Shown here: in pieces, positions 1 to 64,000 of the stretch
How positions within the stretch are numbered: the first letter of the stretch is position 1
How the letters are laid out: each line of letters starts with the position of its first letter
Assembly: GCF_000016665.1 (NCBI RefSeq)
Contig: NC_009523.1
Coordinates: forward strand, 2,914,001-2,978,000
Source: Roseiflexus sp. RS-1
Lineage (GTDB): Bacteria; Chloroflexota; Chloroflexia; Chloroflexales; Roseiflexaceae
Direction of reading: 5' to 3'
Length of the DNA: 64,000 nt
Notes under the pieces: model-generated
The model's input: the letters and a program-made list of their open reading frames with translations, nothing else
Databases searched by the model: none
Told to the model about the DNA's origin: nothing
Translations under genes and position numbers: made by a program

Positions 1-416
1 TCATCGTCAAGTACATGGACATCATCGAGGATCAGCGCAAAATGTTCAGGCGCATCCGCAAATGCAAGCGCCACCTGGTGGATCATCTCCGCCAGCCCTT
101 GCGGGGTCGTTTCGGCGAGCCGCGCTGCGATACCCGGCGCTCCTGGGACAAAATCGGCAACGCTGTGGAGCAGGTAGTCGAGGAAGACGTGCGGATCGCG
201 ATCGGCGCTATCGAGGGTATACCAGGCAACCGGCATCGTGCGCTGCGCAACCCACTGCGCCAGCGCAGTCGTTTTCCCCCAGCCGGCGGGCGCAGCCAGC
301 GCAACGACGCGCTTGCTCCGGATGGCACGGTCAAGCTGCGCGAGAACGTTCGGTCGTTCGATCAGCGGTCGCGCCGACGTTGGAACAACGAGCTTCTGCT
401 GAAATCGCAGCGTCAT
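1..416 (-). CDS. LuxR/MalT-family STAND ATPase regulator, N-terminal part (runs off the window)
   Basis: The first 138 codons read leftward from an ATG at 416-414, so the 3' part lies outside the window. The protein opens with the stretch usual for MalT-like activators (QKLVVPTSARPLIERP), then a Walker A loop APAGWGKTT at residues 42-50, WYTLDSADRDPHVFLDYLL near 70-90, and a Walker B ALILDDVHVLDD at about 126-137. This is the NTPase module of large LuxR regulators that normally end in TPR repeats and a LuxR helix-turn-helix; that end cannot be seen here. A GGGAG ribosome site lies about 9 bases upstream, and a promoter (483-488/460-465) precedes it. The ligand and regulon are unknown. Confidence 0.85.
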   Translation of the reverse strand, partial: MTLRFQQKLVVPTSARPLIERPNVLAQLDRAIRSKRVVALAAPAGWGKTTALAQWVAQRTMPVAWYTLDSADRDPHVFLDYLLHSVADFVPGAPGIAARLAETTPQGLAEMIHQVALAFADAPEHFALILDDVHVLDD

Positions 417-459
417 GGCTTCGCTCCCTCACCGGGAATGACGATGTTCACGCATGGTA

Positions 460-488
460 ATCGTAGAAGGTCAAAGCAGAGTTGTCAA
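460..488 (-). promoter_or_regulatory. Sigma70-type promoter of the STAND regulator
   Basis: On the minus strand TTGACA (488-483) is followed by a 17-base spacer and TACGAT (465-460). The start codon at 416 would leave a leader of about 40 bases. Confidence 0.6.
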
Positions 489-544
489 TCTCATCGTAAC
501 TGTTTTTTGACAGGCTCCTGCATTCCGTAACCAGGATGTCATTT

Positions 545-574
545 TTGTCATCCTGTGTTCGCATCGGGTATGGT
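545..574 (+). promoter_or_regulatory. Probable promoter of the esterase / FG-GAP unit
   Basis: TTGTCA (545-550), an 18-base spacer and TATGGT (569-574) lie about 30 bases before the ATG at 605. Both boxes depart from consensus, so support is moderate. Confidence 0.35.
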
Positions 575-604
575 GCTCGCTATTCAAACACGAAAGGTAG
601 GCGG

Positions 605-1456
605 ATGAACCATCCTTTGCAATCTTCTCCTGCGTCGGCGCCGTTCGATGCCCGCAGCCGTTCGTTTGCCGTCTTTGCCGGCACGACCGGCGTCTTGTTG
701 ATCCACGGTTTTGGCGGTGATCCCACCGAAGTGTTGCCACTGGCTGCCGCCCTGATCCACGATGGTTACAGCGTTTATGCTCCGCTGCTTCCTGGTCATG
801 GAACGCTCCCCGATGCCCTGGCTGGCGTTCAATGGCAGCAGTGGGCAGAAGCGACTGCACACGGGTTCGCAGCATTGCGTCGGCGTTGTGACGATGTTGT
901 GGTTGTGGGATTCTCGATGGGCGGTCTGCTCGCGCTGATCCTGGCGGCGCATCTGCCGGTTGCACGCCTGGCAGTCCTGGCGCCAGCGCTCCGGTTGCGT
1001 GGTCAACTGCTGGTCAATCTGAGCAGTATCGCCAGACACGTCATTTCGTGGTACTATCCTCTTGCTGGCGCTGATTTCAGCGATCCGGAGTTGCGTGCTC
1101 TGCTGCGCAACCGCGTACCGGATGCAAATCTTGATGATCCGCTCGTTTGTGAACAGTTGCGTCGTATGGTGCGGGTACCCCTGGAGGCAGTACATCAACT
1201 GACCCTTGTGCAACGCTCGGCACGACGGCTTCTGCCTCGCGTCACCGCACCGACGCTGATTGTCCAGGGGCGGAACGATCAGACCGTCGATCCACGTTCG
1301 GCTGAACAGATTCTGCGACATATCGGATCTCTTGACCGTCAACTGATCTGGATGGAAGGGTATGGACATCAGTTGCTGGTCGGCGATGGCGGTGAACGCA
1401 CGGTTCGTACTATCATGGCATGGATTCAAAATGATAATGCCGGGAGGGGGATGTAA
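605..1456 (+). CDS. Alpha/beta hydrolase, carboxylesterase / monoacylglycerol lipase type
   Basis: This 283-residue protein is a probable cytoplasmic serine esterase. The oxyanion-hole motif HGFGG is at 34-38 and the nucleophile elbow GFSMGG puts Ser104 as the nucleophile. Asp225 in GRNDQTVDP and His255 in GYGHQ complete the triad. Size and motif spacing fit the Est30-like carboxylesterase group. The frame is open upstream to 536, but the ATG at 605 is preferred because AGGTAGG sits just before it and the first conserved strand begins near residue 21. The next gene starts 21 bases after the stop, so the two are probably co-transcribed. The substrate cannot be deduced. Confidence 0.85.
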   Translation: MNHPLQSSPASAPFDARSRSFAVFAGTTGVLLIHGFGGDPTEVLPLAAALIHDGYSVYAPLLPGHGTLPDALAGVQWQQWAEATAHGFAALRRRCDDVVVVGFSMGGLLALILAAHLPVARLAVLAPALRLRGQLLVNLSSIARHVISWYYPLAGADFSDPELRALLRNRVPDANLDDPLVCEQLRRMVRVPLEAVHQLTLVQRSARRLLPRVTAPTLIVQGRNDQTVDPRSAEQILRHIGSLDRQLIWMEGYGHQLLVGDGGERTVRTIMAWIQNDNAGRGM

Positions 1457-1477
1457 GTCTCCCGGAGATCGAGGAAA

Positions 1478-2845
1478 ATGCCCATGTTTGTCGATTATAG
1501 TCATCTGATCCGTCACAATCCGCCACGACTGCACTACGGCGTTGCTGTCGTCGATGTCGATGACGATGGCGTGTGGGAACTGTTTGTCGCCGGGTTCGAT
1601 GGCGCCAACCGGGTGCTCCGCTGGGATGGCGCCGGTTTCGTCGATATTGCTGACAACATCCTCGCCGATGCGCAGCGTCAGGCAATCGGAGTTGCTGCTG
1701 GCGATATTGATGGCGATGGTCGGGAAGAGATTTATGTGCTCAATACCGATACATTTGCCGGGCGCAAGCGCTTTGGCGATCGGCTGTTCGACTATCAGGA
1801 AACCGGTTGGGTCGATCTGTTCGAATTGCCGCAGAACCAGGAGGCGCTCAATCTCACCGCCGGTCGTTCGGTCGCGGTCGTTGATCGGCTTGGCGCCGGG
1901 CGCTATGGCTTCTTTGTTGCGAATTATGGCGGTCCGTTCCGCCTGTACGAACTGGATCGCTTCGGTGAAGTCCAGGACATGGCGAGCGCGGCGGGCATCA
2001 GTTTCACAACCGGTGGACGCGGCGTGATTGCGCTGCCGCTAGTGACGCCACGGATGGACATTTTCACGGTGAATGAGAATGGTCCCAACTTTCTCTTTGC
2101 CAACCGCGGCGATGGTACGTTCGAAGAGATCGCCCGCCGCGCCGGTCTGCCCGATCCGCACGAACATGGGCGCGGGGTCGCTGCTGGCGACTTCGACGAT
2201 GATGGTCGGTTCGATCTGGTATGTGGCAACTGGGAGGGTCCGCATCGCCTGTTTCTGCAAAAGTGGGATGGCTTGTTTGTCGATGCTGCGCCGCCGGACA
2301 TGGCTGAGCCGTCACGGGTCCGAACAGTGATTGCTGCCGACTTCGATAACGATGGGGAGTTGGAGATCTTTTTCAATAATATCGGTGAACCGAACCGCCT
2401 GTTTACCCGACGGAACGGGGGATGGACGAAGATCGATCCAGGCGACGCGCTCGAACCGGGAGGTCTGGGTACCGGCGCTGCGGTCGGCGACTTTGATGGC
2501 GATGGTCGACTCGAACTGCTGGTGAGTCACGGCGAAGCCGATCTGCAACCGCTCAGTCTGTACCGCACGATGCCAAACGATCATGCCTGGTTGCGGGTGA
2601 TGCCGCTGACCCGCGCTGGCGCACCGGCGCGCGGTGCAGTTGTCATACTGGAATCTGGCGGCAGGCGGCAACTGCGCACCATTGATGCTGGCAGCGGCTA
2701 TCTCTGTCAAATGGAAGCGGTAGCGCATTTCGGATTGGGTCGTGTGCGTACGGTCGATCGCATCGAGGTGCGCTGGCCCGACGGCGCCACTGTCACGATT
2801 CCATCGCCTGCGCCGAACCAGGTGCTGCGTGTGCCGCATCCGTAG
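1478..2845 (+). CDS. FG-GAP repeat protein with C-terminal ASPIC/UnbV domain (CRTAC1-like)
   Basis: The 455 residues form a probable seven-bladed propeller. Calcium-binding FG-GAP motifs of the form DxDxDGxxE recur as DVDDDGVWE, DIDGDGREE, DFDDDGRFD, DFDNDGELE and DFDGDGRLE. The last 80 residues match the ASPIC/UnbV domain, including GSGYLCQMEAVAHFGLG and VDRIEVRWPDG. Relatives are usually exported and bind calcium; here no clear signal peptide is seen at the chosen ATG, which is unusual. A CGAGGAAAATG context gives a reasonable ribosome site. It converges with the next gene across a 21-base gap. Function in the family is poorly known. Confidence 0.8.
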   Translation: MPMFVDYSHLIRHNPPRLHYGVAVVDVDDDGVWELFVAGFDGANRVLRWDGAGFVDIADNILADAQRQAIGVAAGDIDGDGREEIYVLNTDTFAGRKRFGDRLFDYQETGWVDLFELPQNQEALNLTAGRSVAVVDRLGAGRYGFFVANYGGPFRLYELDRFGEVQDMASAAGISFTTGGRGVIALPLVTPRMDIFTVNENGPNFLFANRGDGTFEEIARRAGLPDPHEHGRGVAAGDFDDDGRFDLVCGNWEGPHRLFLQKWDGLFVDAAPPDMAEPSRVRTVIAADFDNDGELEIFFNNIGEPNRLFTRRNGGWTKIDPGDALEPGGLGTGAAVGDFDGDGRLELLVSHGEADLQPLSLYRTMPNDHAWLRVMPLTRAGAPARGAVVILESGGRRQLRTIDAGSGYLCQMEAVAHFGLGRVRTVDRIEVRWPDGATVTIPSPAPNQVLRVPHP

Positions 2846-2866
2846 AAACGGCGGATGACGCCAGGA

Positions 2867-4072
2867 TTACGCGATTGTATCGATACTGCGCGCCAGTCCG
2901 ACAATCAGGCGCACACTGTTGTCGAGGTGCGCTGCGTCGAGCCTGGAGATATCATCGTTTCGTTCGTTCCGGTATGGAATGCGTCCATACCGATCAAGGC
3001 TTGCGATCCCCAGGGTGCGCAACCCTCGACGGCGCAACATGCCAGCGAGGGTGATTCCACGATAGGCGCGAGGGCGCGCGGTTGCCTGACCGCTATCGAC
3101 CACACGCGCCGTCAGGCGCAGTAACAGTGAGTCTGCCAGTCGCGGATGCAACGCTCCTTCCGCTGCCAGATAGCAGAGTTCACCACTGCCGATGCCATCG
3201 AGACCGACAAACAGGGTCTGCTGCGGTTCAAACGGATACCGACGCAGCAGATCGTTGATGCCGGCGGCGCTGCTGGCTGCACCGACTCCAATCATCCACA
3301 CCTCTGTATGCTGGAGGTCACGCAGGTGGGCTGCAGCGCATATCAGAGTCGCCAGCGCCCCGGCATAACTGATTGCGCCCGGTGTCGCCGGAGCGCGTTG
3401 CACAACCAGCGCAGCAATCCCCTGAACCAGAAGAGCGACAGCTGGCGCCGCCTGAGCATACCAGAGCCAGAGGCGCACTTCGAAGGAGAAGGGAGCGGCG
3501 GCGGCAATGCCAAGCGCCAGGAGCAGCGTCGCCGCAACAGTGCGCCCGATACGTCCGGTCAAACCGGAACCGAGCGCCAGCGCCCAATGCCCGACCGCTG
3601 GCGGTGAACAGAGCGGCGCCAGCACCACCAGACGCCAGCGCATCACGCCCTCGGCAGCGCGCGTAGCGATGACGTTCTGGCTGAGGATACGCCGGTTCAG
3701 GAACGCAGTATCGTACCACAGTGTCAGGACTGTCGCCCCACAACATGCGGCAAAGACAAGAATCGCCACCAGAGGCGTCCAGTAAAAACCGATAACCCCG
3801 GCGATTGCCAGCACCCCATAAACAATGCCATCGTAGTCTGGAGGATGCGACGCATGGTACGACTCGGCGGAGAGGCGTAACCCCGACTGGCGGAGACGCG
3901 CATCGAGAAAGGCTGCCGTCTTCGCCTCGCCAATCGATCCCGGAGGGCGTGGACCGATCGTTTCCACAATCTGTGCAGCGATCGCAAAGGGCGAGTCGAC
4001 GAGACGCCCTGTGGATTGACTCTCTGGTGCGCGGATCATGTCAGGTGCGGTCACGATCGAGTCTCGCTTCAT
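2867..4072 (-). CDS. M28 peptidase-like membrane protein, metal ligands apparently lost
   Basis: The 401-residue protein has an N-terminal segment like M28 aminopeptidases (IVETIGPRPPGSIGEAKTAAFL, shortened here to its key part GPRPPGS), then four to six hydrophobic segments between about 60 and 230, and a C-terminal M28-like part ending DDISRLDAAHLDNSVRLI. Where zinc peptidases carry His-x-Asp this protein reads APLCSP, and the Glu-Glu position reads GIGSGE, so the metal site looks absent. The frame extends to a TTG at 4093; the ATG at 4072 is preferred. It is probably a non-catalytic membrane relative; alternatively the alignment is by fold only. Its partner is unknown. Confidence 0.55.
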   Translation of the reverse strand: MKRDSIVTAPDMIRAPESQSTGRLVDSPFAIAAQIVETIGPRPPGSIGEAKTAAFLDARLRQSGLRLSAESYHASHPPDYDGIVYGVLAIAGVIGFYWTPLVAILVFAACCGATVLTLWYDTAFLNRRILSQNVIATRAAEGVMRWRLVVLAPLCSPPAVGHWALALGSGLTGRIGRTVAATLLLALGIAAAAPFSFEVRLWLWYAQAAPAVALLVQGIAALVVQRAPATPGAISYAGALATLICAAAHLRDLQHTEVWMIGVGAASSAAGINDLLRRYPFEPQQTLFVGLDGIGSGELCYLAAEGALHPRLADSLLLRLTARVVDSGQATARPRAYRGITLAGMLRRRGLRTLGIASLDRYGRIPYRNERNDDISRLDAAHLDNSVRLIVGLARSIDTIA

Positions 4073-4143
4073 CAATGATGCCCCGGTACACAAGAGGTAC
4101 CTGCCAGGTGTAGGACTATCGGCTTATTGCAGAATCGTCCCGC

Positions 4144-4245
4144 ATGTGCCATGATGTGGATGAAACGAGTGAACCTCTGGCGTTCCAGCTTCAACATGTA
4201 CAGGAGGTGCACCCAGTGTTGCGCAGCTTCTTCTACAAAGACTGA
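4144..4245 (+). CDS. Possible 33-residue peptide, unrecognised
   Basis: An ATG-to-TGA frame lies in the gap between two minus-strand genes. Its product begins MCHDVDETSEP and ends RSFFYKD. There is no good ribosome site before the ATG. An internal GTG at 4216 has AGGAGGTG seven bases upstream and would give only nine residues. A terminator-like hairpin follows the stop by ten bases. It may be a true small gene, a short RNA, or the tail of a decayed gene; nothing identifies a function. Confidence 0.25.
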   Translation: MCHDVDETSEPLAFQLQHVQEVHPVLRSFFYKD

Positions 4246-4255
4246 CGCAGGGCGG

Positions 4256-4290
4256 ACCTTTGAGGCGATGCCTCAAAGGTTCTTTCTTTA
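4256..4290 (+). terminator. Rho-independent terminator on the + strand
   Basis: A perfect 11-bp stem, ACCTTTGAGGC (4256-4266) and GCCTCAAAGGT (4270-4280), has a three-base loop and is followed by TCTTTCTTTA. The T-rich tail is only on the + side, so it ends a transcript from 4.1-4.25 kb rather than the flanking minus-strand genes. Confidence 0.65.
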
Positions 4291-4292
4291 TC

Positions 4293-6674
4293 TCAGGGAA
4301 GTTCTTCGCCGTACCGCCAGCGGTAGTAGTGACGTCCGACATTGCCCATTTCGACCCGCCATCCGGCTGGATTGTCAGGCACATACGTCAGTGTTCTGCG
4401 CTCGAACAACTGGATCAGCACATCACGCTCAACCCCGCCGATGCGCACTCGTGCCCAGAAGGGTTCACTGATCGGGTACCCTACAACAAACAACCAGTCG
4501 AACAAACGGTCATTGCGTAACCGCCCCTGTTCGTAGACCATCCCCCGCGCATTGAGGTAATCCCAAAAGACTGCCGGAATGTTGTGCCCTGACTCCGCGA
4601 TATAGCGAGCAAAGCGCGTCTCGCTGCGCACCGGTCCGGCATAGTCGCCCACCTGCCCCTGGCGATCAATGGTCTGGCGTGGCGCCTGCCCCGTGCGATC
4701 CGGCGCCGTCTGCGTTATGACGGCGGCGAAACTGGCGTACAGCGGCGCGTTGGGATCGTCGGCGTCGCCAGCAACCGGAATGCCTGCCGGTTCGCGTTGC
4801 ACGAATTCGTTCGCTCCGATCTGCATGCGCCCCGTCACCAGTTCCATCACCAGCAAACCGGAGGTGACAAACCAGGGACTGGAACGATCTCCGAACGGAT
4901 CGTTCAGTTCCATGCGTCCCTTATCGAAATACTGCACCTGCCGCAAGCCGCTTGCCGCCTGCTGATACTGCTCGGCGCGCGCCATCAAGCCACGCGGTCC
5001 CCAGAGCCAGCTGCGCTGTACTCTACCGCTGGCAACGACCCGATCCGTGCGCTGCCAGAGTTGGTCGAACGCTACATCGGCAAAACCGACCAGCGGACCG
5101 TTGAGCAACGCGCGCGTTGATCCATCTTCAGCGCCGTTGGGCGCACCACCTTCAAAGGCGCCCGGCGCTGGGGTTCCGGTCGGAGTCGGTGTGCGATCGG
5201 TGAATGGAGCGACGGTTGGCGTTGGTGCTCCGGGCGCAGGCAGTACAGCGGGTTGTGGCGCACGCCCGCACTCTTCATCTGGAATGCAAAGTTGCAGGAT
5301 CAGATCGTAGCGGATGAACTGATTGCCGAGATCGCCGTTATTCTTGATCTGGACATAGTAGAACCCATCCACCTGCGGCACAAAGCGGATCTGCGAATCG
5401 AGCGATCCAGCAATGTCGTCGCTGAAGTCGAGGAGACGACTGCCATCGCGGTCGAACAAATACATCACCGTATCGGCGCCCGCCTGGGTTTGATTGTTGA
5501 AATCCGGCGTGTTACGGTAGGGGCGCGTGTCGGTGTAGATGTAGTACACTTTGCCCGCTTTCCCGAAGAACCTGACCCAATCGGCGTCGCCTGTCGGACA
5601 GAGTCGGCGCCCTGGTTGAATTTCGTTCGGCAGGATCAGTTTCGCCTGCTCCGGCAAGCCATCGTCTTCGTACAGATCGCGGCAAACTTCGCCGACCACC
5701 ACAGGCGTCGGACCGTAACTCTCCGAACGGACGACAAAGACATAGGTGCGATTGCCGCCGCCGATGCTCAGCGTATCACGCACACGAACATAGTAGATTC
5801 CATCGCGCGGCGCGCGCCACGACTGAATGCGCGGCTTGATGTCCTTCGGGTCGGGGCGAGCCGGGTCGCGGTTGAAGAAATCATCGTTGAACGCCAGACG
5901 CTGACCATTCTCGTCATACAGTTCGAGCGACAGATCGAGACCGGCGTCCATCCGCTCGATATCGATCGTGTAGACCTTGCCGCCGACCCCGCCAAAGCGG
6001 AACCAGTCCTCATCGCCGATCTCACAGATGCCATGGGTGACTGGTGAGTCGATCAGCACCAGACGCGCGCTGCCACGATCATTTCCCGGATCGCGCACAC
6101 CTTCCGGGCATACAGGTCCCGGCGTTGGCGTCGGACCCGGCGTGCGCGTCGGCGTCGGCGACACTGTCGGCGACAGCGTGGGTGTGGCAGTTGCCCCGCC
6201 TACAGTAATCACAAACGTGCCAAAGGTGTTGGTGCTCACATTGCGCACGCCAGACGTCGAGTTGTACGAGCCGGCTGCCGTTACCAGCAGGTTGTTATAG
6301 GTTCCCGGTGCAGCGGTGCTACTGATGCTCAATTGCAGGGTAAACGTTGTGCTCGTACCGCCGGGTACATTATTTGGCAGTTGAATAACACCCGGTGAAC
6401 TCACCGTCACACCAGACGGAACATTCGCTGTTGTGATCGTGAACGACGTATTCGGACTGGCGGCAGTGGCATCGTTGATATTGTTCGTAAGTTGAAACGT
6501 CAGGGTGATGATCGAACCGACATCGCCCTGCGGCGGTGGTCCGATCTGGGCAAGTAGAATAACCTGTTGGGCGCGAACGATGGTGAGAGGAACACCAACC
6601 ACAATCGCCAGAAGCGTTCCGAGCAGTGCCAGCGTCAGTGCTGGTTTGTGCCGGGGCGTAGACCGATTGCTCAC
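4293..6674 (-). CDS. Secreted PPC-domain protein with Thr/Pro linkers
   Basis: The 793-residue protein begins with a signal peptide (basic start, hydrophobic core at about 12-32, cut near VRA-QQ). A beta-sandwich of CARDB/DUF11 type spans about 40-155, followed by a linker of TPT/SPTPTRTPGPTPTP. Two PPC (pre-peptidase C-terminal) modules follow at about 200-310 and 335-465; each has the EDDWFRF/DADWVRF strand and the ending YYVRVRD or YYVQIKN. After a second Pro-rich linker comes a roughly 270-residue C-terminal domain that I do not recognise, though it is common in this kind of Chloroflexota exoprotein. No protease domain is visible, so it is probably a cell-surface or sheath protein. Confidence 0.75.
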   Translation of the reverse strand: MSNRSTPRHKPALTLALLGTLLAIVVGVPLTIVRAQQVILLAQIGPPPQGDVGSIITLTFQLTNNINDATAASPNTSFTITTANVPSGVTVSSPGVIQLPNNVPGGTSTTFTLQLSISSTAAPGTYNNLLVTAAGSYNSTSGVRNVSTNTFGTFVITVGGATATPTLSPTVSPTPTRTPGPTPTPGPVCPEGVRDPGNDRGSARLVLIDSPVTHGICEIGDEDWFRFGGVGGKVYTIDIERMDAGLDLSLELYDENGQRLAFNDDFFNRDPARPDPKDIKPRIQSWRAPRDGIYYVRVRDTLSIGGGNRTYVFVVRSESYGPTPVVVGEVCRDLYEDDGLPEQAKLILPNEIQPGRRLCPTGDADWVRFFGKAGKVYYIYTDTRPYRNTPDFNNQTQAGADTVMYLFDRDGSRLLDFSDDIAGSLDSQIRFVPQVDGFYYVQIKNNGDLGNQFIRYDLILQLCIPDEECGRAPQPAVLPAPGAPTPTVAPFTDRTPTPTGTPAPGAFEGGAPNGAEDGSTRALLNGPLVGFADVAFDQLWQRTDRVVASGRVQRSWLWGPRGLMARAEQYQQAASGLRQVQYFDKGRMELNDPFGDRSSPWFVTSGLLVMELVTGRMQIGANEFVQREPAGIPVAGDADDPNAPLYASFAAVITQTAPDRTGQAPRQTIDRQGQVGDYAGPVRSETRFARYIAESGHNIPAVFWDYLNARGMVYEQGRLRNDRLFDWLFVVGYPISEPFWARVRIGGVERDVLIQLFERRTLTYVPDNPAGWRVEMGNVGRHYYRWRYGEELP

Positions 6675-6710
6675 GAGAACGTATCTCCAACCACGATGGT
6701 CGTAACCTCT

Positions 6711-6719
6711 GCCATTATA
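6711..6719 (-). promoter_or_regulatory. Extended -10 promoter of the PPC-domain gene
   Basis: The minus strand reads TGGTATAAT, with TATAAT at 6719-6714, about 40 bases before the start at 6674. There is no good -35 box at the usual distance; the TG dinucleotide suits an extended -10 promoter. Confidence 0.45.
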
Positions 6720-6726
6720 CCACCTT

Positions 6727-6779
6727 CGCCTGCCCGCCTGGAGAGGTGCAGTGCTGCAGTCCTTCCAGGCGGGCAGGCG
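6727..6779. repeat. 16-bp inverted repeat between aroF and the PPC-domain gene
   Basis: CGCCTGCCCGCCTGGA (6727-6742) is the exact reverse complement of TCCAGGCGGGCAGGCG (6764-6779), with a 21-base loop. No T-run follows on either strand, so it is not a typical intrinsic terminator. It may still help to end aroF transcription or insulate the promoter next to it. Confidence 0.6.
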
Positions 6780-6800
6780 TCCGCTTCATTCAGCCGCGCA

Positions 6801-7952
6801 TCAATGTGCAACCAACACGTGACTCTTCCGTCCAAGCAATCCGGCAAGCGCGGTCATCTGCGGCATCAATGCGGCAAAGTTTTCGCATGTGAGCGACTGT
6901 CCGCCGTCCGAGGTGGCGCGATCCGGATCGGGATGCACTTCGATCATAACGCCATCGGCGCCGGCGGCGAGTGATGCCAGCGCAAGCGGCGGCACCAGGT
7001 ACCACTTGCCCGTGCCATGCGACGGATCGGCAATCACCGGCAGGTGACTGCAGCGTTTGGCGAGCGCCACAGCGTTCAGGTCCATCGTGTTGCGCGTTGC
7101 TGTCTCGAATGTGCGAATGCCGCGTTCGCAGAGAATGACGTTCGGGTTGCCCTGCGCAATAATGTATTCGGCGGAGAGCAGCCATTCCTCGATCGTCGCC
7201 GACATCCCGCGTTTGAGCAGCACCGGTTTTCCGCTGCGACCGGCTTCTTCCAGCAACTGAAAGTTCTGCATATTGCGCGCCCCGATCTGGAGCACATCGG
7301 CGTAGCGTGCCACCAGTTCGACATCGGTCGGCGTCATCACTTCCGTCACGATGGGCAATCCTGTTTCGGCGCGCGCCAGCGCCAGCAGTCGTAACCCTTC
7401 CTCGCCCAAACCGCGAAAGGTGTAGGGAGAGGATCGCGGTTTGAAGGCGCCGCCGCGCAGCATGTGAGCGCCCGCTTCGCGCACTGCGAACGCAGTCGCC
7501 ATAATCTGCGCTTCGCTTTCAACAGCGCATGGTCCGGCAATCACCACGAACGAACCTCCGCCAACGGCGACATCGCCAACCTGGACGATGGTATCCGGGG
7601 GGTGGAACTCACGCGCAGCCAGTTTGTACGGTCGCGTGATGCGCACTGCTTCCTGGACGCCCGGAAAGCGCTCGAGTTCTTCGCGCAACGTCGGCGGAAT
7701 CGCTGCTCCGATGACGCCAACGATGTTCCGCTCCTCACCGTAGGTGACGCTCCCCTTGAGACCGTGCTCCTGGATGCGCGTCAGGACTGCGTTCAACTCC
7801 TCTTCGGTCGCGGTGCTCCGCATGACGACGATCATGGACACATTCTCCTTTGCTAGCGGCAACAGTTGTTCGATAAACGATGAACGATGTTCAGGCGGCA
7901 GCGCCAGGCGAAGGCGCGGCCGGACGATGACATCGAGTTCTAGCGTGGTCAT
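6801..7952 (-). CDS. aroF: 3-deoxy-7-phosphoheptulonate synthase (DAHP synthase, type I-beta)
   Basis: Joins phosphoenolpyruvate and erythrose 4-phosphate in the first step of the shikimate pathway. The catalytic barrel shows [52 protein letters not shown] and DPSHGTG, with a C-terminal metal-site region. In front is a ferredoxin-like regulatory domain (about residues 40-110), the type known from Thermotoga maritima and used there for Tyr/Phe feedback. The 383-residue start at 7952 has GGAAGGAG six bases upstream. An internal ATG at 7835 (Met40) also has AAAGGAG, and it matches the usual family start (MIVV). aroH lies just upstream on the same strand but a terminator hairpin separates them. 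Confidence 0.95.
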
Positions 7953-8069
7953 GGCATGCTCCTTCCGGTGGCTCGTGCAGAATAGACCGACTTGTCTCGT
8001 TTCTTAACCCCTACGTGCCCTGCCTGTTCTGTGGCTTGCGCCTCTCGACCTGCTCACCCTGATGTCCAT

Positions 8070-8100
8070 AAAAAACAGCGGAGGAAACTCCACCGCTGTT
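8070..8100 (-). terminator. Intrinsic terminator directly after aroH, before aroF
   Basis: Reading leftward, AACAGCGG pairs with CCGCTGTT; after one mismatch GGA pairs with TCC, and six T follow (8075-8070). The hairpin begins at the base after the aroH stop codon. It would uncouple aroF from aroH, or let only part of the transcripts through. Confidence 0.7.
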
Positions 8101-8499
8101 TCATTGCCCTGATGTCTCTGCTGGCGCCTGGATCGCGCTCCGATCGGGACGCAACGTATGTGCGCCACGGATGTACACATGAACGATCTCTTCCGCCCGC
8201 CGCGTGGTATTCCAGTGGATCAGCACGCGAATGCAGCGTGGCAGACTACCGGGAACCGCCATTTCGTGCGTACAGAGCAGCGCAGCGTCGAGCCAGCCGA
8301 GTTCACGCGCGGCAACCGCCGGGAATTCCGCAGTCAGGTCGGGCGTGGTGCTGAAGATGGCGCTGGCGATGTCCTCTGGACGCACGCCGTTTGCGGCAAT
8401 GATGCGCTGCAACAGGTCACGTGTTGCTTCGAGGATCGCCTCGCGCGTGTTTTCGTCACAGGTGGTTGCGCCGCGAATGCCACGACAGACGATCGTCAT
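8101..8499 (-). CDS. aroH: Chorismate mutase, AroH type
   Basis: Converts chorismate to prephenate, the branch leading to Phe and Tyr. At 132 residues it matches the Bacillus-type trimeric mutase. Visible active-site motifs are the N-terminal RGIRGAT (Arg), DLTAEFPA (Glu), the Arg in [10 protein letters not shown], and the closing Tyr/Arg segment [18 protein letters not shown] lies about six bases before the ATG. It is the first structural gene after the aromatic attenuator (8512-8654), so its transcription should depend on charging of the aromatic tRNAs. A terminator follows its stop at once. Confidence 0.93.
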
Positions 8500-8511
8500 A
8501 CGTTGCTCCCT

Positions 8512-8553
8512 GAAAAATCAAGAAGGCGTGGAGCCTGTTGCTCCACGCCTTCT
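8512..8553 (-). terminator. Terminator (3:4 hairpin) of the aro attenuator
   Basis: Reading leftward, AGAAGGCGTGGAGC (8553-8540) pairs perfectly over 14 bp with GCTCCACGCCTTCT (8534-8521) around the loop AACAG. TGATTTTTC follows, with five T at 8516-8512. It stands between the leader peptide and aroH. Its left arm can instead pair over 13 positions (8549-8537) with 8592-8580 inside the leader coding region, the antiterminator. Confidence 0.88.
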
Positions 8554-8573
8554 GAGTTCCAGTATCCTAAACG

Positions 8574-8654
8574 TCATCCAACGCGAAGCAACCAGTCTCT
8601 TGGTGAGCTGGCAAAATACCAGAACCAGAAGTAATAGGCGCTTCGCGATTGCAT
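8574..8654 (-). CDS. Aromatic leader peptide of the aroH attenuator
   Basis: This 26-codon frame begins at an ATG (8654-8652) and ends with TGA (8576-8574). Residues 7-14 are YYFWFWYF: two Tyr, then Phe, Trp, Phe, Trp, Tyr, Phe. Another Trp follows at 21. Such a run is expected only in a tRNA-charging sensor. RNA segment 1 (CGCGAAGC, 8647-8640) overlaps codons 3-5, just before the run. Segment 2 (GCTTCGCG, 8589-8582) lies just before the stop, the layout of classical trp/phe attenuators. A weak GAGATAG ribosome site precedes the ATG. The peptide itself need have no function. Confidence 0.85.
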   Translation of the reverse strand: MQSRSAYYFWFWYFASSPRDWLLRVG

Positions 8655-8694
8655 AACCGGTGCTATCTCATTCGTCTCAGGTGTTGATGCTGCG

Positions 8695-8723
8695 ACTATA
8701 CCATACCCCGGCGAAGGTGTCAA
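8695..8723 (-). promoter_or_regulatory. Near-consensus promoter of the aro attenuator transcript
   Basis: TTGACA (8723-8718), a spacer of exactly 17 bases and TATAGT (8700-8695). Transcription would begin near 8688, about 34 bases before the leader-peptide ATG. The -35 box starts four bases past the stop of the response-regulator gene, so the aro unit has its own promoter. Confidence 0.8.
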
Positions 8724-8726
8724 CTC

Positions 8727-9317
8727 TCACGATCCAGAACCCAGCAGTTCTTCGGCTTCGATGATCGCCTGGGCAATATCTTTCATCTTGGCGCGTTTGT
8801 CGCGCGCGCGCTGCCGCAGCCGTTCGTAGGCGTCGCGCTCACTCAACCCCAGACGTTGCATCAGAATGCCTTTGGCGCGCTCGATCAATTTGCGCGCTTC
8901 GAGCGATTCTTCCAGTTCGTGCACCTGCGCCCGCAACGCCTGCAATTCGCGGAAACGCGCCAGCGCGATGTTGATTGCCGGTGATAGTTCTGCTTCGTTG
9001 ACCGGTTTGACCAGGTAGCCAAGCGCTCCAGCCTGCTCCGCTTTGCGGATGGTTTCTCTGTCGGTATACGCAGTGAGCATCAGGATGGGAGTCGGGCGCT
9101 GCTGATTGATCCGCGCCGCCGCTTCCGTCCCTTCCATTTCCGGCATGCGAATATCCATGATGATCAGATCTGGTCCAAGACGTGCCGTAAGATCAATAGC
9201 TTCGGCGCCGGTGCGTGCGATGCCGATGACATCGTAGCCAAGCCCTTTCAGTTGCTCTTCGAGCGTGAGCGCGACCAGATCGTTGTCTTCGGCAATAAGA
9301 ATGCGCGTAACTGCCAT
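8727..9317 (-). CDS. ANTAR-domain response regulator (AmiR/NasT type)
   Basis: The 196-residue protein has a receiver domain in the first 120 residues: acidic pocket AEDND, phosphorylation site in LIIMDIRMPEMEG, Thr in MLTAYTD and Lys in LVKPVNE. A coiled segment (residues about 125-145) leads to an ANTAR domain with the signature AKGILMQRLGLSERDAYERL. ANTAR proteins bind paired hairpins in RNA and prevent transcription termination. The ATG at 9317 is chosen because GGAAAGAG precedes it; the frame runs on to a GTG at 9335. No cognate histidine kinase is adjacent. Its target RNA is unknown. Confidence 0.9.
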   Translation of the reverse strand: MAVTRILIAEDNDLVALTLEEQLKGLGYDVIGIARTGAEAIDLTARLGPDLIIMDIRMPEMEGTEAAARINQQRPTPILMLTAYTDRETIRKAEQAGALGYLVKPVNEAELSPAINIALARFRELQALRAQVHELEESLEARKLIERAKGILMQRLGLSERDAYERLRQRARDKRAKMKDIAQAIIEAEELLGSGS

Positions 9318-9493
9318 AGCATCCGCTCTTTCCACTCACGTGTGGAAACGACAATGATCGTTCCAATCATATCATACTGTGTTGCTTTGTAAACCCTGCT
9401 TAATAGCCAGATTCCCACAATGACGCCCTGATAGGGTTCACCGCGCTGCCATATGCGCCCGTTCCGACCGGCGTGCATACTCTTGATCCGGCG

Positions 9494-10567
9494 TTACATC
9501 GAAGGATCGGATAGCGCATATGGCGCCGATATGCTGTCGAGCGCTGCGGCGACGATTGCGGCAGTAATGGCGTGGTGACGTGGCGCGCTGCGCTGCGGGT
9601 GGACCCGGTTGCTCAGCACGATGATGATCAGACGATCACGGGGGACAATAACCAGCGCCGGTCCGGTGAAACCGGTGTGACCGTAACTGCCGCGGGGCGC
9701 CGGTCCCATGAAGTTTGGTCGATCAATCATCCATCCGAGACCACACGCCTGCGCCAGTCCTGGCGTCTGATTGGTTATCGCCAGGGTCAGGGTCGTCGGG
9801 TTCAGGAGCGGCGTCGGCTGATGATCGCTCCCGGCAGGCAACCAGGCGCGGCAAAATGTCCAGAGATCACCGGCAGTGCTGAAGAGACCGGCATGCCCGG
9901 CGATGCCTCCGAGCACATACGCGCTTTCGTCGTGAACGACGCCGTGAACCAGGCAGCCACGCCATTCCCCATCAAACTCGGTTGGTGCAATATGCGCGAT
10001 CAGCGCAGGATCGGGGCGGAAGCCAGTGCGTTGCAGTCTCAGTGGTCGGCAGACCAGTTCGTCAATGGCTCTGTCGAGCGGTTGACCATACACGGCAGTG
10101 ATGATTTCACCCAGCAACAACGAATTGATGTTGGTGTAGGCGACGCTGCTGCCGGGCGGACGGGCGGGCAGCGCGTCGTAGACCGCCGCCAGCAACCCCG
10201 CGCGCCCCGCGTGACGGAGCGTCGAAAGGCGCAGGTCGAGTCCCGATGTGTGGGTCAGCAGATGCCAGACGGTAACGTCACGCGCACGAACGTGCGGCAG
10301 ATACGCCTGAACCGGCGCTGCCAGATCGATCTTCCCTTTGTCGTACAGATGCAGCGCCGCAGTTGCAGTGAACATTTTGGTCAATGACGCAATATCGTAG
10401 ATGGTTGCTGGCGTGACGGGATTGTTGCCGGATGGATCGTAGGTCATCGTTCCATACGCAGCAACGTGGAGAACCTCCGCATCACGCGCAACCAGGACGA
10501 CCGCGCCGGGAAAGATGCGCCCGTCAATAGCGCCGGTCATAATGGCATCGATGACTGGAATGGGCAT
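9494..10567 (-). CDS. Serine hydrolase of the beta-lactamase / penicillin-binding fold (class C)
   Basis: A 357-residue protein with the class C motif set: SLTK (Ser-x-x-Lys) in YDIASLTKMF, YTN in VAYTNINS, and HTGFTG in place of the KTG box. This family includes esterases, D-aminopeptidases and beta-lactamases, and sequence alone rarely separates them. No signal peptide is visible, which argues against a periplasmic beta-lactamase. It starts 12 bases after the stop of the beta-helix gene, so both probably share a transcript. A role in cell-wall or ester metabolism is a guess. Confidence 0.82.
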   Translation of the reverse strand: MPIPVIDAIMTGAIDGRIFPGAVVLVARDAEVLHVAAYGTMTYDPSGNNPVTPATIYDIASLTKMFTATAALHLYDKGKIDLAAPVQAYLPHVRARDVTVWHLLTHTSGLDLRLSTLRHAGRAGLLAAVYDALPARPPGSSVAYTNINSLLLGEIITAVYGQPLDRAIDELVCRPLRLQRTGFRPDPALIAHIAPTEFDGEWRGCLVHGVVHDESAYVLGGIAGHAGLFSTAGDLWTFCRAWLPAGSDHQPTPLLNPTTLTLAITNQTPGLAQACGLGWMIDRPNFMGPAPRGSYGHTGFTGPALVIVPRDRLIIIVLSNRVHPQRSAPRHHAITAAIVAAALDSISAPYALSDPSM

Positions 10568-10579
10568 GGCCGTCGCTGG

Positions 10580-12148
10580 TTATTGGGCAGGAGCACAGGG
10601 CGGGCGTTCGGTCAACCAGGGGTCGAACTCCACCAGATCGCCAGGAGCGTCGCCACGCCCGTCAGCGTGCCTGTCCGGTTCGTAGGGACCTTCCGCAGCA
10701 CCCCACCAGTTGCCGCGCATATCGATTGCCACATCACTGGTGGCGCCGCGCCCGATGCCGCGTTGCAGATAGATCGGGATGATCGGCGGCGTGTGCTTCT
10801 CGATGGCATTGTCGCGAATCGTTAACTGTGGCAATCCCGGCGCCTGTGGCAGGGTGCTGAGCAGGCTCAATCCGTTCGAACCGCCGATGAGTCCGTTGCA
10901 CACAATCGATCCCTGCAACAGACCGTTGGTTTCCAGGGTGAGGTTGGGACCATCCTGCCCGACCAGCAGATTGCGCTGGACATCGAGAATGACCGTATCA
11001 TTGGGGCTGAGGTTGGTGATCCGGACGTTGGGTGATCCGAAAGCCATACGGTTGCCGCCGATACGATTGCCGATTAGCGTTGCCGTACCGCCGTTCTCAT
11101 ACACGATTTCGACGGCAGCGCCGTAGGGCAGATCATTGCCGGTTATCTCGCTGTCACGCAGTTCGAAGCCTCTGCCCGCCACCCGCACATGACCGCCATT
11201 ATCGACGATGCGGCTCGAACGGATCGTCAACCCGCCGCGGTCTGATGCAAGAACCGTTCCCCCCGCGCCGCCGCCGCGCACTTCCACGTGTTCCAGCACA
11301 ATGTCGCTGCCGGGTCGCCCAAAGATGCCCTCCCAGCGCGGCAAACTTGCGCCGGTGAAGCGCACCGGACGATCCGCCTGACCCAGGGCATACAGCCGAC
11401 CATCGACGTACAGCGCAATGCCAGGGGGGATGCGCACCTCAACACCCGGTTCGATGATCAGGCCGGCGCCGGATGCCACCAGGGTATCGCGTCGTAGCGT
11501 GATCGGACTCTGGGCTGGCGTCCAGTAGGTTGTGGTTCGGATGATGTCGATCGGCACTGGGGTCGCGGTAGGCGGAGGACGGGTAGGGCGCGGCGCAGGC
11601 GGTTGGGTCGGCGGCAAGGGTTGAGTCTCGACCGGTTGCGTTGGCGCAGGCGGTTCTGGCGTTGGTTGGACGACGGGTGGCGGTGGAAGCGTTGGTTCGA
11701 GCGTCGGCGCCTGTGCGAGCGGTGCAGTTGGGGCTATGCCTGCCCCCTCAGATGCGACCGTCGGTATCGGCAACTCCGGCGTGGGCGAGAATGCTATCGC
11801 AGGCGTTGGTTCTGGCGTGGGTGAAAATGCCGTGACCGGCAGCGTTGCTGCGGGAGGCGGATACGGTTGCTGATCGGTTGACGGCAGGACGACATCGGTT
11901 GGCAGAAGCGTTGGGACTGGAGACACCAGTTGCGCCGGTTCGACGACGATGGCAGTCGCCTGGGCTATCGTTGCGACCGGAGTCAAGGCGCGCGCCAGTT
12001 CACTGCCGGAAGGCGGGAACAGCACCGCCAGCAGAATAGCGCAGGCGAGAAAGATGAGCGATGCCAGCAGGATCGCGGTATCACGCGAGATACGAAGGAT
12101 CGGCATACGCACTGGCGATTTGTTGGGTGGCGGTTCGACCGGATCCAC
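10580..12148 (-). CDS. Membrane-anchored right-handed beta-helix protein with Pro/Thr-rich stalk
   Basis: In this 522-residue protein a single hydrophobic helix lies at about 24-44 (DTAILLASLIFLACAILLAV), followed by some 150 residues rich in Pro and Thr that would span the envelope. From about 210 onward come parallel beta-helix repeats (short strands ending in G, N and D) such as VEVRGGGAGGT, NNGGHVRVAG-like turns and GNRIGGNRM. It resembles NosD or pectate-lyase-like surface proteins, but no catalytic site was recognised. The serine hydrolase gene follows after 12 bases. It is probably a surface-exposed, carbohydrate-related protein. Confidence 0.65.
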   Translation of the reverse strand: MDPVEPPPNKSPVRMPILRISRDTAILLASLIFLACAILLAVLFPPSGSELARALTPVATIAQATAIVVEPAQLVSPVPTLLPTDVVLPSTDQQPYPPPAATLPVTAFSPTPEPTPAIAFSPTPELPIPTVASEGAGIAPTAPLAQAPTLEPTLPPPPVVQPTPEPPAPTQPVETQPLPPTQPPAPRPTRPPPTATPVPIDIIRTTTYWTPAQSPITLRRDTLVASGAGLIIEPGVEVRIPPGIALYVDGRLYALGQADRPVRFTGASLPRWEGIFGRPGSDIVLEHVEVRGGGAGGTVLASDRGGLTIRSSRIVDNGGHVRVAGRGFELRDSEITGNDLPYGAAVEIVYENGGTATLIGNRIGGNRMAFGSPNVRITNLSPNDTVILDVQRNLLVGQDGPNLTLETNGLLQGSIVCNGLIGGSNGLSLLSTLPQAPGLPQLTIRDNAIEKHTPPIIPIYLQRGIGRGATSDVAIDMRGNWWGAAEGPYEPDRHADGRGDAPGDLVEFDPWLTERPPCAPAQ

Positions 12149-12280
12149 AAGGCAGCCTCAGATGCACAAACTTCTACGGCATCTTACCACAGCGCTGCAG
12201 TCGGTGCAATGCTAACCAGACCATTATTCTCCAGTACAATCGAGAGAGAAAACTTCATCGCCATCGAAGGGAGGATTGGT

Positions 12281-12493
12281 GTGAACTGCTGGCACTGTGA
12301 ACGACCGGCGCATGGCATATGCATCTTTTGCGGACGAGCGCTCTGCAAGGACTGTGCGCGCGAGATGCCTCACATTGTTGCCGTCTATCGTGACGACCGC
12401 GACGTGCCACGGGCGATTGTCACGACGCGCGCGCTCTACTGTGGCGTATGCGAACCGCGTGAAGACCCGATCGAACTGCCGGAACTGAAGTAA
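12281..12493 (+). CDS. Small zinc-finger protein, B-box-like
   Basis: A 70-residue protein with four Cys/His clusters: CWHC near the start, CIFC, CKDC, and CGVC near the end, with His residues between, a pattern suited to two zinc sites. The GTG at 12281 is chosen because AAGGGAGG lies six bases upstream and the first Cys pair follows directly; the same frame runs upstream without a comparable site. The B-box-type zinc finger may serve in protein contacts. The histidine kinase gene converges on it with a 13-base gap. The role is unknown. Confidence 0.7.
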   Translation: MNCWHCERPAHGICIFCGRALCKDCAREMPHIVAVYRDDRDVPRAIVTTRALYCGVCEPREDPIELPELK

Positions 12494-12506
12494 GCGTGCA
12501 TCGCTG

Positions 12507-14447
12507 TCAGGATGGCGGATTGATCGGCAGACGCACCATCATGGTCGTTCCAACGCCGATCTCCGTCTCAAAGCGGATGTCGCCCCCGTGATCCTTCACG
12601 ATGCCATACGACACCGATAGCCCCAGACCAGTGCCGGGTGTGTTGCTTGTACCGAGCGCACCCTTCGTCGTGACAAACGGCTCAAAAATCCGGTCACGCA
12701 CGTGTTCGGGGATACCCGCGCCGGTATCGCTGACGCTGAGTTCGACATACGCGCCACACTGACGGAGCGACACCGTGATCGTTCCACCGTCACGCCCGAT
12801 AGCATCGCGAGCATTCGTGATCAGATTCAGGAGCACCTGTGCAATCTGCCCGCTGTCGCACAAGATTGCTGGCGTCGGTTCGATGACGCGCTCCAGTGTG
12901 ATATTGAGTTTCCGCAGGTCGATCTCGACGAGGGTCAACGTTTCGGCAATCACATCGGCGAGGTGGTGGATGTCACGACGATGCTCACTACGTCGCGCAA
13001 AGGTGAGCAAACCACGCATAATGCTTCGCCCACGCTGGCATGCCTGTCGGATCACATCGAGCGCCTGATCCTTTTCGGCGCTATCGCTGGCGCTGCGACC
13101 GAGTTCTGCATAGCCGAGCATGCCGCCGAGCAGATTGTTGAACTCATGCCCGATACCGGCGGCGAATGTCCCAACCGCAGCCAGTTTCGACGACTGGATC
13201 AGTTCCGCCTGTTTCTGGCGCAACTCGCTGAAGAGACGCGTGTTCTCGATCGCCACTGCTGCCTGACGGGCGAACGAGGCGAGAATGCGGCGATCTTCGA
13301 TATCGAGACCACGCAAATGTTCGAATGCCAGACAAATCGCACCAGTCGCGCCATGATCGGTGGTCAGCGGGATGACCAGCAGCGTCGACCAGCGGATCGG
13401 ATCGTCGGAATCGATCACCGGCGCCAGTTGCTGGGCGCGTTCGTCGGCGATCAGCACAATCTGACCACGCTGAATAATCTCATCGTAGCGCGCCCGGTCA
13501 ACCTGAGCGGACTCAGCATGACGAACGGTTAATCCATGGACTGCCGGAACACGCAATCCATCCTGATCGTAGAGTGTGATCCAGCCAGCTTCGGCGTCGA
13601 GCAGCGCCGCGAGACGCTCGCAGAGCATGTGGAACTGGCGACGATCATCGAGGGTGGCGAGCATCGCCGTCGTCAGCGCCTGCAATCGCTCGAGGCGTTC
13701 TGTGCGGGCGCCAAGTTGTTCGCGCAGGCTGGTCAATTCGGCAAGGGTACGATGTTGCTGCGTCTGGATGTGCGCCAGGATCTGGAGACATCCCAGTAGT
13801 GCCAGTGCAAAGGGCAACACTGCGGTCGCCGAGTCGCGGAATGCGGCAAACAAGGCGCTGATCAGCATCATGGCGGGGATGTACCAGCGGAGCGATCCGA
13901 TTGCATCGTGCCAGCGTATCTGCCTTCCATCGGTGTCTATCGAATCAACGAGCGTTTCCAGTACGTACCCGAGAACGATCAACAGCGCCAGCGCCAACGA
14001 CCACACGAAAAGCGGCGCTATTGGGACGCCCAGAGCGATCAGCGCACTGCCGCTGGCGATCAATGAGCGAACAGTAATCAGGCGAATGATCTGACGCCCT
14101 GAGGAGACCGACATCTGGAAAAGACCGCCGATCAACGCAGCGATCAACACAAGCGACCAGTCTGCCAGCAGCGTTGCGCTCGCAAGCACAACCGGCGCCA
14201 GCGTCAGGCGCGAGCCTTCCGGTCTGTGCACTGCGAATCGATCACCCAGCAACACCAGAATCGTGATGGCAGCGCCGGTCACGAATGTTTCAACCGACAG
14301 GCGGGGTGGTCGAGTTGCGAGTGCGACACTGTTGAGAACCAGAAGAACACCCAGCGCAGCAAGCGTCGGGCGATGCAACCCCTGGTCCGGCATCGGCAAC
14401 CGAAAGATCGGGTTCCTGGAAGAAGGGATGATTCGTTCAGGCGACAT
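12507..14447 (-). CDS. Membrane sensor histidine kinase with GAF domain
   Basis: A 646-residue kinase. About six hydrophobic segments fill residues 28-215, then comes a short coiled coil, a GAF domain at about 265-400, and the kinase core. The H-box is GIGHEFNNLLGG with the phosphorylated His, the N-box is NLITNARDAIG, and the G boxes are DTGAGIPE and GTGLGLSVSYG. The HEFNN form belongs to the HisKA group found in NtrB-like kinases. No receiver domain or regulator gene is adjacent, so its partner lies elsewhere. The gene diverges from the bPH-domain gene. The signal is unknown. Confidence 0.9.
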   Translation of the reverse strand: MSPERIIPSSRNPIFRLPMPDQGLHRPTLAALGVLLVLNSVALATRPPRLSVETFVTGAAITILVLLGDRFAVHRPEGSRLTLAPVVLASATLLADWSLVLIAALIGGLFQMSVSSGRQIIRLITVRSLIASGSALIALGVPIAPLFVWSLALALLIVLGYVLETLVDSIDTDGRQIRWHDAIGSLRWYIPAMMLISALFAAFRDSATAVLPFALALLGCLQILAHIQTQQHRTLAELTSLREQLGARTERLERLQALTTAMLATLDDRRQFHMLCERLAALLDAEAGWITLYDQDGLRVPAVHGLTVRHAESAQVDRARYDEIIQRGQIVLIADERAQQLAPVIDSDDPIRWSTLLVIPLTTDHGATGAICLAFEHLRGLDIEDRRILASFARQAAVAIENTRLFSELRQKQAELIQSSKLAAVGTFAAGIGHEFNNLLGGMLGYAELGRSASDSAEKDQALDVIRQACQRGRSIMRGLLTFARRSEHRRDIHHLADVIAETLTLVEIDLRKLNITLERVIEPTPAILCDSGQIAQVLLNLITNARDAIGRDGGTITVSLRQCGAYVELSVSDTGAGIPEHVRDRIFEPFVTTKGALGTSNTPGTGLGLSVSYGIVKDHGGDIRFETEIGVGTTMMVRLPINPPS

Positions 14448-14514
14448 AGCGTCTCAGAATGGTGAGCGTCGCTTACGTGCGAGCGCAGAGCAACAATGCA
14501 GACCAGGGCACGAC

Positions 14515-14544
14515 TTGACGTATACTTCTGGTATACCATACCAG
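14515..14544 (+). promoter_or_regulatory. Possible operator in the divergent promoter region
   Basis: CTGGTAT (14528-14534) and ATACCAG (14538-14544) form a 7-bp palindrome with a three-base centre. TTGACG at 14515-14520 could act as a -35 box, which would put the palindrome across the spacer and -10. A regulator binding here could control the bPH gene, the kinase gene, or both. Confidence 0.3.
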
Positions 14545-14585
14545 AGGCACATGCACAAGAAGTACTAAAGTCAGGGTTTTTGCAC

Positions 14586-15215
14586 ATGGAGACATCGTTC
14601 AACGCGGCGGCGCTCGATTCCTACGCCGTGCGCATCACCAATGGAGTTGCAATGCTTGGCGGCATCCTGATGCTCCCGGCGCTGTTTCTCTACCTCAGTG
14701 GTCTGCTGGTTGCCGGCGTCGCGCTGACCGGGACAATTATCACCATAGCGATTGCGTTGACGCTTGCGGTGTGGTTGACCCTCAACTACGCCGTCCAGCC
14801 GGTCGCGTATGTTGTGACCGGTGATACGCTGGTTGTGCGGCGGCGTTGGGCGCGCGCACTGCGTATTCCGTTCAAGCAGATCATGGGAGTCTCATTCGCA
14901 AGCGCACTGGCGGATGTGCCGCGCTTCGGCTTGCGATGGTCGTTCAATGCTGGCGTGTTCGGGTATCATGGCCCGTTTCACCTCGATCCATACGGCAACG
15001 TCTTTTTCGCAGCGACGAACCGTGAGCGATTGGTGGCCGTGGCGCGCTACGACGCGCCCTCGCTGATCATCAGCCCCGCTCGTCCACGCGAATTTGTCGA
15101 GACATTCCGGGAGGCATTGCTCAAAAGCGCATCGATGGAACAGAGCGCAAAACCTGCACCTTCGCAGCAGCAATCACCACATCCTTTTGCCGCATACCAG
15201 CGTAGTATCGATTGA
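14586..15215 (+). CDS. Membrane protein with bacterial PH-like domain
   Basis: The 209-residue protein has two hydrophobic helices at about 18-65 and a following domain (VTGDTLVVRRRWARALRIPFKQI) typical of bacterial pleckstrin-homology proteins, ending in FVETFREALL. A low-complexity Gln/Ser/Pro tail closes it. The ATG at 14586 is preferred: the frame is open from 14496, but the stretch before the Met does not look coding and overlaps the promoter palindrome. AGGG lies nine bases upstream. Family members sit on the cytoplasmic face of the membrane; their role is mostly unknown. Confidence 0.6.
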   Translation: METSFNAAALDSYAVRITNGVAMLGGILMLPALFLYLSGLLVAGVALTGTIITIAIALTLAVWLTLNYAVQPVAYVVTGDTLVVRRRWARALRIPFKQIMGVSFASALADVPRFGLRWSFNAGVFGYHGPFHLDPYGNVFFAATNRERLVAVARYDAPSLIISPARPREFVETFREALLKSASMEQSAKPAPSQQQSPHPFAAYQRSID

Positions 15216-15274
15216 CAACCTTCAAGATCGTGATAAAATACACACGTTCACCTGAAACAGTGAAAGGGTCCAGT

Positions 15275-15754
15275 ATGAAGATGCAGAAGCCTGTATGGAT
15301 GCTGATGGTTGCGCTGGTTGCCGCGTTCGCGCTCGCTGCATGCGGCGGTGGCGGCGGCGGTGGCGGCGGTGGCGGCGGTGCAAGCACGACGATCGAGATC
15401 GCGTCTGATGGTGAAAATCTGGCGTATGATAAAAAAGAGTTCACCGTTCCAACCGGTCAGACGATCACGCTGACGTTCAAGAATGTCTCAACGGCGCAGC
15501 AGCACAACATCGTTATTGTCAAGGGCGGTGAGGATGTGGCTGCCAAAGTTGATGAAGAAGCAATCAACGCCGGTCCGCCGGACTTCCTGCCGGCTGATCG
15601 CACCAATATTATTGCAGCGACGAAGATGCTCGGTCCTGGCGGCAGTGAGACAATCACGTTCACTGCTCCCGCTCCCGGCACGTATCTCTACATCTGCACG
15701 TACCCCGCGCACTACGCTGGCGGCATGAAGGGTGTGATGACCGTCTCGCCTTGA
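15275..15754 (+). CDS. Lipoprotein blue copper protein, auracyanin-like
   Basis: A 159-residue type 1 copper protein. The lipoprotein signal ends in LAAC with Cys23, followed at once by 12 Gly and then the cupredoxin fold. The copper ligands are His77 (AQQHN), Cys141 (YICTYPAH), His146 and Met151 (AGGM), the azurin/plastocyanin set. In filamentous anoxygenic phototrophs auracyanins carry electrons from the alternative complex III to the reaction centre on the outer face of the membrane, and that is the likely role here. The ATG at 15275 has AAAGGG upstream. A strong terminator follows, so the gene is probably monocistronic. Confidence 0.88.
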   Translation: MKMQKPVWMLMVALVAAFALAACGGGGGGGGGGGGASTTIEIASDGENLAYDKKEFTVPTGQTITLTFKNVSTAQQHNIVIVKGGEDVAAKVDEEAINAGPPDFLPADRTNIIAATKMLGPGGSETITFTAPAPGTYLYICTYPAHYAGGMKGVMTVSP

Positions 15755-15778
15755 TGCAGCGCTTCAAACCAGATGTCG

Positions 15779-15812
15779 GGCGCGCAGGCGGATGCCTGCG
15801 CGCCTGGTTTTT
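15779..15812 (+). terminator. Intrinsic terminator of the auracyanin-like gene
   Basis: GGCGCGCAGGC (15779-15789) pairs with GCCTGCGCGCC (15794-15804) around GGAT, followed by TGGTTTTTG. An outer AAACCAG / CTGGTTT pair can extend it. It lies 25 bases after the stop and also separates the convergent SIS gene. Confidence 0.85.
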
Positions 15813-15836
15813 GTCCGGTGTCGCTTTCCTCCTGTT

Positions 15837-16880
15837 TTACCGCGTTTCGGTCACCTTGCGCAGTCCGTGCGGTCGATCTGGATCGAGCCCCCGCGCATGC
15901 GTCAGGTGAAAGGCGAGCAACTGCCCGGCAATTACAGCGGTCATCGGCGCAAAACGCTCCTCAACGCTGACCGGAAGCGACGCCGGTCGGTCGGCTGTTT
16001 CCAGGATGACAGACACGTCACTGATCGCGGTCAGATGTGCGCCGAGGTTCCGCAGGCGCAACGCCAGCGCAGCAAGGTCGTCGGCGACAGCGCCCTGCGT
16101 TGCTATCAGCACGATCGGAATACCTTCGTGCACCAGAGCGATCGGTCCATGCTGAAAGTCTGCCGCTGAGTACGGTTCCGCTACAACACGGGTCAGTTCC
16201 TTTAGTTTGAGCGCGATCTCCCACGCGGTTGCGTAATGATAGCCGCGCCCGATGGTAATAGCGGCGGTCGCGCCTGCCATCTCGCCAGCGATCTCGCGCA
16301 TACGTTCATCAAGGGCAAGGGTCGCTTCCATCGCATCAGGGATCGTCGCCAGCGCTGCGAGACCGGCAGTGTCATTTGCGAGGCTGAGGGTCAGCATCGC
16401 CAGCGCCGCCAGTTGCGCGGTGTACGTCTTGGTTGCGGCAATACTCCGTTCAATCCCGGCATGGATCGGAACCACAAATTCGGCAGCCTGCGCCAGCGGT
16501 GACTCCGGATGATTGGTGATCGCTATCGTCGGCGCTCCGCTGCGACGAGCATCGCTTACGACAGCGCAGATGTCGGGAGATGCCCCCGATTGCGAGATGC
16601 CGATGACCAGGGCGCCATCAAAACGCAAATGCACCCCGTAGCGTGTGTGGAGCGACGGGGTCGCCAGCGCAACCGGCATGCCCAGGGTCGCTCCTATGAG
16701 ATACTGCGCATAGCGCGCTGCATTGTCCGACGTTCCACGCGCAGCAATGACGACGTACCGGAAGTCGCGAGCGTGAAGCGCCTGCGCTAATCGGGTCATC
16801 GGTTCCATTTCGGCATCGATAAGCCGACGCAGTGCTGCGGGTTGTTCGTAGATCTCCTCAAGAAGCGTTGATCTGGTCAC
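15837..16880 (-). CDS. SIS-domain sugar isomerase/deaminase (GlmS C-terminal / AgaS-like)
   Basis: The 347 residues hold two SIS domains and no glutaminase domain. Visible motifs are the start LEEIYEQPAALR, the phosphosugar loop ARGTSDNAARY, ISQSGASPD, TNHPESPLA, and ERSIAATKTYTAQ, all of which occur in the isomerase half of glucosamine-6-phosphate synthase. Proteins of this length act as amino-sugar-phosphate deaminases or isomerases. Without the amidotransferase domain it should work in the degradative direction or with free ammonia. AAGGAG lies about seven bases before the ATG. A 28-bp palindrome upstream suggests its own repressor. Confidence 0.82.
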   Translation of the reverse strand: MTRSTLLEEIYEQPAALRRLIDAEMEPMTRLAQALHARDFRYVVIAARGTSDNAARYAQYLIGATLGMPVALATPSLHTRYGVHLRFDGALVIGISQSGASPDICAVVSDARRSGAPTIAITNHPESPLAQAAEFVVPIHAGIERSIAATKTYTAQLAALAMLTLSLANDTAGLAALATIPDAMEATLALDERMREIAGEMAGATAAITIGRGYHYATAWEIALKLKELTRVVAEPYSAADFQHGPIALVHEGIPIVLIATQGAVADDLAALALRLRNLGAHLTAISDVSVILETADRPASLPVSVEERFAPMTAVIAGQLLAFHLTHARGLDPDRPHGLRKVTETR

Positions 16881-16899
16881 GACATATCTCCTTGTGATG

Positions 16900-16948
16900 G
16901 CACGATCATTCAGCGCTAATCGTGCCGCATTGCGGAGGGCGTGTCAAG
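16900..16948 (-). promoter_or_regulatory. Promoter and palindromic operator of the SIS gene
   Basis: GGCACGAT (16900-16907) and ATCGTGCC (16920-16927) are exact inverted repeats 12 bases apart. TTGACA (16948-16943) with a 17-base spacer points to CACGAT (16925-16920) as a poor -10 box, which lies inside the right arm. This arrangement suits repression by a dimeric sugar-responsive regulator. Positions 16949-17199 hold no gene; only a weak TATAAC at about 17020 for the + strand was noted. Confidence 0.5.
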
Positions 16949-17199
16949 GGCGCGCTTTTATTAAGAAGATTTTCATCCTGATATACCAGACTGTCATCAC
17001 TTACTTCATCTTGTCGTGTACGCTATAACCACGAACAACATCCCAGATCGGCAGCGTTGCCAGCTCTCTCTTCTACAGCGCCTCATACGTGGTTGTAAAA
17101 GGTCTGTGGCGTCCACAGCACGCAACTGGAGTACAACTCCGGGCAGACGATTTTGTCGTGATTGTTGTTGATACGTATTCTTATTTTGTAAACGCTTCT

Positions 17200-18111
17200 A
17201 TGGATACCATTGCATCACCTCTGGAAACTATCTGGTCTGCCAGGATGCACGCGATGCGGCGTGATCGATCACGTCCGCCTGATGGTTCAATCATCATCCC
17301 GGTCAATGCGCAATCCGACCTGGAGCGCGTGTGGGTGGTCATCAATGATCTCCTCGCCTACCACGGTCGGCACACCTTTGAGATCATTGTCATGGTCAAC
17401 AATTACCCGGCAGAGGCTCCTCCCTCGCTTGCCGCTTTTGAGCATGCAGGAATACGGGTTGTCAGTCGACCGGACGTGCGTCGGCCCGGCATTCGGGTGG
17501 CGGTGACGGCGCGTGTGCATGGCGCACAGGTTGCGGCATCGCGGTTGACGATCCACTTTGATGCTGATTGCCGCGTGCCAGACCCAACAACGCTGCTGGA
17601 CTGGTACGTGCAGCAGTTTGCTGCGGGCGCGCGCGCCGCGTACACCCCGGTCAACTTTTGCGATCTGAACAACGACTCCGCAACGCAGGCGCGCGTCGTC
17701 ATCCATCATCTGACGCGCTGGTTCAAGCGGCAGGTGCTGGGGATCCCAACCATTCGCGGCAGTAATTTCGCTATTGATCGCGATCTGTTCATCGAGTTGT
17801 TCGATGCCGGGTATCTTCCCGCCGATTTCAGCATCGGTCCGGTCCTGCGGGCGCGCCGCATGCAGGTGGCGTATGGCAATGCGCCGCGCCTGGCAGTGCT
17901 TACGTCTGGACGATACTTCGAGCGCGGATGGCGCGAACTGGCGCGCTATCTGCTCTACCGGCTGCGGTACAACCTGCGTATGTTGCGGGTGCGCGCTGGC
18001 ATGGCCAATCCCGACGACTCGCAGGCAAACACGGATCGTCCGTACCGCATCTATCGATCGAAGGGCTCTGGTTCCCAAGATCCATCTATGAAAGAGAGAC
18101 AGGCGCCATGA
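17200..18111 (+). CDS. Glycosyltransferase, family 2
   Basis: A 303-residue GT-A enzyme opening the polysaccharide locus. The first strand SIIIPVNAQSDLERV, the metal-binding DAD in IHFDADCRVPD, and the acceptor-side SNFAIDRDLF are visible. It has no membrane segment. The ATG at 17200 is preferred over upstream frame-open codons because the GT2 fold begins about 27 residues later; no clear ribosome site is seen. Its stop overlaps the start of the next gene (ATGA), so translation is probably coupled. Donor and acceptor are unknown. Confidence 0.78.
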   Translation: MDTIASPLETIWSARMHAMRRDRSRPPDGSIIIPVNAQSDLERVWVVINDLLAYHGRHTFEIIVMVNNYPAEAPPSLAAFEHAGIRVVSRPDVRRPGIRVAVTARVHGAQVAASRLTIHFDADCRVPDPTTLLDWYVQQFAAGARAAYTPVNFCDLNNDSATQARVVIHHLTRWFKRQVLGIPTIRGSNFAIDRDLFIELFDAGYLPADFSIGPVLRARRMQVAYGNAPRLAVLTSGRYFERGWRELARYLLYRLRYNLRMLRVRAGMANPDDSQANTDRPYRIYRSKGSGSQDPSMKERQAP

Positions 18112-18980
18112 GTAGCTTACGTCGTCGCGTGATTGCATTGTTGCTCTGGTTGATCGCCAGTTTCAATATCGAACGTCTCGATCTGGGGAGCATCAATACG
18201 CTGGACCTCGAACCGGTCACCTATGTTGTTATTTCTGCAGTGGTATTCCTGCCGCTCTTTCACTTCTTCCAGCAACGTCCGGCTATGCTATCGGCGGGTC
18301 TGGGATGGGTCGCGCTGGGTGTCAGTCTTGCGCTCGATCCATCGCCGAAATTTGGCGGCATTCACACCTACCTCACGATTGTCGAGTTTCTCCTGGTTGC
18401 TGGCGTCGCCGTTTTAGCGCACCGCGTCGGTGCTGCACTTGCAGAGTTTCGCCAGGCAGTCGAAATTATCACCCTGCGGGACAAGAATGACCGGTTGCAC
18501 TCAATGAGCGAGGCGCAGGAGGACGTGCAAACACAGATGAGCGCCAGTCGCCGGATGCGTCGTCCGCTGAGCGTCCTCATTCTCGAAGCCGATGCGCGTT
18601 CGCTGAATATGATGATCCATCGTTTCGTTCAGGAACTTCAGCGCGCGATGATGCAGCGGTATGTGCTGGCGGTGACTGCGCGCATGCTTGCCCGCCATCT
18701 GCGCCGCACTGACCTGATCATCGAGGACGGCAAGCCGGGTCGTCTGATCCTGGTGGCGCCCGAAACACCGGAAAGTAATGCCAGAATACTGGGAGATCGC
18801 CTGGTGCATCTGGTTCAAGATCGCTTAGGGATCACCGCTCGCTACGGCGTGGCGACATTCCCCGATCATTCGTTAACCTTCGAGGATTTGCTCGATGTGG
18901 CTGAGCGCCATCTCCGGCAGGTGCAACCGCAGGAAGTTCAAGCGCCGGAAGCGTTGCGCGTGCCGGAAGTGAATATGTAA
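18108..18980 (+). CDS. Membrane protein with degenerate GGDEF-like domain
   Basis: Of 290 residues, about 5-110 form four hydrophobic segments. A short coiled coil (about 115-145) leads to a domain of some 130 residues with the outline of a diguanylate cyclase, ending ARYGVATFPDHSLTFEDLLDVAERHL as GGDEF domains do (key part GVATFPDHS). The signature GGDEF itself is missing; the corresponding place reads IIEDGKPGRL. It is therefore unlikely to make cyclic di-GMP and may be a receptor or structural partner. Its position inside the locus, overlapping the preceding glycosyltransferase by 4 bases, suggests control of polysaccharide synthesis. Confidence 0.55.
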   Translation: MSSLRRRVIALLLWLIASFNIERLDLGSINTLDLEPVTYVVISAVVFLPLFHFFQQRPAMLSAGLGWVALGVSLALDPSPKFGGIHTYLTIVEFLLVAGVAVLAHRVGAALAEFRQAVEIITLRDKNDRLHSMSEAQEDVQTQMSASRRMRRPLSVLILEADARSLNMMIHRFVQELQRAMMQRYVLAVTARMLARHLRRTDLIIEDGKPGRLILVAPETPESNARILGDRLVHLVQDRLGITARYGVATFPDHSLTFEDLLDVAERHLRQVQPQEVQAPEALRVPEVNM

Positions 18981-19024
18981 GCATCAGAGAAGAGGGTCGT
19001 TGAAGCTATCGTTGCGAGGATACT

Positions 19025-19714
19025 ATGGCTACTATCGTTAATCGTGGTCGACCGACGTATTCACTCGAATGGATTGAGCGTTATCGCCCTGAGCGCCAGT
19101 GGTTGCGCGGACGGGCTTACCGGCGCGCCAAGCGCATCATGGATCTGGCGCTGTCGTTACTGGCAATGCCCATCGTCCTGCCGTTGTTCGTCATTATTGC
19201 GCTGGCGATCAAGATCGAGTCGCCTGGCGGTCCGGTCATTTTCACCCAGAATCGCACCGGAAAGAGCGGACGTCGTTTCAAGATGTATAAGTTCCGCACC
19301 ATGGTGCCGAATGCCGAGGAACTGAAAAAGCAACTGGCGCATTTGAACGAGTTGCAATGGCCTGACTTCAAGATCACGAACGATCCCCGCGTGACGCGCG
19401 TCGGGAAGTTTCTGCGCAAGACGAGTCTTGATGAGTTGCCCCAGATCATCAATGTCATCCGCGGCGATATGAGCCTGGTCGGTCCACGCCCCACATCGTT
19501 CGATGCAAGCACCTATCAACTCTGGCAAACGGCGCGCCTCGATGTCAAGCCGGGGCTGACCGGTCTGTGGCAGGTGTACGGGCGCGGCAATACCGAGTTC
19601 GATGAACGCTTGCGCCTCGATATCCTGTATATCGAGCACCGCTGCCTGGGGCTGGATATCGAAATCCTGGTACGGACGGCGCTGGCGGTCTTTCAGGGAC
19701 GTGGAGCGTACTGA
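19025..19714 (+). CDS. Initiating sugar-phosphate transferase (polyprenyl-phosphate, WcaJ/PglC type)
   Basis: Transfers a sugar phosphate from a nucleotide sugar onto undecaprenyl phosphate and so starts the repeat unit. The 229-residue protein has one re-entrant hydrophobic helix (LALSLLAMPIVLPLFVIIAL, about 39-58), then the conserved core: KMYKFRTM, DPRVTRVGKFLRKTSLDELPQ (key part SLDELPQ), GDMSLVGPRP, and PGLTGLWQV. The short form without the extra N-terminal helices corresponds to the catalytic PglC-like unit. The start of the next gene overlaps its stop by one base. Confidence 0.93.
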   Translation: MATIVNRGRPTYSLEWIERYRPERQWLRGRAYRRAKRIMDLALSLLAMPIVLPLFVIIALAIKIESPGGPVIFTQNRTGKSGRRFKMYKFRTMVPNAEELKKQLAHLNELQWPDFKITNDPRVTRVGKFLRKTSLDELPQIINVIRGDMSLVGPRPTSFDASTYQLWQTARLDVKPGLTGLWQVYGRGNTEFDERLRLDILYIEHRCLGLDIEILVRTALAVFQGRGAY

Positions 19715-21006
19715 TGATTGAGACGAGCCAGAGTGCATCTCCCCGACGACCGCGCACGGTTGCGTATACGATGTCGCGCTTCCCCAAGATCACCGAGACG
19801 TTCATCCTGATCGAGATGCTGGAACTCGAACGTCAGGGGGTGCGGGTCGAAATCTTTCCGCTCATCCGCGAGCGCGAGCCGGTGCAGCACGCCGATGCCC
19901 AGAGGATGGTCGAGCGCGCGCATTTCTGTCGGTTGTTCTCGCGCCCGGTGCTGGATGCGCAGATCTACTGGCTTCTGCGTCGTCCCGGCGCCTACCTGCG
20001 CGCCTGGTGGCGCGCAGTGCGCGGCAATCTGGAGTCGCCGAAGTTCCTGTCGCGTGCGCTGGTGGTCGTGCCCAAAGCCGCATATGCCGCACGGCGCATG
20101 GTCGAACTCGACGTCGATCACCTGCACGCGCACTATGCAACCCACCCGGCGCTCCTGGCATATGTGGTTCACCTCCTGACTGGTATTCCGTACAGTTTCA
20201 CGGTGCATGCTCACGATCTCTACGTTGAGCGCCCGATGCTGGGAGAAAAGGTCGCTGCGGCCAGTTTCGTTGTGGCGATCTCCGAGTTCAATCGCCGGAT
20301 GCTGATCGACCTGTACGGCGCGACGGCTGAGGAGCGGGTCATCGTGGTGCATTGCGGCATCGACCCGGCTCTCTTTCGTCCACGCGAGCGGCGTGAGCCG
20401 GGTGAACTGTTCACGATCGCATGCGTGGCCAGTCTTGCGGGGTACAAAGGGCAGCGCTACCTGATCGATGCGTGTGATGTGCTGCATCAACGGGGCGTGC
20501 CCTTCCAATGCCTGCTGGTCGGCGAGGGTGAGGATCGCCCGCACCTCGAAGCACAGATTCGCCGTCTGGGTCTGACGGATCATGTCAGGCTGCTTGGCGC
20601 TCAACCGCGTCATAACGTGAGCGAACTGTTGCAGCAGGTCGATGCGCTGGCGCTACCGAGCGTTGTGATGCCCAACGGCAAGATGGAAGGCATTCCGGTG
20701 GCGCTGATGGAAGCGCTTGCCGCCGAAATTCCGGTTGTGGCGACTGCCATCTCCGGCATTCCCGAACTGGTGCGGGACGGCGAAACCGGTCTGCTCGTTC
20801 CGGAACGTGACGCGGCGGCGCTGGCTGAAGCGCTGCTGCGCCTCTATACCGACCGCGACCTGGGACGACGCCTGGCTTCCGCAGGGCGCCAGCTGGTGCT
20901 GCGTGAATTCAATCTCGAACATAGTGTTGCTCAATTGCGCACTCTTTTTGAACGTGACTGGCGGATGGATGGACAGCGGCCGCTCCTATGCGAAATCGAG
21001 GCGTGA
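19714..21006 (+). CDS. Glycosyltransferase, family 4
   Basis: A 430-residue GT-B enzyme, probably cytoplasmic. The C-terminal donor domain has CVASLAGYKGQRYLIDA, VGEGEDR, and the paired Glu motif in KMEGIPVALMEALA, then PVVATAISGIPELV. The N-terminal half begins VAYTMSRFPKITETF, a start typical of colanic acid WcaL-like transferases. It follows the initiating transferase directly, so it may add the second sugar. The linkage cannot be predicted. Confidence 0.88.
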   Translation: MIETSQSASPRRPRTVAYTMSRFPKITETFILIEMLELERQGVRVEIFPLIREREPVQHADAQRMVERAHFCRLFSRPVLDAQIYWLLRRPGAYLRAWWRAVRGNLESPKFLSRALVVVPKAAYAARRMVELDVDHLHAHYATHPALLAYVVHLLTGIPYSFTVHAHDLYVERPMLGEKVAAASFVVAISEFNRRMLIDLYGATAEERVIVVHCGIDPALFRPRERREPGELFTIACVASLAGYKGQRYLIDACDVLHQRGVPFQCLLVGEGEDRPHLEAQIRRLGLTDHVRLLGAQPRHNVSELLQQVDALALPSVVMPNGKMEGIPVALMEALAAEIPVVATAISGIPELVRDGETGLLVPERDAAALAEALLRLYTDRDLGRRLASAGRQLVLREFNLEHSVAQLRTLFERDWRMDGQRPLLCEIEA

Positions 21007-21010
21007 GCAT

Positions 21011-22162
21011 ATGACGACGCTATCGACCAGACCACTGCGTGTTTTGCACGTGCGTCCGCGCCTGGGGGTTGGAGGCGCAACCGAGTATCTCATCCGGCTG
21101 GCTGAGAGCCAGGCGGAAGCCGGGTATTTCGTGGCAATCGCTTCTGGCGGCGGTGAATGGAGCAGGCGCGTGGCGGCGTTTGCGCACCATTATGATCAGA
21201 CGCCGCTCACTCCGTATATCGGTCCTGGCAAGCGGGCGCCGAATCTGCCGGCGCTGCTGGCAGCCGGGTTGAAACTGGCGCACATCATCCGTGTCGGGCG
21301 CATCGATATTGTGAACACCCACCACCGCTTTGCTGCGCTCGCCGCGAAACTGGCGTCACGCCTGACCAATGTGCCGGTTGTGACGACACTTCAGGAAGTG
21401 CCGTGGAAGAATCGCCGTCTGACGCGCTTCGCCCTTGGCGTTCAGGCGATTACGATGAGCGCAATGATGAAACGTTTCGTTATGGAGACCTGTGGCGTGC
21501 CGTCTGACCGCGTCACCGTGATCCCGATTGGCATTAACATCCCGTCATCTCTCTCGGACGAACGCCGGCGCCATCTGCTGGAAGACCTTGGTCTCGACGG
21601 ATCGGCGCCGATCATCGCCAGTGTCGGGCGCCTGGTCGCGCGCAAAGGGCATATCTATCTGCTGCGGGCGCTTCCGGCTGTGGTGCGAGCGCACCCAACC
21701 CTTCAGGCTGTGCTGGTTGGCGACGGCGAAGAACGCGCCTCGCTCGAACAGGCGGCACGTGATCTGGGTGTGGCGCGTCATGTCACGTTCGCAGGAGCGC
21801 GCAGCGACGCAGTTGATATTATGGCGCTCGCCGACTTCACGGTACTCCCCTCGCTGGAGGAAGAATTCGGCATTGTTATCACCGAATCGTTCGCCTGTGC
21901 GAAGCCGGTGGTAGCAACAAACGTTGGCGGCATTCCCGAACATGTGCGCCCGATGGAGAATGGCATCCTTGTACCGCCGGGGGACAGTCGCGCGCTGGCG
22001 GAGCAGATCATCCTTCTGCTCGATCATCCCACACTGGTGCAGCAGTTGGGTCAGCAGGGGCGGCGCGCCGTCGAGCAGCACTATACGCGACAGCGCTTCT
22101 TCGAACGCACCGAAGCGGTCTACCACGCTGCGCTGCAACGCCGGTCGGAGGTGGTGCGATGA
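21011..22162 (+). CDS. Glycosyltransferase, family 4
   Basis: A 383-residue GT-B enzyme. RPRLGVGGATEYLIRLA marks the acceptor-side loop, and SVGRLVARKGHIYLL, VGDGEER, SLEEEFGIVITESFA and ATNVGGIPEH mark the donor domain. The ATG at 21011 lies four bases after the previous stop; a longer frame from 20717 only reads through the preceding gene in another phase. The last four bases overlap the next start codon (ATGA). Donor and linkage are unknown. Confidence 0.88.
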   Translation: MTTLSTRPLRVLHVRPRLGVGGATEYLIRLAESQAEAGYFVAIASGGGEWSRRVAAFAHHYDQTPLTPYIGPGKRAPNLPALLAAGLKLAHIIRVGRIDIVNTHHRFAALAAKLASRLTNVPVVTTLQEVPWKNRRLTRFALGVQAITMSAMMKRFVMETCGVPSDRVTVIPIGINIPSSLSDERRRHLLEDLGLDGSAPIIASVGRLVARKGHIYLLRALPAVVRAHPTLQAVLVGDGEERASLEQAARDLGVARHVTFAGARSDAVDIMALADFTVLPSLEEEFGIVITESFACAKPVVATNVGGIPEHVRPMENGILVPPGDSRALAEQIILLLDHPTLVQQLGQQGRRAVEQHYTRQRFFERTEAVYHAALQRRSEVVR

Positions 22163-23394
22163 GTGGTCGGTTGTTCTGGTTCTGTGTGGCAACCATCGCG
22201 TACACCTACGCGGGGTATCCGGCGTTGCTGACCATTCTGGCGCGGTTGCGACCGGAGCGCCCATTCCCGCCGCTCGCCGAGCTTCCGATGGTGACGCTGC
22301 TGATTGCAGCATACAACGAACAGAACGTGATCGCAGCGAAACTCGCAAACAGTCTGGCGCTCGACTATCCTCGCGAGCGGTTGCAGATCCTGGTTGCTGC
22401 CGATGGTTCGAACGATGCCACGCCGGAGATCGTCGCCGGGTTCGCCGATCAGGGGGTTGAACTGAGTTACCGACCGGAGCGCGCAGGGAAGATGGCGGCT
22501 ATTCTGCGCGCACTGCCACAGGCGCGCGGCGACATCGTTGTGCTGTCTGATGCCAACAACTTCTACAGCGCCAACGCCCTGCGCGCGCTGGTAGCGCCAT
22601 TTGCCGATCCGATTGTCGGCGCCGTCAGCGGCGCCAAAGTCATCGCCAGAGGAGATGGCGCTCTGGGAGACTCGGAAGGGTTGTACTGGAAGTACGAGTC
22701 GTACATCAAGCGTCAGGAGACGCGGCTCGGCAGTTGCACCGGCGCGGTCGGCGAAATCATGGCGGTGTGTCGTTTCCTGCTTGATCGACCGATGCCGCCA
22801 GAAGCCGGGTTGATGGCGGATGACCTGTTCCTTGCCATGCATGTGCTGAGGCAGGGATACCGCGTCGTCTACGCTCCCGATGCCCGCTCGGTCGAGCGCG
22901 TCTCATCATCGACGCGCGATGAGCGTGAGCGACGCGCGCGCATTGTTGCACAGCGGTTTGTCATGATGCGCTTCTCGCACAAGGTGTTGCCCTGGTCGAA
23001 CCCACTGCTCGTCTGGCAAATCGTATCGCACAAATACCTGCGTCCGCTCGTGCCGCTGGCGATGATCGGCGCCCTGATCGCCAACCTTGCAGCGGTCGTC
23101 CGTCCGTCTGCGCACGGCGGTCTGGCACGACTGGCGCACCCTTTCAATGGAATCATGCTGGCGCTTCAGGCGCTGTTCTACGCGCTGGCATGGCTGGGAG
23201 GGCGCAGCGAACCGCGCGGGAGACTGGGCAAAGTGCTGTACATCCCGGCATTTCTGGTGAACGGCAATCGCGCCGCTTTGATCGGACTGTATCGTTTTCT
23301 AACCGGACGCCACACGTCGCTCTGGCGCCGCGTTCAACGGCGTGATGATGAGCGACAGGCATCCGCCGATGTCATGTATCAACCGAACGGGTAG
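22159..23394 (+). CDS. Membrane glycosyltransferase, family 2 (processive type)
   Basis: The 411-residue protein has a GT-A domain with LIAAYNEQN, ADGSNDAT, LSDANNFYS, the acceptor motif MADDLFLAMHVL and QRFVMMRF in the place of QxxRW. Hydrophobic helices lie at about 3-25 and in the last third (300-345). The arrangement resembles cellulose- and hyaluronan-synthase-like enzymes. It may elongate a chain or modify a lipid-linked unit at the membrane. Confidence 0.85.
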   Translation: MSGRLFWFCVATIAYTYAGYPALLTILARLRPERPFPPLAELPMVTLLIAAYNEQNVIAAKLANSLALDYPRERLQILVAADGSNDATPEIVAGFADQGVELSYRPERAGKMAAILRALPQARGDIVVLSDANNFYSANALRALVAPFADPIVGAVSGAKVIARGDGALGDSEGLYWKYESYIKRQETRLGSCTGAVGEIMAVCRFLLDRPMPPEAGLMADDLFLAMHVLRQGYRVVYAPDARSVERVSSSTRDERERRARIVAQRFVMMRFSHKVLPWSNPLLVWQIVSHKYLRPLVPLAMIGALIANLAAVVRPSAHGGLARLAHPFNGIMLALQALFYALAWLGGRSEPRGRLGKVLYIPAFLVNGNRAALIGLYRFLTGRHTSLWRRVQRRDDERQASADVMYQPNG

Positions 23395-23421
23395 CAGAAG
23401 GAAGGAAGGGAGCGTCAACCA

Positions 23422-24114
23422 ATGAGTTTGTCTACGTTCATTCGCGTTTTGATTCGCAACTGGTGGCTGATCGTTCTGGCAACCGCATTGACGGTCGGAA
23501 GCACCGCGGTATTCGTGCTTTTGCAGAAGCCAGTCTACCAGGCATCGACGATCGTCGAGTTGAAGCCGAGTGTCGTTCTGGAAGACCCGAACCAGATCCT
23601 GAACACGATCAACGCCCTGACGCGGCGCAATGTCATCAACACAATTGCGCGCAAAGCGACGAGCATGTCGATGCACGAAGAGGTCGCGCGCGAGATGGGG
23701 GTTCCGGTCGAAGCGGTGCTGTCAGCGCGCGTGCAGACGATCACGCCACCGGAGACCAACCTGATCGAAGTGCGCGCGCAGAGCACTGATCCGGCTTTCG
23801 CGGCTGCGGTCGCCAATATCGTGGCGCAGCAGATGCTCGGTCAGGATTATGAGAAGGTTATCTCGATGGAAGTGATCGACCCGGCTATGCCGCCGACATC
23901 TCCAATTGCGCCGCAGCCGGTGCGTTTATTGACGCTTGGTCTGATCTTTGGTCTGATTCTGGGTGTGGCATTTGCCTTGATGGAGCATGCGCTTTCCATC
24001 CTGCGGTCAGGCATCGATATTCTTGATGACAAGCCGCTGATCCTGCAGCAACCAGCGCTCTCGTCGGTTGAGGCGACCGCTCCAGCACAGCACAAAACGT
24101 CGTCTGAGAAATAG
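23422..24114 (+). CDS. Wzz-type chain-length determinant protein
   Basis: The 230-residue protein has two membrane helices, at about 15-35 and 170-190, flanking a periplasm-type domain. The beginning (FIRVLIRNWWLIVLATAL) and the segment before the second helix, VIDPAMPPTSPIAPQP, are the Wzz/Wzc hallmarks (Pro-rich motif). No tyrosine-kinase domain is fused. It should set the length of the polymer made by the Wzy-like protein encoded next. GAAGGAAGGGAG lies before the ATG. Confidence 0.87.
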   Translation: MSLSTFIRVLIRNWWLIVLATALTVGSTAVFVLLQKPVYQASTIVELKPSVVLEDPNQILNTINALTRRNVINTIARKATSMSMHEEVAREMGVPVEAVLSARVQTITPPETNLIEVRAQSTDPAFAAAVANIVAQQMLGQDYEKVISMEVIDPAMPPTSPIAPQPVRLLTLGLIFGLILGVAFALMEHALSILRSGIDILDDKPLILQQPALSSVEATAPAQHKTSSEK

Positions 24115-24203
24115 CGCCGTCTTCCGGTTTTGTTCGCGTGGTTTGACCGATCCGCGCGGCGGTGAGGAGCATCGACAGGACACGACGACATCATGAGGGT
24201 CTT

Positions 24204-25706
24204 ATGCAGTTGGAACGTATGCTCAAGCATCCGGTTCAGATAAGCGTCGAACTCTGGTGCCATGCCTGGGTGCAGATCGCGGTGGTCACGGTGGTTTCCA
24301 TCACCACAGGGTTCGTGCTGTCGCGCGATGTACCGCTGTGGGTGCTGTTCGGCGGCGTGGGCGGGGTGATGTTCCTGGCGCTCGCGTTCTTCAAGCCGGA
24401 GTATGTCGCAGCCGCCTTGCTGGTGATCCACTGGGGGAACATCCACGACGTGCTGATCAAGTATCACGGCATCCCTTCTCTGGTCAAGCCGATGGTCGCC
24501 ATCCTGACAGTTGTGCTGCTGGCGCGACGATTCCTCACCGAACGTCCGCGAGGTCTGGTATCCGACCCGGTTATCTGGTGGATTCTGGCATACCTGGTGG
24601 CAGGGGCGATCGGTCTCTGGTTTGCGCGCAGCACCGATGCAGTGATGAAGCAACTGATCGACACGGCGAAAGATTGTATCATCGCCGCGCTAATCTTCAA
24701 CCTGCTGGCAACACGCATCGCATTCGAACGCGCAATCTGGGGGTTGCTGATCGTTGGTGCGACGCTGAGCGCACTGACCGTCTACCAGGAAATCACCCGC
24801 ACCTACGACAACAACTACTGGGGATTCGCACAATCGGCAGTGCGCCAGATTTCCACCACGATGGACGACCGCGCGCGCGCGTTTGGGACGGTCAACGATC
24901 CGAATTATTTCGGCCAGCTGCTGTTGGTGCTGGTACCGCTGGCAGTATGGGCGATCCTCAACGGGCGCACCTGGCGTGGTAAGACGTCTGGCATTGCAGC
25001 GCTCCTGTTGTTACTCTCCGCGATTGGACTTACGTTCTCGCGCGGCGCGTATCTGGGGGTTGTAATCGTGCTGGTAGTGTACGCAATGTATCTGCGGCTC
25101 GATGCCCGCTATTTGCTGGTGTTGCCGCTCATCGGGGCGCTCCTGTATGTCGCACCACCTGAGTTTCGCGCGCGTTTCGGCACCCTGGAAGAAATCGTGC
25201 CAGGTATGACGAATGCGGGTGTGTATAACGATGGGTCGATCCAGGGGCGGTCGGTCAAGGCTGAAATCGCTCTGACCATGCTGGCTGACCATCTGATCTT
25301 CGGGGTTGGACGCGGGAATTACCGGTTCCATTACCGGGACTATATCAACCAGATTGAAGGCGCTGGCTCGAATACCGAGCGTGATGCGCACAACCTCTAT
25401 CTGGAAGTCGCTGCTGAACAGGGCGTTGTCGGCTTTGCCGTCTTCGTCGGATTGATCCTGACTGTGTGGAGCAGGCTCCGTGTTGCAGAGTGGCTCTTTG
25501 CAGCAACTGGCGAACGTCGTATGGCAGATCTCGCGGTAGCGGTGAAGGTCGGTTTCCTTGGATACCTGGTAACATCACTCTTTCTGCACGGCGCCTATGG
25601 GTATATGTTCTGGTTGCAGGTCGGCATGGCAGTGGCACTGGTCGTCATTGCGCAGCGCGAAGCAACCGGACGCCCGACTCAGCCGGTACAGGTTGCACAA
25701 CGATGA
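24204..25706 (+). CDS. O-antigen polymerase/ligase-like membrane protein (Wzy/WaaL)
   Basis: The 500-residue integral membrane protein has about eleven hydrophobic helices and one long outer loop (about 350-420) bearing RDAHNLYLEVAAEQGVVGF, the His-Asn motif typical of WaaL/Wzy_C proteins (core HNLYLE). Lying between Wzz and Wzx genes, it is the likely polymerase for the repeat unit. GAGGG precedes the ATG at 24204; upstream in-frame Met codons lack such a site. The stop overlaps the next start. Confidence 0.85.
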   Translation: MQLERMLKHPVQISVELWCHAWVQIAVVTVVSITTGFVLSRDVPLWVLFGGVGGVMFLALAFFKPEYVAAALLVIHWGNIHDVLIKYHGIPSLVKPMVAILTVVLLARRFLTERPRGLVSDPVIWWILAYLVAGAIGLWFARSTDAVMKQLIDTAKDCIIAALIFNLLATRIAFERAIWGLLIVGATLSALTVYQEITRTYDNNYWGFAQSAVRQISTTMDDRARAFGTVNDPNYFGQLLLVLVPLAVWAILNGRTWRGKTSGIAALLLLLSAIGLTFSRGAYLGVVIVLVVYAMYLRLDARYLLVLPLIGALLYVAPPEFRARFGTLEEIVPGMTNAGVYNDGSIQGRSVKAEIALTMLADHLIFGVGRGNYRFHYRDYINQIEGAGSNTERDAHNLYLEVAAEQGVVGFAVFVGLILTVWSRLRVAEWLFAATGERRMADLAVAVKVGFLGYLVTSLFLHGAYGYMFWLQVGMAVALVVIAQREATGRPTQPVQVAQR

Positions 25707-26632
25707 GCACACTGCTTGCATCCGTGCGGAATGCACTCCCGTTTTTGCGATGCATCCGGCGCAAGGATGACTGGGCAATCGGTCTCTATAGCGGCAGCAG
25801 TCCACTGACGCTTGCGCCGATGCCCAATGTGCGCAACCCGGTGCTGACCGCTGCCCATGTCCGCGATGTCCCGGCGCTGTTTGTCGCCGACCCGTTCCTG
25901 GTGCGCACGAAGGATCGCTGGTTGCTGTTCTTCGAGGTGCTGCACGCAACCCTCCGACGCGGGCAGATCGGTCTGGCGACGAGTCGCAATGGAAAAGACT
26001 GGGAGTATTGCCAGATTGTGCTGCGCGAGCCGTTCCATCTATCGTATCCCCACGTGTTTGCATGGGATGGATCATTCTACATGACTCCTGAAACGGCAGC
26101 GTGCCGTCAGGTGCGGCTCTATCGCGCAGTCGAGTTTCCGCTGCGCTGGTCGCATGTGGCGACGCTGCTCGAAGGCGATGAGTATCTCGATCCGACGCCG
26201 TTTATGTATCAGGGGCGCTGGTGGATGTTCGTCGGGACGGGCATAAAGGATAACGGCGCCCTGCGCCTGTATCACGCGACGACGCCGTCTGGTCCCTGGA
26301 AGGAACATCCGTGCAGTCCAATCGTGCAGCATGATCCGCGCAGCGCGCGCCCGGCCGGGCGGGTGGTGCACGATGGAGAGCGGTTGTTGCGCTTTGCGCA
26401 GGATTGCTCGCAGCACTATGGTCAACGGGTCCTGGCGTTCGAGATTACGGAATTAACTCCCGAACGCTATGCTGAGCGACCATATGGCGCAGCATCCGTG
26501 CTTACCCCGCAGCGCGCTGGATGGAATGCTCGTGGGATGCACACTCTCGATCTTCATCATATGCAGAACGGAAACTGGCTTGCACTCGTCGACGGGTATC
26601 GCAAGCGATTCTATGTGCGGCATTCGTGGTAG
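25703..26632 (+). CDS. Five-bladed beta-propeller, GH43-like fold protein
   Basis: A 309-residue protein with no signal peptide. It has repeating strands and the motifs VADPFLVRTKDRWLLFFE, SYPHVFAWDGSFYMTPE, YLDPTPFMYQGRWWMFVG, and DPRSARPAGRVVHDG, as in glycosidases of clan F and the N-terminal domain of glucosamine inositolphosphorylceramide transferases. Candidate acidic residues are the Asp in ADPF, the Glu in TPE and the Asp in DPTPF. In polysaccharide clusters such proteins are thought to work in the cytoplasm on glycosyl transfer rather than hydrolysis. Starts inside the previous stop (ATGA). Confidence 0.7.
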   Translation: MSTLLASVRNALPFLRCIRRKDDWAIGLYSGSSPLTLAPMPNVRNPVLTAAHVRDVPALFVADPFLVRTKDRWLLFFEVLHATLRRGQIGLATSRNGKDWEYCQIVLREPFHLSYPHVFAWDGSFYMTPETAACRQVRLYRAVEFPLRWSHVATLLEGDEYLDPTPFMYQGRWWMFVGTGIKDNGALRLYHATTPSGPWKEHPCSPIVQHDPRSARPAGRVVHDGERLLRFAQDCSQHYGQRVLAFEITELTPERYAERPYGAASVLTPQRAGWNARGMHTLDLHHMQNGNWLALVDGYRKRFYVRHSW

Positions 26633-26717
26633 TGCGGCAGAACGAGCAGTGGAGCGTGAATGATCGCCAGGCAACGACATCAATCGACTGAGCAATGCTG
26701 GAGGAGGAGCGGTTCCG

Positions 26718-28178
26718 GTGCAAACAACGACATCACATGCGGAGATCGGCACGCGCGCCGTGCGCGGCACATTCTGGTCTTTTCTGTCTTTTCTGAGCAC
26801 GAAAGCGCTCACCTTTATTACAACCATTATTCTGGCGCGGTTGCTTGCTCCGGCAGAGTTCGGCATTATCGCCTACTGCACGATTGTTATCGGCTTTCTT
26901 GACCTGCTCAACAATTTTGGTGTTGGTCACGCGCTGATAGCTCGCCGTGACAGGCTCGACGTGGCGCAAAACGTAGCGTTTGTCATCAGCATCGGCAGCA
27001 GCATTGTGTTATATGCCGTCGCCTGGTTGATGGCACCGCTCATCGCCGATTTCTTCAATGAACCTCAGATTGTCCCGTTACTGCGAGTTCTCTCGATAGG
27101 TTTGCTGCTCGTCGGGATCGGAACTGTACCGATGGCGATGCTGCAGCGGGATCTGCGTTTCAAAGCATACCTTTTGCCGGGTATTGCGCGCAATGTCATC
27201 AAGGCATGTGTGGCGATTGGCATGGCATGGCAGGGGTTCGGCGTCTGGAGTCTGGTCGTTGCCGAACTGGTGAACAAGGTGCTTGAGGTTGTCATACCGT
27301 GGGCAATTGTGCGCTGGCGTCCAACTCGCACCTTTGATTGGGGCGTCCTTCACGAAATGCTGGGATTTGGCATCAATATTGTGGCTGTTGGCTTGATCGG
27401 CACGTTTATGGTCAATGTTGATTATATCATCGTCGGTCGGGTGCTCGGCGGCGCTGCACTGGGCATCTACACGATTGCTTATCGTGTTCCGGAGATGTTC
27501 ATCCGCAGCACTGTCGATACAGTAATGATGGTGGCATTTCCGGTATTGTCGCGGTTACAGGCGGATAAGGATCAGCTCGCGACAGCATATTTCGGTTACC
27601 TGCGTTATCTCGCGTTATTTGCTTTTCCAGCAGCAGTTGGGATCGCACTGCTCGCACCGGCTTTTGTCACCACGTTTTATACCGAGGAGTGGCAACCAGC
27701 AATTGTACCGATGCAACTGATCGCCCTTGAAATTGGCATTGCGTCCGTTGCGTATGTTCCCGGCATTGTGTACAAGTCGATCAATCGACCTGATCTGCTG
27801 ACGAAGCTAACCCTGATCAAACTGCCCTGGGTGGTAGCCACACTCTGGTTTGTATCACAATGGGGTATCAATGGCGTTGCAGCCGGTATGGTCGCGCTTT
27901 CTCTGGCTTCAACTGTACTGGACAGCATCGTCGTCCAGCGAATTCTCGGATTTCGCTTCATCGATATGATCCGGCTCCTGGCGCCGATTGTTGCGGCGAC
28001 TGCGGTTATGGCACTGGCAGCCGCCGGAATTGCGGCACTGCTGCCGTTGAATTTCGTGGGATTAATTGTTACAGCAATCGTCGGCGGGGTCGTCTATAGT
28101 GGGGCAATGGCATTGTTCAGTCGCGACATGCTGAGAGAAGCAACAACCATGGTCCGTGCAGCCCTGGCACGCTCATAA
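26718..28178 (+). CDS. Polysaccharide flippase (Wzx, MOP superfamily)
   Basis: The 486-residue membrane protein has 12-14 helices and begins ARAVRGTFWSFLSF-like, with LARLLAPAEFGIIAY as the family signature after helix 1 and later DYIIVGRVLGGAALGIYTIAYR. It should carry the lipid-linked repeat unit across the membrane. The GTG start at 26718 follows GGAGGAGC. An 85-base gap separates it from the propeller gene. Confidence 0.9.
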   Translation: MQTTTSHAEIGTRAVRGTFWSFLSFLSTKALTFITTIILARLLAPAEFGIIAYCTIVIGFLDLLNNFGVGHALIARRDRLDVAQNVAFVISIGSSIVLYAVAWLMAPLIADFFNEPQIVPLLRVLSIGLLLVGIGTVPMAMLQRDLRFKAYLLPGIARNVIKACVAIGMAWQGFGVWSLVVAELVNKVLEVVIPWAIVRWRPTRTFDWGVLHEMLGFGINIVAVGLIGTFMVNVDYIIVGRVLGGAALGIYTIAYRVPEMFIRSTVDTVMMVAFPVLSRLQADKDQLATAYFGYLRYLALFAFPAAVGIALLAPAFVTTFYTEEWQPAIVPMQLIALEIGIASVAYVPGIVYKSINRPDLLTKLTLIKLPWVVATLWFVSQWGINGVAAGMVALSLASTVLDSIVVQRILGFRFIDMIRLLAPIVAATAVMALAAAGIAALLPLNFVGLIVTAIVGGVVYSGAMALFSRDMLREATTMVRAALARS

Positions 28179-28220
28179 GCGACTGGATGGCAGAGGCGTT
28201 CATTTTGAGATTCAACCGCT

Positions 28221-29216
28221 ATGTCATCAGAAACTGACCGACTGCGCGTGAGCGCAGTTATCACAACGTACAATGCGGCACATTTCGTCGGGGAGGCTAT
28301 CGAGAGCGTTCTGGCGCAGACACGGCTTCCAGACGAGATTGTGGTCATCGATGATGGATCGACCGATGATACTGCCCGAGTCGTAGCACGCTACGCCTCA
28401 CATGGAGTGCGCTACGTCTATCAGCAAAACGGAGGACCTGGATCGGCGCGTAATCGCGGCATTCGGGAAACGAGCGGCGATCTGGTTGCATTCCTCGATG
28501 CCGATGATCTCTGGTTGCCGCCAAAGACGGAGATGCAACTGGCATATGTCGCCACACACCCCGATGTCGCCCTGGTCAGCTGTGATCGCTGGGTGTGGAA
28601 GATCGAAAAGGAACGTCGCTATCTAGAACGCTTCGGTCCTCATTATAACCTCGATGCGCGTCGCGAGGTGATGGTGCGCAATATCGTCGGTAATCCATCA
28701 CAGGTGATAGCGCGCCGGGATGCGCTGATTGCAGCGGGGGGCTTTGACACAACGATGCGTTGGGCAGAGGAATGGGATCTGTGGGTGCGGATTGCGGCGC
28801 GTGGTTCGCTCGGATTCGTGCATCAACCGCTCAGTGTGTACCGCTGGCACAGCGGCGGGTTGGCCCATGAGAACATGTGGCGTCGTTTGTCGGGACAACA
28901 GGCGATCGCATTTCGTGCGATCAGCGCCTTTCAACCGGTCTGGTGGCGTCCACTGCTGCTCTTGCGCGCCTGGACTGCTGTTGAGGTGATGCGCGCTACT
29001 TATGCGGTAGATTTTGATATGCCGCGCACGACACAAGTCTATCACGCGTTACGCGTCCTCATCTATCCGTTTGAGAATCCCCAGGAACAGGTGCGCGTGG
29101 CGCTCCGTGGATTGCTTGGCAAGAAATGGTATACCGCACTGGTAAATCGAACGCCGCTCGCCCGATTGCGGTTGCGGGGTGCACAACCTGTAAATCCGGA
29201 ACGGAGACAGATCTGA
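28221..29216 (+). CDS. Glycosyltransferase, family 2
   Basis: A 331-residue GT-A enzyme: VSAVITTYNAAHFVGEAIESVL, IDDGSTDDTA, GGPGSARNRGI, and the metal motif LDADDLW, followed by the GGFDTTMRWAEEWDLW acceptor region. It has no membrane helix. The next gene begins at the last base of its stop codon, indicating coupled translation. Confidence 0.9.
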   Translation: MSSETDRLRVSAVITTYNAAHFVGEAIESVLAQTRLPDEIVVIDDGSTDDTARVVARYASHGVRYVYQQNGGPGSARNRGIRETSGDLVAFLDADDLWLPPKTEMQLAYVATHPDVALVSCDRWVWKIEKERRYLERFGPHYNLDARREVMVRNIVGNPSQVIARRDALIAAGGFDTTMRWAEEWDLWVRIAARGSLGFVHQPLSVYRWHSGGLAHENMWRRLSGQQAIAFRAISAFQPVWWRPLLLLRAWTAVEVMRATYAVDFDMPRTTQVYHALRVLIYPFENPQEQVRVALRGLLGKKWYTALVNRTPLARLRLRGAQPVNPERRQI

Positions 29217-30361
29217 TGAAGCGTCTGCGTATCCTGCATGTTATCGAAACACTCTGGCTGGGTGGAGCGCAACGGTTGCTGCCGGGCTTGCTGAAGGGTC
29301 TCGATCCGCACCGGTTCGACAGTCACCTGGTCGGGCTGCACGACGGACCGTTACGGCAGGAGTTCGAGTCGGCGCATATTCCGCTCACGATGCTGAACGC
29401 GCGTCGCTTCTATGAGCCACGGGTGGTTGCGGCGCTGGTGCGCATCATACGTGAGGGCAACTTTGATGTGGTGCATACCCACCTCACCGGCGCCGATGTG
29501 GTTGGGCGTGTTGCTGGCGCGCTGACCGGCGTTCCGGTCGTATCGACGATGCACAATATTCCCCACGACTATAATCAGCAGAAGTTTCACCGCCGCCTGT
29601 TGCAACGCCTGACGGCGCGAACGCTGACAACACGCCTGGTTATGGTTGCGCCAGGCATCGGCAGCGCATATGAACGTCAGTGGAAGATTCCCCGGTCACG
29701 GATCGTTGCGATCAATAATGCTGTGCCGATGGAGCCATATCTGGCGATTGCTGAGGGAGTCGCAGACGGTCTTCCACCAACAGTGACGACGATCGGGCGG
29801 TTAAGTGCACAAAAGGCGCACCACATCCTGCTGGAAGCATTTCGCCTGGTTCTTCACAAGCGCCCGGACGCTCGTCTCCGCATCGTCGGCGATGGACGCC
29901 TGGAGGCGGCGCTCCGCCAGCAAGCGTTCTTGATCGATATTGCTCATGCCGTGGCTTTTGAAGGACTGCGGCACGATATTCCGGTCGTTCTGTCGGAAAC
30001 GCACGTGTTCACGCTGTCGTCCCTGTGGGAAGGGTTGCCGGTCACGGCAGTCGAAGCTATGGCGGCGGCGCGTCCGGTCGTTCTGACCGATGTCGGCGGG
30101 TGCCGCGACCTGGTGACTCCCGGCGTGGAAGGGACGCTCGTGCCGCCGGGAAACGTGTCTGCCCTGGCTGATGCGCTGATCGAGATGCTTGGCGATCCAG
30201 ATCAGCAGCGCCTGTTTGGTCGGCGTGGTCGGGCAAAGGTTCGTCAGGAATTCGGTATCGAGCAGTATGTGCGCGGGCACGAGCAGTTGTATCTTTCGCT
30301 CGTCGCGCCTGAACGACGGGCAGAGATCGTCGCTGTCGGAGATCAGCGGTCGTCGGTATGA
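29216..30361 (+). CDS. Glycosyltransferase, family 4
   Basis: A 381-residue GT-B enzyme. The glycine-rich loop is ETLWLGGAQRLLPGLLKGL; the donor domain has IGRLSAQKAHHILLEA, VGDGRLEAAL, SLWEGLPVTAVEAMA and LTDVGGCRDLV. The ATG at 29216 is chosen because ACGGAGAC precedes it; the frame continues upstream inside the previous gene. Substrate unknown. Confidence 0.88.
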   Translation: MKRLRILHVIETLWLGGAQRLLPGLLKGLDPHRFDSHLVGLHDGPLRQEFESAHIPLTMLNARRFYEPRVVAALVRIIREGNFDVVHTHLTGADVVGRVAGALTGVPVVSTMHNIPHDYNQQKFHRRLLQRLTARTLTTRLVMVAPGIGSAYERQWKIPRSRIVAINNAVPMEPYLAIAEGVADGLPPTVTTIGRLSAQKAHHILLEAFRLVLHKRPDARLRIVGDGRLEAALRQQAFLIDIAHAVAFEGLRHDIPVVLSETHVFTLSSLWEGLPVTAVEAMAAARPVVLTDVGGCRDLVTPGVEGTLVPPGNVSALADALIEMLGDPDQQRLFGRRGRAKVRQEFGIEQYVRGHEQLYLSLVAPERRAEIVAVGDQRSSV

Positions 30362-30376
30362 TTGGAGGCTGGCGCT

Positions 30377-31552
30377 ATGACAATTGGCGTGGCGATGGTC
30401 ATGCACGATTTCTATCCTTCGGTCGGCGGTGCACAGACGCATACGCTGGCGCTCAGTCGCGCCTTGCGGGCGCGCGGCGTCGATGTGATAGTCGTTACCC
30501 GTCCGTATCCTGGCGCCGCATCATACGAAGAAGTCGAAGGCATACCGACGTATCGTGTTGGCGTTTCAGGAGGGCGCGCGATTGCCGGATGGAGCTATCT
30601 GATCGCGGGTCTGGCAGTTCTGTTGCGTGAACGGCGGCGATACCAGATTCTACACTGCCACCAGATGATTTCGCCCATGACGCTGGCGCTGATGGGGCGT
30701 GCGCTGCCGGGAAAGCGCCTGGTCATCAATCCGCATGGGCGCGGTCCGCGCGGTGATGTGGCAAAGATTACCAGGCTCCGTCCGCTGACCGGCAAACTGC
30801 GCGTTGCGGCTGCGCTGCTTTGGGGTGATGCATTTGTTGCAATTGCGCGCGATATCCACCACGAACTGCGCACGATGGGCGTGCCGGAGGCGCGTATCTG
30901 GGATATTCCGAATGGCGTCGATGTCGAACGGTTTGCGCCGGCGACTCCTGCAGAACGGCAAGCACTGCGACGAAACCTCCATCTGCCCGACACGCCGCTG
31001 ATCATGTTCGCTGGACGTTTTACCGTCGCCAAAGGGCTCGATATTCTGCTCAATGCCTGGGCGCAACGTGATGCCGTGCTTGCCGATGCCCGTCTGGTAC
31101 TGGTCGGCGATGGTGAACTGCGTGAGCGCCTGGTGCAGCAGGCGCACAGCCTGGGGCTTGATCGGTCGGTGATCTTCACCGGCAGCACAACCGATACCGC
31201 ACCGTATTTGCGGGCAGCTGACGCTTTTGTACTTCCCTCGCGCACCGAAGGCATGCCGGTTGCCCTCCTCGAGGCGATGGCATGTGGTCTCCCCTGTATT
31301 GCAACGCGGGTTGGCGGATCGGCGGAACTGATCGATGATGAACAGAACGGGCGACTGATTGCGCCGGAGGATGTTGATGCGCTCGTGCGGGCACTGCCGG
31401 AAGCACTCAGCATGCCAGTGTGGGGCGAGCGTGCGCGGCAGCGCATTGTCGAGCGCTATGCCATGGATGCAGTGGCGCAGACGTACATCGGATTGTACGA
31501 AGCGGCGCTGACGCACGGTCGCTCGCTGATGGCACGTGATGGGACCGTGTAA
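30377..31552 (+). CDS. Glycosyltransferase, family 4
   Basis: A 391-residue GT-B enzyme. It starts VAMVMHDFYPSVGGAQTH, has IPNGVDVERF at the domain hinge, and FAGRFTVAKGLDILLNAW, VGDGELRERL and SRTEGMPVALLEAMA in the donor domain. GGAGG lies eight bases before the ATG at 30377; a TTG five codons earlier is less likely. It is closest in style to PimB/MshA-type enzymes, but the acceptor is unknown. Confidence 0.9.
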   Translation: MTIGVAMVMHDFYPSVGGAQTHTLALSRALRARGVDVIVVTRPYPGAASYEEVEGIPTYRVGVSGGRAIAGWSYLIAGLAVLLRERRRYQILHCHQMISPMTLALMGRALPGKRLVINPHGRGPRGDVAKITRLRPLTGKLRVAAALLWGDAFVAIARDIHHELRTMGVPEARIWDIPNGVDVERFAPATPAERQALRRNLHLPDTPLIMFAGRFTVAKGLDILLNAWAQRDAVLADARLVLVGDGELRERLVQQAHSLGLDRSVIFTGSTTDTAPYLRAADAFVLPSRTEGMPVALLEAMACGLPCIATRVGGSAELIDDEQNGRLIAPEDVDALVRALPEALSMPVWGERARQRIVERYAMDAVAQTYIGLYEAALTHGRSLMARDGTV

Positions 31553-31573
31553 CATGCAACTCAGGAACTGTGT

Positions 31574-32167
31574 ATGAACTCACCATCCGACTCTTTCACC
31601 CGCTGGGTGATCGATGAGATTGAAGCGAGCATCGACGTCAAGCGCCGCACCATCGAGACGCAGGCGCCGATGATTGTTGCGATTGCGGAACGGGTTGTCG
31701 AGACATTCCGGCGTGGCGGCAAACTGTTGCTGTGCGGCAACGGCGGCAGCGCAGCGGATGCGCAACACATCGCCGCCGAGTTCGTCAGCCGCTTTCGCCG
31801 TGAACGACACGGATTGCCAGCAATCGCTTTGACGACCGACACCTCAATTCTGACAGCTATCAGCAATGATTACGGCTACGAGCGCGTCTTTGCCCGCCAG
31901 GTGGAGGCGCTGGGACGCCCCGGCGATATGGTCATCGGGATCAGCACCAGCGGCATCTCGGCAAGCGTCATTGCCGCCATGCGCGCCGCGCGCAACGGCG
32001 GCATGGCAACCGTCGGATTCACCGGCGCATCGGGCGGAACGCTGGTTGACCACGTCGATCTCTGTCTGTGCGTTCCATCGCACAATACAGCGCGCATTCA
32101 AGAAGTGCATATCACTGTCGCGCATGTTGTGTGCGAAATTGTTGAACGTACTTTGTTTGAAGAATGA
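31574..32167 (+). CDS. gmhA: Phosphoheptose isomerase (sedoheptulose 7-phosphate isomerase)
   Basis: The 197-residue SIS protein has LLLCGNGGSAADAQHIAAEF, the catalytic-region ALTTDTSILTAISNDYGYERVF, ISTSGISASV and IQEVHITVAHVVCE, which match GmhA. GmhA converts sedoheptulose 7-phosphate to D-glycero-manno-heptose 7-phosphate, the first step to a nucleotide heptose. No HldE/GmhB gene is seen in this window, so the rest of the pathway would be elsewhere. An A+T-rich gap with a new promoter follows. Confidence 0.9.
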   Translation: MNSPSDSFTRWVIDEIEASIDVKRRTIETQAPMIVAIAERVVETFRRGGKLLLCGNGGSAADAQHIAAEFVSRFRRERHGLPAIALTTDTSILTAISNDYGYERVFARQVEALGRPGDMVIGISTSGISASVIAAMRAARNGGMATVGFTGASGGTLVDHVDLCLCVPSHNTARIQEVHITVAHVVCEIVERTLFEE

Positions 32168-32221
32168 AGGAATGTTAAACAATACTATTCAGTTATTCCC
32201 GGACTAATAAACAGATTGTAA

Positions 32222-32250
32222 TTGAAATCGTTCTCTCGACCGTTTATAGT
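32222..32250 (+). promoter_or_regulatory. Internal promoter of the polysaccharide locus
   Basis: TTGAAA (32222-32227), a 17-base spacer and TATAGT (32245-32250) lie in an A+T-rich gap 24 bases before the ATG at 32274. It would give the downstream glycosyltransferase and CDP-sugar genes their own transcription. Confidence 0.6.
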
Positions 32251-32273
32251 AGAGATCGCAGCTATTCCAGCGT

Positions 32274-33233
32274 ATGAAATCCTCACAAACGGCAGTAACA
32301 CATCGTATGGTCGTCAATCGAACTGAGAAAGCCCCAACTCCGCGAGTGAGCATCGGTTTGCCGGTATACAACGGTGAGCGGTACCTTGCCTCAGCGCTGG
32401 AGTCGATCCTGGCGCAGACATTTGGCGATTTTGAGGTGATTATTTCGGATAACGCCTCAACCGACGCCACGCCGGAGATCTGCCGCGCGTATATGGCGCG
32501 TGATCCCCGTATCCGGTATGTGCGGAACGAGCGCAATCTGGGCGCTGCGCCAAACTACAACCGCGTGTTTCATCTGGCGCGCGGTATGTACTTCAGGTGG
32601 CATGCCCACGATGATCTGCTCGCGCCAACCTATCTCGAACAGTGCGTCGCCGCGCTCGATGCTCATCCTGGCGTTGTACTCTGTCACTCGAAAACCGTGT
32701 TTATCGATGAACACGATCGCGTGATTGGCTACGATGAAGACAGCCTGCACTTTCGCCAGGCTTCGGTGTTCTCCCGGTATTATGCCTATTTGCGGGTGGC
32801 GCGTAACTGGATCAATGCAATCTTTGGGCTCATTCGCACCGACGTATTGCGCCAGACGGTGCTGATCGGCGCTTATTCGTCGTCGGACATGATCCTGCTG
32901 GCTGAGTTGATCCTGCGGGGCGAATTCTACGAAGTGCCGGAATATCTTTTCCTGCGACGCGATCACGAGGAAGCCTCAGTGCAGGCAAATCGTGACTATC
33001 AGAAGCGTCAGGTCTGGTTCGATCCGCGTAATCGCGGCAAGATCGAGCTGACTCACTGGCGGTGGACGATCGAACTCCTGCGCGTGATCGGGCGTGTGCC
33101 GCTGGCATGGCACGATCGTCTGCTCTGTTATGCCCATATGCAGTGGTGGTTGCGGCGAACGCGCCGGGAGATGTTGAACGACCTCGCGGTTGCGACCCGT
33201 CTGGTGATACATAAAGCAACCTGGGCGACATAA
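32274..33233 (+). CDS. Glycosyltransferase, family 2 (tandem copy 1)
   Basis: A 319-residue GT-A enzyme with SIGLPVYNGERYLASALESIL, ISDNASTDATPEICRAY, RWHAHDDLLAPTYLEQCV and a C-terminal helical part. The HDD in place of DxD is typical of this subgroup. It is a paralogue of the next gene: both share the same plan throughout, with a 41-base identical run (32406-32446 and 33356-33396). An alternative start is the ATG at 32307. Confidence 0.9.
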   Translation: MKSSQTAVTHRMVVNRTEKAPTPRVSIGLPVYNGERYLASALESILAQTFGDFEVIISDNASTDATPEICRAYMARDPRIRYVRNERNLGAAPNYNRVFHLARGMYFRWHAHDDLLAPTYLEQCVAALDAHPGVVLCHSKTVFIDEHDRVIGYDEDSLHFRQASVFSRYYAYLRVARNWINAIFGLIRTDVLRQTVLIGAYSSSDMILLAELILRGEFYEVPEYLFLRRDHEEASVQANRDYQKRQVWFDPRNRGKIELTHWRWTIELLRVIGRVPLAWHDRLLCYAHMQWWLRRTRREMLNDLAVATRLVIHKATWAT

Positions 33234-33262
33234 GGCGGAAAATCGGCGGGAAGGTCATAAGG

Positions 33263-34225
33263 GTGCATAAAGGCATGAGCAACAATGTACCGCGTGTCAG
33301 TATTGCGCTCCCCGTCTACAACGGGCAGAACTATGTGAGTCAGGCAATTGATTCCATCCTGGCGCAGACATTTGGCGATTTTGAGGTGATTATTTCAGAT
33401 AATGCCTCAACTGATGCCACGCCAGAGATCTGCCGTGCGTACACGACGCACGATCCCCGCGTCCGGTATGTGCGCCACGAGATCAATCGCGGTGCAGCGT
33501 GGAATTTCAACCATGCCTTCAGTCTGGCGCGCGGCGTGTATTTCAAATGGCATGCCCACGATGATCTGATCGCACCGACGTTTCTTGAACGGTGCGTGGC
33601 GGCGCTCGACCATGATCCGCAGGTTGTGCTCGCCTTCAGTCGCACCCGTGTCATCGACCCGGCAGGTCATACGCTGTACACCTACGATGAACGTCTGCGC
33701 ACTGAATCGCCACTGGCGAGCGTTCGCTTTCACGACCTGATCTGTATCGGGCATCCCTGCTTTCAGGTGTTCGGCGTCATACGCGCCGATGTGCTGCGAC
33801 GCACGCCGCTGATAGGCGCGTATGTGCCATCGGATCGAATACTGCTGGCGCGGCTGGGGTTGCTCGGACCCTTCTATGAAGCGCCTGAGCATCTGTTCAT
33901 TTCACGCCGTCACCCGGCGCAGTCGGTGCGCGCGGCGAAACTGCGCGCCCGCGCCGCCTGGTTCGATCCGGCGAACGAAGGCAAAATCGTGATGCCGCAT
34001 TTTCGCACGCTCTACGAGTACATCAAAGCTATTCGCGCAACACCCCTCCCACCGGAAGAGACGCGACGCTGCTATGTCGCATTGCTGCACTGGATCGTCT
34101 CCGATCACAATTGGGCGCGGATGGGGAATGATGTCGTGCATGCCGGACGTCAACTGGGGGGACGCGCGCTACGTCGCATACGCAGAACGAATCTTACAAC
34201 GATTGCACGGAGGAACTCGCTATGA
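33263..34225 (+). CDS. Glycosyltransferase, family 2 (tandem copy 2)
   Basis: A 320-residue GT-A enzyme with SIALPVYNGQNYVSQAIDSIL, the same ISDNASTDATPEICRAY block as its neighbour, KWHAHDDLIAPTFLERCV and a diverged C-terminal acceptor part. A GTG at 33263 follows GGAAGG; the ATG at 33275 is an alternative start. Its last four bases overlap the rfbF start. After duplication the N-terminal donor half has stayed closest, suggesting a shared donor and different acceptors. Confidence 0.9.
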   Translation: MHKGMSNNVPRVSIALPVYNGQNYVSQAIDSILAQTFGDFEVIISDNASTDATPEICRAYTTHDPRVRYVRHEINRGAAWNFNHAFSLARGVYFKWHAHDDLIAPTFLERCVAALDHDPQVVLAFSRTRVIDPAGHTLYTYDERLRTESPLASVRFHDLICIGHPCFQVFGVIRADVLRRTPLIGAYVPSDRILLARLGLLGPFYEAPEHLFISRRHPAQSVRAAKLRARAAWFDPANEGKIVMPHFRTLYEYIKAIRATPLPPEETRRCYVALLHWIVSDHNWARMGNDVVHAGRQLGGRALRRIRRTNLTTIARRNSL

Positions 34226-34992
34226 AAGTCGCTATTCTCGCAGGTGGGGTCGGATCGCGCCTCTCGGAGGAGACCGAAGTTAAACCGAAGCCAATGGTCG
34301 AGATCGGCGGTCGCCCGATCCTGTGGCACATCATGATGCACTACTCCTGTTATGGCTTCAAGGACTTCGTCATCGCCCTCGGTTACAAAGGGGAAGTCAT
34401 CAAGAAGTACATGGTTGATTACTGCTCGCTCAACAGCAATCTGAAGGTCAACCTGCGCTCCGGTGTCGTTGAGATGAATGGCGGCTATCGTCCGGACTGG
34501 AATGTGGAATTGATCGATACCGGCATTCCGACGAATACCGGCGGGCGGATCAAGCGCCTAGCGCCGTACCTCGGCAATGAGACCTTTATGCTGACCTGGG
34601 GCGATGGTGTTTCGGATGTCAATCTGCATGCCCTGCTCGCATTCCACCGCTCACACGGCAAACTGGCAACGCTGACCGCCGTGCGTCCACCGGCGCGCTT
34701 TGGGCACCTGGAACTGGACGGGGATCGGATCACCGAGTTCAACGAAAAACCGCAGACCGGCGAGGGATGGATCAACGGCGCTTTCTTTGTGCTCGAACCG
34801 GCAGTGTTCGACTATATCGACGGCGACGATACCGCCTGGGAGCGTGAGCCGTTGCAGCGCCTGGCGCGCGAAGGGCAACTGATGGCATACAAACACACCT
34901 CCTTCTGGCAGTGTATGGATACGCTGCGCGATAAAAAGTTGCTCGAAAGTCTCTGGCAAACCGGCAAAGCACCCTGGAAGATCTGGGAGTAG
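34222..34992 (+). CDS. rfbF: Glucose-1-phosphate cytidylyltransferase
   Basis: Makes CDP-glucose from glucose 1-phosphate and CTP. The 256-residue protein has the nucleotidyl loop AILAGGVGSRLSEET, KPKPMVEIGGRPILWHIM, LTWGDGVSDV, VRPPARFGHLE, GWINGAFFVLEP and SFWQCMDTLRDK, all typical of RfbF. In known pathways CDP-glucose is next dehydrated by RfbG, but no RfbG gene lies in the window. The following SDR and methyltransferase genes suggest a modified CDP-sugar. ATGA overlap with the preceding gene. Confidence 0.95.
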   Translation: MKVAILAGGVGSRLSEETEVKPKPMVEIGGRPILWHIMMHYSCYGFKDFVIALGYKGEVIKKYMVDYCSLNSNLKVNLRSGVVEMNGGYRPDWNVELIDTGIPTNTGGRIKRLAPYLGNETFMLTWGDGVSDVNLHALLAFHRSHGKLATLTAVRPPARFGHLELDGDRITEFNEKPQTGEGWINGAFFVLEPAVFDYIDGDDTAWEREPLQRLAREGQLMAYKHTSFWQCMDTLRDKKLLESLWQTGKAPWKIWE

Positions 34993-35033
34993 CGTCGCCG
35001 TATCCGATGGGAATGTGCTGAAAGGATGCAACC

Positions 35034-36083
35034 ATGCGCGTGTTAGTCACAGGACACAAAGGGTATATCGGAACGGTGCTCACACCGATGCTGCTCGAAC
35101 GCGGCTATGAGGTGATCGGGTTGGATAGCGATCTGTTCGAGGATTGCACATTTGGCGAGCCGCCGGTCGAGGTTCCGGAGATTCGGAAAGATATCCGTGA
35201 TGTCGAAGCGTCCGATCTGCACGGCGTCGATGCCGTGATGCACCTTGCCGGTCTGTCAAATGATCCGCTCGGCGACCTCGATCCGCAGTTGACCTACGAG
35301 ATCAACTATCTGGCGTCGGTACGCCTGGCGATGCTGGCAAGGCAGGCGGGTATCAAGCGCTTCATTTTCTCGTCGTCGTGCAGCACCTATGGGGCTGCCG
35401 GTGATGATATGCTGGACGAAACCTCGTCGTTCAATCCGGTGACCCCCTACGGGCGCTCGAAGGTTCTGGTTGAGCAAGACCTGGCGAAACTCGCCGATGC
35501 CGACTTCAGCCCGACATATTTGCGCAATGCTACTGCCTATGGCGTATCGCCGCGCCTGCGCTTCGACCTGGTGCTGAATAACCTTGTCGCCTGGGCATAC
35601 ACGACGGGTCTGGTCTACCTGAAGAGCGATGGCACGCCCTGGCGACCCATTGTGCATATCGCCGACATTGCGCGTGCGTTTATCGCCGTGCTCGAAGCAC
35701 CGCGCGAGTTGATCCACAACGAGGCGTTCAACGTCGGGCGCAATGAGGATAATTATCGCATCCGCGATCTGGCGCAGATTGTGTATGAGACGGTGCCCGG
35801 ATGCCGGATTCAGTTCGCCGAGGGCGCACAACCCGATAAGCGGAATTACCGCGTCGATTGCTCGAAGATTCAGCGCGTGCTGCCGAATTTTCAGCCCGCC
35901 TGGGATGCGCGAAAGGGCGCGCAGGAACTCTACGACGCCTACCGCACGATCGGGTTGAAACTCGAAGATTTTGAGGGTCCGCGGTACAAGCGTATCGACC
36001 ATATTCGCAAATTGATCGCGTCTGGACGACTCGACTCGTCGTTGCGCCGGTCTGAGCAGGCGCTGGCGGTTGGATCGGCGTAG
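35034..36083 (+). CDS. NAD-dependent sugar epimerase/dehydratase (extended SDR)
   Basis: The 349 residues contain the cofactor loop [12 protein letters not shown] (GxxGxxG), [10 protein letters not shown], the catalytic SSSCSTYG and YGRSK (Tyr-x-x-x-Lys), and [15 protein letters not shown] in the substrate domain. Members next to rfbF act on nucleotide sugars as epimerases, reductases or dehydratases. The sequence is not the RfbG pattern I would expect for CDP-glucose 4,6-dehydratase, but function cannot be fixed. AAAGGATG lies near the ATG. Confidence 0.85.
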
Positions 36084-36112
36084 CGGCGTAGTGATAGATG
36101 AGGAATGTTGCC

Positions 36113-37345
36113 ATGCTGTACCGTGTTGAACAACGCTGCCGCGCCAGCGGTTCGCCCAATCTGCTGCCGATCCTGTCGTTCGGCGTCACGCCGCTGGCGG
36201 ATCGGTTGCTCACGGCGGATCAACTCGGCGGCAAGGAGCCATTCGCGCCGCTGACGCTGGTGTTTTGTCCGGATTCGGCGCTGCTCCAGATCCAGGAAAC
36301 TGTTGATCCCGAAGTGCTGTTCTATGCCGAATACCCCTACTTTTCGTCGGTCTCGAAATCATTGCTGAACCATTTTGCCCGCAGCGCCCAGGCGATCATG
36401 GCGTCGCGTCCGCTGGGACCGGAGAGCCTGGTGGTTGAGGCTGCCAGCAATGACGGCTATATGCTGCGGAACTTCGTCGAACGCAACATTCCGGTGCTCG
36501 GCATCGATCCGGCGCGCGCTCCGGCGGAAGCAGCACAGAAGATCGGCATTCCCACCCTCAATACGTTCTTCACCAGAGAACTGGCGCTGCAATTGCGCAA
36601 CGAGGGCAAGGCTGCCGATGTCTTTCTGGCAAACAATGTCCTGGCGCATGTGCCCGATCTCAATGGTTTCGTGAGCGGCATCCGCATTATGCTCAAGGAT
36701 GACGGTATTGCGGTGATCGAGTGTCCGTATGTGGTCGATCTGGTCGATCACTGCGAGTTCGATACCATCTATCACCAGCATCTCTGTTACTTCTCGGTGA
36801 CGGCGCTCGACCGGTTGTTCCGCGCCAATGGTCTGTACCTCAACGACGTGGAGCGCACGCCGATCCACGGCGGATCGCTGCGCCTGTTCGTTGCGCGGCG
36901 CGAGGATGTTGGTGAGCGGGTGCGGGAGTTGCTGGCGATGGAGCGCGAGCGCGGCGTGGATCGGGTTGATTTCTATCGTTCGTTCGCCGATCGGGTGCGC
37001 ACTATTCGTGACGAACTGATGGCGCTGCTGCACGAGCTGAAGCGGCAGGGCAAACGGATCGCTGCATATGGCGCCGCCGCCAAAGCTACCACATTGCTGG
37101 CATACTGCCAGATCGACACCCGACTGGTCGATTTTGTCGCCGACCTGAACCCGTACAAGCAGGGCAAGTTCATGAGCGGCAGCCATCTGCCGATTGTCCC
37201 TCCGACGGCGCTGCTTGAGCAGCAACCGGATTATGTTCTGCTGCTGGCGTGGAACTTTGCCGACGAGATCCTGCGCCAGCAGGCGGAGTATCGGCAGCGC
37301 GGCGGTAAGTTCATCATTCCTATTCCCAATCCGATCATTGTGTAG
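36113..37345 (+). CDS. Class I SAM-dependent sugar C-methyltransferase
   Basis: The 410-residue protein follows the TylC3/NovU C-methyltransferase plan. An N-terminal zinc-binding region is followed by [16 protein letters not shown] motif [39 protein letters not shown] and a C-terminal domain with [28 protein letters not shown] and [11 protein letters not shown]. These enzymes methylate carbon 3 of 4-keto-6-deoxy sugars. In the zinc region only CRASG is evident near the start, so one Cys pair may be lost. GAGGAA precedes the ATG at 36113; an ATG at 36098 lacks a site. Confidence 0.85.
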
Positions 37346-37373
37346 CATGCTGCTTGTGTGAAAGAGGAACGCC

Positions 37374-38582
37374 ATGTCTGCCATACCCTGTCCGAGTTGC
37401 GGCGCTGTCGGAATGGAGATCTTCTACGAACTGGAGCGTGTGCCGGTGCACAGCGTACTGCTGCTCCCCACCCGCGAGGAAGCCATCGCCTATCCGCGCG
37501 GCGATATTCGCCTCGGCTTTTGCCAGGCGTGCGGGTTCATCAGCAATACAGCCTTCGATCCGTCGCTCCACGAGTATTCCGAACGCTACGAAGAAACGCA
37601 GGGGTATTCGCCGACGTTCAATGCGTTTGCGCGCCGGCTGGCAGAGCATGTGATCGAACGCTACGACCTGCACGGGAAGGACATCATTGAAATCGGGTGT
37701 GGCAAAGGTGAGTTCATCACTCTGCTGTGCGACCTGGGCGAAAATCGTGGCATCGGCATCGACCCGGCGTATGTTGCGCAGCGCAGCCTGGCGCGCCCCA
37801 GCGAGCGTGTGACGTTCATCACCGATTTCTATTCCGAAAAATACGCCCATCTGCGTGCAGATTTCGTCGTCTGCAAGATGACCCTGGAGCACATCCATCA
37901 GACGGCTGCGTTTGTGGGGATGGTTCGACGCACGCTTGCCGATCAGCCCCACACAACGGTTTTCTTCCAGATTCCAGACACAACCCGCGTGCTGGAGGAG
38001 ATCGGGTTCTGGGATATTTACTATGAGCATTGTTCCTACTTTACCCCTGGTTCGCTTGCGCGTCTCTTCCGGCAGTGCGGGTTTGATGTGATCGACCTGT
38101 GGCGCGACTACGGCGACCAGTATCTGATGATCGAGGCACAACCGGGCAGTGGCGCTGGGCGCACCTTCCCCGGTCTGGAGGATGACCTGGATCGCACAGC
38201 TGCGGGGGTTGCAACGCTGCGTCGTGAAGCGCCGCAGGTGCTGCACCGCTGGCGGTCGTACCTCAACGATCAGTACGCTGCCGGGCGACGGGTGGTGCTG
38301 TGGGGATCGGGATCGAAAGGGGTCGCGTTCCTCACCACGCTTGGCATCGAGCGTGAGATCACGTATACCGTGGACATCAATCCGCACAAGCATGGCATGT
38401 TCATGGCAGGAACCGGGCAGCAGATCGTCAGTCCGACATTTTTGCGCGAGTATCGACCAGATGTGGTTGTTGTGATGAATCCGATCTACCGCGACGAAAT
38501 CCAGCGCGATCTGGCGCGTCTGGGCGTGTCAGCGGACGTGGTGACGGTGGAGATGTTCGCCAGCGCGGTTACCGGTGCGTAA
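37374..38582 (+). CDS. Zn-finger class I SAM methyltransferase (C-methyltransferase-like)
   Basis: The 402-residue protein begins with a zinc motif, CPSCG at 6-10 and CQAC about 45 residues later. The Rossmann domain has IIEIGCGKGEFITLL, and GIGIDPAYV, VCKMTLEHI and YYEHCSYFTPGSL follow. The C-terminal domain has VVLWGSGSKGVAFLT, TVDINPHKHGMFMAGTGQQI and VVVMNPIYRDEI. It is a clear paralogue of the gene at 43477, which shares every motif. It probably acts on a nucleotide-linked sugar. AGAGGAAC precedes the ATG. Confidence 0.83.
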   Translation: MSAIPCPSCGAVGMEIFYELERVPVHSVLLLPTREEAIAYPRGDIRLGFCQACGFISNTAFDPSLHEYSERYEETQGYSPTFNAFARRLAEHVIERYDLHGKDIIEIGCGKGEFITLLCDLGENRGIGIDPAYVAQRSLARPSERVTFITDFYSEKYAHLRADFVVCKMTLEHIHQTAAFVGMVRRTLADQPHTTVFFQIPDTTRVLEEIGFWDIYYEHCSYFTPGSLARLFRQCGFDVIDLWRDYGDQYLMIEAQPGSGAGRTFPGLEDDLDRTAAGVATLRREAPQVLHRWRSYLNDQYAAGRRVVLWGSGSKGVAFLTTLGIEREITYTVDINPHKHGMFMAGTGQQIVSPTFLREYRPDVVVVMNPIYRDEIQRDLARLGVSADVVTVEMFASAVTGA

Positions 38583-38593
38583 TGGTCTTTGAA

Positions 38594-38685
38594 AAAATAA
38601 TCCGGTATAGCCCGCGCAGGCGGGCTTCGCCTCGCCTGGCCGAGGGCTTCAGCCCCACGGCTAGCGCGGTATACCGGATTTATTT
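38594..38685. repeat. REP-like palindromic element with nested hairpin
   Basis: Outer arms AATCCGGTATA (38599-38609) and TATACCGGATT (38670-38680) are inverted repeats. Inside are a small hairpin GCCCGC-GCAG-GCGGGC and the stretch GAGGGCTTCAGCCC. It looks like a dispersed bacterial palindromic repeat. It may also act as a terminator for the methyltransferase operon, though it has no T-run. Copies elsewhere in the genome cannot be checked here. Confidence 0.55.
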
Positions 38686-38770
38686 CTCAATCTCCATAAT
38701 GCTGCCGGTTGTCGGAGTATCGGACGTGGAACTACGCTGACGTCCGCGTCAGCGCATGAGGTGCACTACT

Positions 38771-41203
38771 ATGCCGATCCGTTATCTGCTTGCAATCATC
38801 CTTGTGCTTCTGCCAGGAGCGCTGGCAGCTTCCGCCGATCCATCGTTGCGTATCGAGAACATCCAGGTCACGCTGAGCAATGGCAGCGCCACCGTCCGCT
38901 GGACAACCAACCACTTTGCCGGCGGCGCTGTTTTCTACGGTCCTGCCGATGGCGCCTGGACAGAAACGGCGCCTTCCAGCGGCGATGGGTTCGCCCATAC
39001 CGCCGTGCTGCTCGACCTGGCGCCTGCCACAACCTACCGGTTCTGGATCACCGCCTACCGCGCCGACGGAACGAATGCCTTCTCCGCGCCGCAGGTCTTC
39101 ACGACAGCGGCAGCAACTGCCACGCCAACACCGTCTATCGGCGCGCCCGCATCGGTGATAACACCGGCATCGGGTTCGCTCGTGTCCGACGACTTCAACC
39201 GCACCGGCGGTCTCGGCGCCTGGACGTTCGTCAACCCGCGCAACGACGCCAGTTATGCGTTCACCGGAACCGATATTCGGCTCATCGTTCCCGATGGTCC
39301 GCCGCATGATCCATGGAATGCTGGCAACACGGCGGTGCGCTTGCTGCAAACGACAGCAGACGTCGACTTCGATGTCATCGCAAAGTTTAACTCGCGGGTC
39401 AGCGGGCGTATTGCGATGCAGGGGTTGATTGCGCAGGCGGACGACAACAACTACGTGCGCTTCGATATTTCGAGCAACCGCACCAGCGCAGGGGTCGAGC
39501 AGGTGCAGCTGTTCGTCGGACGGATCACCAGCGGGAGCGGAACGCAGCTCAAATCCAGCTCGCTGACCAACCCCGGTCATCCGACCTGGTTGCGCATAAC
39601 GCGTAGCGGCGCGAACTGGCAGTTTCACTACTCGTTCGACGGGACGAACTGGACGACATTCCACACCGAAGCCATTGCGCTGACAGTGACCAGCGTGGGC
39701 GTGTTCGCGGGGAATGCGGATCCAACCAACCGCTACGCGCAGCCGTTCACTGCCGCAATCGATTATTTCCACGTTGCAAGCGCCCCGCTCGCTGATGATC
39801 CGCTGTCGTTCACCGATGTCACCCCGCCGTTGCTCGCCATGCCGCCGCATACTGTCAGTGGAACCACATTTGCCGTGCGGGGTTTTACCGACGAACCGAC
39901 GACGGCGCAGTTGACCTACGCCTCGCGTACCGCGTCGGGCGGGACGCTGAGCAGTCCGTTGAGTCAGTCGCACAGTTTCACCATACCCGGCTTGCAACCG
40001 GCGACGACCTACCATTATACCCTCACCGTCACCGATGTCGCCGGGAATCAACGGCGCGCAACCGGCGTGTTCCGCGTCCTGCCGACGGCGGTGGGGAGCA
40101 ACCCGGTGATCGACGTATGGGGCGGCGATACTCAGACCTTCGGAGCGCGCGGCGCGCCGCAGCGCTGGATCAATGTGATGGGAATGGTGAGCGACAGTGA
40201 TGGGTTCGACACCACATTCAGCAATTTCAACACACCGGCCTGGCCCCTGCGCTATCGCCTGAACGGGGGCGCTGATCGGTCATTGATGCCAGGACCAGGG
40301 TCCTATCCTGAATCGCAGCGGAACTGGCGCAGAGTGTATACTGCGGGGGAGTTCAATATCGAGATCGACCGGAACGAACTGACGCCGGGCGCGAATACCC
40401 TGGAGATCACGGCGGTCGATCGGCTTGGAAACACCAGTACCCGGACAGTAACGCTGAATTATGTGGCAGGAGCGACCTGGCCGCTTCCCTATGCCGTTGA
40501 CTGGCAAACCACAGAGCAGGTCAGCGACGCAGCTCAGCCGGTCGATGGGTTGTGGGCGTTAGAAGCGGACAGCGTGCGCCCGGTGTGGACCGGCTACGAC
40601 CGGTTGCTGGCAATCGGGGATGTCACGTGGCAGAACTACGAAGTGACTGTGCCGGTCACCATTCATGAGATCGATATGTACCGCGGACAGCGACCGAACA
40701 GCGGCGGACCGGGAGTCGGGCTGCTGTTGCGCTGGCAGGGGCACTGGGACGCGCCACCCGCTACGGAAACACAGCCGCGCTGGGTGTACTATCCAATGGG
40801 GGCGCTGGGGTGGTACCGCCTGGATCGCTTTCCGGACAGCAGTTCATCGCAGCGCATATTTCACCTGCACCTCGACACCGGCGCAACAACGGTATTTGCA
40901 CGCGATCTGACCGCCATGCGGTTGACGATTGGCGAAACGTACATCTTCAAAATGCGGGTACAGACCGATACTGGCGGCGCTCACCGGTACTGGTTGAAGG
41001 TGTGGCCCGCAGGCGGAACGGAACCGGTCGGATGGACGGTGGCAGGAACGGCGCCAGCGGGCGATCAACCGCTGAGTCAGGGATCATTGCTGCTGGTGGC
41101 GCACCACGTAGACGCAAGTTTTGGCGACATCACCGTGCAACCATCGCTGGACACAGGCGAACTTCAGCAGCGTATCTGGCTTCCATTGGTCACGCGACCA
41201 TGA
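38771..41203 (+). CDS. Large secreted protein with Fn3 and laminin-G-like domains and LPL tail
   Basis: The 810-residue protein starts with a signal peptide (IRYLLAIILVLLPGALAASA, cut after the last Ala). An Fn3-like domain at about 20-115 is followed by a Thr/Pro linker, then a concanavalin-like domain of DUF1349 type at about 145-340 (DDFNRTGGLGAWTF, FDVIAKFNSRVSG, YVRFDISSNRT, YSFDGTNWTTFHTE). A second Fn3-like region at about 365-450, a bacterial Ig-like part and another jelly-roll of about 210 residues follow. The protein ends IWLPLVTRP. Probably binds or processes surface polysaccharide. GAGGTG precedes the ATG at 38771. Confidence 0.72.
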   Translation: MPIRYLLAIILVLLPGALAASADPSLRIENIQVTLSNGSATVRWTTNHFAGGAVFYGPADGAWTETAPSSGDGFAHTAVLLDLAPATTYRFWITAYRADGTNAFSAPQVFTTAAATATPTPSIGAPASVITPASGSLVSDDFNRTGGLGAWTFVNPRNDASYAFTGTDIRLIVPDGPPHDPWNAGNTAVRLLQTTADVDFDVIAKFNSRVSGRIAMQGLIAQADDNNYVRFDISSNRTSAGVEQVQLFVGRITSGSGTQLKSSSLTNPGHPTWLRITRSGANWQFHYSFDGTNWTTFHTEAIALTVTSVGVFAGNADPTNRYAQPFTAAIDYFHVASAPLADDPLSFTDVTPPLLAMPPHTVSGTTFAVRGFTDEPTTAQLTYASRTASGGTLSSPLSQSHSFTIPGLQPATTYHYTLTVTDVAGNQRRATGVFRVLPTAVGSNPVIDVWGGDTQTFGARGAPQRWINVMGMVSDSDGFDTTFSNFNTPAWPLRYRLNGGADRSLMPGPGSYPESQRNWRRVYTAGEFNIEIDRNELTPGANTLEITAVDRLGNTSTRTVTLNYVAGATWPLPYAVDWQTTEQVSDAAQPVDGLWALEADSVRPVWTGYDRLLAIGDVTWQNYEVTVPVTIHEIDMYRGQRPNSGGPGVGLLLRWQGHWDAPPATETQPRWVYYPMGALGWYRLDRFPDSSSSQRIFHLHLDTGATTVFARDLTAMRLTIGETYIFKMRVQTDTGGAHRYWLKVWPAGGTEPVGWTVAGTAPAGDQPLSQGSLLLVAHHVDASFGDITVQPSLDTGELQQRIWLPLVTRP

Positions 41204-41284
41204 TCCGGTCTGGGGGTCACGTCAACAACGTCGCCCAACCCCGTGCCGCTATGTGAGGCGGAAAAGATGAGAGGAGGGCTTCCC

Positions 41285-41754
41285 GTGCTGACCCACATCA
41301 CGCGCCGCACCGGATGCGGCACATCGCTGGATTACCTTCTGGGTATTCCGGAGTTCGCTGCGATGTTCAGCAAAATAGCGATGCCGCCCTGGAGATATGA
41401 GACCGGCTACAATCTGCGCGGTGAACTTGCTCTGCTCTGGGGGGTTTTGCAGGCAGCGACGCGCTACAAAGGTCTACTGCTGTTCACCGGTCGCGGGCGA
41501 TTCAAACCGGAAGTGCTGGCAGTGTTCCTGCTGAGTTTTCTTCCATGTCGCTGGCGTCCAACCATCGTCTTCTGTGGCGAAGCATGGGAACCCAACTCTG
41601 GCTGGCGCGCCGTTGTCGACCGCATGATCGTGCGATTCGCTGATCGCGCAATCAGTCGCTACGCGCTGCTGTCGAGCGATGAACAACGCCTCTTTCCGAT
41701 GATCTGGGGCATCGATCCGAACAAAGTTCGCTTTGTTCCATACATGTATACATT
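41285..41754 (+). pseudogene. Glycosyltransferase gene split by an IS element, 5' part
   Basis: The first 156 codons of a glycosyltransferase open at a GTG at 41285, seven bases after GAGGAGGG. The segment contains VFCGEAWEPNSGW and the hinge region FVPYMYT. The frame then runs into the IS and stops at 41845. If the IS and one target copy are removed, codon 157 (TTG) joins exactly in frame to the segment from 42885, giving a 358-residue GT-B protein. The missing donor domain makes this half inactive. Confidence 0.82.
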
Positions 41755-41762
41755 AGACTTCA

Positions 41763-42295
41763 TCAAGATTCGTTTTGATTTTTGGACTGCTTTTTGCGTT
41801 TCAGCCAAATTCGGAAGTTATGCAGCCCGCAACATGTTTCCATGACCATATCCCGAAATTCGGAACAACTGAAGCGGATAATGTCGTGAATGATTCGATA
41901 CCGCTTGATATCGCCGATAACATGTTCAATACGAACGCGAACGGATGAGATACGCCGGTTTTCCTCCTTTTCCTGCGGCGTGAGGGTTCCATTGCGCGGC
42001 TTCTTCTTTGGCTGCATAATCTGGACGCCAGGCAGGGTAAATCCTTGAAATCCGGCGTCTTGATAGAGAATGCTCGCGTTTGGAAGGGTGTATCCCGCTT
42101 CATCCGCAATACATTTATCGTGGACCCTTCCTTCGTAGGTGTCACTCAAAAAGTGAATAGAGCCAAACTCATCAATGATGAGAACGTTCTTAAGCGTATG
42201 TCGTTTCTTCTTACCGCTGTAATACAACTCCCGGTCGACTTTGTCGCTTGGACGGCGAATGGGACGTTCTACGCCGTCATGGATAAAAAGGGGGG
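41763..42295 (-). CDS. Transposase, catalytic part (frame B)
   Basis: The DDE_Tnp_4 domain lies here: IHDGVERPIRRPSDKVDRE leads to YYSGKKKRHTLKNVLI, VHDKCIADEAGYTLP, ILYQDAGFQGF (Asp of the triad), and the C-terminal VRIEHVIGDIKRYRI with the final Glu. The frame is -1 relative to frame A and has no convincing start of its own. It is therefore read either by a -1 shift at the run of six C and five T (42295-42285) or not at all. Its stop codon lies inside the left terminal repeat. Confidence 0.75.
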
Positions 42296-42820
42296 CGCTT
42301 TTGTCGCATGCGACGGTTCTTCACACGACGGTTCTTCACACGACGGTTCTTCACACGACGGTTCTTCACACGACGGTTCTTCACACGACGGTTCTTCACA
42401 CGACGGTTCTTCACACGACGGTTCTTCCTGCAATCGCCTCGCCAGGTCGTCGGCAGTGCGCGCAGGCAGGAGATTTTGCTGTGAAAGCGCATAGTTCAGC
42501 GCTCCGTGCAAAAGATGCACCCATTTGCTTACGTTTGATTGGCTCATTTGAAAGAGGTGTCCGTGCATCACTTGCGTTGGGTTTTGTTTTAAGTAGGTCA
42601 AAATAAAGAGCAATTTATCTTCTGTTGTCGGAAGCGGCGAGTTTGCATACGAGACGTAGCGACGACAATATCGGACGCGGCCATCAATCGTGCGACGTTT
42701 CATATACGCTTCAAATGCGGCGTGGAAGATCGGAACCAGCGCGTGGAACTCTTCAACGGTCAGTCCGGTCATAGAGCGTAATTTCTCCGGATTTTCGATA
42801 ATGGATCGATACTTACACAT
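42269..42820 (-). CDS. Transposase, N-terminal helix-turn-helix part (frame A)
   Basis: A 183-residue frame: the first 135 residues hold the HTH region of this IS5 group (LTVEEFHALVPIF, LPTTEDKLLFILTYLKQNPTQ, FQMSQSNVSKWVHLL). It is followed by eight copies of EEPSC/H, coded by 15-base repeats. The frame ends 17 residues later at 42269, after the slippery C/T run. In relatives this part is joined to the DDE domain in one protein. GGAG lies before the ATG at 42820. Confidence 0.78.
   Translation of the reverse strand: MCKYRSIIENPEKLRSMTGLTVEEFHALVPIFHAAFEAYMKRRTIDGRVRYCRRYVSYANSPLPTTEDKLLFILTYLKQNPTQVMHGHLFQMSQSNVSKWVHLLHGALNYALSQQNLLPARTADDLARRLQEEPSCEEPSCEEPSCEEPSCEEPSCEEPSCEEPSCEEPSHATKAPPFLSMTA
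42311..42430. repeat. 15-bp coding minisatellite, eight units, in the transposase gene
   Basis: The unit CGACGGTTCTTCACA repeats at 42311, 42326, 42341, 42356, 42371, 42386 and 42401 without change. A last, altered unit begins at 42416. On the coding strand each unit encodes EEPSC. Perfect identity points to recent slippage expansion. Confidence 0.95.
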
Positions 42821-42883
42821 CGTTTTTCTCCATTTTCAGATTGTACAAAAATAGTATATCACTAAATCTTGATGATGTCTATT

Positions 42884-43490
42884 GACGGAAGAAGAACGTG
42901 CAAAACCGGTCGAACGAGGAACATACATCTTTGCTGGCGGCAACTCATTTCGTGATTACGGACCGCTGGTTGAGGCAGCACGCGCACTGCCTGAATATCA
43001 GTTTGTTTGCGCAACGCGCAAACTTGACGGATACCCGAATCTTCCATCAAATGTGCGTGCCGGGCAGGTGCCGACGAACGTATTTTCAGAGTTGCTGCGT
43101 GGTGCGAGTGTTGTGGTTGTGCCGCTGCGCATGGGAACAAAGCGCGCAAGCGGGCAGCAAACCTATCTGAACGCAATGGCGCTTGGGAAACTGGTAATTG
43201 TCAATGATGCTTTTGGTGTTCGTGACTATGTTCGTCACCGCGAGAACGGATTGATCGTCACCGGTTCACCCGACAGTTACGTCGAGGCGTTGCGCTGGGC
43301 GTTCGATCCGGCGAATGCATCAGAGGTCGAACGAATGATTGCACAGGCGCGCGAGGACGCCCTCCAGCGTTTCAACCCGACGCAGCACGCGCGTATGCTG
43401 GTGGCGATGATGCAGGACGCGCTTGCTGGCGAAACACCATGCTCTTCGTCGCCATACCGTGTGAATGAGGTCAACAGTGACACATCCTGA
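42884..43490 (+). pseudogene. Glycosyltransferase gene split by an IS element, 3' part
   Basis: Continues the gene interrupted at 41754. The 201 residues form the donor domain: TYIFAGGNSFRDYGPLVEAA, VPTNVFSELLRGASVVVVPL, ASGQQTYLNAMALGKLVI, and DAFGVRDYVRHRENGLIV. No ribosome site or start serves this half alone, apart from a TTG at 42882. The stop overlaps the 5' end of the next methyltransferase gene by 14 bases. Confidence 0.8.
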
Positions 43491-44697
43491 TCCTGCTTCC
43501 TTCTGGCAACGACCGGCAGACGAGACGCTGTCGTGTCCAATCTGTGGATCCCGCAGCCTCACAATGTTCATGGACGTGCCGCAGATGCCGATCTACTGCA
43601 ACGTGCTGTGGGAGTCGCGCGAGGCAGCATTGCAGGCGCCGCGCGGCGACCTGATGCTGGGGTACTGCCCGCAATGCAGTCATATCTCCAACTATGCGTT
43701 CGATCCATCCAATATGGACTATTCGCAGCAGTACGAAAATTCACTCCACTTTTCAGGGCGCTTTCAGCAATATGCAACCGATCTGGCGGAGCGCTTGATC
43801 GAACGTTATGATCTGCGCGGAAAGGATATTCTTGAGATCGGATGCGGCAAGGGCGATTTTCTGCGCCAGATCTGTCGTGCGGGCGGCAATCGCGGGATCG
43901 GTTTCGATAAGAGTTATGTCCCTGACCCGGAGCGTGACGCTGCGGAACCAGATGTGCGTTTCGTCGTTGATTTTTTCAGCCAGGCGTATGCCCACGAACC
44001 GGCAGATCTGATCGTGTGCCGCCACGTTCTTGAACATATCGACCATCCACGTGCGTTTCTCGCAGAGATTCGGCGCGCGATCGGACCTGATCGCAGTCCG
44101 GTGGTATATGTTGAGGTTCCAAATGTGCTCTGGACACTGCGCGATCTGGGGATCTGGGACATCATCTATGAGCACTGTTCGTACTTCAGCCCGGCATCGC
44201 TGACGTATCTGTTCGAAGTGTCCGGTTTTCACATTCTCGATGTGCGTGAGGAGTTTGGCGGTCAGTTTCTGGCTATCGAGGCGCAACCGGCATCTGGGGA
44301 AGTGTTGCCATCGGCGCGCACCCGGCTGGACTTCGAGCAGATGGCGCGCGATGTGCAGACGTTTGGCGAGCGGTATCGCGCAAAGGTGCACGAATGGCGC
44401 ACCCGATTGAGCGACCTTGTGCAACGTAAGGCGCGCACAGTGGTGTGGGGCGCCGGCTCAAAAGGCGTCACATTCCTGAACATTTTCCGCGATCTTCAGG
44501 CGGTAACGCTGGTTGTCGATGTGAACCCGCGCAAGCAGGGCAAATTCGTCGCTGGCAGCGGGCAACAGATCGTTGCGCCGGATCTTCTGCGCGACTATCA
44601 ACCAGATGTCGTTCTGGTGATGAATGCTCTCTACCTGAACGAAATCTGCGACATGCTCGCGGCGCTGAGTGTCACGGCGACCGTCGAGAGCGTGTAG
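43477..44697 (+). CDS. Zn-finger class I SAM methyltransferase (C-methyltransferase-like)
   Basis: The 406-residue protein is a paralogue of the one at 37374. The zinc motif is CPICG with CPQC some 45 residues on. SAM motif I is ILEIGCGKGDFLRQI, followed by VCRHVLEHIDHPRAF and YEHCSYFSPASL. The C-terminal domain has VVWGAGSKGVTFL, VVDVNPRKQGKFVAGSGQQI and LVMNALYLNEI. The GTG at 43477 is preferred because GAGG lies before it; an ATG at 43465 is possible. It probably methylates a sugar of the same polysaccharide. Confidence 0.83.
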   Translation: MTHPDPASFWQRPADETLSCPICGSRSLTMFMDVPQMPIYCNVLWESREAALQAPRGDLMLGYCPQCSHISNYAFDPSNMDYSQQYENSLHFSGRFQQYATDLAERLIERYDLRGKDILEIGCGKGDFLRQICRAGGNRGIGFDKSYVPDPERDAAEPDVRFVVDFFSQAYAHEPADLIVCRHVLEHIDHPRAFLAEIRRAIGPDRSPVVYVEVPNVLWTLRDLGIWDIIYEHCSYFSPASLTYLFEVSGFHILDVREEFGGQFLAIEAQPASGEVLPSARTRLDFEQMARDVQTFGERYRAKVHEWRTRLSDLVQRKARTVVWGAGSKGVTFLNIFRDLQAVTLVVDVNPRKQGKFVAGSGQQIVAPDLLRDYQPDVVLVMNALYLNEICDMLAALSVTATVESV

Positions 44698-45921
44698 TTA
44701 TTCTGTGAGGGTTTCGCCGTTGAGAACGATCCGGGCGGTTTTCGTGTCTGGATATGCAACCACGTAGCCGCGGGCGAAATCGCGTCGCCAGGCGCCGTCG
44801 TTCTGCCGGTAGCGCGGACCTTCAGGCGCACCCAGGTCGATATCGAGTAACGGATAGTGCGGGTAGATCGCGTAATCGCCCTTTTCAGCATAGCGAAAGA
44901 AGGCGTGGCGCCCATCAGCGATCAGCAGGTAAGACGCCAGGGCGAACGGGAGAAGCGCCTGATCGCGCGCCTGAACGACCGCCAGATATCCCTTGCCCTG
45001 CCGGAGCGTCTCTTCCGCCTGCGTCAACCCTCGCTCCCACTGATCCGGCGGTACGTTGTTCCGCCACCCGGTAGCGAACGCTTCCACCATCACTCCATCC
45101 AGGTGGGAGAGATAGTCGTTCCAACCCTGGCTGGGGGAAGAGTCGACGATCAGGTTTGCCCACACGGGCCACGTCGGGCGTAGCGCGTCCGACAGGTCGC
45201 GTAACAACCCGATCCACGCCGCGCGGTAGGCGTCATCGGTCTCGAACTCGCGCACCACGCCGTCGCTGTTGCTGACCTGTGCGCGCAACTTCCACAGACT
45301 CAACGCCACATTGTCCAGGAAGACGCCATCGTACCCCAGCGCCGGTTCCTGGGCATCACCGTTGAGCGCCTGCCGCAAACGCGCAATCAGAAAAGCGCGC
45401 CACCCCGGACTGGCGGGGTTCATATGGTAAAAATAGCCGGTATGACCGGGCCAGTTCGTGTAGAGACGCTCCCCCCTGGCATTGTGCAGGAACCAATCGT
45501 CATTGGGGTGGATCAGCGCACAGAACTCGCCGACACGAAACGCCGCCTGATTCCGCCAGGGACGGTGCTGCGCATTGCAGGGCGCATCGGCGCGTACCGC
45601 ATCGACGGGGCCGCTGACTTCGGCGGCAAGCATATACTGCAAGATGATGCCAGAATAACCGGCGTCACGCACTGCGTCGCGGAACGGCTCATCAGTACGG
45701 GTGAGAATGATGAGATCAGCGCGTGCAGCAAGGTCCTGCGCCGTTGTTCCATCACGTGGCGGTTTGTAGAAGTATGCTTCCTGGACACGCACCGGTGCCG
45801 CAGGGACGGAGTCGGTGGAATCAGCGGAAGCCGCTGTGCACGATGACAGTATCAGGGCAGTAATCAGCCCGATCAGGATCAGGCTGAGAGGCAGGCGCTG
45901 TGTTGTTGGTGAATGTATCAC
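44698..45921 (-). CDS. Lipoprotein, glycoside-hydrolase-like TIM barrel (GHL15-like)
   Basis: The 407-residue protein has a lipoprotein signal, LILIGLITALILSSC, with Cys near residue 29. The mature part has barrel-type strands and active-site-like blocks: ADLIILTRTDEPF, YSGIILQYM, LGYDGVFLDNVALS, WANLIVDSS, and LDGVMVEAFATGW. Asp and Glu in FLDN and VEAF are candidate catalytic residues, as in the putative glycoside hydrolase GHL15 group. The GTG at 45921 gives the lipobox; the frame is open to 46029. It may trim or modify the polysaccharide outside the cell. Confidence 0.62.
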   Translation of the reverse strand: MIHSPTTQRLPLSLILIGLITALILSSCTAASADSTDSVPAAPVRVQEAYFYKPPRDGTTAQDLAARADLIILTRTDEPFRDAVRDAGYSGIILQYMLAAEVSGPVDAVRADAPCNAQHRPWRNQAAFRVGEFCALIHPNDDWFLHNARGERLYTNWPGHTGYFYHMNPASPGWRAFLIARLRQALNGDAQEPALGYDGVFLDNVALSLWKLRAQVSNSDGVVREFETDDAYRAAWIGLLRDLSDALRPTWPVWANLIVDSSPSQGWNDYLSHLDGVMVEAFATGWRNNVPPDQWERGLTQAEETLRQGKGYLAVVQARDQALLPFALASYLLIADGRHAFFRYAEKGDYAIYPHYPLLDIDLGAPEGPRYRQNDGAWRRDFARGYVVAYPDTKTARIVLNGETLTE

Positions 45922-46167
45922 AAGGTCATGGTACCACACTTCGCCGCAGTATGCCACTGGCGGCAATATAGATAGATTGCTGGCATCGGTCGTAGCACGC
46001 ATCGGGCGGTTGGTACTATTGATCGGCACACGTCGTCAATTTACAGTAAAAAACGATGGAAAGCGCCAAGGTGCGCCAGACATTCCGCTTTCGGAGGGAT
46101 GGCGTCACCTTGCCCGTTCTGGCGCCCACGATGCTCCAAATCGACAGATGTAGCCCAGAGGTAATGC

Positions 46168-48147
46168 ATGCATCCACGCAGATGGTTTCGGATGGCTCTT
46201 GCCATAGTGGTGATGATTATGGGAGTGTCTATCGTCGTCACAGCGTCGTACCGTTCCTCGCCAGCGTATGCTGGCGCTTCCGGTGCGCCGCCTGCATCGT
46301 GTTCTGCGCCGATCGCTCCGGTGACGCTCGTCAATCCCGCCGTTCTCACCACCTGTACCCAGGCAGCGCTCCAGGCGGCGCTGACAAATGGCGGGCACAT
46401 CACCTTTGATTGCGGACCCAACCCGGTCACGATTCCAATCACATCGCCGCTGGTCACGTCCGCCACCCGCGATATTGTGATCGATGGGAAAGGGTTGATC
46501 ACCCTCGATGGCGGCGGCGTTACCCGTATTCTGGAAAAACCATTTACTCCCGGCTCGCATATCGACAAAACCTCCGGCAATGACCTGGTGATCCAGAACA
46601 TGCGCTTCATCAATGGGCGCGCACCGGCTGCCACGAGGACCCAGGACGACAAAGCGCGCGGTGGAGCAATCTGGGTGACGAGTCCGGGGACGCGCCTGCA
46701 CATCATCAATTCGGTCTTCGAGAATAATCGCACCACCAGCATCACTGATGAAGACAATCAAGGCGGGGCGATCTATGCTGGCAATATCTACGAAACGATT
46801 ATTGTCGGTTCGGTCTTTATCAATAACGAAGCGGGCAATGGCGGTGCGTTCGGCGGTATTGCCACGGGATTGCAGGTGTTCAACTCGCGCTTCGGCAACA
46901 ACCGCGCCTCCGACTCGACGCCGGGCGGCATTGTGCGCGGGCATGGCGGCGCCCTGCACCTCGATGGCGTCAGCAACGATTTCAACCCGATCACCAGCAA
47001 TACCGTCGATATCTGCGGCAGCATCTTTGAGGACAACAGCGCCACACGCGGCGGCGGCGCCATCAAGGTGACGATCTCTGACAATCTCAATACCAAAGCC
47101 ACCTATGCGCGCTCGACATTCACCGGGAATCGGGTGCTCGATGCACCGCCAGCCGAAGGGCACGGCGGCGCTATCTATCATATCGAAGACGATTGGGCAG
47201 GCGGAAGCAACGAAGATAACATCGAGATCCGCGAGTCGACCTTCAACGGCAACTATGCGCCAAAACAGGGGGGTGGCGTCTGGATGACGCTCAATGGGCG
47301 CGGACGGGTGATCAACTCGACCTTCTTCAGCAATCGTGCAGCGACCGCCGGAACAAATATCGTCGGTCAGGGCGGCGGGTTGATCATCAGTCGGGGAACG
47401 ATTGACATCAGTCACGTCACATTTGCAAAGAACTTTGCAACCTTTCAGGGCGGAGCGGTCTTTGCCAGCAACCAGGCATCAGTGACCCTGATCGGTTCGA
47501 TCTTCTACGACAACCGTCTCGATCCGACCCACACCAACCCGGTGACTACCGAGTATCAGGGGTACCATACGAACCGACCGCTGACCAACGGCGGCGGCAA
47601 CATTCAATTCCCACGCACGAAGGCGCCCGATTTCAACAACGATATCAATAACCTGATCACGTCACCCGCGTCCGCCATTCTCTTTCAGGACCCGCAACTC
47701 GCGCCGCTGGCAAACAACGGCGGTCCCACACCGACAATGGCGATTGCCGCATCGAGTCCGGCGGTCAACCACGCCGCAGCGGCAACCTGTCCCTCAATCG
47801 ATCAGCGCGGCGTCAGCAGGCCGCAGGGGAGTGGGTGCGATGCAGGCGCGTATGAACTCGTGCTCGCGCTCTCCCTTCTTCCGCCGTTTGTGGGTGTGGG
47901 TGAAGCCGGAACGGTATTGACCGTCTACGGCGCAGATTTCAACGCGAGCAGCAAGATCGTGATCGACGGCGTCGAGCGTCCAACGACGTTCGTGAGCGCG
48001 ATGGAGTTGCGCACCGTATTGACTGCTGCCGATGTGGCGACCGTCACCAATCGGGAAGTGCAGGTCAATACGTCGACACTGCCGCCGGTGATCCTGCGTG
48101 TCATCGAACAGGTGTATCGTGTGTATCTGCCGCTCACCCGTCGCTAG
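46168..48147 (+). CDS. Secreted beta-helix protein, choice-of-anchor-Q type, with LPL tail
   Basis: The 659-residue protein starts with a signal peptide (FRMALAIVVMIMGVSIVV, cut near AYA). Residues 50-530 are parallel beta-helix repeats of the polymorphic-outer-membrane type, with GGAIWV, NNRTTSIT, NNEAGNGGAFGG and GNYAPKQGGGV. Near 545-565 is the segment DQRGVSRP...CDAGAYE that marks choice-of-anchor-Q proteins. An IPT/TIG-like domain follows, and the protein ends VYRVYLPLTRR. Surface adhesion or polysaccharide binding is likely; no enzyme motif was seen. Confidence 0.75.
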   Translation: MHPRRWFRMALAIVVMIMGVSIVVTASYRSSPAYAGASGAPPASCSAPIAPVTLVNPAVLTTCTQAALQAALTNGGHITFDCGPNPVTIPITSPLVTSATRDIVIDGKGLITLDGGGVTRILEKPFTPGSHIDKTSGNDLVIQNMRFINGRAPAATRTQDDKARGGAIWVTSPGTRLHIINSVFENNRTTSITDEDNQGGAIYAGNIYETIIVGSVFINNEAGNGGAFGGIATGLQVFNSRFGNNRASDSTPGGIVRGHGGALHLDGVSNDFNPITSNTVDICGSIFEDNSATRGGGAIKVTISDNLNTKATYARSTFTGNRVLDAPPAEGHGGAIYHIEDDWAGGSNEDNIEIRESTFNGNYAPKQGGGVWMTLNGRGRVINSTFFSNRAATAGTNIVGQGGGLIISRGTIDISHVTFAKNFATFQGGAVFASNQASVTLIGSIFYDNRLDPTHTNPVTTEYQGYHTNRPLTNGGGNIQFPRTKAPDFNNDINNLITSPASAILFQDPQLAPLANNGGPTPTMAIAASSPAVNHAAAATCPSIDQRGVSRPQGSGCDAGAYELVLALSLLPPFVGVGEAGTVLTVYGADFNASSKIVIDGVERPTTFVSAMELRTVLTAADVATVTNREVQVNTSTLPPVILRVIEQVYRVYLPLTRR

Positions 48148-48219
48148 CGACGGCAATGTGGTATCATACGCTCTGTTGCCAGCGCTCTGGAACATGTCTG
48201 GAGTTGCAAGGAGAGGCGT

Positions 48220-49248
48220 ATGAGTGAAATGACACTTCCACCCACACCGGTTCGACCACGCAAGGATCGGACGTGGGTGATTATTGTATCCATCGTGTTG
48301 GGTATCATTCTGGCATGCGCCATTCTGCCGCTGGGCGGGATGGCGCTTCTGCTGATGTTTGACGGTGGAAGTTCGGCAGCGACGGTTCCGGGCAGCAGAT
48401 GGCAGGAAGAAGTCATTTCCGGTCGCGGGACGGATCGGATTGTTGTGATTACTGTCAGTGGGGCCATTGGCGCGGATGTGGATGGTCTCTTCAGTACAGG
48501 TCTGAGCCACGAGCAGTTGCTGTCGCAGATCCGCACCGCCGCCAACGACTCGCGGGTGAAAGCAGTCGTGCTGCGCGTTGACAGTCCTGGCGGTAGTGTC
48601 GTTGCCAGCAATGAGTTGTACGTCGAACTCAAGAAACTGCGCGACAGGGGCAAGCATCTGGTCATTTCGATGGGAACGGTCGCTGCCAGCGGCGGCTACT
48701 ACATTTCGATGGCAGGCGAGCGCATTTACGCCAATCCTGATACCCTGACCGGCAGCCTCGGTGTCATCGTGTCGCTGCTGAATTATGATGAGGCGTTCGA
48801 GCGACTGGGCTTGCGCGAATACGTCTACAAGAGCGGCGACCTGAAGGATATCGGGTCGCCGCTGCGCCCGCCGACATCAGAAGAAGAAGCGGTCTGGAAT
48901 GCGCTGGTTAATGAGGCGTACCAGGGGTTTGTCGATGTGATCGTCGAAGGACGCGGCATGGAGCGCACTGAGGTGATCCGCCTCGCCGATGGGCGGATCT
49001 ATACCGGACGTCAGGCGAAGGCGCTCGGTCTGATCGACGAACTGGGCAATCTGGAGGATGCCATTGAGGGGGCAAAGAACCTGGCTGGCTTGAGTGATGC
49101 GCTGGTGGTGCGGTACCGCGCGTTCAATACGCTGCGCGATCTGTTGCAGGCGAATCTGGAACGCAATCTGCAGCCTGTCGATCCGCTCGGGTTGCGTGCC
49201 GTTGTGCAACCGCAAGCGCCGCGTCTGGAGTATCGTTTCGTTCCCTGA
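48220..49248 (+). CDS. sppA: Signal peptide peptidase SppA, short (36K) type
   Basis: A membrane-anchored serine protease that degrades cut signal peptides. The 342-residue protein has one helix at about 18-47, then the S49 fold: VVLRVDSPGGSVVAS, SMGTVAASGGYYIS with Ser157, TGSLGVI, and YKSGDLKDIGSP with Lys204. The Ser/Lys dyad and length match the Bacillus-type enzyme. GGAGAGG lies before the ATG. The gene stands among secreted-protein genes, with an epimerase gene 14 bases downstream. Confidence 0.92.
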   Translation: MSEMTLPPTPVRPRKDRTWVIIVSIVLGIILACAILPLGGMALLLMFDGGSSAATVPGSRWQEEVISGRGTDRIVVITVSGAIGADVDGLFSTGLSHEQLLSQIRTAANDSRVKAVVLRVDSPGGSVVASNELYVELKKLRDRGKHLVISMGTVAASGGYYISMAGERIYANPDTLTGSLGVIVSLLNYDEAFERLGLREYVYKSGDLKDIGSPLRPPTSEEEAVWNALVNEAYQGFVDVIVEGRGMERTEVIRLADGRIYTGRQAKALGLIDELGNLEDAIEGAKNLAGLSDALVVRYRAFNTLRDLLQANLERNLQPVDPLGLRAVVQPQAPRLEYRFVP

Positions 49249-49262
49249 TACGAGGACAATCT

Positions 49263-50204
49263 ATGGCTCATGTATTGGTGACCGGCGGCGCCGGGTTTAT
49301 CGGATCGCACCTGGTTGAGGCGCTGCTCCGCCGCGGCGAGAGGGTGCGTGTGTTCGATAATTTTTCGACCGGGCGGCACGAAAATGTGAAGCATCTGCAT
49401 GACGACATAGAACTTATCGAGGGTGACCTGCGCGATTTCGATGCTGTCCGGCGCGCCGTCGCCGGCGTCGAAGTCGTCTTTCATCAGGCGGCGCTGGCAT
49501 CAGTGCAACGTTCAGTTGACGACCCGATGACGACCAATGCAGTCAACGTGACCGGGACGCTCCACGTGCTGATGGCGGCGCGCGATGCCGGTGTGCGGCG
49601 GGTGGTCTTCGCTTCGTCATCGTCGGTCTACGGGGATACGCCGACGCTGCCCAAGGTCGAAACGCAGGCGCCGCAACCGCTTTCTCCCTATGCAGTGTCG
49701 AAACTGGCAGGTGAACAGTACTGCATGGCGTTCAGCGTCGTGTATGGTCTGCCATCCATTGCGCTGCGCTACTTCAACGTCTTTGGTCCGCGACAGGACC
49801 CGCACTCCGAATATGCCGCCGTTATCCCGCGTTTCATTGATCGCATGGTACGCGGGTTGCCGCCGATCATCTATGGCGATGGATTGCAGTCGCGCGATTT
49901 TACCTATATCGAGAACGTGGTCGATGCAAACCTGGCAGCGGCAGATGCACCCGCCAGTTGTTCAACAGTGTTCAACGTCGGCGCTGGCGAACGCACCTCG
50001 CTGCTCGACCTTGCAGCGCAGATCAACCATGTGCTGGGGAGTCGTCTGACGCCGGATCATCATCCGCCGCGAGCGGGTGATGTGCGCCATTCGCTGGCAA
50101 GCATCGAGGCGATCAGTCAAACCCTGGGCTATGCGCCGCGCATCACGCTGGCTGAAGGACTGGCGCGCACGATTGAGTGGTTCCGTTCCAGGTATCAAGG
50201 ATAA
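49263..50204 (+). CDS. Nucleotide-sugar 4-epimerase (extended SDR, WbpP/GalE-like)
   Basis: The 313 residues hold VTGGAGFIGSHLVEAL (cofactor loop), HQAALASVQRSVDDP, the catalytic SSSSVYG and YAVSK, RYFNVFGPRQDP and YGDGLQSRDFTYIENVV. The pattern VPRSVDDP-like with RYFNVFGPRQ is shared by UDP-GlcNAc and UDP-glucose 4-epimerases. Paired with the UDP-sugar dehydrogenase next door, it probably supplies UDP-GalNAc or a uronic acid derivative for the polysaccharide. Confidence 0.9.
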   Translation: MAHVLVTGGAGFIGSHLVEALLRRGERVRVFDNFSTGRHENVKHLHDDIELIEGDLRDFDAVRRAVAGVEVVFHQAALASVQRSVDDPMTTNAVNVTGTLHVLMAARDAGVRRVVFASSSSVYGDTPTLPKVETQAPQPLSPYAVSKLAGEQYCMAFSVVYGLPSIALRYFNVFGPRQDPHSEYAAVIPRFIDRMVRGLPPIIYGDGLQSRDFTYIENVVDANLAAADAPASCSTVFNVGAGERTSLLDLAAQINHVLGSRLTPDHHPPRAGDVRHSLASIEAISQTLGYAPRITLAEGLARTIEWFRSRYQG

Positions 50205-50209
50205 AAACA

Positions 50210-51517
50210 ATGACCGCATTATCGTCTAAAGACCGGCTATTACAGCGCATTGCGGATCGCTCTGCGCATGTCGGCATCGTTGGCATCGGGTATGTCGGTC
50301 TGCCGCTGGCTGCGGTGTTCGGCGCCGCCGGGTTGCGCGTGACGGGTCTTGATGCCAGCGCCGAACGGGTGGCTGCGATCAACGCCGGTCGCAGTTATAT
50401 CGACGATGTGCCGACCGATGTAGTGGCGCAACTGCGCACCGATGGACTGCTCGATGCCACAACTGACTTCGATGTGCTTTCAGACCTGGATGCGATCAGC
50501 ATCTGTGTGCCGACTCCGCTGCGCAAAACACGCGATCCCGACATCTCAGCGATCATGGCGGTCACCGAGCAGATTGCGCACCGGTTGCGCCCCGGTCAAC
50601 TGATCGTCCTGGAAAGCACCACCTACCCCGGCACCACCCGTGAGGTGATCCTGCCACGCCTCGAAGCCAGCGGCCTGACGGTCGGAGTAGATTATTTCCT
50701 GGCTTTTTCGCCTGAACGGGTCGATCCCGGTCGTACCGACTGGACGACGCGGAATACGCCGAAGGTCATGGGCGGAGTAACCCCTGCCTGCCTGGAAACG
50801 GCGCGCGCGCTGTACGAAACGGCGATCGAAGAGGTGGTGCCGGTAAGCAGCCCGGAAGTGGCGGAGATGGTCAAGTTGCTCGAAAACACCTTCCGCGCCG
50901 TCAACATCGGTCTGGTGAACGAAGTGCTGCTCATGTGCGACAAACTCGGGCTGGATGTGTGGGAGGTGATCGATGCCGCAGCGACCAAGCCGTTCGGGTT
51001 TATGAAGTTTACGCCGGGACCTGGACTGGGCGGGCATTGTATTCCGATCGATCCGCTCTACCTGTCGTGGAAACTGAAAATGCTGAACTACACCGCGCGG
51101 TTTATCGATCTGGCAAGCGAGGTCAATACCGAGATGCCGCGCTATTGGGTGCAAAAGGTGCAGGATGCGCTGAACGACGCCGGTCGCGCGGTGAAAGGCA
51201 GTCGGGTGCTGGCGCTGGGCGTCGCCTACAAGCGCGATGTCGATGATGTGCGCGAGTCTCCGGCGCTCGACATCATTCACCTGCTCCACGAAAAGGGTGC
51301 GCTGGTGACCTACCACGATCCGCATGTGCCGGAGGTGCAGGTCGAAGGGTTACGGTTACAGTGCGAACCAGACCTGGATGATGCGCTGGAGCGGGCGGAC
51401 TGTGTCATTATTGTGACGGATCACTCGGCATACGACTGGCAACGGGTGGCGCGCCTTGCGCGGCGTGTCGTTGATACGCGCGGTGCGCTGCGTCATCTGA
51501 CGCATGATCGGCGGTGA
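50210..51517 (+). CDS. Nucleotide-sugar 6-dehydrogenase (WbpA/WecC-like)
   Basis: Oxidises C6 of a UDP-sugar twice with NAD. The 435-residue protein has GIVGIGYVGLPLAAVFGAAG, CVPTPLRKTRDPD, ESTTYPGTTREV, SPERVDPG, KLLENTFRAVNIGLVNE and the catalytic Cys in GPGLGGHCIPIDP. PTPL and RTD-like spacing favour UDP-HexNAc dehydrogenases over UDP-glucose dehydrogenase. AAGG lies nine bases before the ATG. The last 110 bases also encode, on the other strand, the tail of the DNA methyltransferase. Confidence 0.9.
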   Translation: MTALSSKDRLLQRIADRSAHVGIVGIGYVGLPLAAVFGAAGLRVTGLDASAERVAAINAGRSYIDDVPTDVVAQLRTDGLLDATTDFDVLSDLDAISICVPTPLRKTRDPDISAIMAVTEQIAHRLRPGQLIVLESTTYPGTTREVILPRLEASGLTVGVDYFLAFSPERVDPGRTDWTTRNTPKVMGGVTPACLETARALYETAIEEVVPVSSPEVAEMVKLLENTFRAVNIGLVNEVLLMCDKLGLDVWEVIDAAATKPFGFMKFTPGPGLGGHCIPIDPLYLSWKLKMLNYTARFIDLASEVNTEMPRYWVQKVQDALNDAGRAVKGSRVLALGVAYKRDVDDVRESPALDIIHLLHEKGALVTYHDPHVPEVQVEGLRLQCEPDLDDALERADCVIIVTDHSAYDWQRVARLARRVVDTRGALRHLTHDRR

Positions 51518-53786
51518 GACGCTCGCTCCGTCCCAACCGATACTTCAGGTCGTAACTCAGCACGAAGTCGAGTTCTTCGTCGTCGAAGCCATAATGGTGC
51601 GCCAGAAGGCGATCAATGGCGGCAACGACCGCGCGCGCGCGCCGCGCGTCGATGGTCGTTTCGCTGGTCTGGATTCGTGCGCCGCGGCGCGCGCGCGTCG
51701 TGGCGCCCTCGCGGTACAACGTCAGCAGGTGCGCCACCAGGCTGGCGAATGGCGCCGGATCAACCTCTTCCAGCCGAAACACCGGAAACTCCAGGACATC
51801 CCGCGCAACAACATCCATACAGTTCGAAAATGCAATCCAGTACCAGTAGAAGAGATGACTGTTGAGCAGCGCCAGCATCACCGGTGCAATGCGTGCTTCG
51901 ATCCGCAACGGTTTGTAGTGCGACGAGAGTTTTTCCGGCAGCGCCTTACGCCAGTAACGACCGCCAGAGTGATAGTAGATCGTTGCTCCGTCAGGTTTGA
52001 CGTAGTCGCGGACACGGCGTCCATGCGCCAGCATGCGCTGCAACAACCGAACTTCTAACGCCGAACCGAGTTTGGGCAGCATGCCATTCAGTCCCTCAAA
52101 AAGGGGCAGTGGCGTGTAGCCGAGCGTGTCAAATACATGCGGACGCTCACAGGCGCGAAACCGCCGGTATCCACTCACGTAGCGTTCGCCTGGCGCTGGC
52201 GTCTTCTGGATGATGGTAATCGTCAGATTCATGTCAACGTTCGGGAAGAGTTTCCCTGGTCGCACCGCATAGTGGCTGTGCCACTGACGCAATGGCGCAT
52301 ACAGGCGTTGCAACGGCTTCATGCTGTCGGTTGCAACCGAGGCGACCGGCACGATCATGCCGAGCCATCCGTGGGGACGCAGCAGGTGCAATGCACGCTC
52401 GATCACCAGTGCGTACAGGTTGCCAGTCACTGCTGTCTGATATTCGCGCAACGCCGGATCGGAGAGCAACCCGCTGCGCACGACATACGGCGGGTTGCCG
52501 ATGACGACATCGAAACCGCCACGCTCCAGAACGCCTGGAAACGCCGTACTCCAGTGCAGCGATCGTTGGTGATAATTTGTATCAATAGACGCTGCGTTGT
52601 CTGACCGGTGAAGCGTACCGGTCAGCGCATCGCCGGTATGGATGTTGAACCGCAGGTCGCGCAGAGGATCAGGATCATCGACAAGCGCGGCAAGACGCAG
52701 CCAGAGGCTCATACGGCAGATCTCCGCCGCTTCCGGCATCACATCGACCCCGTACAGGGTGCGTTCAATGATTGCGCGCAGTCGCTGCCCGACAGGAACA
52801 GAGACGACGCTTCCGGCTGTGTGACGTTCGACAACGATGCGCATCAAATGTGCCAGCAGATCGAACGCTGCGCAGAGAAACGCCCCTGAGCCGCAGGTTG
52901 GGTCGAGCACTGTCAGACTCGTCAACGCTGTATCGAGTTCATTCAGGCGAGAGGTTTCCCATTCAGCGCACAGATCGCCCATCAGACGGATCAGGTCGAG
53001 GTTATGCGTCACGATCTGCGGCGGATCGATGATGCCGGAACGGAGCGCCGCCACGGTTTCGTGCAGGCGGTTGCGCCGGATGATGACATCGCGCCAGGTT
53101 TCACCGGGCAACGCATACTCGTCCGGTGCAGCGACGTCCCACAGGGTGCGCCGGGCAACATCCGAGAGACCGGCTGTGACGGCGGGGGGCAGAGTCCGTT
53201 CGATGCCGTGTTGAGCAGCAGCGGGGAGATAGCGTGTCGGGTCGCGGCGGATGAGGTCGGTTACAATCCGTTCCGCCTCCGGCGCGAGCGCTTCCAGCAG
53301 ACGCGGGACAATCGTGCAGGTCGCAATGTATGTGGTGACATCGTTGCCTGTGTAGTAGATGCCACGCCGCTTACGCTCGACATAACGTTCAAAAACATGC
53401 CCGATCAGCGCTGGCGTGAGTCCGGCAGCAGAAACCTTATCGCTATGCCATGGCAACGCGTCGAGGATCGTCATTGCCCGACGCAGGGCAGCATTGTCCA
53501 GACGGGGGTGGCAGTGCTGTTCGATAATGCTCTCCGGCATCTGCGCAAGGAGTGTATCAGTATTGAAGGTTGCATTGGCTTCCACAAACGGGAATGGCGC
53601 ATCATTGTGGCGACGTTTCCAGGCGCGGGAGAACGACAGGAACATCAACCGCGCCAGGGTGAGCGCAGCACTCCGGCGTCGCTCATCATCCGATGAAGCA
53701 TCCACTCCTGCCGCGATCGCATTGCAGGCATCGAACAGGCGCTCAACGATCCCGGATGGAAGGAGTTGCCGATCATGAGGATGCAT
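51408..53786 (-). CDS. Eco57I-like DNA adenine methyltransferase (type IIG-like), no nuclease seen
   Basis: The 792-residue protein has RRGIYYTGNDV at about 140-150, SAM motif I VLDPTCGSGAFL at 293-304, and catalytic NPPY at 431-434 (N6-adenine type). A target-recognition-like region runs at about 540-700, and the family ending ELDFVLSYDLKYRLG follows. The N-terminal 130 residues show no PD-(D/E)xK signature, so it may be an orphan methylase or a type IIG enzyme with a decayed nuclease. About 40 residues after the usual end are coded in overlap with the convergent dehydrogenase gene. The ATG at 53786 comes right behind the sdh terminator. Confidence 0.82.
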   Translation of the reverse strand: MHPHDRQLLPSGIVERLFDACNAIAAGVDASSDDERRRSAALTLARLMFLSFSRAWKRRHNDAPFPFVEANATFNTDTLLAQMPESIIEQHCHPRLDNAALRRAMTILDALPWHSDKVSAAGLTPALIGHVFERYVERKRRGIYYTGNDVTTYIATCTIVPRLLEALAPEAERIVTDLIRRDPTRYLPAAAQHGIERTLPPAVTAGLSDVARRTLWDVAAPDEYALPGETWRDVIIRRNRLHETVAALRSGIIDPPQIVTHNLDLIRLMGDLCAEWETSRLNELDTALTSLTVLDPTCGSGAFLCAAFDLLAHLMRIVVERHTAGSVVSVPVGQRLRAIIERTLYGVDVMPEAAEICRMSLWLRLAALVDDPDPLRDLRFNIHTGDALTGTLHRSDNAASIDTNYHQRSLHWSTAFPGVLERGGFDVVIGNPPYVVRSGLLSDPALREYQTAVTGNLYALVIERALHLLRPHGWLGMIVPVASVATDSMKPLQRLYAPLRQWHSHYAVRPGKLFPNVDMNLTITIIQKTPAPGERYVSGYRRFRACERPHVFDTLGYTPLPLFEGLNGMLPKLGSALEVRLLQRMLAHGRRVRDYVKPDGATIYYHSGGRYWRKALPEKLSSHYKPLRIEARIAPVMLALLNSHLFYWYWIAFSNCMDVVARDVLEFPVFRLEEVDPAPFASLVAHLLTLYREGATTRARRGARIQTSETTIDARRARAVVAAIDRLLAHHYGFDDEELDFVLSYDLKYRLGRSERLTADHASDDAAHRAYQRHAAQGAPPVASRMPSDPSQ

Positions 53787-53793
53787 CGTGCAG

Positions 53794-53831
53794 AAAAAAG
53801 GGAGAGGCGCCAAGTGGCAAACGCCTCTCCC
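53794..53831 (-). terminator. Intrinsic terminator of the sdhCAB operon
   Basis: Reading leftward, GGGAGAGGCG (53831-53822) pairs with CGCCTCTCCC (53809-53800), followed by six T (53799-53794). It is 15 bases past the sdhB stop and only eight bases before the methyltransferase start. Confidence 0.88.
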
Positions 53832-53845
53832 CCTGATAGACAGAT

Positions 53846-54595
53846 CTAATTCACCCCTTTGATCTTCGCCACCAGCAGATCGCGGTTCATGCGTGCAATG
53901 ACATCGAGCGGAATTTCCTTCGGGCAGGCAGCGGCGCACTCGCCAATGTTGGTGCATCCGCCGAACCCTTCCCGGTCCATCTGCTCGACCATGCGCACAA
54001 CACGGGTATAGCGTTCAGGTTGACCCTGCGGCAGCAGACCGAGATGGGTGATCTTTGCAGCGGTGAAGAGCATTGCCGAAGCATTCGGACAGGCTGCCAC
54101 ACACGCACCGCACCCGATGCACGCGGCTGCATCCATCGCCGCGTCTGCATTCTGCTTGGGCACCAGAACCGTATTCGCGTCCTGCGCCACACCGGTGTTT
54201 GCGGAAATGAAGCCGCCAGCCTGAATGATACGGTCGAACGCCGAGCGATCCACGATCAGGTCTTTCATCACCGGAAAGGCGCGCGCCCGCCACGGTTCGA
54301 TCGTGATCACATCGCCGTCTTTGAAGTGGCGCATATGCAACTGACAGGCGGTTGTGCCCCGATGACCGCCGTGGGGATAGCCGTTGATAACCATGCCGCA
54401 CGACCCGCAGATCCCTTCGCGGCAGTCGTGCTCGAAGGCGATTGGTTCCTCACCCTTCAAGATCAGTTCCTGGTTCACCACGTCGAGCATCTCCAGGAAC
54501 GACATGTCGGGAATGATATTCTTCGCCTGGTAGGTCACGAATCGTCCTTCTGATTGGGCGTTCTTCTGCCGCCAGACGTGGAGTGTGAGGTTCAT
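53846..54595 (-). CDS. sdhB: Succinate dehydrogenase/fumarate reductase iron-sulfur subunit
   Basis: Carries electrons from the flavin to quinone through three Fe-S clusters. The 249-residue protein has the 2Fe-2S set [10 protein letters not shown] with a further Cys in TACQLHM, then [12 protein letters not shown] for the 4Fe-4S cluster, and [12 protein letters not shown] with the second ferredoxin-like set. Lacking the usual RPL-type N-terminus, it matches the type B (Bacillus/Wolinella-like) subunits. The ATG at 54595 has GAGAGAA upstream. It is last in the operon and is followed by a terminator. Confidence 0.93.
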
Positions 54596-54685
54596 AGCGT
54601 TCTCTCTATTTCCAGGGCGTTTCGGCGCGAAGAGGCGCACCACTTTTCGCAGCGCAGCACACACTCCCCGCGCTCACGCCAGTGC

Positions 54686-56656
<1,971 letters not shown>

Positions 56657-56715
56657 AAGTTTTCCCTTTTCTAGTGTGCTTCAACCGTGAGAAGGCGCTG
56701 CACCTCTTTTCCTCA

Positions 56716-57396
56716 TTAGCGCACTATGCCGGTGATCACTGCGATCGGCACCGTCGAAAAGCCGAGGAACAACAGAATGCCGGAGAGGGTCGCCAGTCCG
56801 CGCCAGAACCCATCAGTGCGGGGCCCGTTCAATCCAAGAGTCTGGAACATGCTCCAGACGCCATGGTACAGATGCATCCCAAGTGCGCCGACGGCGGCGA
56901 TATAGATCACGACATTGATCGGGTTCGAGAATCCGGCGACGACATTCTGATAGGCGGTTTCGTGCCCGCCGAAGTTGGGAATGCCCAGCCCGAACGTAAA
57001 ATGCGCCAGATGGTACACAATGAAGAGAAAGATCGCCAGACCGCCCCAGCGCAGGGTCAGCGAGGCGAACGTCGCCTGTTTGCGTCGTGTTTCGCGGTAG
57101 CCCCTGGGACGACTCGCCCAGTCGAGCCGCGTCAACTGAATAGCGGCGACGACGTGCAGGATCACCGATGCCAGCAGGATGATGCGCAGGATCCAGAGCA
57201 AACCCCGCTCCGGCACCAGCGGATACCCGACAGTGCGCAGGAAGTGAGCATACTCGTTAAACCCTTCGGCGCCTTCGAAAATCTTGAGATTGCCGATCAT
57301 GTGCAGGATGACGAAACCATAACCGATGAAACCGGTGATCGCCATCACTGCTTTTTTGCCGATCGTTGTACGGTACAGTGTCAATGCTGCTGCCAT
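56716..57396 (-). CDS. sdhC: Succinate dehydrogenase cytochrome b subunit, single-protein type B
   Basis: Anchors the enzyme in the membrane and reduces quinone. The 226 residues hold five hydrophobic helices, which is the di-heme type B plan. Candidate heme His lie in FVILHMIGNLK, VILHVVAAIQL, IVYHLAHFTFG and MHLYHGVW. The ATG at 57396 follows AAGGAC. It is first in the operon; menaquinone use would fit a phototrophic Chloroflexota. Confidence 0.92.
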   Translation of the reverse strand: MAAALTLYRTTIGKKAVMAITGFIGYGFVILHMIGNLKIFEGAEGFNEYAHFLRTVGYPLVPERGLLWILRIILLASVILHVVAAIQLTRLDWASRPRGYRETRRKQATFASLTLRWGGLAIFLFIVYHLAHFTFGLGIPNFGGHETAYQNVVAGFSNPINVVIYIAAVGALGMHLYHGVWSMFQTLGLNGPRTDGFWRGLATLSGILLFLGFSTVPIAVITGIVR

Positions 57397-57501
57397 ATCT
57401 CGTCCTTCTAGCAAACTCTGATACCTGATACGATCAAAGGGCACATTTCGGATCTTGCCAGCGCAAGATCGGTTGTTAATGAAGAAACAGGCGGGAAGGA
57501 T

Positions 57502-57567
57502 TCAGGGATCCGCCAGACGCAGCAACAATGGCGGGTGACGACCAAGGAGCCAGAATTGCACGGTCAT
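57502..57567 (-). CDS. Possible 21-residue leader peptide upstream of sdhC
   Basis: An ATG-to-TGA frame lies inside the sdh 5' leader. The product begins MTVQFWLLGRHPP. GAGAG lies about seven bases before the ATG. No repeated regulatory codons are seen, and nothing shows it is translated. Confidence 0.2.
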   Translation of the reverse strand: MTVQFWLLGRHPPLLLRLADP

Positions 57568-57673
57568 AGACACTCTCGCTCTCGCTGCATCAGGTCGAGT
57601 CGGGGTATCCAAACCCAGGCGTCGGGAAGAGTATCTCGATAATCTCTGGGAAGAGTTTCACGAACTCCCTTGC

Positions 57674-57702
57674 ATTATAGCGCAAGGAGTAACGATTGTC
57701 GA
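57674..57702 (-). promoter_or_regulatory. Promoter of the sdhCAB operon
   Basis: TCGACA (57702-57697), a 17-base spacer and a perfect TATAAT (57679-57674). The transcript would begin near 57667, giving a leader of about 270 bases before sdhC. The leader holds the hairpin GATCTTG/CAAGATC at about 57449-57470. Confidence 0.65.
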
Positions 57703-57725
57703 ACAACGTGTGAAGGATCGGTTGA

Positions 57726-58565
57726 TCACGCCAGGGTCGACCACGCGCCGAGACGCGCTGACAGACTGCCGACATCCTCTGACGTGATAGGTTGTTCGAG
57801 CCGTGCGATGGCATCGCGCAGAGCTGCCAGATGCGCCGTGCCCGGCACAGGCGGCGTCAGCGCGAGCGCGGCGCGCAACAGCGCCCCGTATGCGGCGACC
57901 AGATCGGATGCTCCGGCTTGACGCGCCTGAGCGAGCGCAATCGTGATCTCAATCTGTTCGCGCGCCGCGCTCCACTCGACAATACCGGGAATGCGCGTCA
58001 TCAGATCGAGGAGTTGGGCCGTGCGTTCAGCCGCCGCGCGCCGTTCTTCCGCCACAACCGGCAACGGTGCAGGAGGTTTGCTGTCTGGCGGGGCAGTCAG
58101 GACTTGCGGGAGAAAGGCAATGATACGCGGAAGCGCCTGCTGGAGCAGACGTTCGATCTCCTGCGCGTAGATCAACCAGGGACCGATCTGCATCTTGAAT
58201 GGATCGGGAATATCCCGGTCACGTCCGGCGAGTTCGCCCAGGGTATGGATGCGCGCTTCAGCCTGTGGAAAACGCAGACGTGCAACCCGAGCAGTTCCGC
58301 GATCAACTGCCAGCAGCAACGATGCGGCGTCAACCAGGTCGGCGCTCAGACTGCGCGCGCGGTGGGCGCTGAGGTCGAGCGACAGGTGTTCGGCAACCGC
58401 GAGTGCGTCGGGACTCGCCGGATCGTCATCGTGCCCCAGCACCCCCGCCGACTCAACGCGCACATCGATAGTGCGTTGCAGCAGCATGCGTCGAAGGAGC
58501 GCGGCGGTCAGTGGTGCGCGCCCTGTATCGGCAGCGCCGACAATCATAATCAGAGGTGTGTTCAT
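57726..58565 (-). CDS. Low-molecular-weight tyrosine phosphatase homologue, catalytic Cys missing
   Basis: Residues 1-140 of 279 align in plan with low-molecular-weight phosphatases: VESAGV after the first helix, RARSLSADLV, and the general-acid loop DIPDPF. The P-loop should read VCxGNxCRSP but here is VGAADTGRAP, with Gly10 in place of the nucleophile Cys; Arg16 is kept. It cannot act as a phosphatase in the usual way. The C-terminal half (150-279) is helical and Ala-rich, and I do not recognise it. It may bind phospho-ligands or an arginine-phosphate-like group. Starts with no strong ribosome site. Confidence 0.7.
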   Translation of the reverse strand: MNTPLIMIVGAADTGRAPLTAALLRRMLLQRTIDVRVESAGVLGHDDDPASPDALAVAEHLSLDLSAHRARSLSADLVDAASLLLAVDRGTARVARLRFPQAEARIHTLGELAGRDRDIPDPFKMQIGPWLIYAQEIERLLQQALPRIIAFLPQVLTAPPDSKPPAPLPVVAEERRAAAERTAQLLDLMTRIPGIVEWSAAREQIEITIALAQARQAGASDLVAAYGALLRAALALTPPVPGTAHLAALRDAIARLEQPITSEDVGSLSARLGAWSTLA

Positions 58566-58772
58566 TGCAATAACGACAGTAGCTCGTGGAACGCCAGCAT
58601 AATGATCGAATTGTCATCATTGTGGAAACAGATTGGATATATGTCAAGGGTACAATGCTCTCAAATGATTCTGATGGCTCGTTCCTGAGCATTGGTTTCT
58701 CCGTGCAGGAGTTCGCCATACGCTTCCGGCGCAGCGTATTCGTTTCCGCTTCCTCTTAGCACGAGGAGTCGC

Positions 58773-60626
58773 ATGAGTTTCAGTATCACGTCCTTCCTTC
58801 TCCTCATGCTGAGCATCGCAGCGCCCGGCATCGCTGGCTACGCCTGGCAACGCCGATCACTGCCGGGAGCGTTGCCACTGAGTTTGATGGGCGTCAGTCT
58901 GGCAGTCTGGTCGTGCGGGTATGCAATGGAATTGAGCAGTCTGACACTCTCTACGGCTTTGTGGTGGGTCAGACTTGAATACGTCGGTATCGTCAGCGCA
59001 CCGGTCGCCTGGCTCTGGTTTGCCGCCGAGTATACCGACTCGTTCACCTGGCTCAACCGCCGTCGGGTCTGGCTGCTGGGCATCGTTCCAGTCCTGACGA
59101 TGGTCATGATGCTCACCAATGATGTCCACCGACTGTTCTGGCAATCAATCATTCTCAGCAGAAATGGTTTTCTAACCGTCTTTGACTCAACACTTGGTCT
59201 CTGGTTTTGGGTTCACACTGCATACTCGTACCTCTGCCTGCTTGCCGGAACGTTTTTCATCATCCGGTTTATCTGGAGGACGCCGCGACGCTTCCACCGA
59301 CAGATCAGCGCCCTCATCCTGGCAGTCGCGGCGCCATTGATCGGTAATGTAATCTATTTGTCAGGCTCCAGTCCCTGGGGGAAGCTCGATCTCACACCGT
59401 TTGCCTTTACTGTGTCACTCGCCATGCTCGCCTGGAATCTGTTCCGGTTGCGTATGTTCGAGATCCGTCCGATTGCGCGCGATTTGGTGTTGCAGAGCAT
59501 GAACGACGGGATTATGGCGGTGGATGAGAATGGATGGGTGGTTGAGGTCAACCGCGCAGCCGCTGCACTCATCGGGCTGCCGCCGACGCAGATTGTCGGC
59601 AAACGCGCGCGCGATATCCTGGCGCGCTGGCCCGAAATGGTCGAGCGCTACCGCGAGGTGCGCGAGGCGGCGGAAGAGGTTGAGGTGGCGGTCGGAACCG
59701 AACGGCGCTGGTTCGATGTGCGCATTCTGCCGATCTTCGATGCGCGCCGCACCTACCGCGGACGCCTGTTCGTCTGGCGCGACATCAGCGCCGAGCGGCG
59801 CTTTCGGGCGGAACTGCAACGCAACAACGAGCGCCTGCTGGCGGTGCAGCAGGAACTGATCGCCGCGCGCGACGCGGCGGAAGCCGGCAATCGCGTCAAG
59901 AGCGCGTTTCTGGCGCATATGAGCCACGAAATCCGCACGCCGCTGACGGCGATCGCCGGGTATTGCCACCTGCTCGAAACCGGGATCGAGCGGCAGAGCC
60001 TGGCGCAGACGCGCGCCGACCTGGAGGCGATCCGGGTGGCGACCGGGCACCTGCTGGACCTGGCGAACAATGTGCTGGAGATGGCGCAGATCGAGTCCGG
60101 ACAGACGACGCTGCACGAGGCGGCGTTTGATGTGGCGGAGATCGTGCACGATGTGACCGCTGCGGTGCGCCCGTTGCTCCGGCGCAACCGGAACCGTCTG
60201 GTGGTGGTGGGAACGGATGCGGTCGGGGTGGTGCAGGGGGATGCGGCGAAGGTGCGCCAGGTGCTGCTGAACCTGGTGAGCAACGCGGCCAAGTTCACGA
60301 CGGACGGTGAGGTGGAGGTGGGGGTGGTGTGCGAGGTGGCAGAGGAGGATCGGCTACGGTTGCGGTTTTGGGTGCGCGATACGGGTAAGGGAATCGCGCC
60401 AGAGCGGATGGCGACGTTGTTCGCTCCCTTTGCGATTGCGGAGGAGGATATTGGACGCGAGCAGCGCGGGGCGGGGTTGGGGCTGGCGATCAGTCAGCGC
60501 TACTGCCGGTTGATGGGGGGCGAGTTGACCATTGAGAGCGCGCCGGGAAGCGGGACGCTCGCCGCATTCTGGATGCCGGTGCGTGCAGCGCAGGTTGCAG
60601 TGGCGGAGGTCTCCCATCAAATCTGA
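58773..60626 (+). CDS. Sensor histidine kinase: 7TM N-terminus, PAS, HisKA, HATPase
   Basis: Seven hydrophobic helices cover residues 1-225, matching the 7TM histidine kinase N-terminal family. A PAS domain follows at about 245-355 (MNDGIMAVDENGWVVEVN), then a coiled coil, and the kinase core: H-box FLAHMSHEIRTPL, N-box NLVSNAAKFT, G1 DTGKGIAPE and G2 GAGLGLAIS. The length is 617 residues. The ATG at 58773 has GAGGAG four bases upstream. No response regulator is adjacent. The codons after 60100 are rich in G at wobble positions. Confidence 0.9.
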   Translation: MSFSITSFLLLMLSIAAPGIAGYAWQRRSLPGALPLSLMGVSLAVWSCGYAMELSSLTLSTALWWVRLEYVGIVSAPVAWLWFAAEYTDSFTWLNRRRVWLLGIVPVLTMVMMLTNDVHRLFWQSIILSRNGFLTVFDSTLGLWFWVHTAYSYLCLLAGTFFIIRFIWRTPRRFHRQISALILAVAAPLIGNVIYLSGSSPWGKLDLTPFAFTVSLAMLAWNLFRLRMFEIRPIARDLVLQSMNDGIMAVDENGWVVEVNRAAAALIGLPPTQIVGKRARDILARWPEMVERYREVREAAEEVEVAVGTERRWFDVRILPIFDARRTYRGRLFVWRDISAERRFRAELQRNNERLLAVQQELIAARDAAEAGNRVKSAFLAHMSHEIRTPLTAIAGYCHLLETGIERQSLAQTRADLEAIRVATGHLLDLANNVLEMAQIESGQTTLHEAAFDVAEIVHDVTAAVRPLLRRNRNRLVVVGTDAVGVVQGDAAKVRQVLLNLVSNAAKFTTDGEVEVGVVCEVAEEDRLRLRFWVRDTGKGIAPERMATLFAPFAIAEEDIGREQRGAGLGLAISQRYCRLMGGELTIESAPGSGTLAAFWMPVRAAQVAVAEVSHQI

Positions 60627-60680
60627 TAGAACGACATGCACAGTCCACCGGTGTTCGTTCACATCGGCGCTGGTTGCCCC

Positions 60681-60736
60681 GGAGCGAGGGAGTCTCATCC
60701 TCTTGGGGGCGGTCGAGGGCAAGATGCCCTCGCTCC
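60681..60736. repeat. Inverted repeat GGAGCGAGGG / CCCTCGCTCC
   Basis: Exact 10-bp arms at 60681-60690 and 60727-60736 enclose a G-rich loop that has its own GAGGGCA/TGCCCTC pairing. It sits in the 186-base gap between the convergent kinase and argH genes. It has the look of a dispersed palindromic repeat and lacks a T-run. Confidence 0.5.
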
Positions 60737-60812
60737 CATGATGTGTCGTATTGCTGCGTGCAGGCGCGACACCCGTGCGTGCGAGAAGGCGCACTGCTCC
60801 AGCGCAACAGAA

Positions 60813-62180
60813 TCATCGCTCCTCAACACAGCGCCGCGCCTGTGCGATCTGCTCATTCACTGCTTCAGGCGCGGTTGCCCCTGGTACGCGCCGCATCGCC
60901 ACCGAACGGTCGAAGTCGAACACCTGAAGCACATCGGGTTCACATACCGGGTGCGCCGCGAGAAAGACCTCGAGCGGCAGCGCCGACAGTGCAACACCCC
61001 GTTGCTCTGCTTCACGCACCAGTCTGCCGACGATGTGGTGCGCTTCGCGGAATGGTACGCCGCGCGCAACCAGATAATCGGCAAGATCGGTCGCCAGCAT
61101 GGCATCATCGAGCGCTGCACGCATGCGATCCGGGTGAAAGCGCGCGGTCGCCACTGCGCCCGCCGCGACCGGCAATGCAAGTTCGAGGGTGTCGGCTGCG
61201 TCGAATAACGGTTCTTTGTCTTCCTGCAGATCTTTGTCGTAGGCGGAGGGCAGACCTTTCAGCATGGTCAGCACCGCGATCAGATCGCCCGTCAGACGAC
61301 CCGCCTTGCCGCGCAACAGTTCGAACGAGTCGGGGTTCTTCTTCTGCGGCATCAGGCTTGAACCGGTGCTGTAGGCGTCGGCAAGGGTCACAAAACCAAA
61401 CTCAGCGCTGCTGTAGATGATCATGTCTTCTGCCAGACGGCTCAGGTGCGTCCCGATCAACGCTGCGCAAAACAGAAACTCCGCAATGAAATCTCGATCA
61501 CTGACCGCATCGATACTGTTGGGCGAAACAGCGGTCATACCAAGTTCAACAGCCAGCGCCGTGCGATCCACCATCAGCGGCGTTCCGGCAATCGCGCCGG
61601 ATCCCAGCGGAAGCGTTGCCGTTCGCTTTGCACAATCCGCCAGACGTTCACGATCACGTTGCAGGGGCCAGAAGTGCGCCAGCAACCAGTGCGCCAGGAG
61701 CACCGGCTGGGCGCGCTGCAAATGGGTATATCCCGGCATAAGCGCAGCGCCAGCGGTTTCGGCTTGCGCCAGCAATGCTGTTTGCAGGGCGCGTAGCCTA
61801 TCGTCGATGCGCCGGATCGCCCCCAACGTCCAGAGACGCACATCAGTCGCCACCTGGTCGTTTCGGCTACGACCGGTATGCAATTTTCCGGCAACCGTGC
61901 CAACCAGTTCACCCAGGCGACGTTCGACTGCGGTGTGAATGTCCTCATCGGTTTCACGCGCCTCGAACCGTCCGTCGGCAAACTCGGCATAGACCATATT
62001 GAGACCGTCAACCAGCGTATCGCGTTCTTCGGCTGAGATGACGCCGACGCGGGCAAGTTGACGCGCCCAGGCAATACTGCCGCGAATGTCTTCGCGCCAC
62101 ATACGCCGATCAAACGAAAACGAATTGTTGAACTGCGCCATGAGCGCGTCTACCTGTTCGTTAAAGCGACCGCCCCACAT
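60813..62180 (-). CDS. argH: Argininosuccinate lyase
   Basis: Splits argininosuccinate into arginine and fumarate, the last step of arginine synthesis. The 455-residue protein starts MWGGRF as usual and shows HTGRSRNDQVATD, GYTHLQRAQP, SNSIDAVSDRDF-like NSIDAVSDRDF, and the fumarase-superfamily signature GSSLMPQKKNPD. The ATG at 62180 follows AAGGAG; the frame is open upstream to 62396, but that part is the repeat-filled leader and not protein. argF lies close by on the other strand. Confidence 0.95.
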   Translation of the reverse strand: MWGGRFNEQVDALMAQFNNSFSFDRRMWREDIRGSIAWARQLARVGVISAEERDTLVDGLNMVYAEFADGRFEARETDEDIHTAVERRLGELVGTVAGKLHTGRSRNDQVATDVRLWTLGAIRRIDDRLRALQTALLAQAETAGAALMPGYTHLQRAQPVLLAHWLLAHFWPLQRDRERLADCAKRTATLPLGSGAIAGTPLMVDRTALAVELGMTAVSPNSIDAVSDRDFIAEFLFCAALIGTHLSRLAEDMIIYSSAEFGFVTLADAYSTGSSLMPQKKNPDSFELLRGKAGRLTGDLIAVLTMLKGLPSAYDKDLQEDKEPLFDAADTLELALPVAAGAVATARFHPDRMRAALDDAMLATDLADYLVARGVPFREAHHIVGRLVREAEQRGVALSALPLEVFLAAHPVCEPDVLQVFDFDRSVAMRRVPGATAPEAVNEQIAQARRCVEER

Positions 62181-62195
62181 GCTGTGCTCCTTGCT

Positions 62196-62258
62196 GAGAA
62201 CCAGGAACCAGGAACCGAGAACCGGGAACCGGGAACCGGGAACTGAGAACCGGGAACC
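62196..62258. repeat. Heptanucleotide tandem repeat in the argH leader
   Basis: Nine 7-base units on the + strand follow the pattern (G/A)(G/A)GAACC: GAGAACC, AGGAACC, AGGAACC, GAGAACC, GGGAACC, GGGAACC, GGGAACT, GAGAACC, GGGAACC. They lie a few bases ahead of the argH ribosome site. The rest of 62259-62510 holds no gene; a TACAAT at 62453-62458 may serve the Uma2 gene. Confidence 0.85.
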
Positions 62259-62510
62259 ATAGTACACGAAATAAAGATCAGGCGCACAGCAGGCGGTAAG
62301 CGGCAAAAGGTGCGGTTTCCGGTGCATGTTATTCCGACGGCACAGACGCGCCCATCTTTTTGTAAGGTGTGCTTCACAGGATACATGGCTTGACAAAGCC
62401 GCAAAACCCCTGATGTTCGACCCGTGCCCTCACCCCCGACTCTGGCTCTGTGGTACAATGCGTATATCATCGACAGGAGTAGTCGCATCCGCATTCGAGA
62501 GTGCACGGTG

Positions 62511-63128
62511 ATGCTCGTTTCGCACCATTCAACGATCACCACTTCCCAGGAAGAACTCGACGCCCTGGTGTGCAGTGCTGCACCGCGCCAGGGCCAATGG
62601 CGCGAGGAGGATTATCTGTGGTTGAGCGGTCATGCAAGCGCTCTGATCGAATTCACCGATGGATATATCGAAGTTCTACCGATGCCGACCGATCGTCATC
62701 AATCGATCCTCCTCTTTCTCTACCGGCTGTTCTTCGCTGCAATTGAACGTCAGGGCGGTAAAGTGCTGGTTGCGCCATTGCGTCTCCGCATTCGTCCGGG
62801 GAAGTACCGTGAACCTGATCTGCTGCTGGTGCGTTCAGCACGTGATACGCGCCGTCAGGAACAGTTCTGGACCGGCGCCGATCTCGTGCTGGAAGTCGTG
62901 AGTCATGAGAAGCCTGAGCGCGATCTGGTCGAAAAACGCAGCGATTATGCCGAAGGCGGGATCCCTGAATACTGGATCGTCAATCCGCTCAACGAGACCA
63001 TCACAGTCTTACATCTGTCGGGTGATGTCTACAGCGAACACGGAACGTTTGCGCGCGGCGCGCAGGCGACATCGGCGTTGCTGGAGGGTTTCGCCGTCAG
63101 CGTTGACACTGTCTTTGATGCAGAATAG
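62511..63128 (+). CDS. Uma2 family (DUF820) putative endonuclease
   Basis: The 205-residue protein has the restriction-endonuclease-like fold of the Uma2 family: YIEVLPMPTDRHQSI, KYREPDLLLVR (Pro-Asp of the PD-(D/E)xK site), LVLEVVSHEKPERDLVEKRSDYAEGGIPEYWIV (key part EVVSHEKPERD). These proteins are very common in Cyanobacteria and Chloroflexota and their role is unsettled. The start is uncertain: the ATG at 62511 has only a weak site. argF begins 12 bases after the stop. Confidence 0.82.
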   Translation: MLVSHHSTITTSQEELDALVCSAAPRQGQWREEDYLWLSGHASALIEFTDGYIEVLPMPTDRHQSILLFLYRLFFAAIERQGGKVLVAPLRLRIRPGKYREPDLLLVRSARDTRRQEQFWTGADLVLEVVSHEKPERDLVEKRSDYAEGGIPEYWIVNPLNETITVLHLSGDVYSEHGTFARGAQATSALLEGFAVSVDTVFDAE

Positions 63129-63140
63129 ACGAGGAACGAC

Positions 63141-64000
63141 ATGGTCAGGCACTTTCTTTCCGCCGCCGATCTGACCCGTACCGAGGCAGAAGCGCTGCTG
63201 GATCGCGCACAGGCGCTCAAGGCGGAATGGCGGAACGGCGGGCACGCACGCGACGCAAACGGGGCGCTGCCGTTGCAGGGCAAGACGCTGGCGCTGGTGT
63301 TCGAGAAGCCCTCACTGCGCACACGTGTCGCCTTTGAAGCCGGCATGACCCAGCTCGGCGGGCACGGCAGTTATCTGTCGGCAAACGACATCGATATGGG
63401 CGGGCGCGAGAGCGTTCCTGACGTGGCGCGCAATCTGAGCCGCTGGGTGCATGCCATTGCAGCGCGGGTCTTCCGGCATGCGACAGTCGAAACCCTGGCA
63501 CGCTATGCAACTGTACCGGTCATTAATGCGCTCTCTGATCGTGAACATCCCTGCCAGGCGCTGGCGGACATGCTGACGCTGCGTGAACATTACGGGCGAC
63601 TTGCAGGACTGACGCTGGCGTATGTCGGCGATGGGAACAATGTTGCTCATTCCCTTATGCTGCTGGGCGCCACTCTGGGGATGAACATCCGGATCGGCTG
63701 CCCGCCTGACTATCGCCCTGATCCTGAGATTCTGACGCTCGCCGAACGGCTTGCTGCCGAACACAACGCTTCGATCTGGATCACACCCTCGCCGGTTGAA
63801 GCCGTCGAGGGCGCAGACGCGGTCTATACCGATGTATGGGCGTCGATGGGGCAGGAACACGAAGCAGCGCGACGACGACCAATCTTCCAACCCTACCAGG
63901 TCAATGCCTTGCTGATGACCCATGCTCGTTCGGGGGCGTTGTTTATGCATTGTCTTCCGGCGCACCGCGGCGAAGAAGTTACTGCTGATGTCATCGATGG
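63141..64000 (+). CDS. argF: Ornithine carbamoyltransferase, 5' part (runs off the window)
   Basis: Makes citrulline from ornithine and carbamoyl phosphate. The first 286 codons include FEKPSLRTRVAFE (carbamoyl-phosphate loop, SLRTR form), GGRESVPDVARNLSR, REHPCQALADM, VGDGNNVAHSL, YTDVWASMGQE and FMHCLPAHRGEEV with the catalytic Cys. Only the last 20-odd residues are missing. GAGGAACG precedes the ATG at 63141. With argH it marks an arginine-synthesis neighbourhood. Confidence 0.95.
   Translation, partial: MVRHFLSAADLTRTEAEALLDRAQALKAEWRNGGHARDANGALPLQGKTLALVFEKPSLRTRVAFEAGMTQLGGHGSYLSANDIDMGGRESVPDVARNLSRWVHAIAARVFRHATVETLARYATVPVINALSDREHPCQALADMLTLREHYGRLAGLTLAYVGDGNNVAHSLMLLGATLGMNIRIGCPPDYRPDPEILTLAERLAAEHNASIWITPSPVEAVEGADAVYTDVWASMGQEHEAARRRPIFQPYQVNALLMTHARSGALFMHCLPAHRGEEVTADVID

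Follow-up and report, generated by a model that had tools for sequence, protein, structure and literature searches.

Several transcription attenuators carry leader peptides that respond to more than one amino acid, for instance thrL (Thr, Ile), ilvL (Ile, Leu, Val) and ivbL (Val, Leu), so that the view of an earlier note on the present DNA that known leaders sense a single amino acid is wrong for thrL and ilvL at least. The putative aroH leader of Roseiflexus sp. RS-1 described here resembles these three in bringing together codons for several end products in one leader, but they belong to other pathways and other phyla. The pheL/pheA and trpL/trpEDCBA systems of E. coli have in common with it a promoter, an ORF with control codons, an antiterminator that competes with a terminator and a ribosome that blocks segment 2 when it stands at the stop codon. 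They differ from it in sequence (no Rfam match was obtained, Trp_leader RF00513 being one of the models) and in that the aromatic codons are mixed here, while the present design lacks a conserved segment 1, and in loci that have one it is found on the 5' side of the control codons.

In C. glutamicum, an aroR leader is reportedly located upstream of aroF (Neshat et al. 2014). It is comparable to the Roseiflexus leader by its mixed Phe/Tyr leader peptide, by ribosome stalling, which is predicted here, and by its position before an entry enzyme of aromatic synthesis. However, it is actinobacterial, it controls an aroF operon and not aroH, it contains 3 aromatic residues versus 5-8, it lacks Trp and it responds to Phe only. 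Indeed, for the AroR leader (Phe-Tyr-Phe) before aroF, a response was reported to Phe but none to Tyr (PMC11802643; PMC4046766), which calls for caution in deducing sensing from codon content. In Acholeplasma, the uORFC-13-1 motif consists of a Phe uORF directly before a terminator ahead of aroF (PMC8632094). An aromatic-codon uORF and a terminator before a DAHP synthase gene are shared features, but the motif is restricted to Acholeplasma and to Phe and has another RNA structure. No aro leader from Chloroflexota was found in the open-access literature, and to this extent the claim that none had been described in the phylum stands. The aroH attenuator is conserved, belongs to a well-known class of regulators and is apparently previously undescribed. 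It would extend leader-peptide attenuation to the aromatic synthesis of Chloroflexota, a deep phylum of which little regulation is known.

The window, that is the whole stretch of 64,000 nucleotides of Roseiflexus sp. RS-1 that was analysed, contains the following features. The promoter, the 26-codon ORF and the pairings 1:2, 2:3 and 3:4 that the earlier note had reported on the minus strand between 8723 and 8521 were each found in place.

8695..8723, minus strand: sigma-70-like promoter, TTGACA-17-TATAGT, with extended -10 (TGGTATAGT), by sequence match
8574..8654, minus strand: leader ORF of 26 codons plus stop, with YYFWFWYF as codons 7-14, by ORF translation
8640..8647, minus strand: segment 1 (CGCGAAGC), able to pair with segment 2, by complementarity
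8580..8592, minus strand: segment 2, 5' arm of the antiterminator, overlapping leader codons 21-25 (W-L-L-R-V)
8537..8549, minus strand: segment 3, common to the antiterminator (2:3) and the terminator (3:4)
8521..8553, minus strand: intrinsic terminator hairpin 3:4, 14 bp with a 5-nt loop, then TGATTTTT
8101..8499, minus strand: aroH, monofunctional AroH-type chorismate mutase, the gene proposed to be regulated (TIGR01796, 135.6 bits; PF07736)
8074..8097, minus strand: terminator-like hairpin directly 3' of the aroH stop, between aroH and aroF, seen in Roseiflexus genomes
6801..7952, minus strand: aroF, DAHP synthase, 149 nt downstream of aroH

The promoter (8723-8695) matches 11 of the 12 consensus positions and a TG precedes its -10 element. 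As expected of an attenuator, a short ORF rich in codons for the end products is located upstream of a biosynthetic gene and an intrinsic terminator separates it from aroH. This ORF (8654-8574) encodes the peptide MQSRSAYYFWFWYFASSPRDWLLRVG and ends with a stop codon. No clear Shine-Dalgarno sequence precedes position 8654 in Roseiflexus (CACCGGTT-ATG); AGG-type sites are present in the leaders of many relatives. The run of eight aromatic codons occurs only once in the genome, as determined by a pattern search with TDB x8 over 5,801,598 bases in a single contig, and the sole other match to this pattern includes Leu, stop and Cys codons. Segment 1 is situated inside leader codons 3-5, 5' of the aromatic run, and its bases (8647-8640) are complementary to GCTTCGCG (8589-8582). 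The 2:3 helix comprises 13 pairs (8592-8580 with 8549-8537), and the TTTTT run that follows the 3:4 stem starts past a TGA, 3 nt downstream. The fold of the leader RNA reached z = -6.0 against dinucleotide shuffles, none of 200 being as good. In this window, the 2:3 pairing was better than all of 100 shuffles and the 1:2 pairing was equalled by 4 of 100.

AroH is present in 75 of the 82 genomes of the order, and 70 aroH loci (L002-L071) were examined. An aromatic leader ORF, a terminator and a predicted 2:3 pairing were found together at 66 of them, and a terminator-like hairpin between leader and aroH likewise at 66 of the 70. The exceptions are L037, in which the 5' arm of the terminator is missing, L052, which has a leader and a T run that is weak by the threshold applied, and L049 and L055 from one genus (g3), which are without leader. 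In the latter two, aroH sits within a frame of about 310 codons. The leader peptides differ widely among the 66 loci, yet every one of them contains a tight Phe/Tyr run. Segment 2 is kept as RNA and not as peptide: its bases GGTTGCTTCGCGTT are read in different frames, giving WLLRV in most loci, GCFALY in L041 and LVASR in L009. In addition, 54 of the 66 loci have a promoter-like TTGA[CA]...T[AG][TC]ANT pair before the leader, although a few of these matches are misplaced.

The pairings themselves bear the marks of coevolution. A 2:3 helix was predicted in all 66 loci, and for 51 of them no more than 5 of 100 shuffles did as well. Its mean energy was -22.2 with native partners versus -18.7 (sd 0.36) with permuted ones, swapping of partners among genomes costing 3.5 kcal/mol on average, and 0 of 5000 permutations were as good. 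In an alignment of 44 sequences, 2:3 was paired in 92% of cells versus 38-56% in slid controls, and a U-A to C-G swap was observed in 11 sequences. In the same alignment, two-sided (compensatory) changes affected 8 of the 14 pairs of the 3:4 stem, in 67 cells versus 21.8 when shuffled; the relatedness of the sequences weighs on the shuffle counts, yet the slid controls for 3:4 also dropped to 32-68%. Where segment 3 varies between A and G, segment 2 has U (U-A or U-G) and segment 4 has U or C, a pattern indicating that segment 3 must fit both partners. This double pairing provides an alignment rich enough to be of use for a model of the Rfam type. An exclusive antiterminator that uses the 5' arm of the terminator is thus maintained by selection. 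The leader frame and the covarying arms that had been sought upstream of orthologous aroH genes are both there (66 of 70 loci, with covariation in 3:4). With 2:3 coevolved and 3:4 covarying, comparative support for the attenuator is strong.

Two other explanations bear on these data. Since terminators between two genes are common, the hairpin might be an ordinary intrinsic terminator serving the upstream gene, next to an aromatic ORF that arose by chance and without any regulation. This is contradicted by the comparative data, as it accounts neither for the promoter before the leader and the unique run nor for the conservation in 66 of 70 loci, the coevolved 2:3 helix and the constant spacing, and it hardly deserves credence. 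T-box control is often found at amino acid biosynthesis genes of Firmicutes, and a T-box binding uncharged tRNA or a metabolite-binding riboswitch could be envisaged here. Nevertheless, an Rfam search of the leader at gathering and permissive thresholds gave no match, neither to Trp_leader and other models nor to T-box, and the conserved structure is confined to 2:3/3:4 and the aromatic codons. A riboswitch of either type is therefore extremely improbable.

The position of the ribosome was considered with a footprint model in which its 3' edge lies 16 nt past the first base of the P-site codon. In this window, 2:3 is the best fold during emergence of segment 4 when the A site is at codons 2-18, and from codon 19 onward segment 2 is too covered for 2:3 to form. 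Trp21, which lies within segment 2, would for this reason be unable to release the terminator. Across the 66 loci, a ribosome modelled as stalled on the first aromatic codon lets 2:3 form in 63 and one stalled on the last in all 66, whereas a ribosome at the stop codon blocks it in 65. Mostly 15-17 nt separate the aromatic run from segment 2, and mostly 19-21 nt lie between segment 2 and the stop, a spacing that frees segment 2 upon stalling at the control codons and covers it at the stop. Both predictions of the earlier note on this point, that stalling at the aromatic run leaves segment 2 free for segment 3 and that a ribosome at the stop covers segment 2 and permits termination, agree with the model. 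In full-length equilibrium folds of this window the terminator is favoured at every ribosome position, which implies that antitermination must depend on kinetics, as it does in other attenuators.

From the elements, their conservation, their coevolution and their geometry, as read from the sequence and its comparison, we infer that aroH is very probably controlled by a ribosome-mediated transcription attenuator, with translation, termination, stalling and the effective amino acids being predictions. RNA polymerase would start near 8688 and a ribosome would translate the 26-codon leader. When charged aromatic tRNAs are ample, the ribosome would reach the stop codon and its footprint would hide segment 2, whereupon segment 3 would pair with segment 4 and transcription would stop at about 8515. 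Under scarcity of charged tRNA-Phe or tRNA-Tyr, and in Roseiflexus possibly of tRNA-Trp, the ribosome would stall at codons 7-14 and leave segment 2 free; 2:3 would then form ahead of the synthesis of segment 4 and the polymerase would continue into aroH.

In Roseiflexus, segment 1 would also sequester segment 2 if the leader is not translated. This segment is conserved in the genus Roseiflexus only, and the data do not support it as a general part of the device, as an upstream pairing with segment 2 exceeds shuffles in only 16 of the 66 loci. When the untranslated leaders of 52 loci were folded, 2:3 won in 35, and upstream sequestration was above 0.5 in 6. It had also been proposed that segment 1 is covered when the ribosome stalls at the aromatic run; this is right for stalls at codons 7-9 and partly for codons 10-11, but not for codons 12-14. 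Attenuators of the trpL/pheL type have a 1:2 anti-antiterminator or pause hairpin, with segment 1 at the control codons, which their mechanism does not strictly require. The present 1:2 pairing looks like a Roseiflexus addition that would keep untranslated leaders off.

Which amino acids the attenuator senses is a separate matter. Phe and Tyr codons occur in all 66 runs and Trp codons in 14, namely those of the five Roseiflexus and of L007, L028, L041, L044, L045, L046, L050, L056 and L062. A working attenuator that senses only Phe and/or Tyr, with the Trp codons of Roseiflexus as tolerated aromatic substitutions devoid of regulatory role, is about as probable as its opposite. This distribution of codons argues for it, and so does the AroR leader of C. 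glutamicum, which carries Phe-Tyr-Phe but is insensitive to Tyr and responds to Phe (PMC11802643). Furthermore, chorismate mutase supplies Phe and Tyr but not Trp, and a terminator-like hairpin splits aroH from aroF in Roseiflexus. On the contrary, Trp codons 10 and 12 are both retained in 5 of 5 Roseiflexus genomes, runs with two Trp are also found in L007 and L041, and stalls at codons 10 and 12 give 2:3 in the footprint model like the others. That Phe, Tyr and Trp would all be sensed is plausible. It is quite possible, if tentative, that the leader is a composite OR-sensor, in which lack of either Phe, Tyr or Trp releases aroH without a general 1:2 hairpin, an ancient Phe/Tyr attenuator of Chloroflexota having acquired Trp codons in several lineages. 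Because chorismate mutase takes chorismate away from Trp and a hairpin follows aroH, control by Trp would be puzzling unless the polymerase reads into aroF. The natural series of Phe/Tyr and Phe/Tyr/Trp runs may be informative on how codon identity and position set sensing.

The product of aroH is 95% identical to that of its nearest named relative, a Roseiflexus MAG. The aroH-aroF pair, with aroF second, is kept in this order at most loci of the taxonomic order. In Roseiflexus, the hairpin at 8097-8074 would restrict read-through into aroF and largely confine attenuation to chorismate mutase; in relatives without an intergenic terminator, the attenuator would control aroF too. A promoter-like pair, TTAAGA-17-TATTCT, is located before aroF.

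Directly upstream of the leader, at 8727-9335 on the minus strand, lies a gene for a response regulator with an ANTAR RNA-binding domain (PF03861, 73 bits), and 31 of the 70 loci of the order likewise show ANTAR homology upstream of aroH. Such a protein adjoining the leader could act as antiterminator on this terminator, the leader peptide being secondary. However, hairpins with the AxxGxx hexaloop, the known target of ANTAR, are not conserved (16 of 66 loci, usually one and at scattered positions), tandem hairpins of this type overlapping the terminator, as in an ANTAR-regulated leader, are not in evidence, and the aromatic run and the ribosome geometry would be left unexplained. This explanation is most unlikely in comparison with the attenuator operated by the ribosome.

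Elsewhere in the genome, a second DAHP-synthase-family gene is present at 3470431-3471315, and no further aromatic leader was found in the stretches examined upstream of this gene and of pheA, trpE and tyrA. A search of the plasmid collection gave no match. Rfam also matched CRISPR-DR28 (RF01356) at window positions 38608-38631; no array of direct repeats (22 nt or longer) was found around it within 37000-40500, so that a lone or chance match is probable.

Outside the order, no aromatic leader was found before aroH in the Desulfobacterota and Planctomycetota relatives inspected, save for one doubtful frame in L211. Leaders of like design, with an aromatic ORF, a terminator and in many cases a predicted 2:3 helix, precede aroH in other classes of Chloroflexota. 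In several of them (L106, L119, L131 and L221), 2:3 is no better than shuffles, and there the leader and the terminator carry the claim. Such leaders were observed in the Ardenticatenia-labelled L170, L172, L182 and L215, in L196 of the Thermoflexales and in the Anaerolineae-labelled L212 and L222, and further Chloroflexota loci of this kind include L076, L081, L100 and L122.
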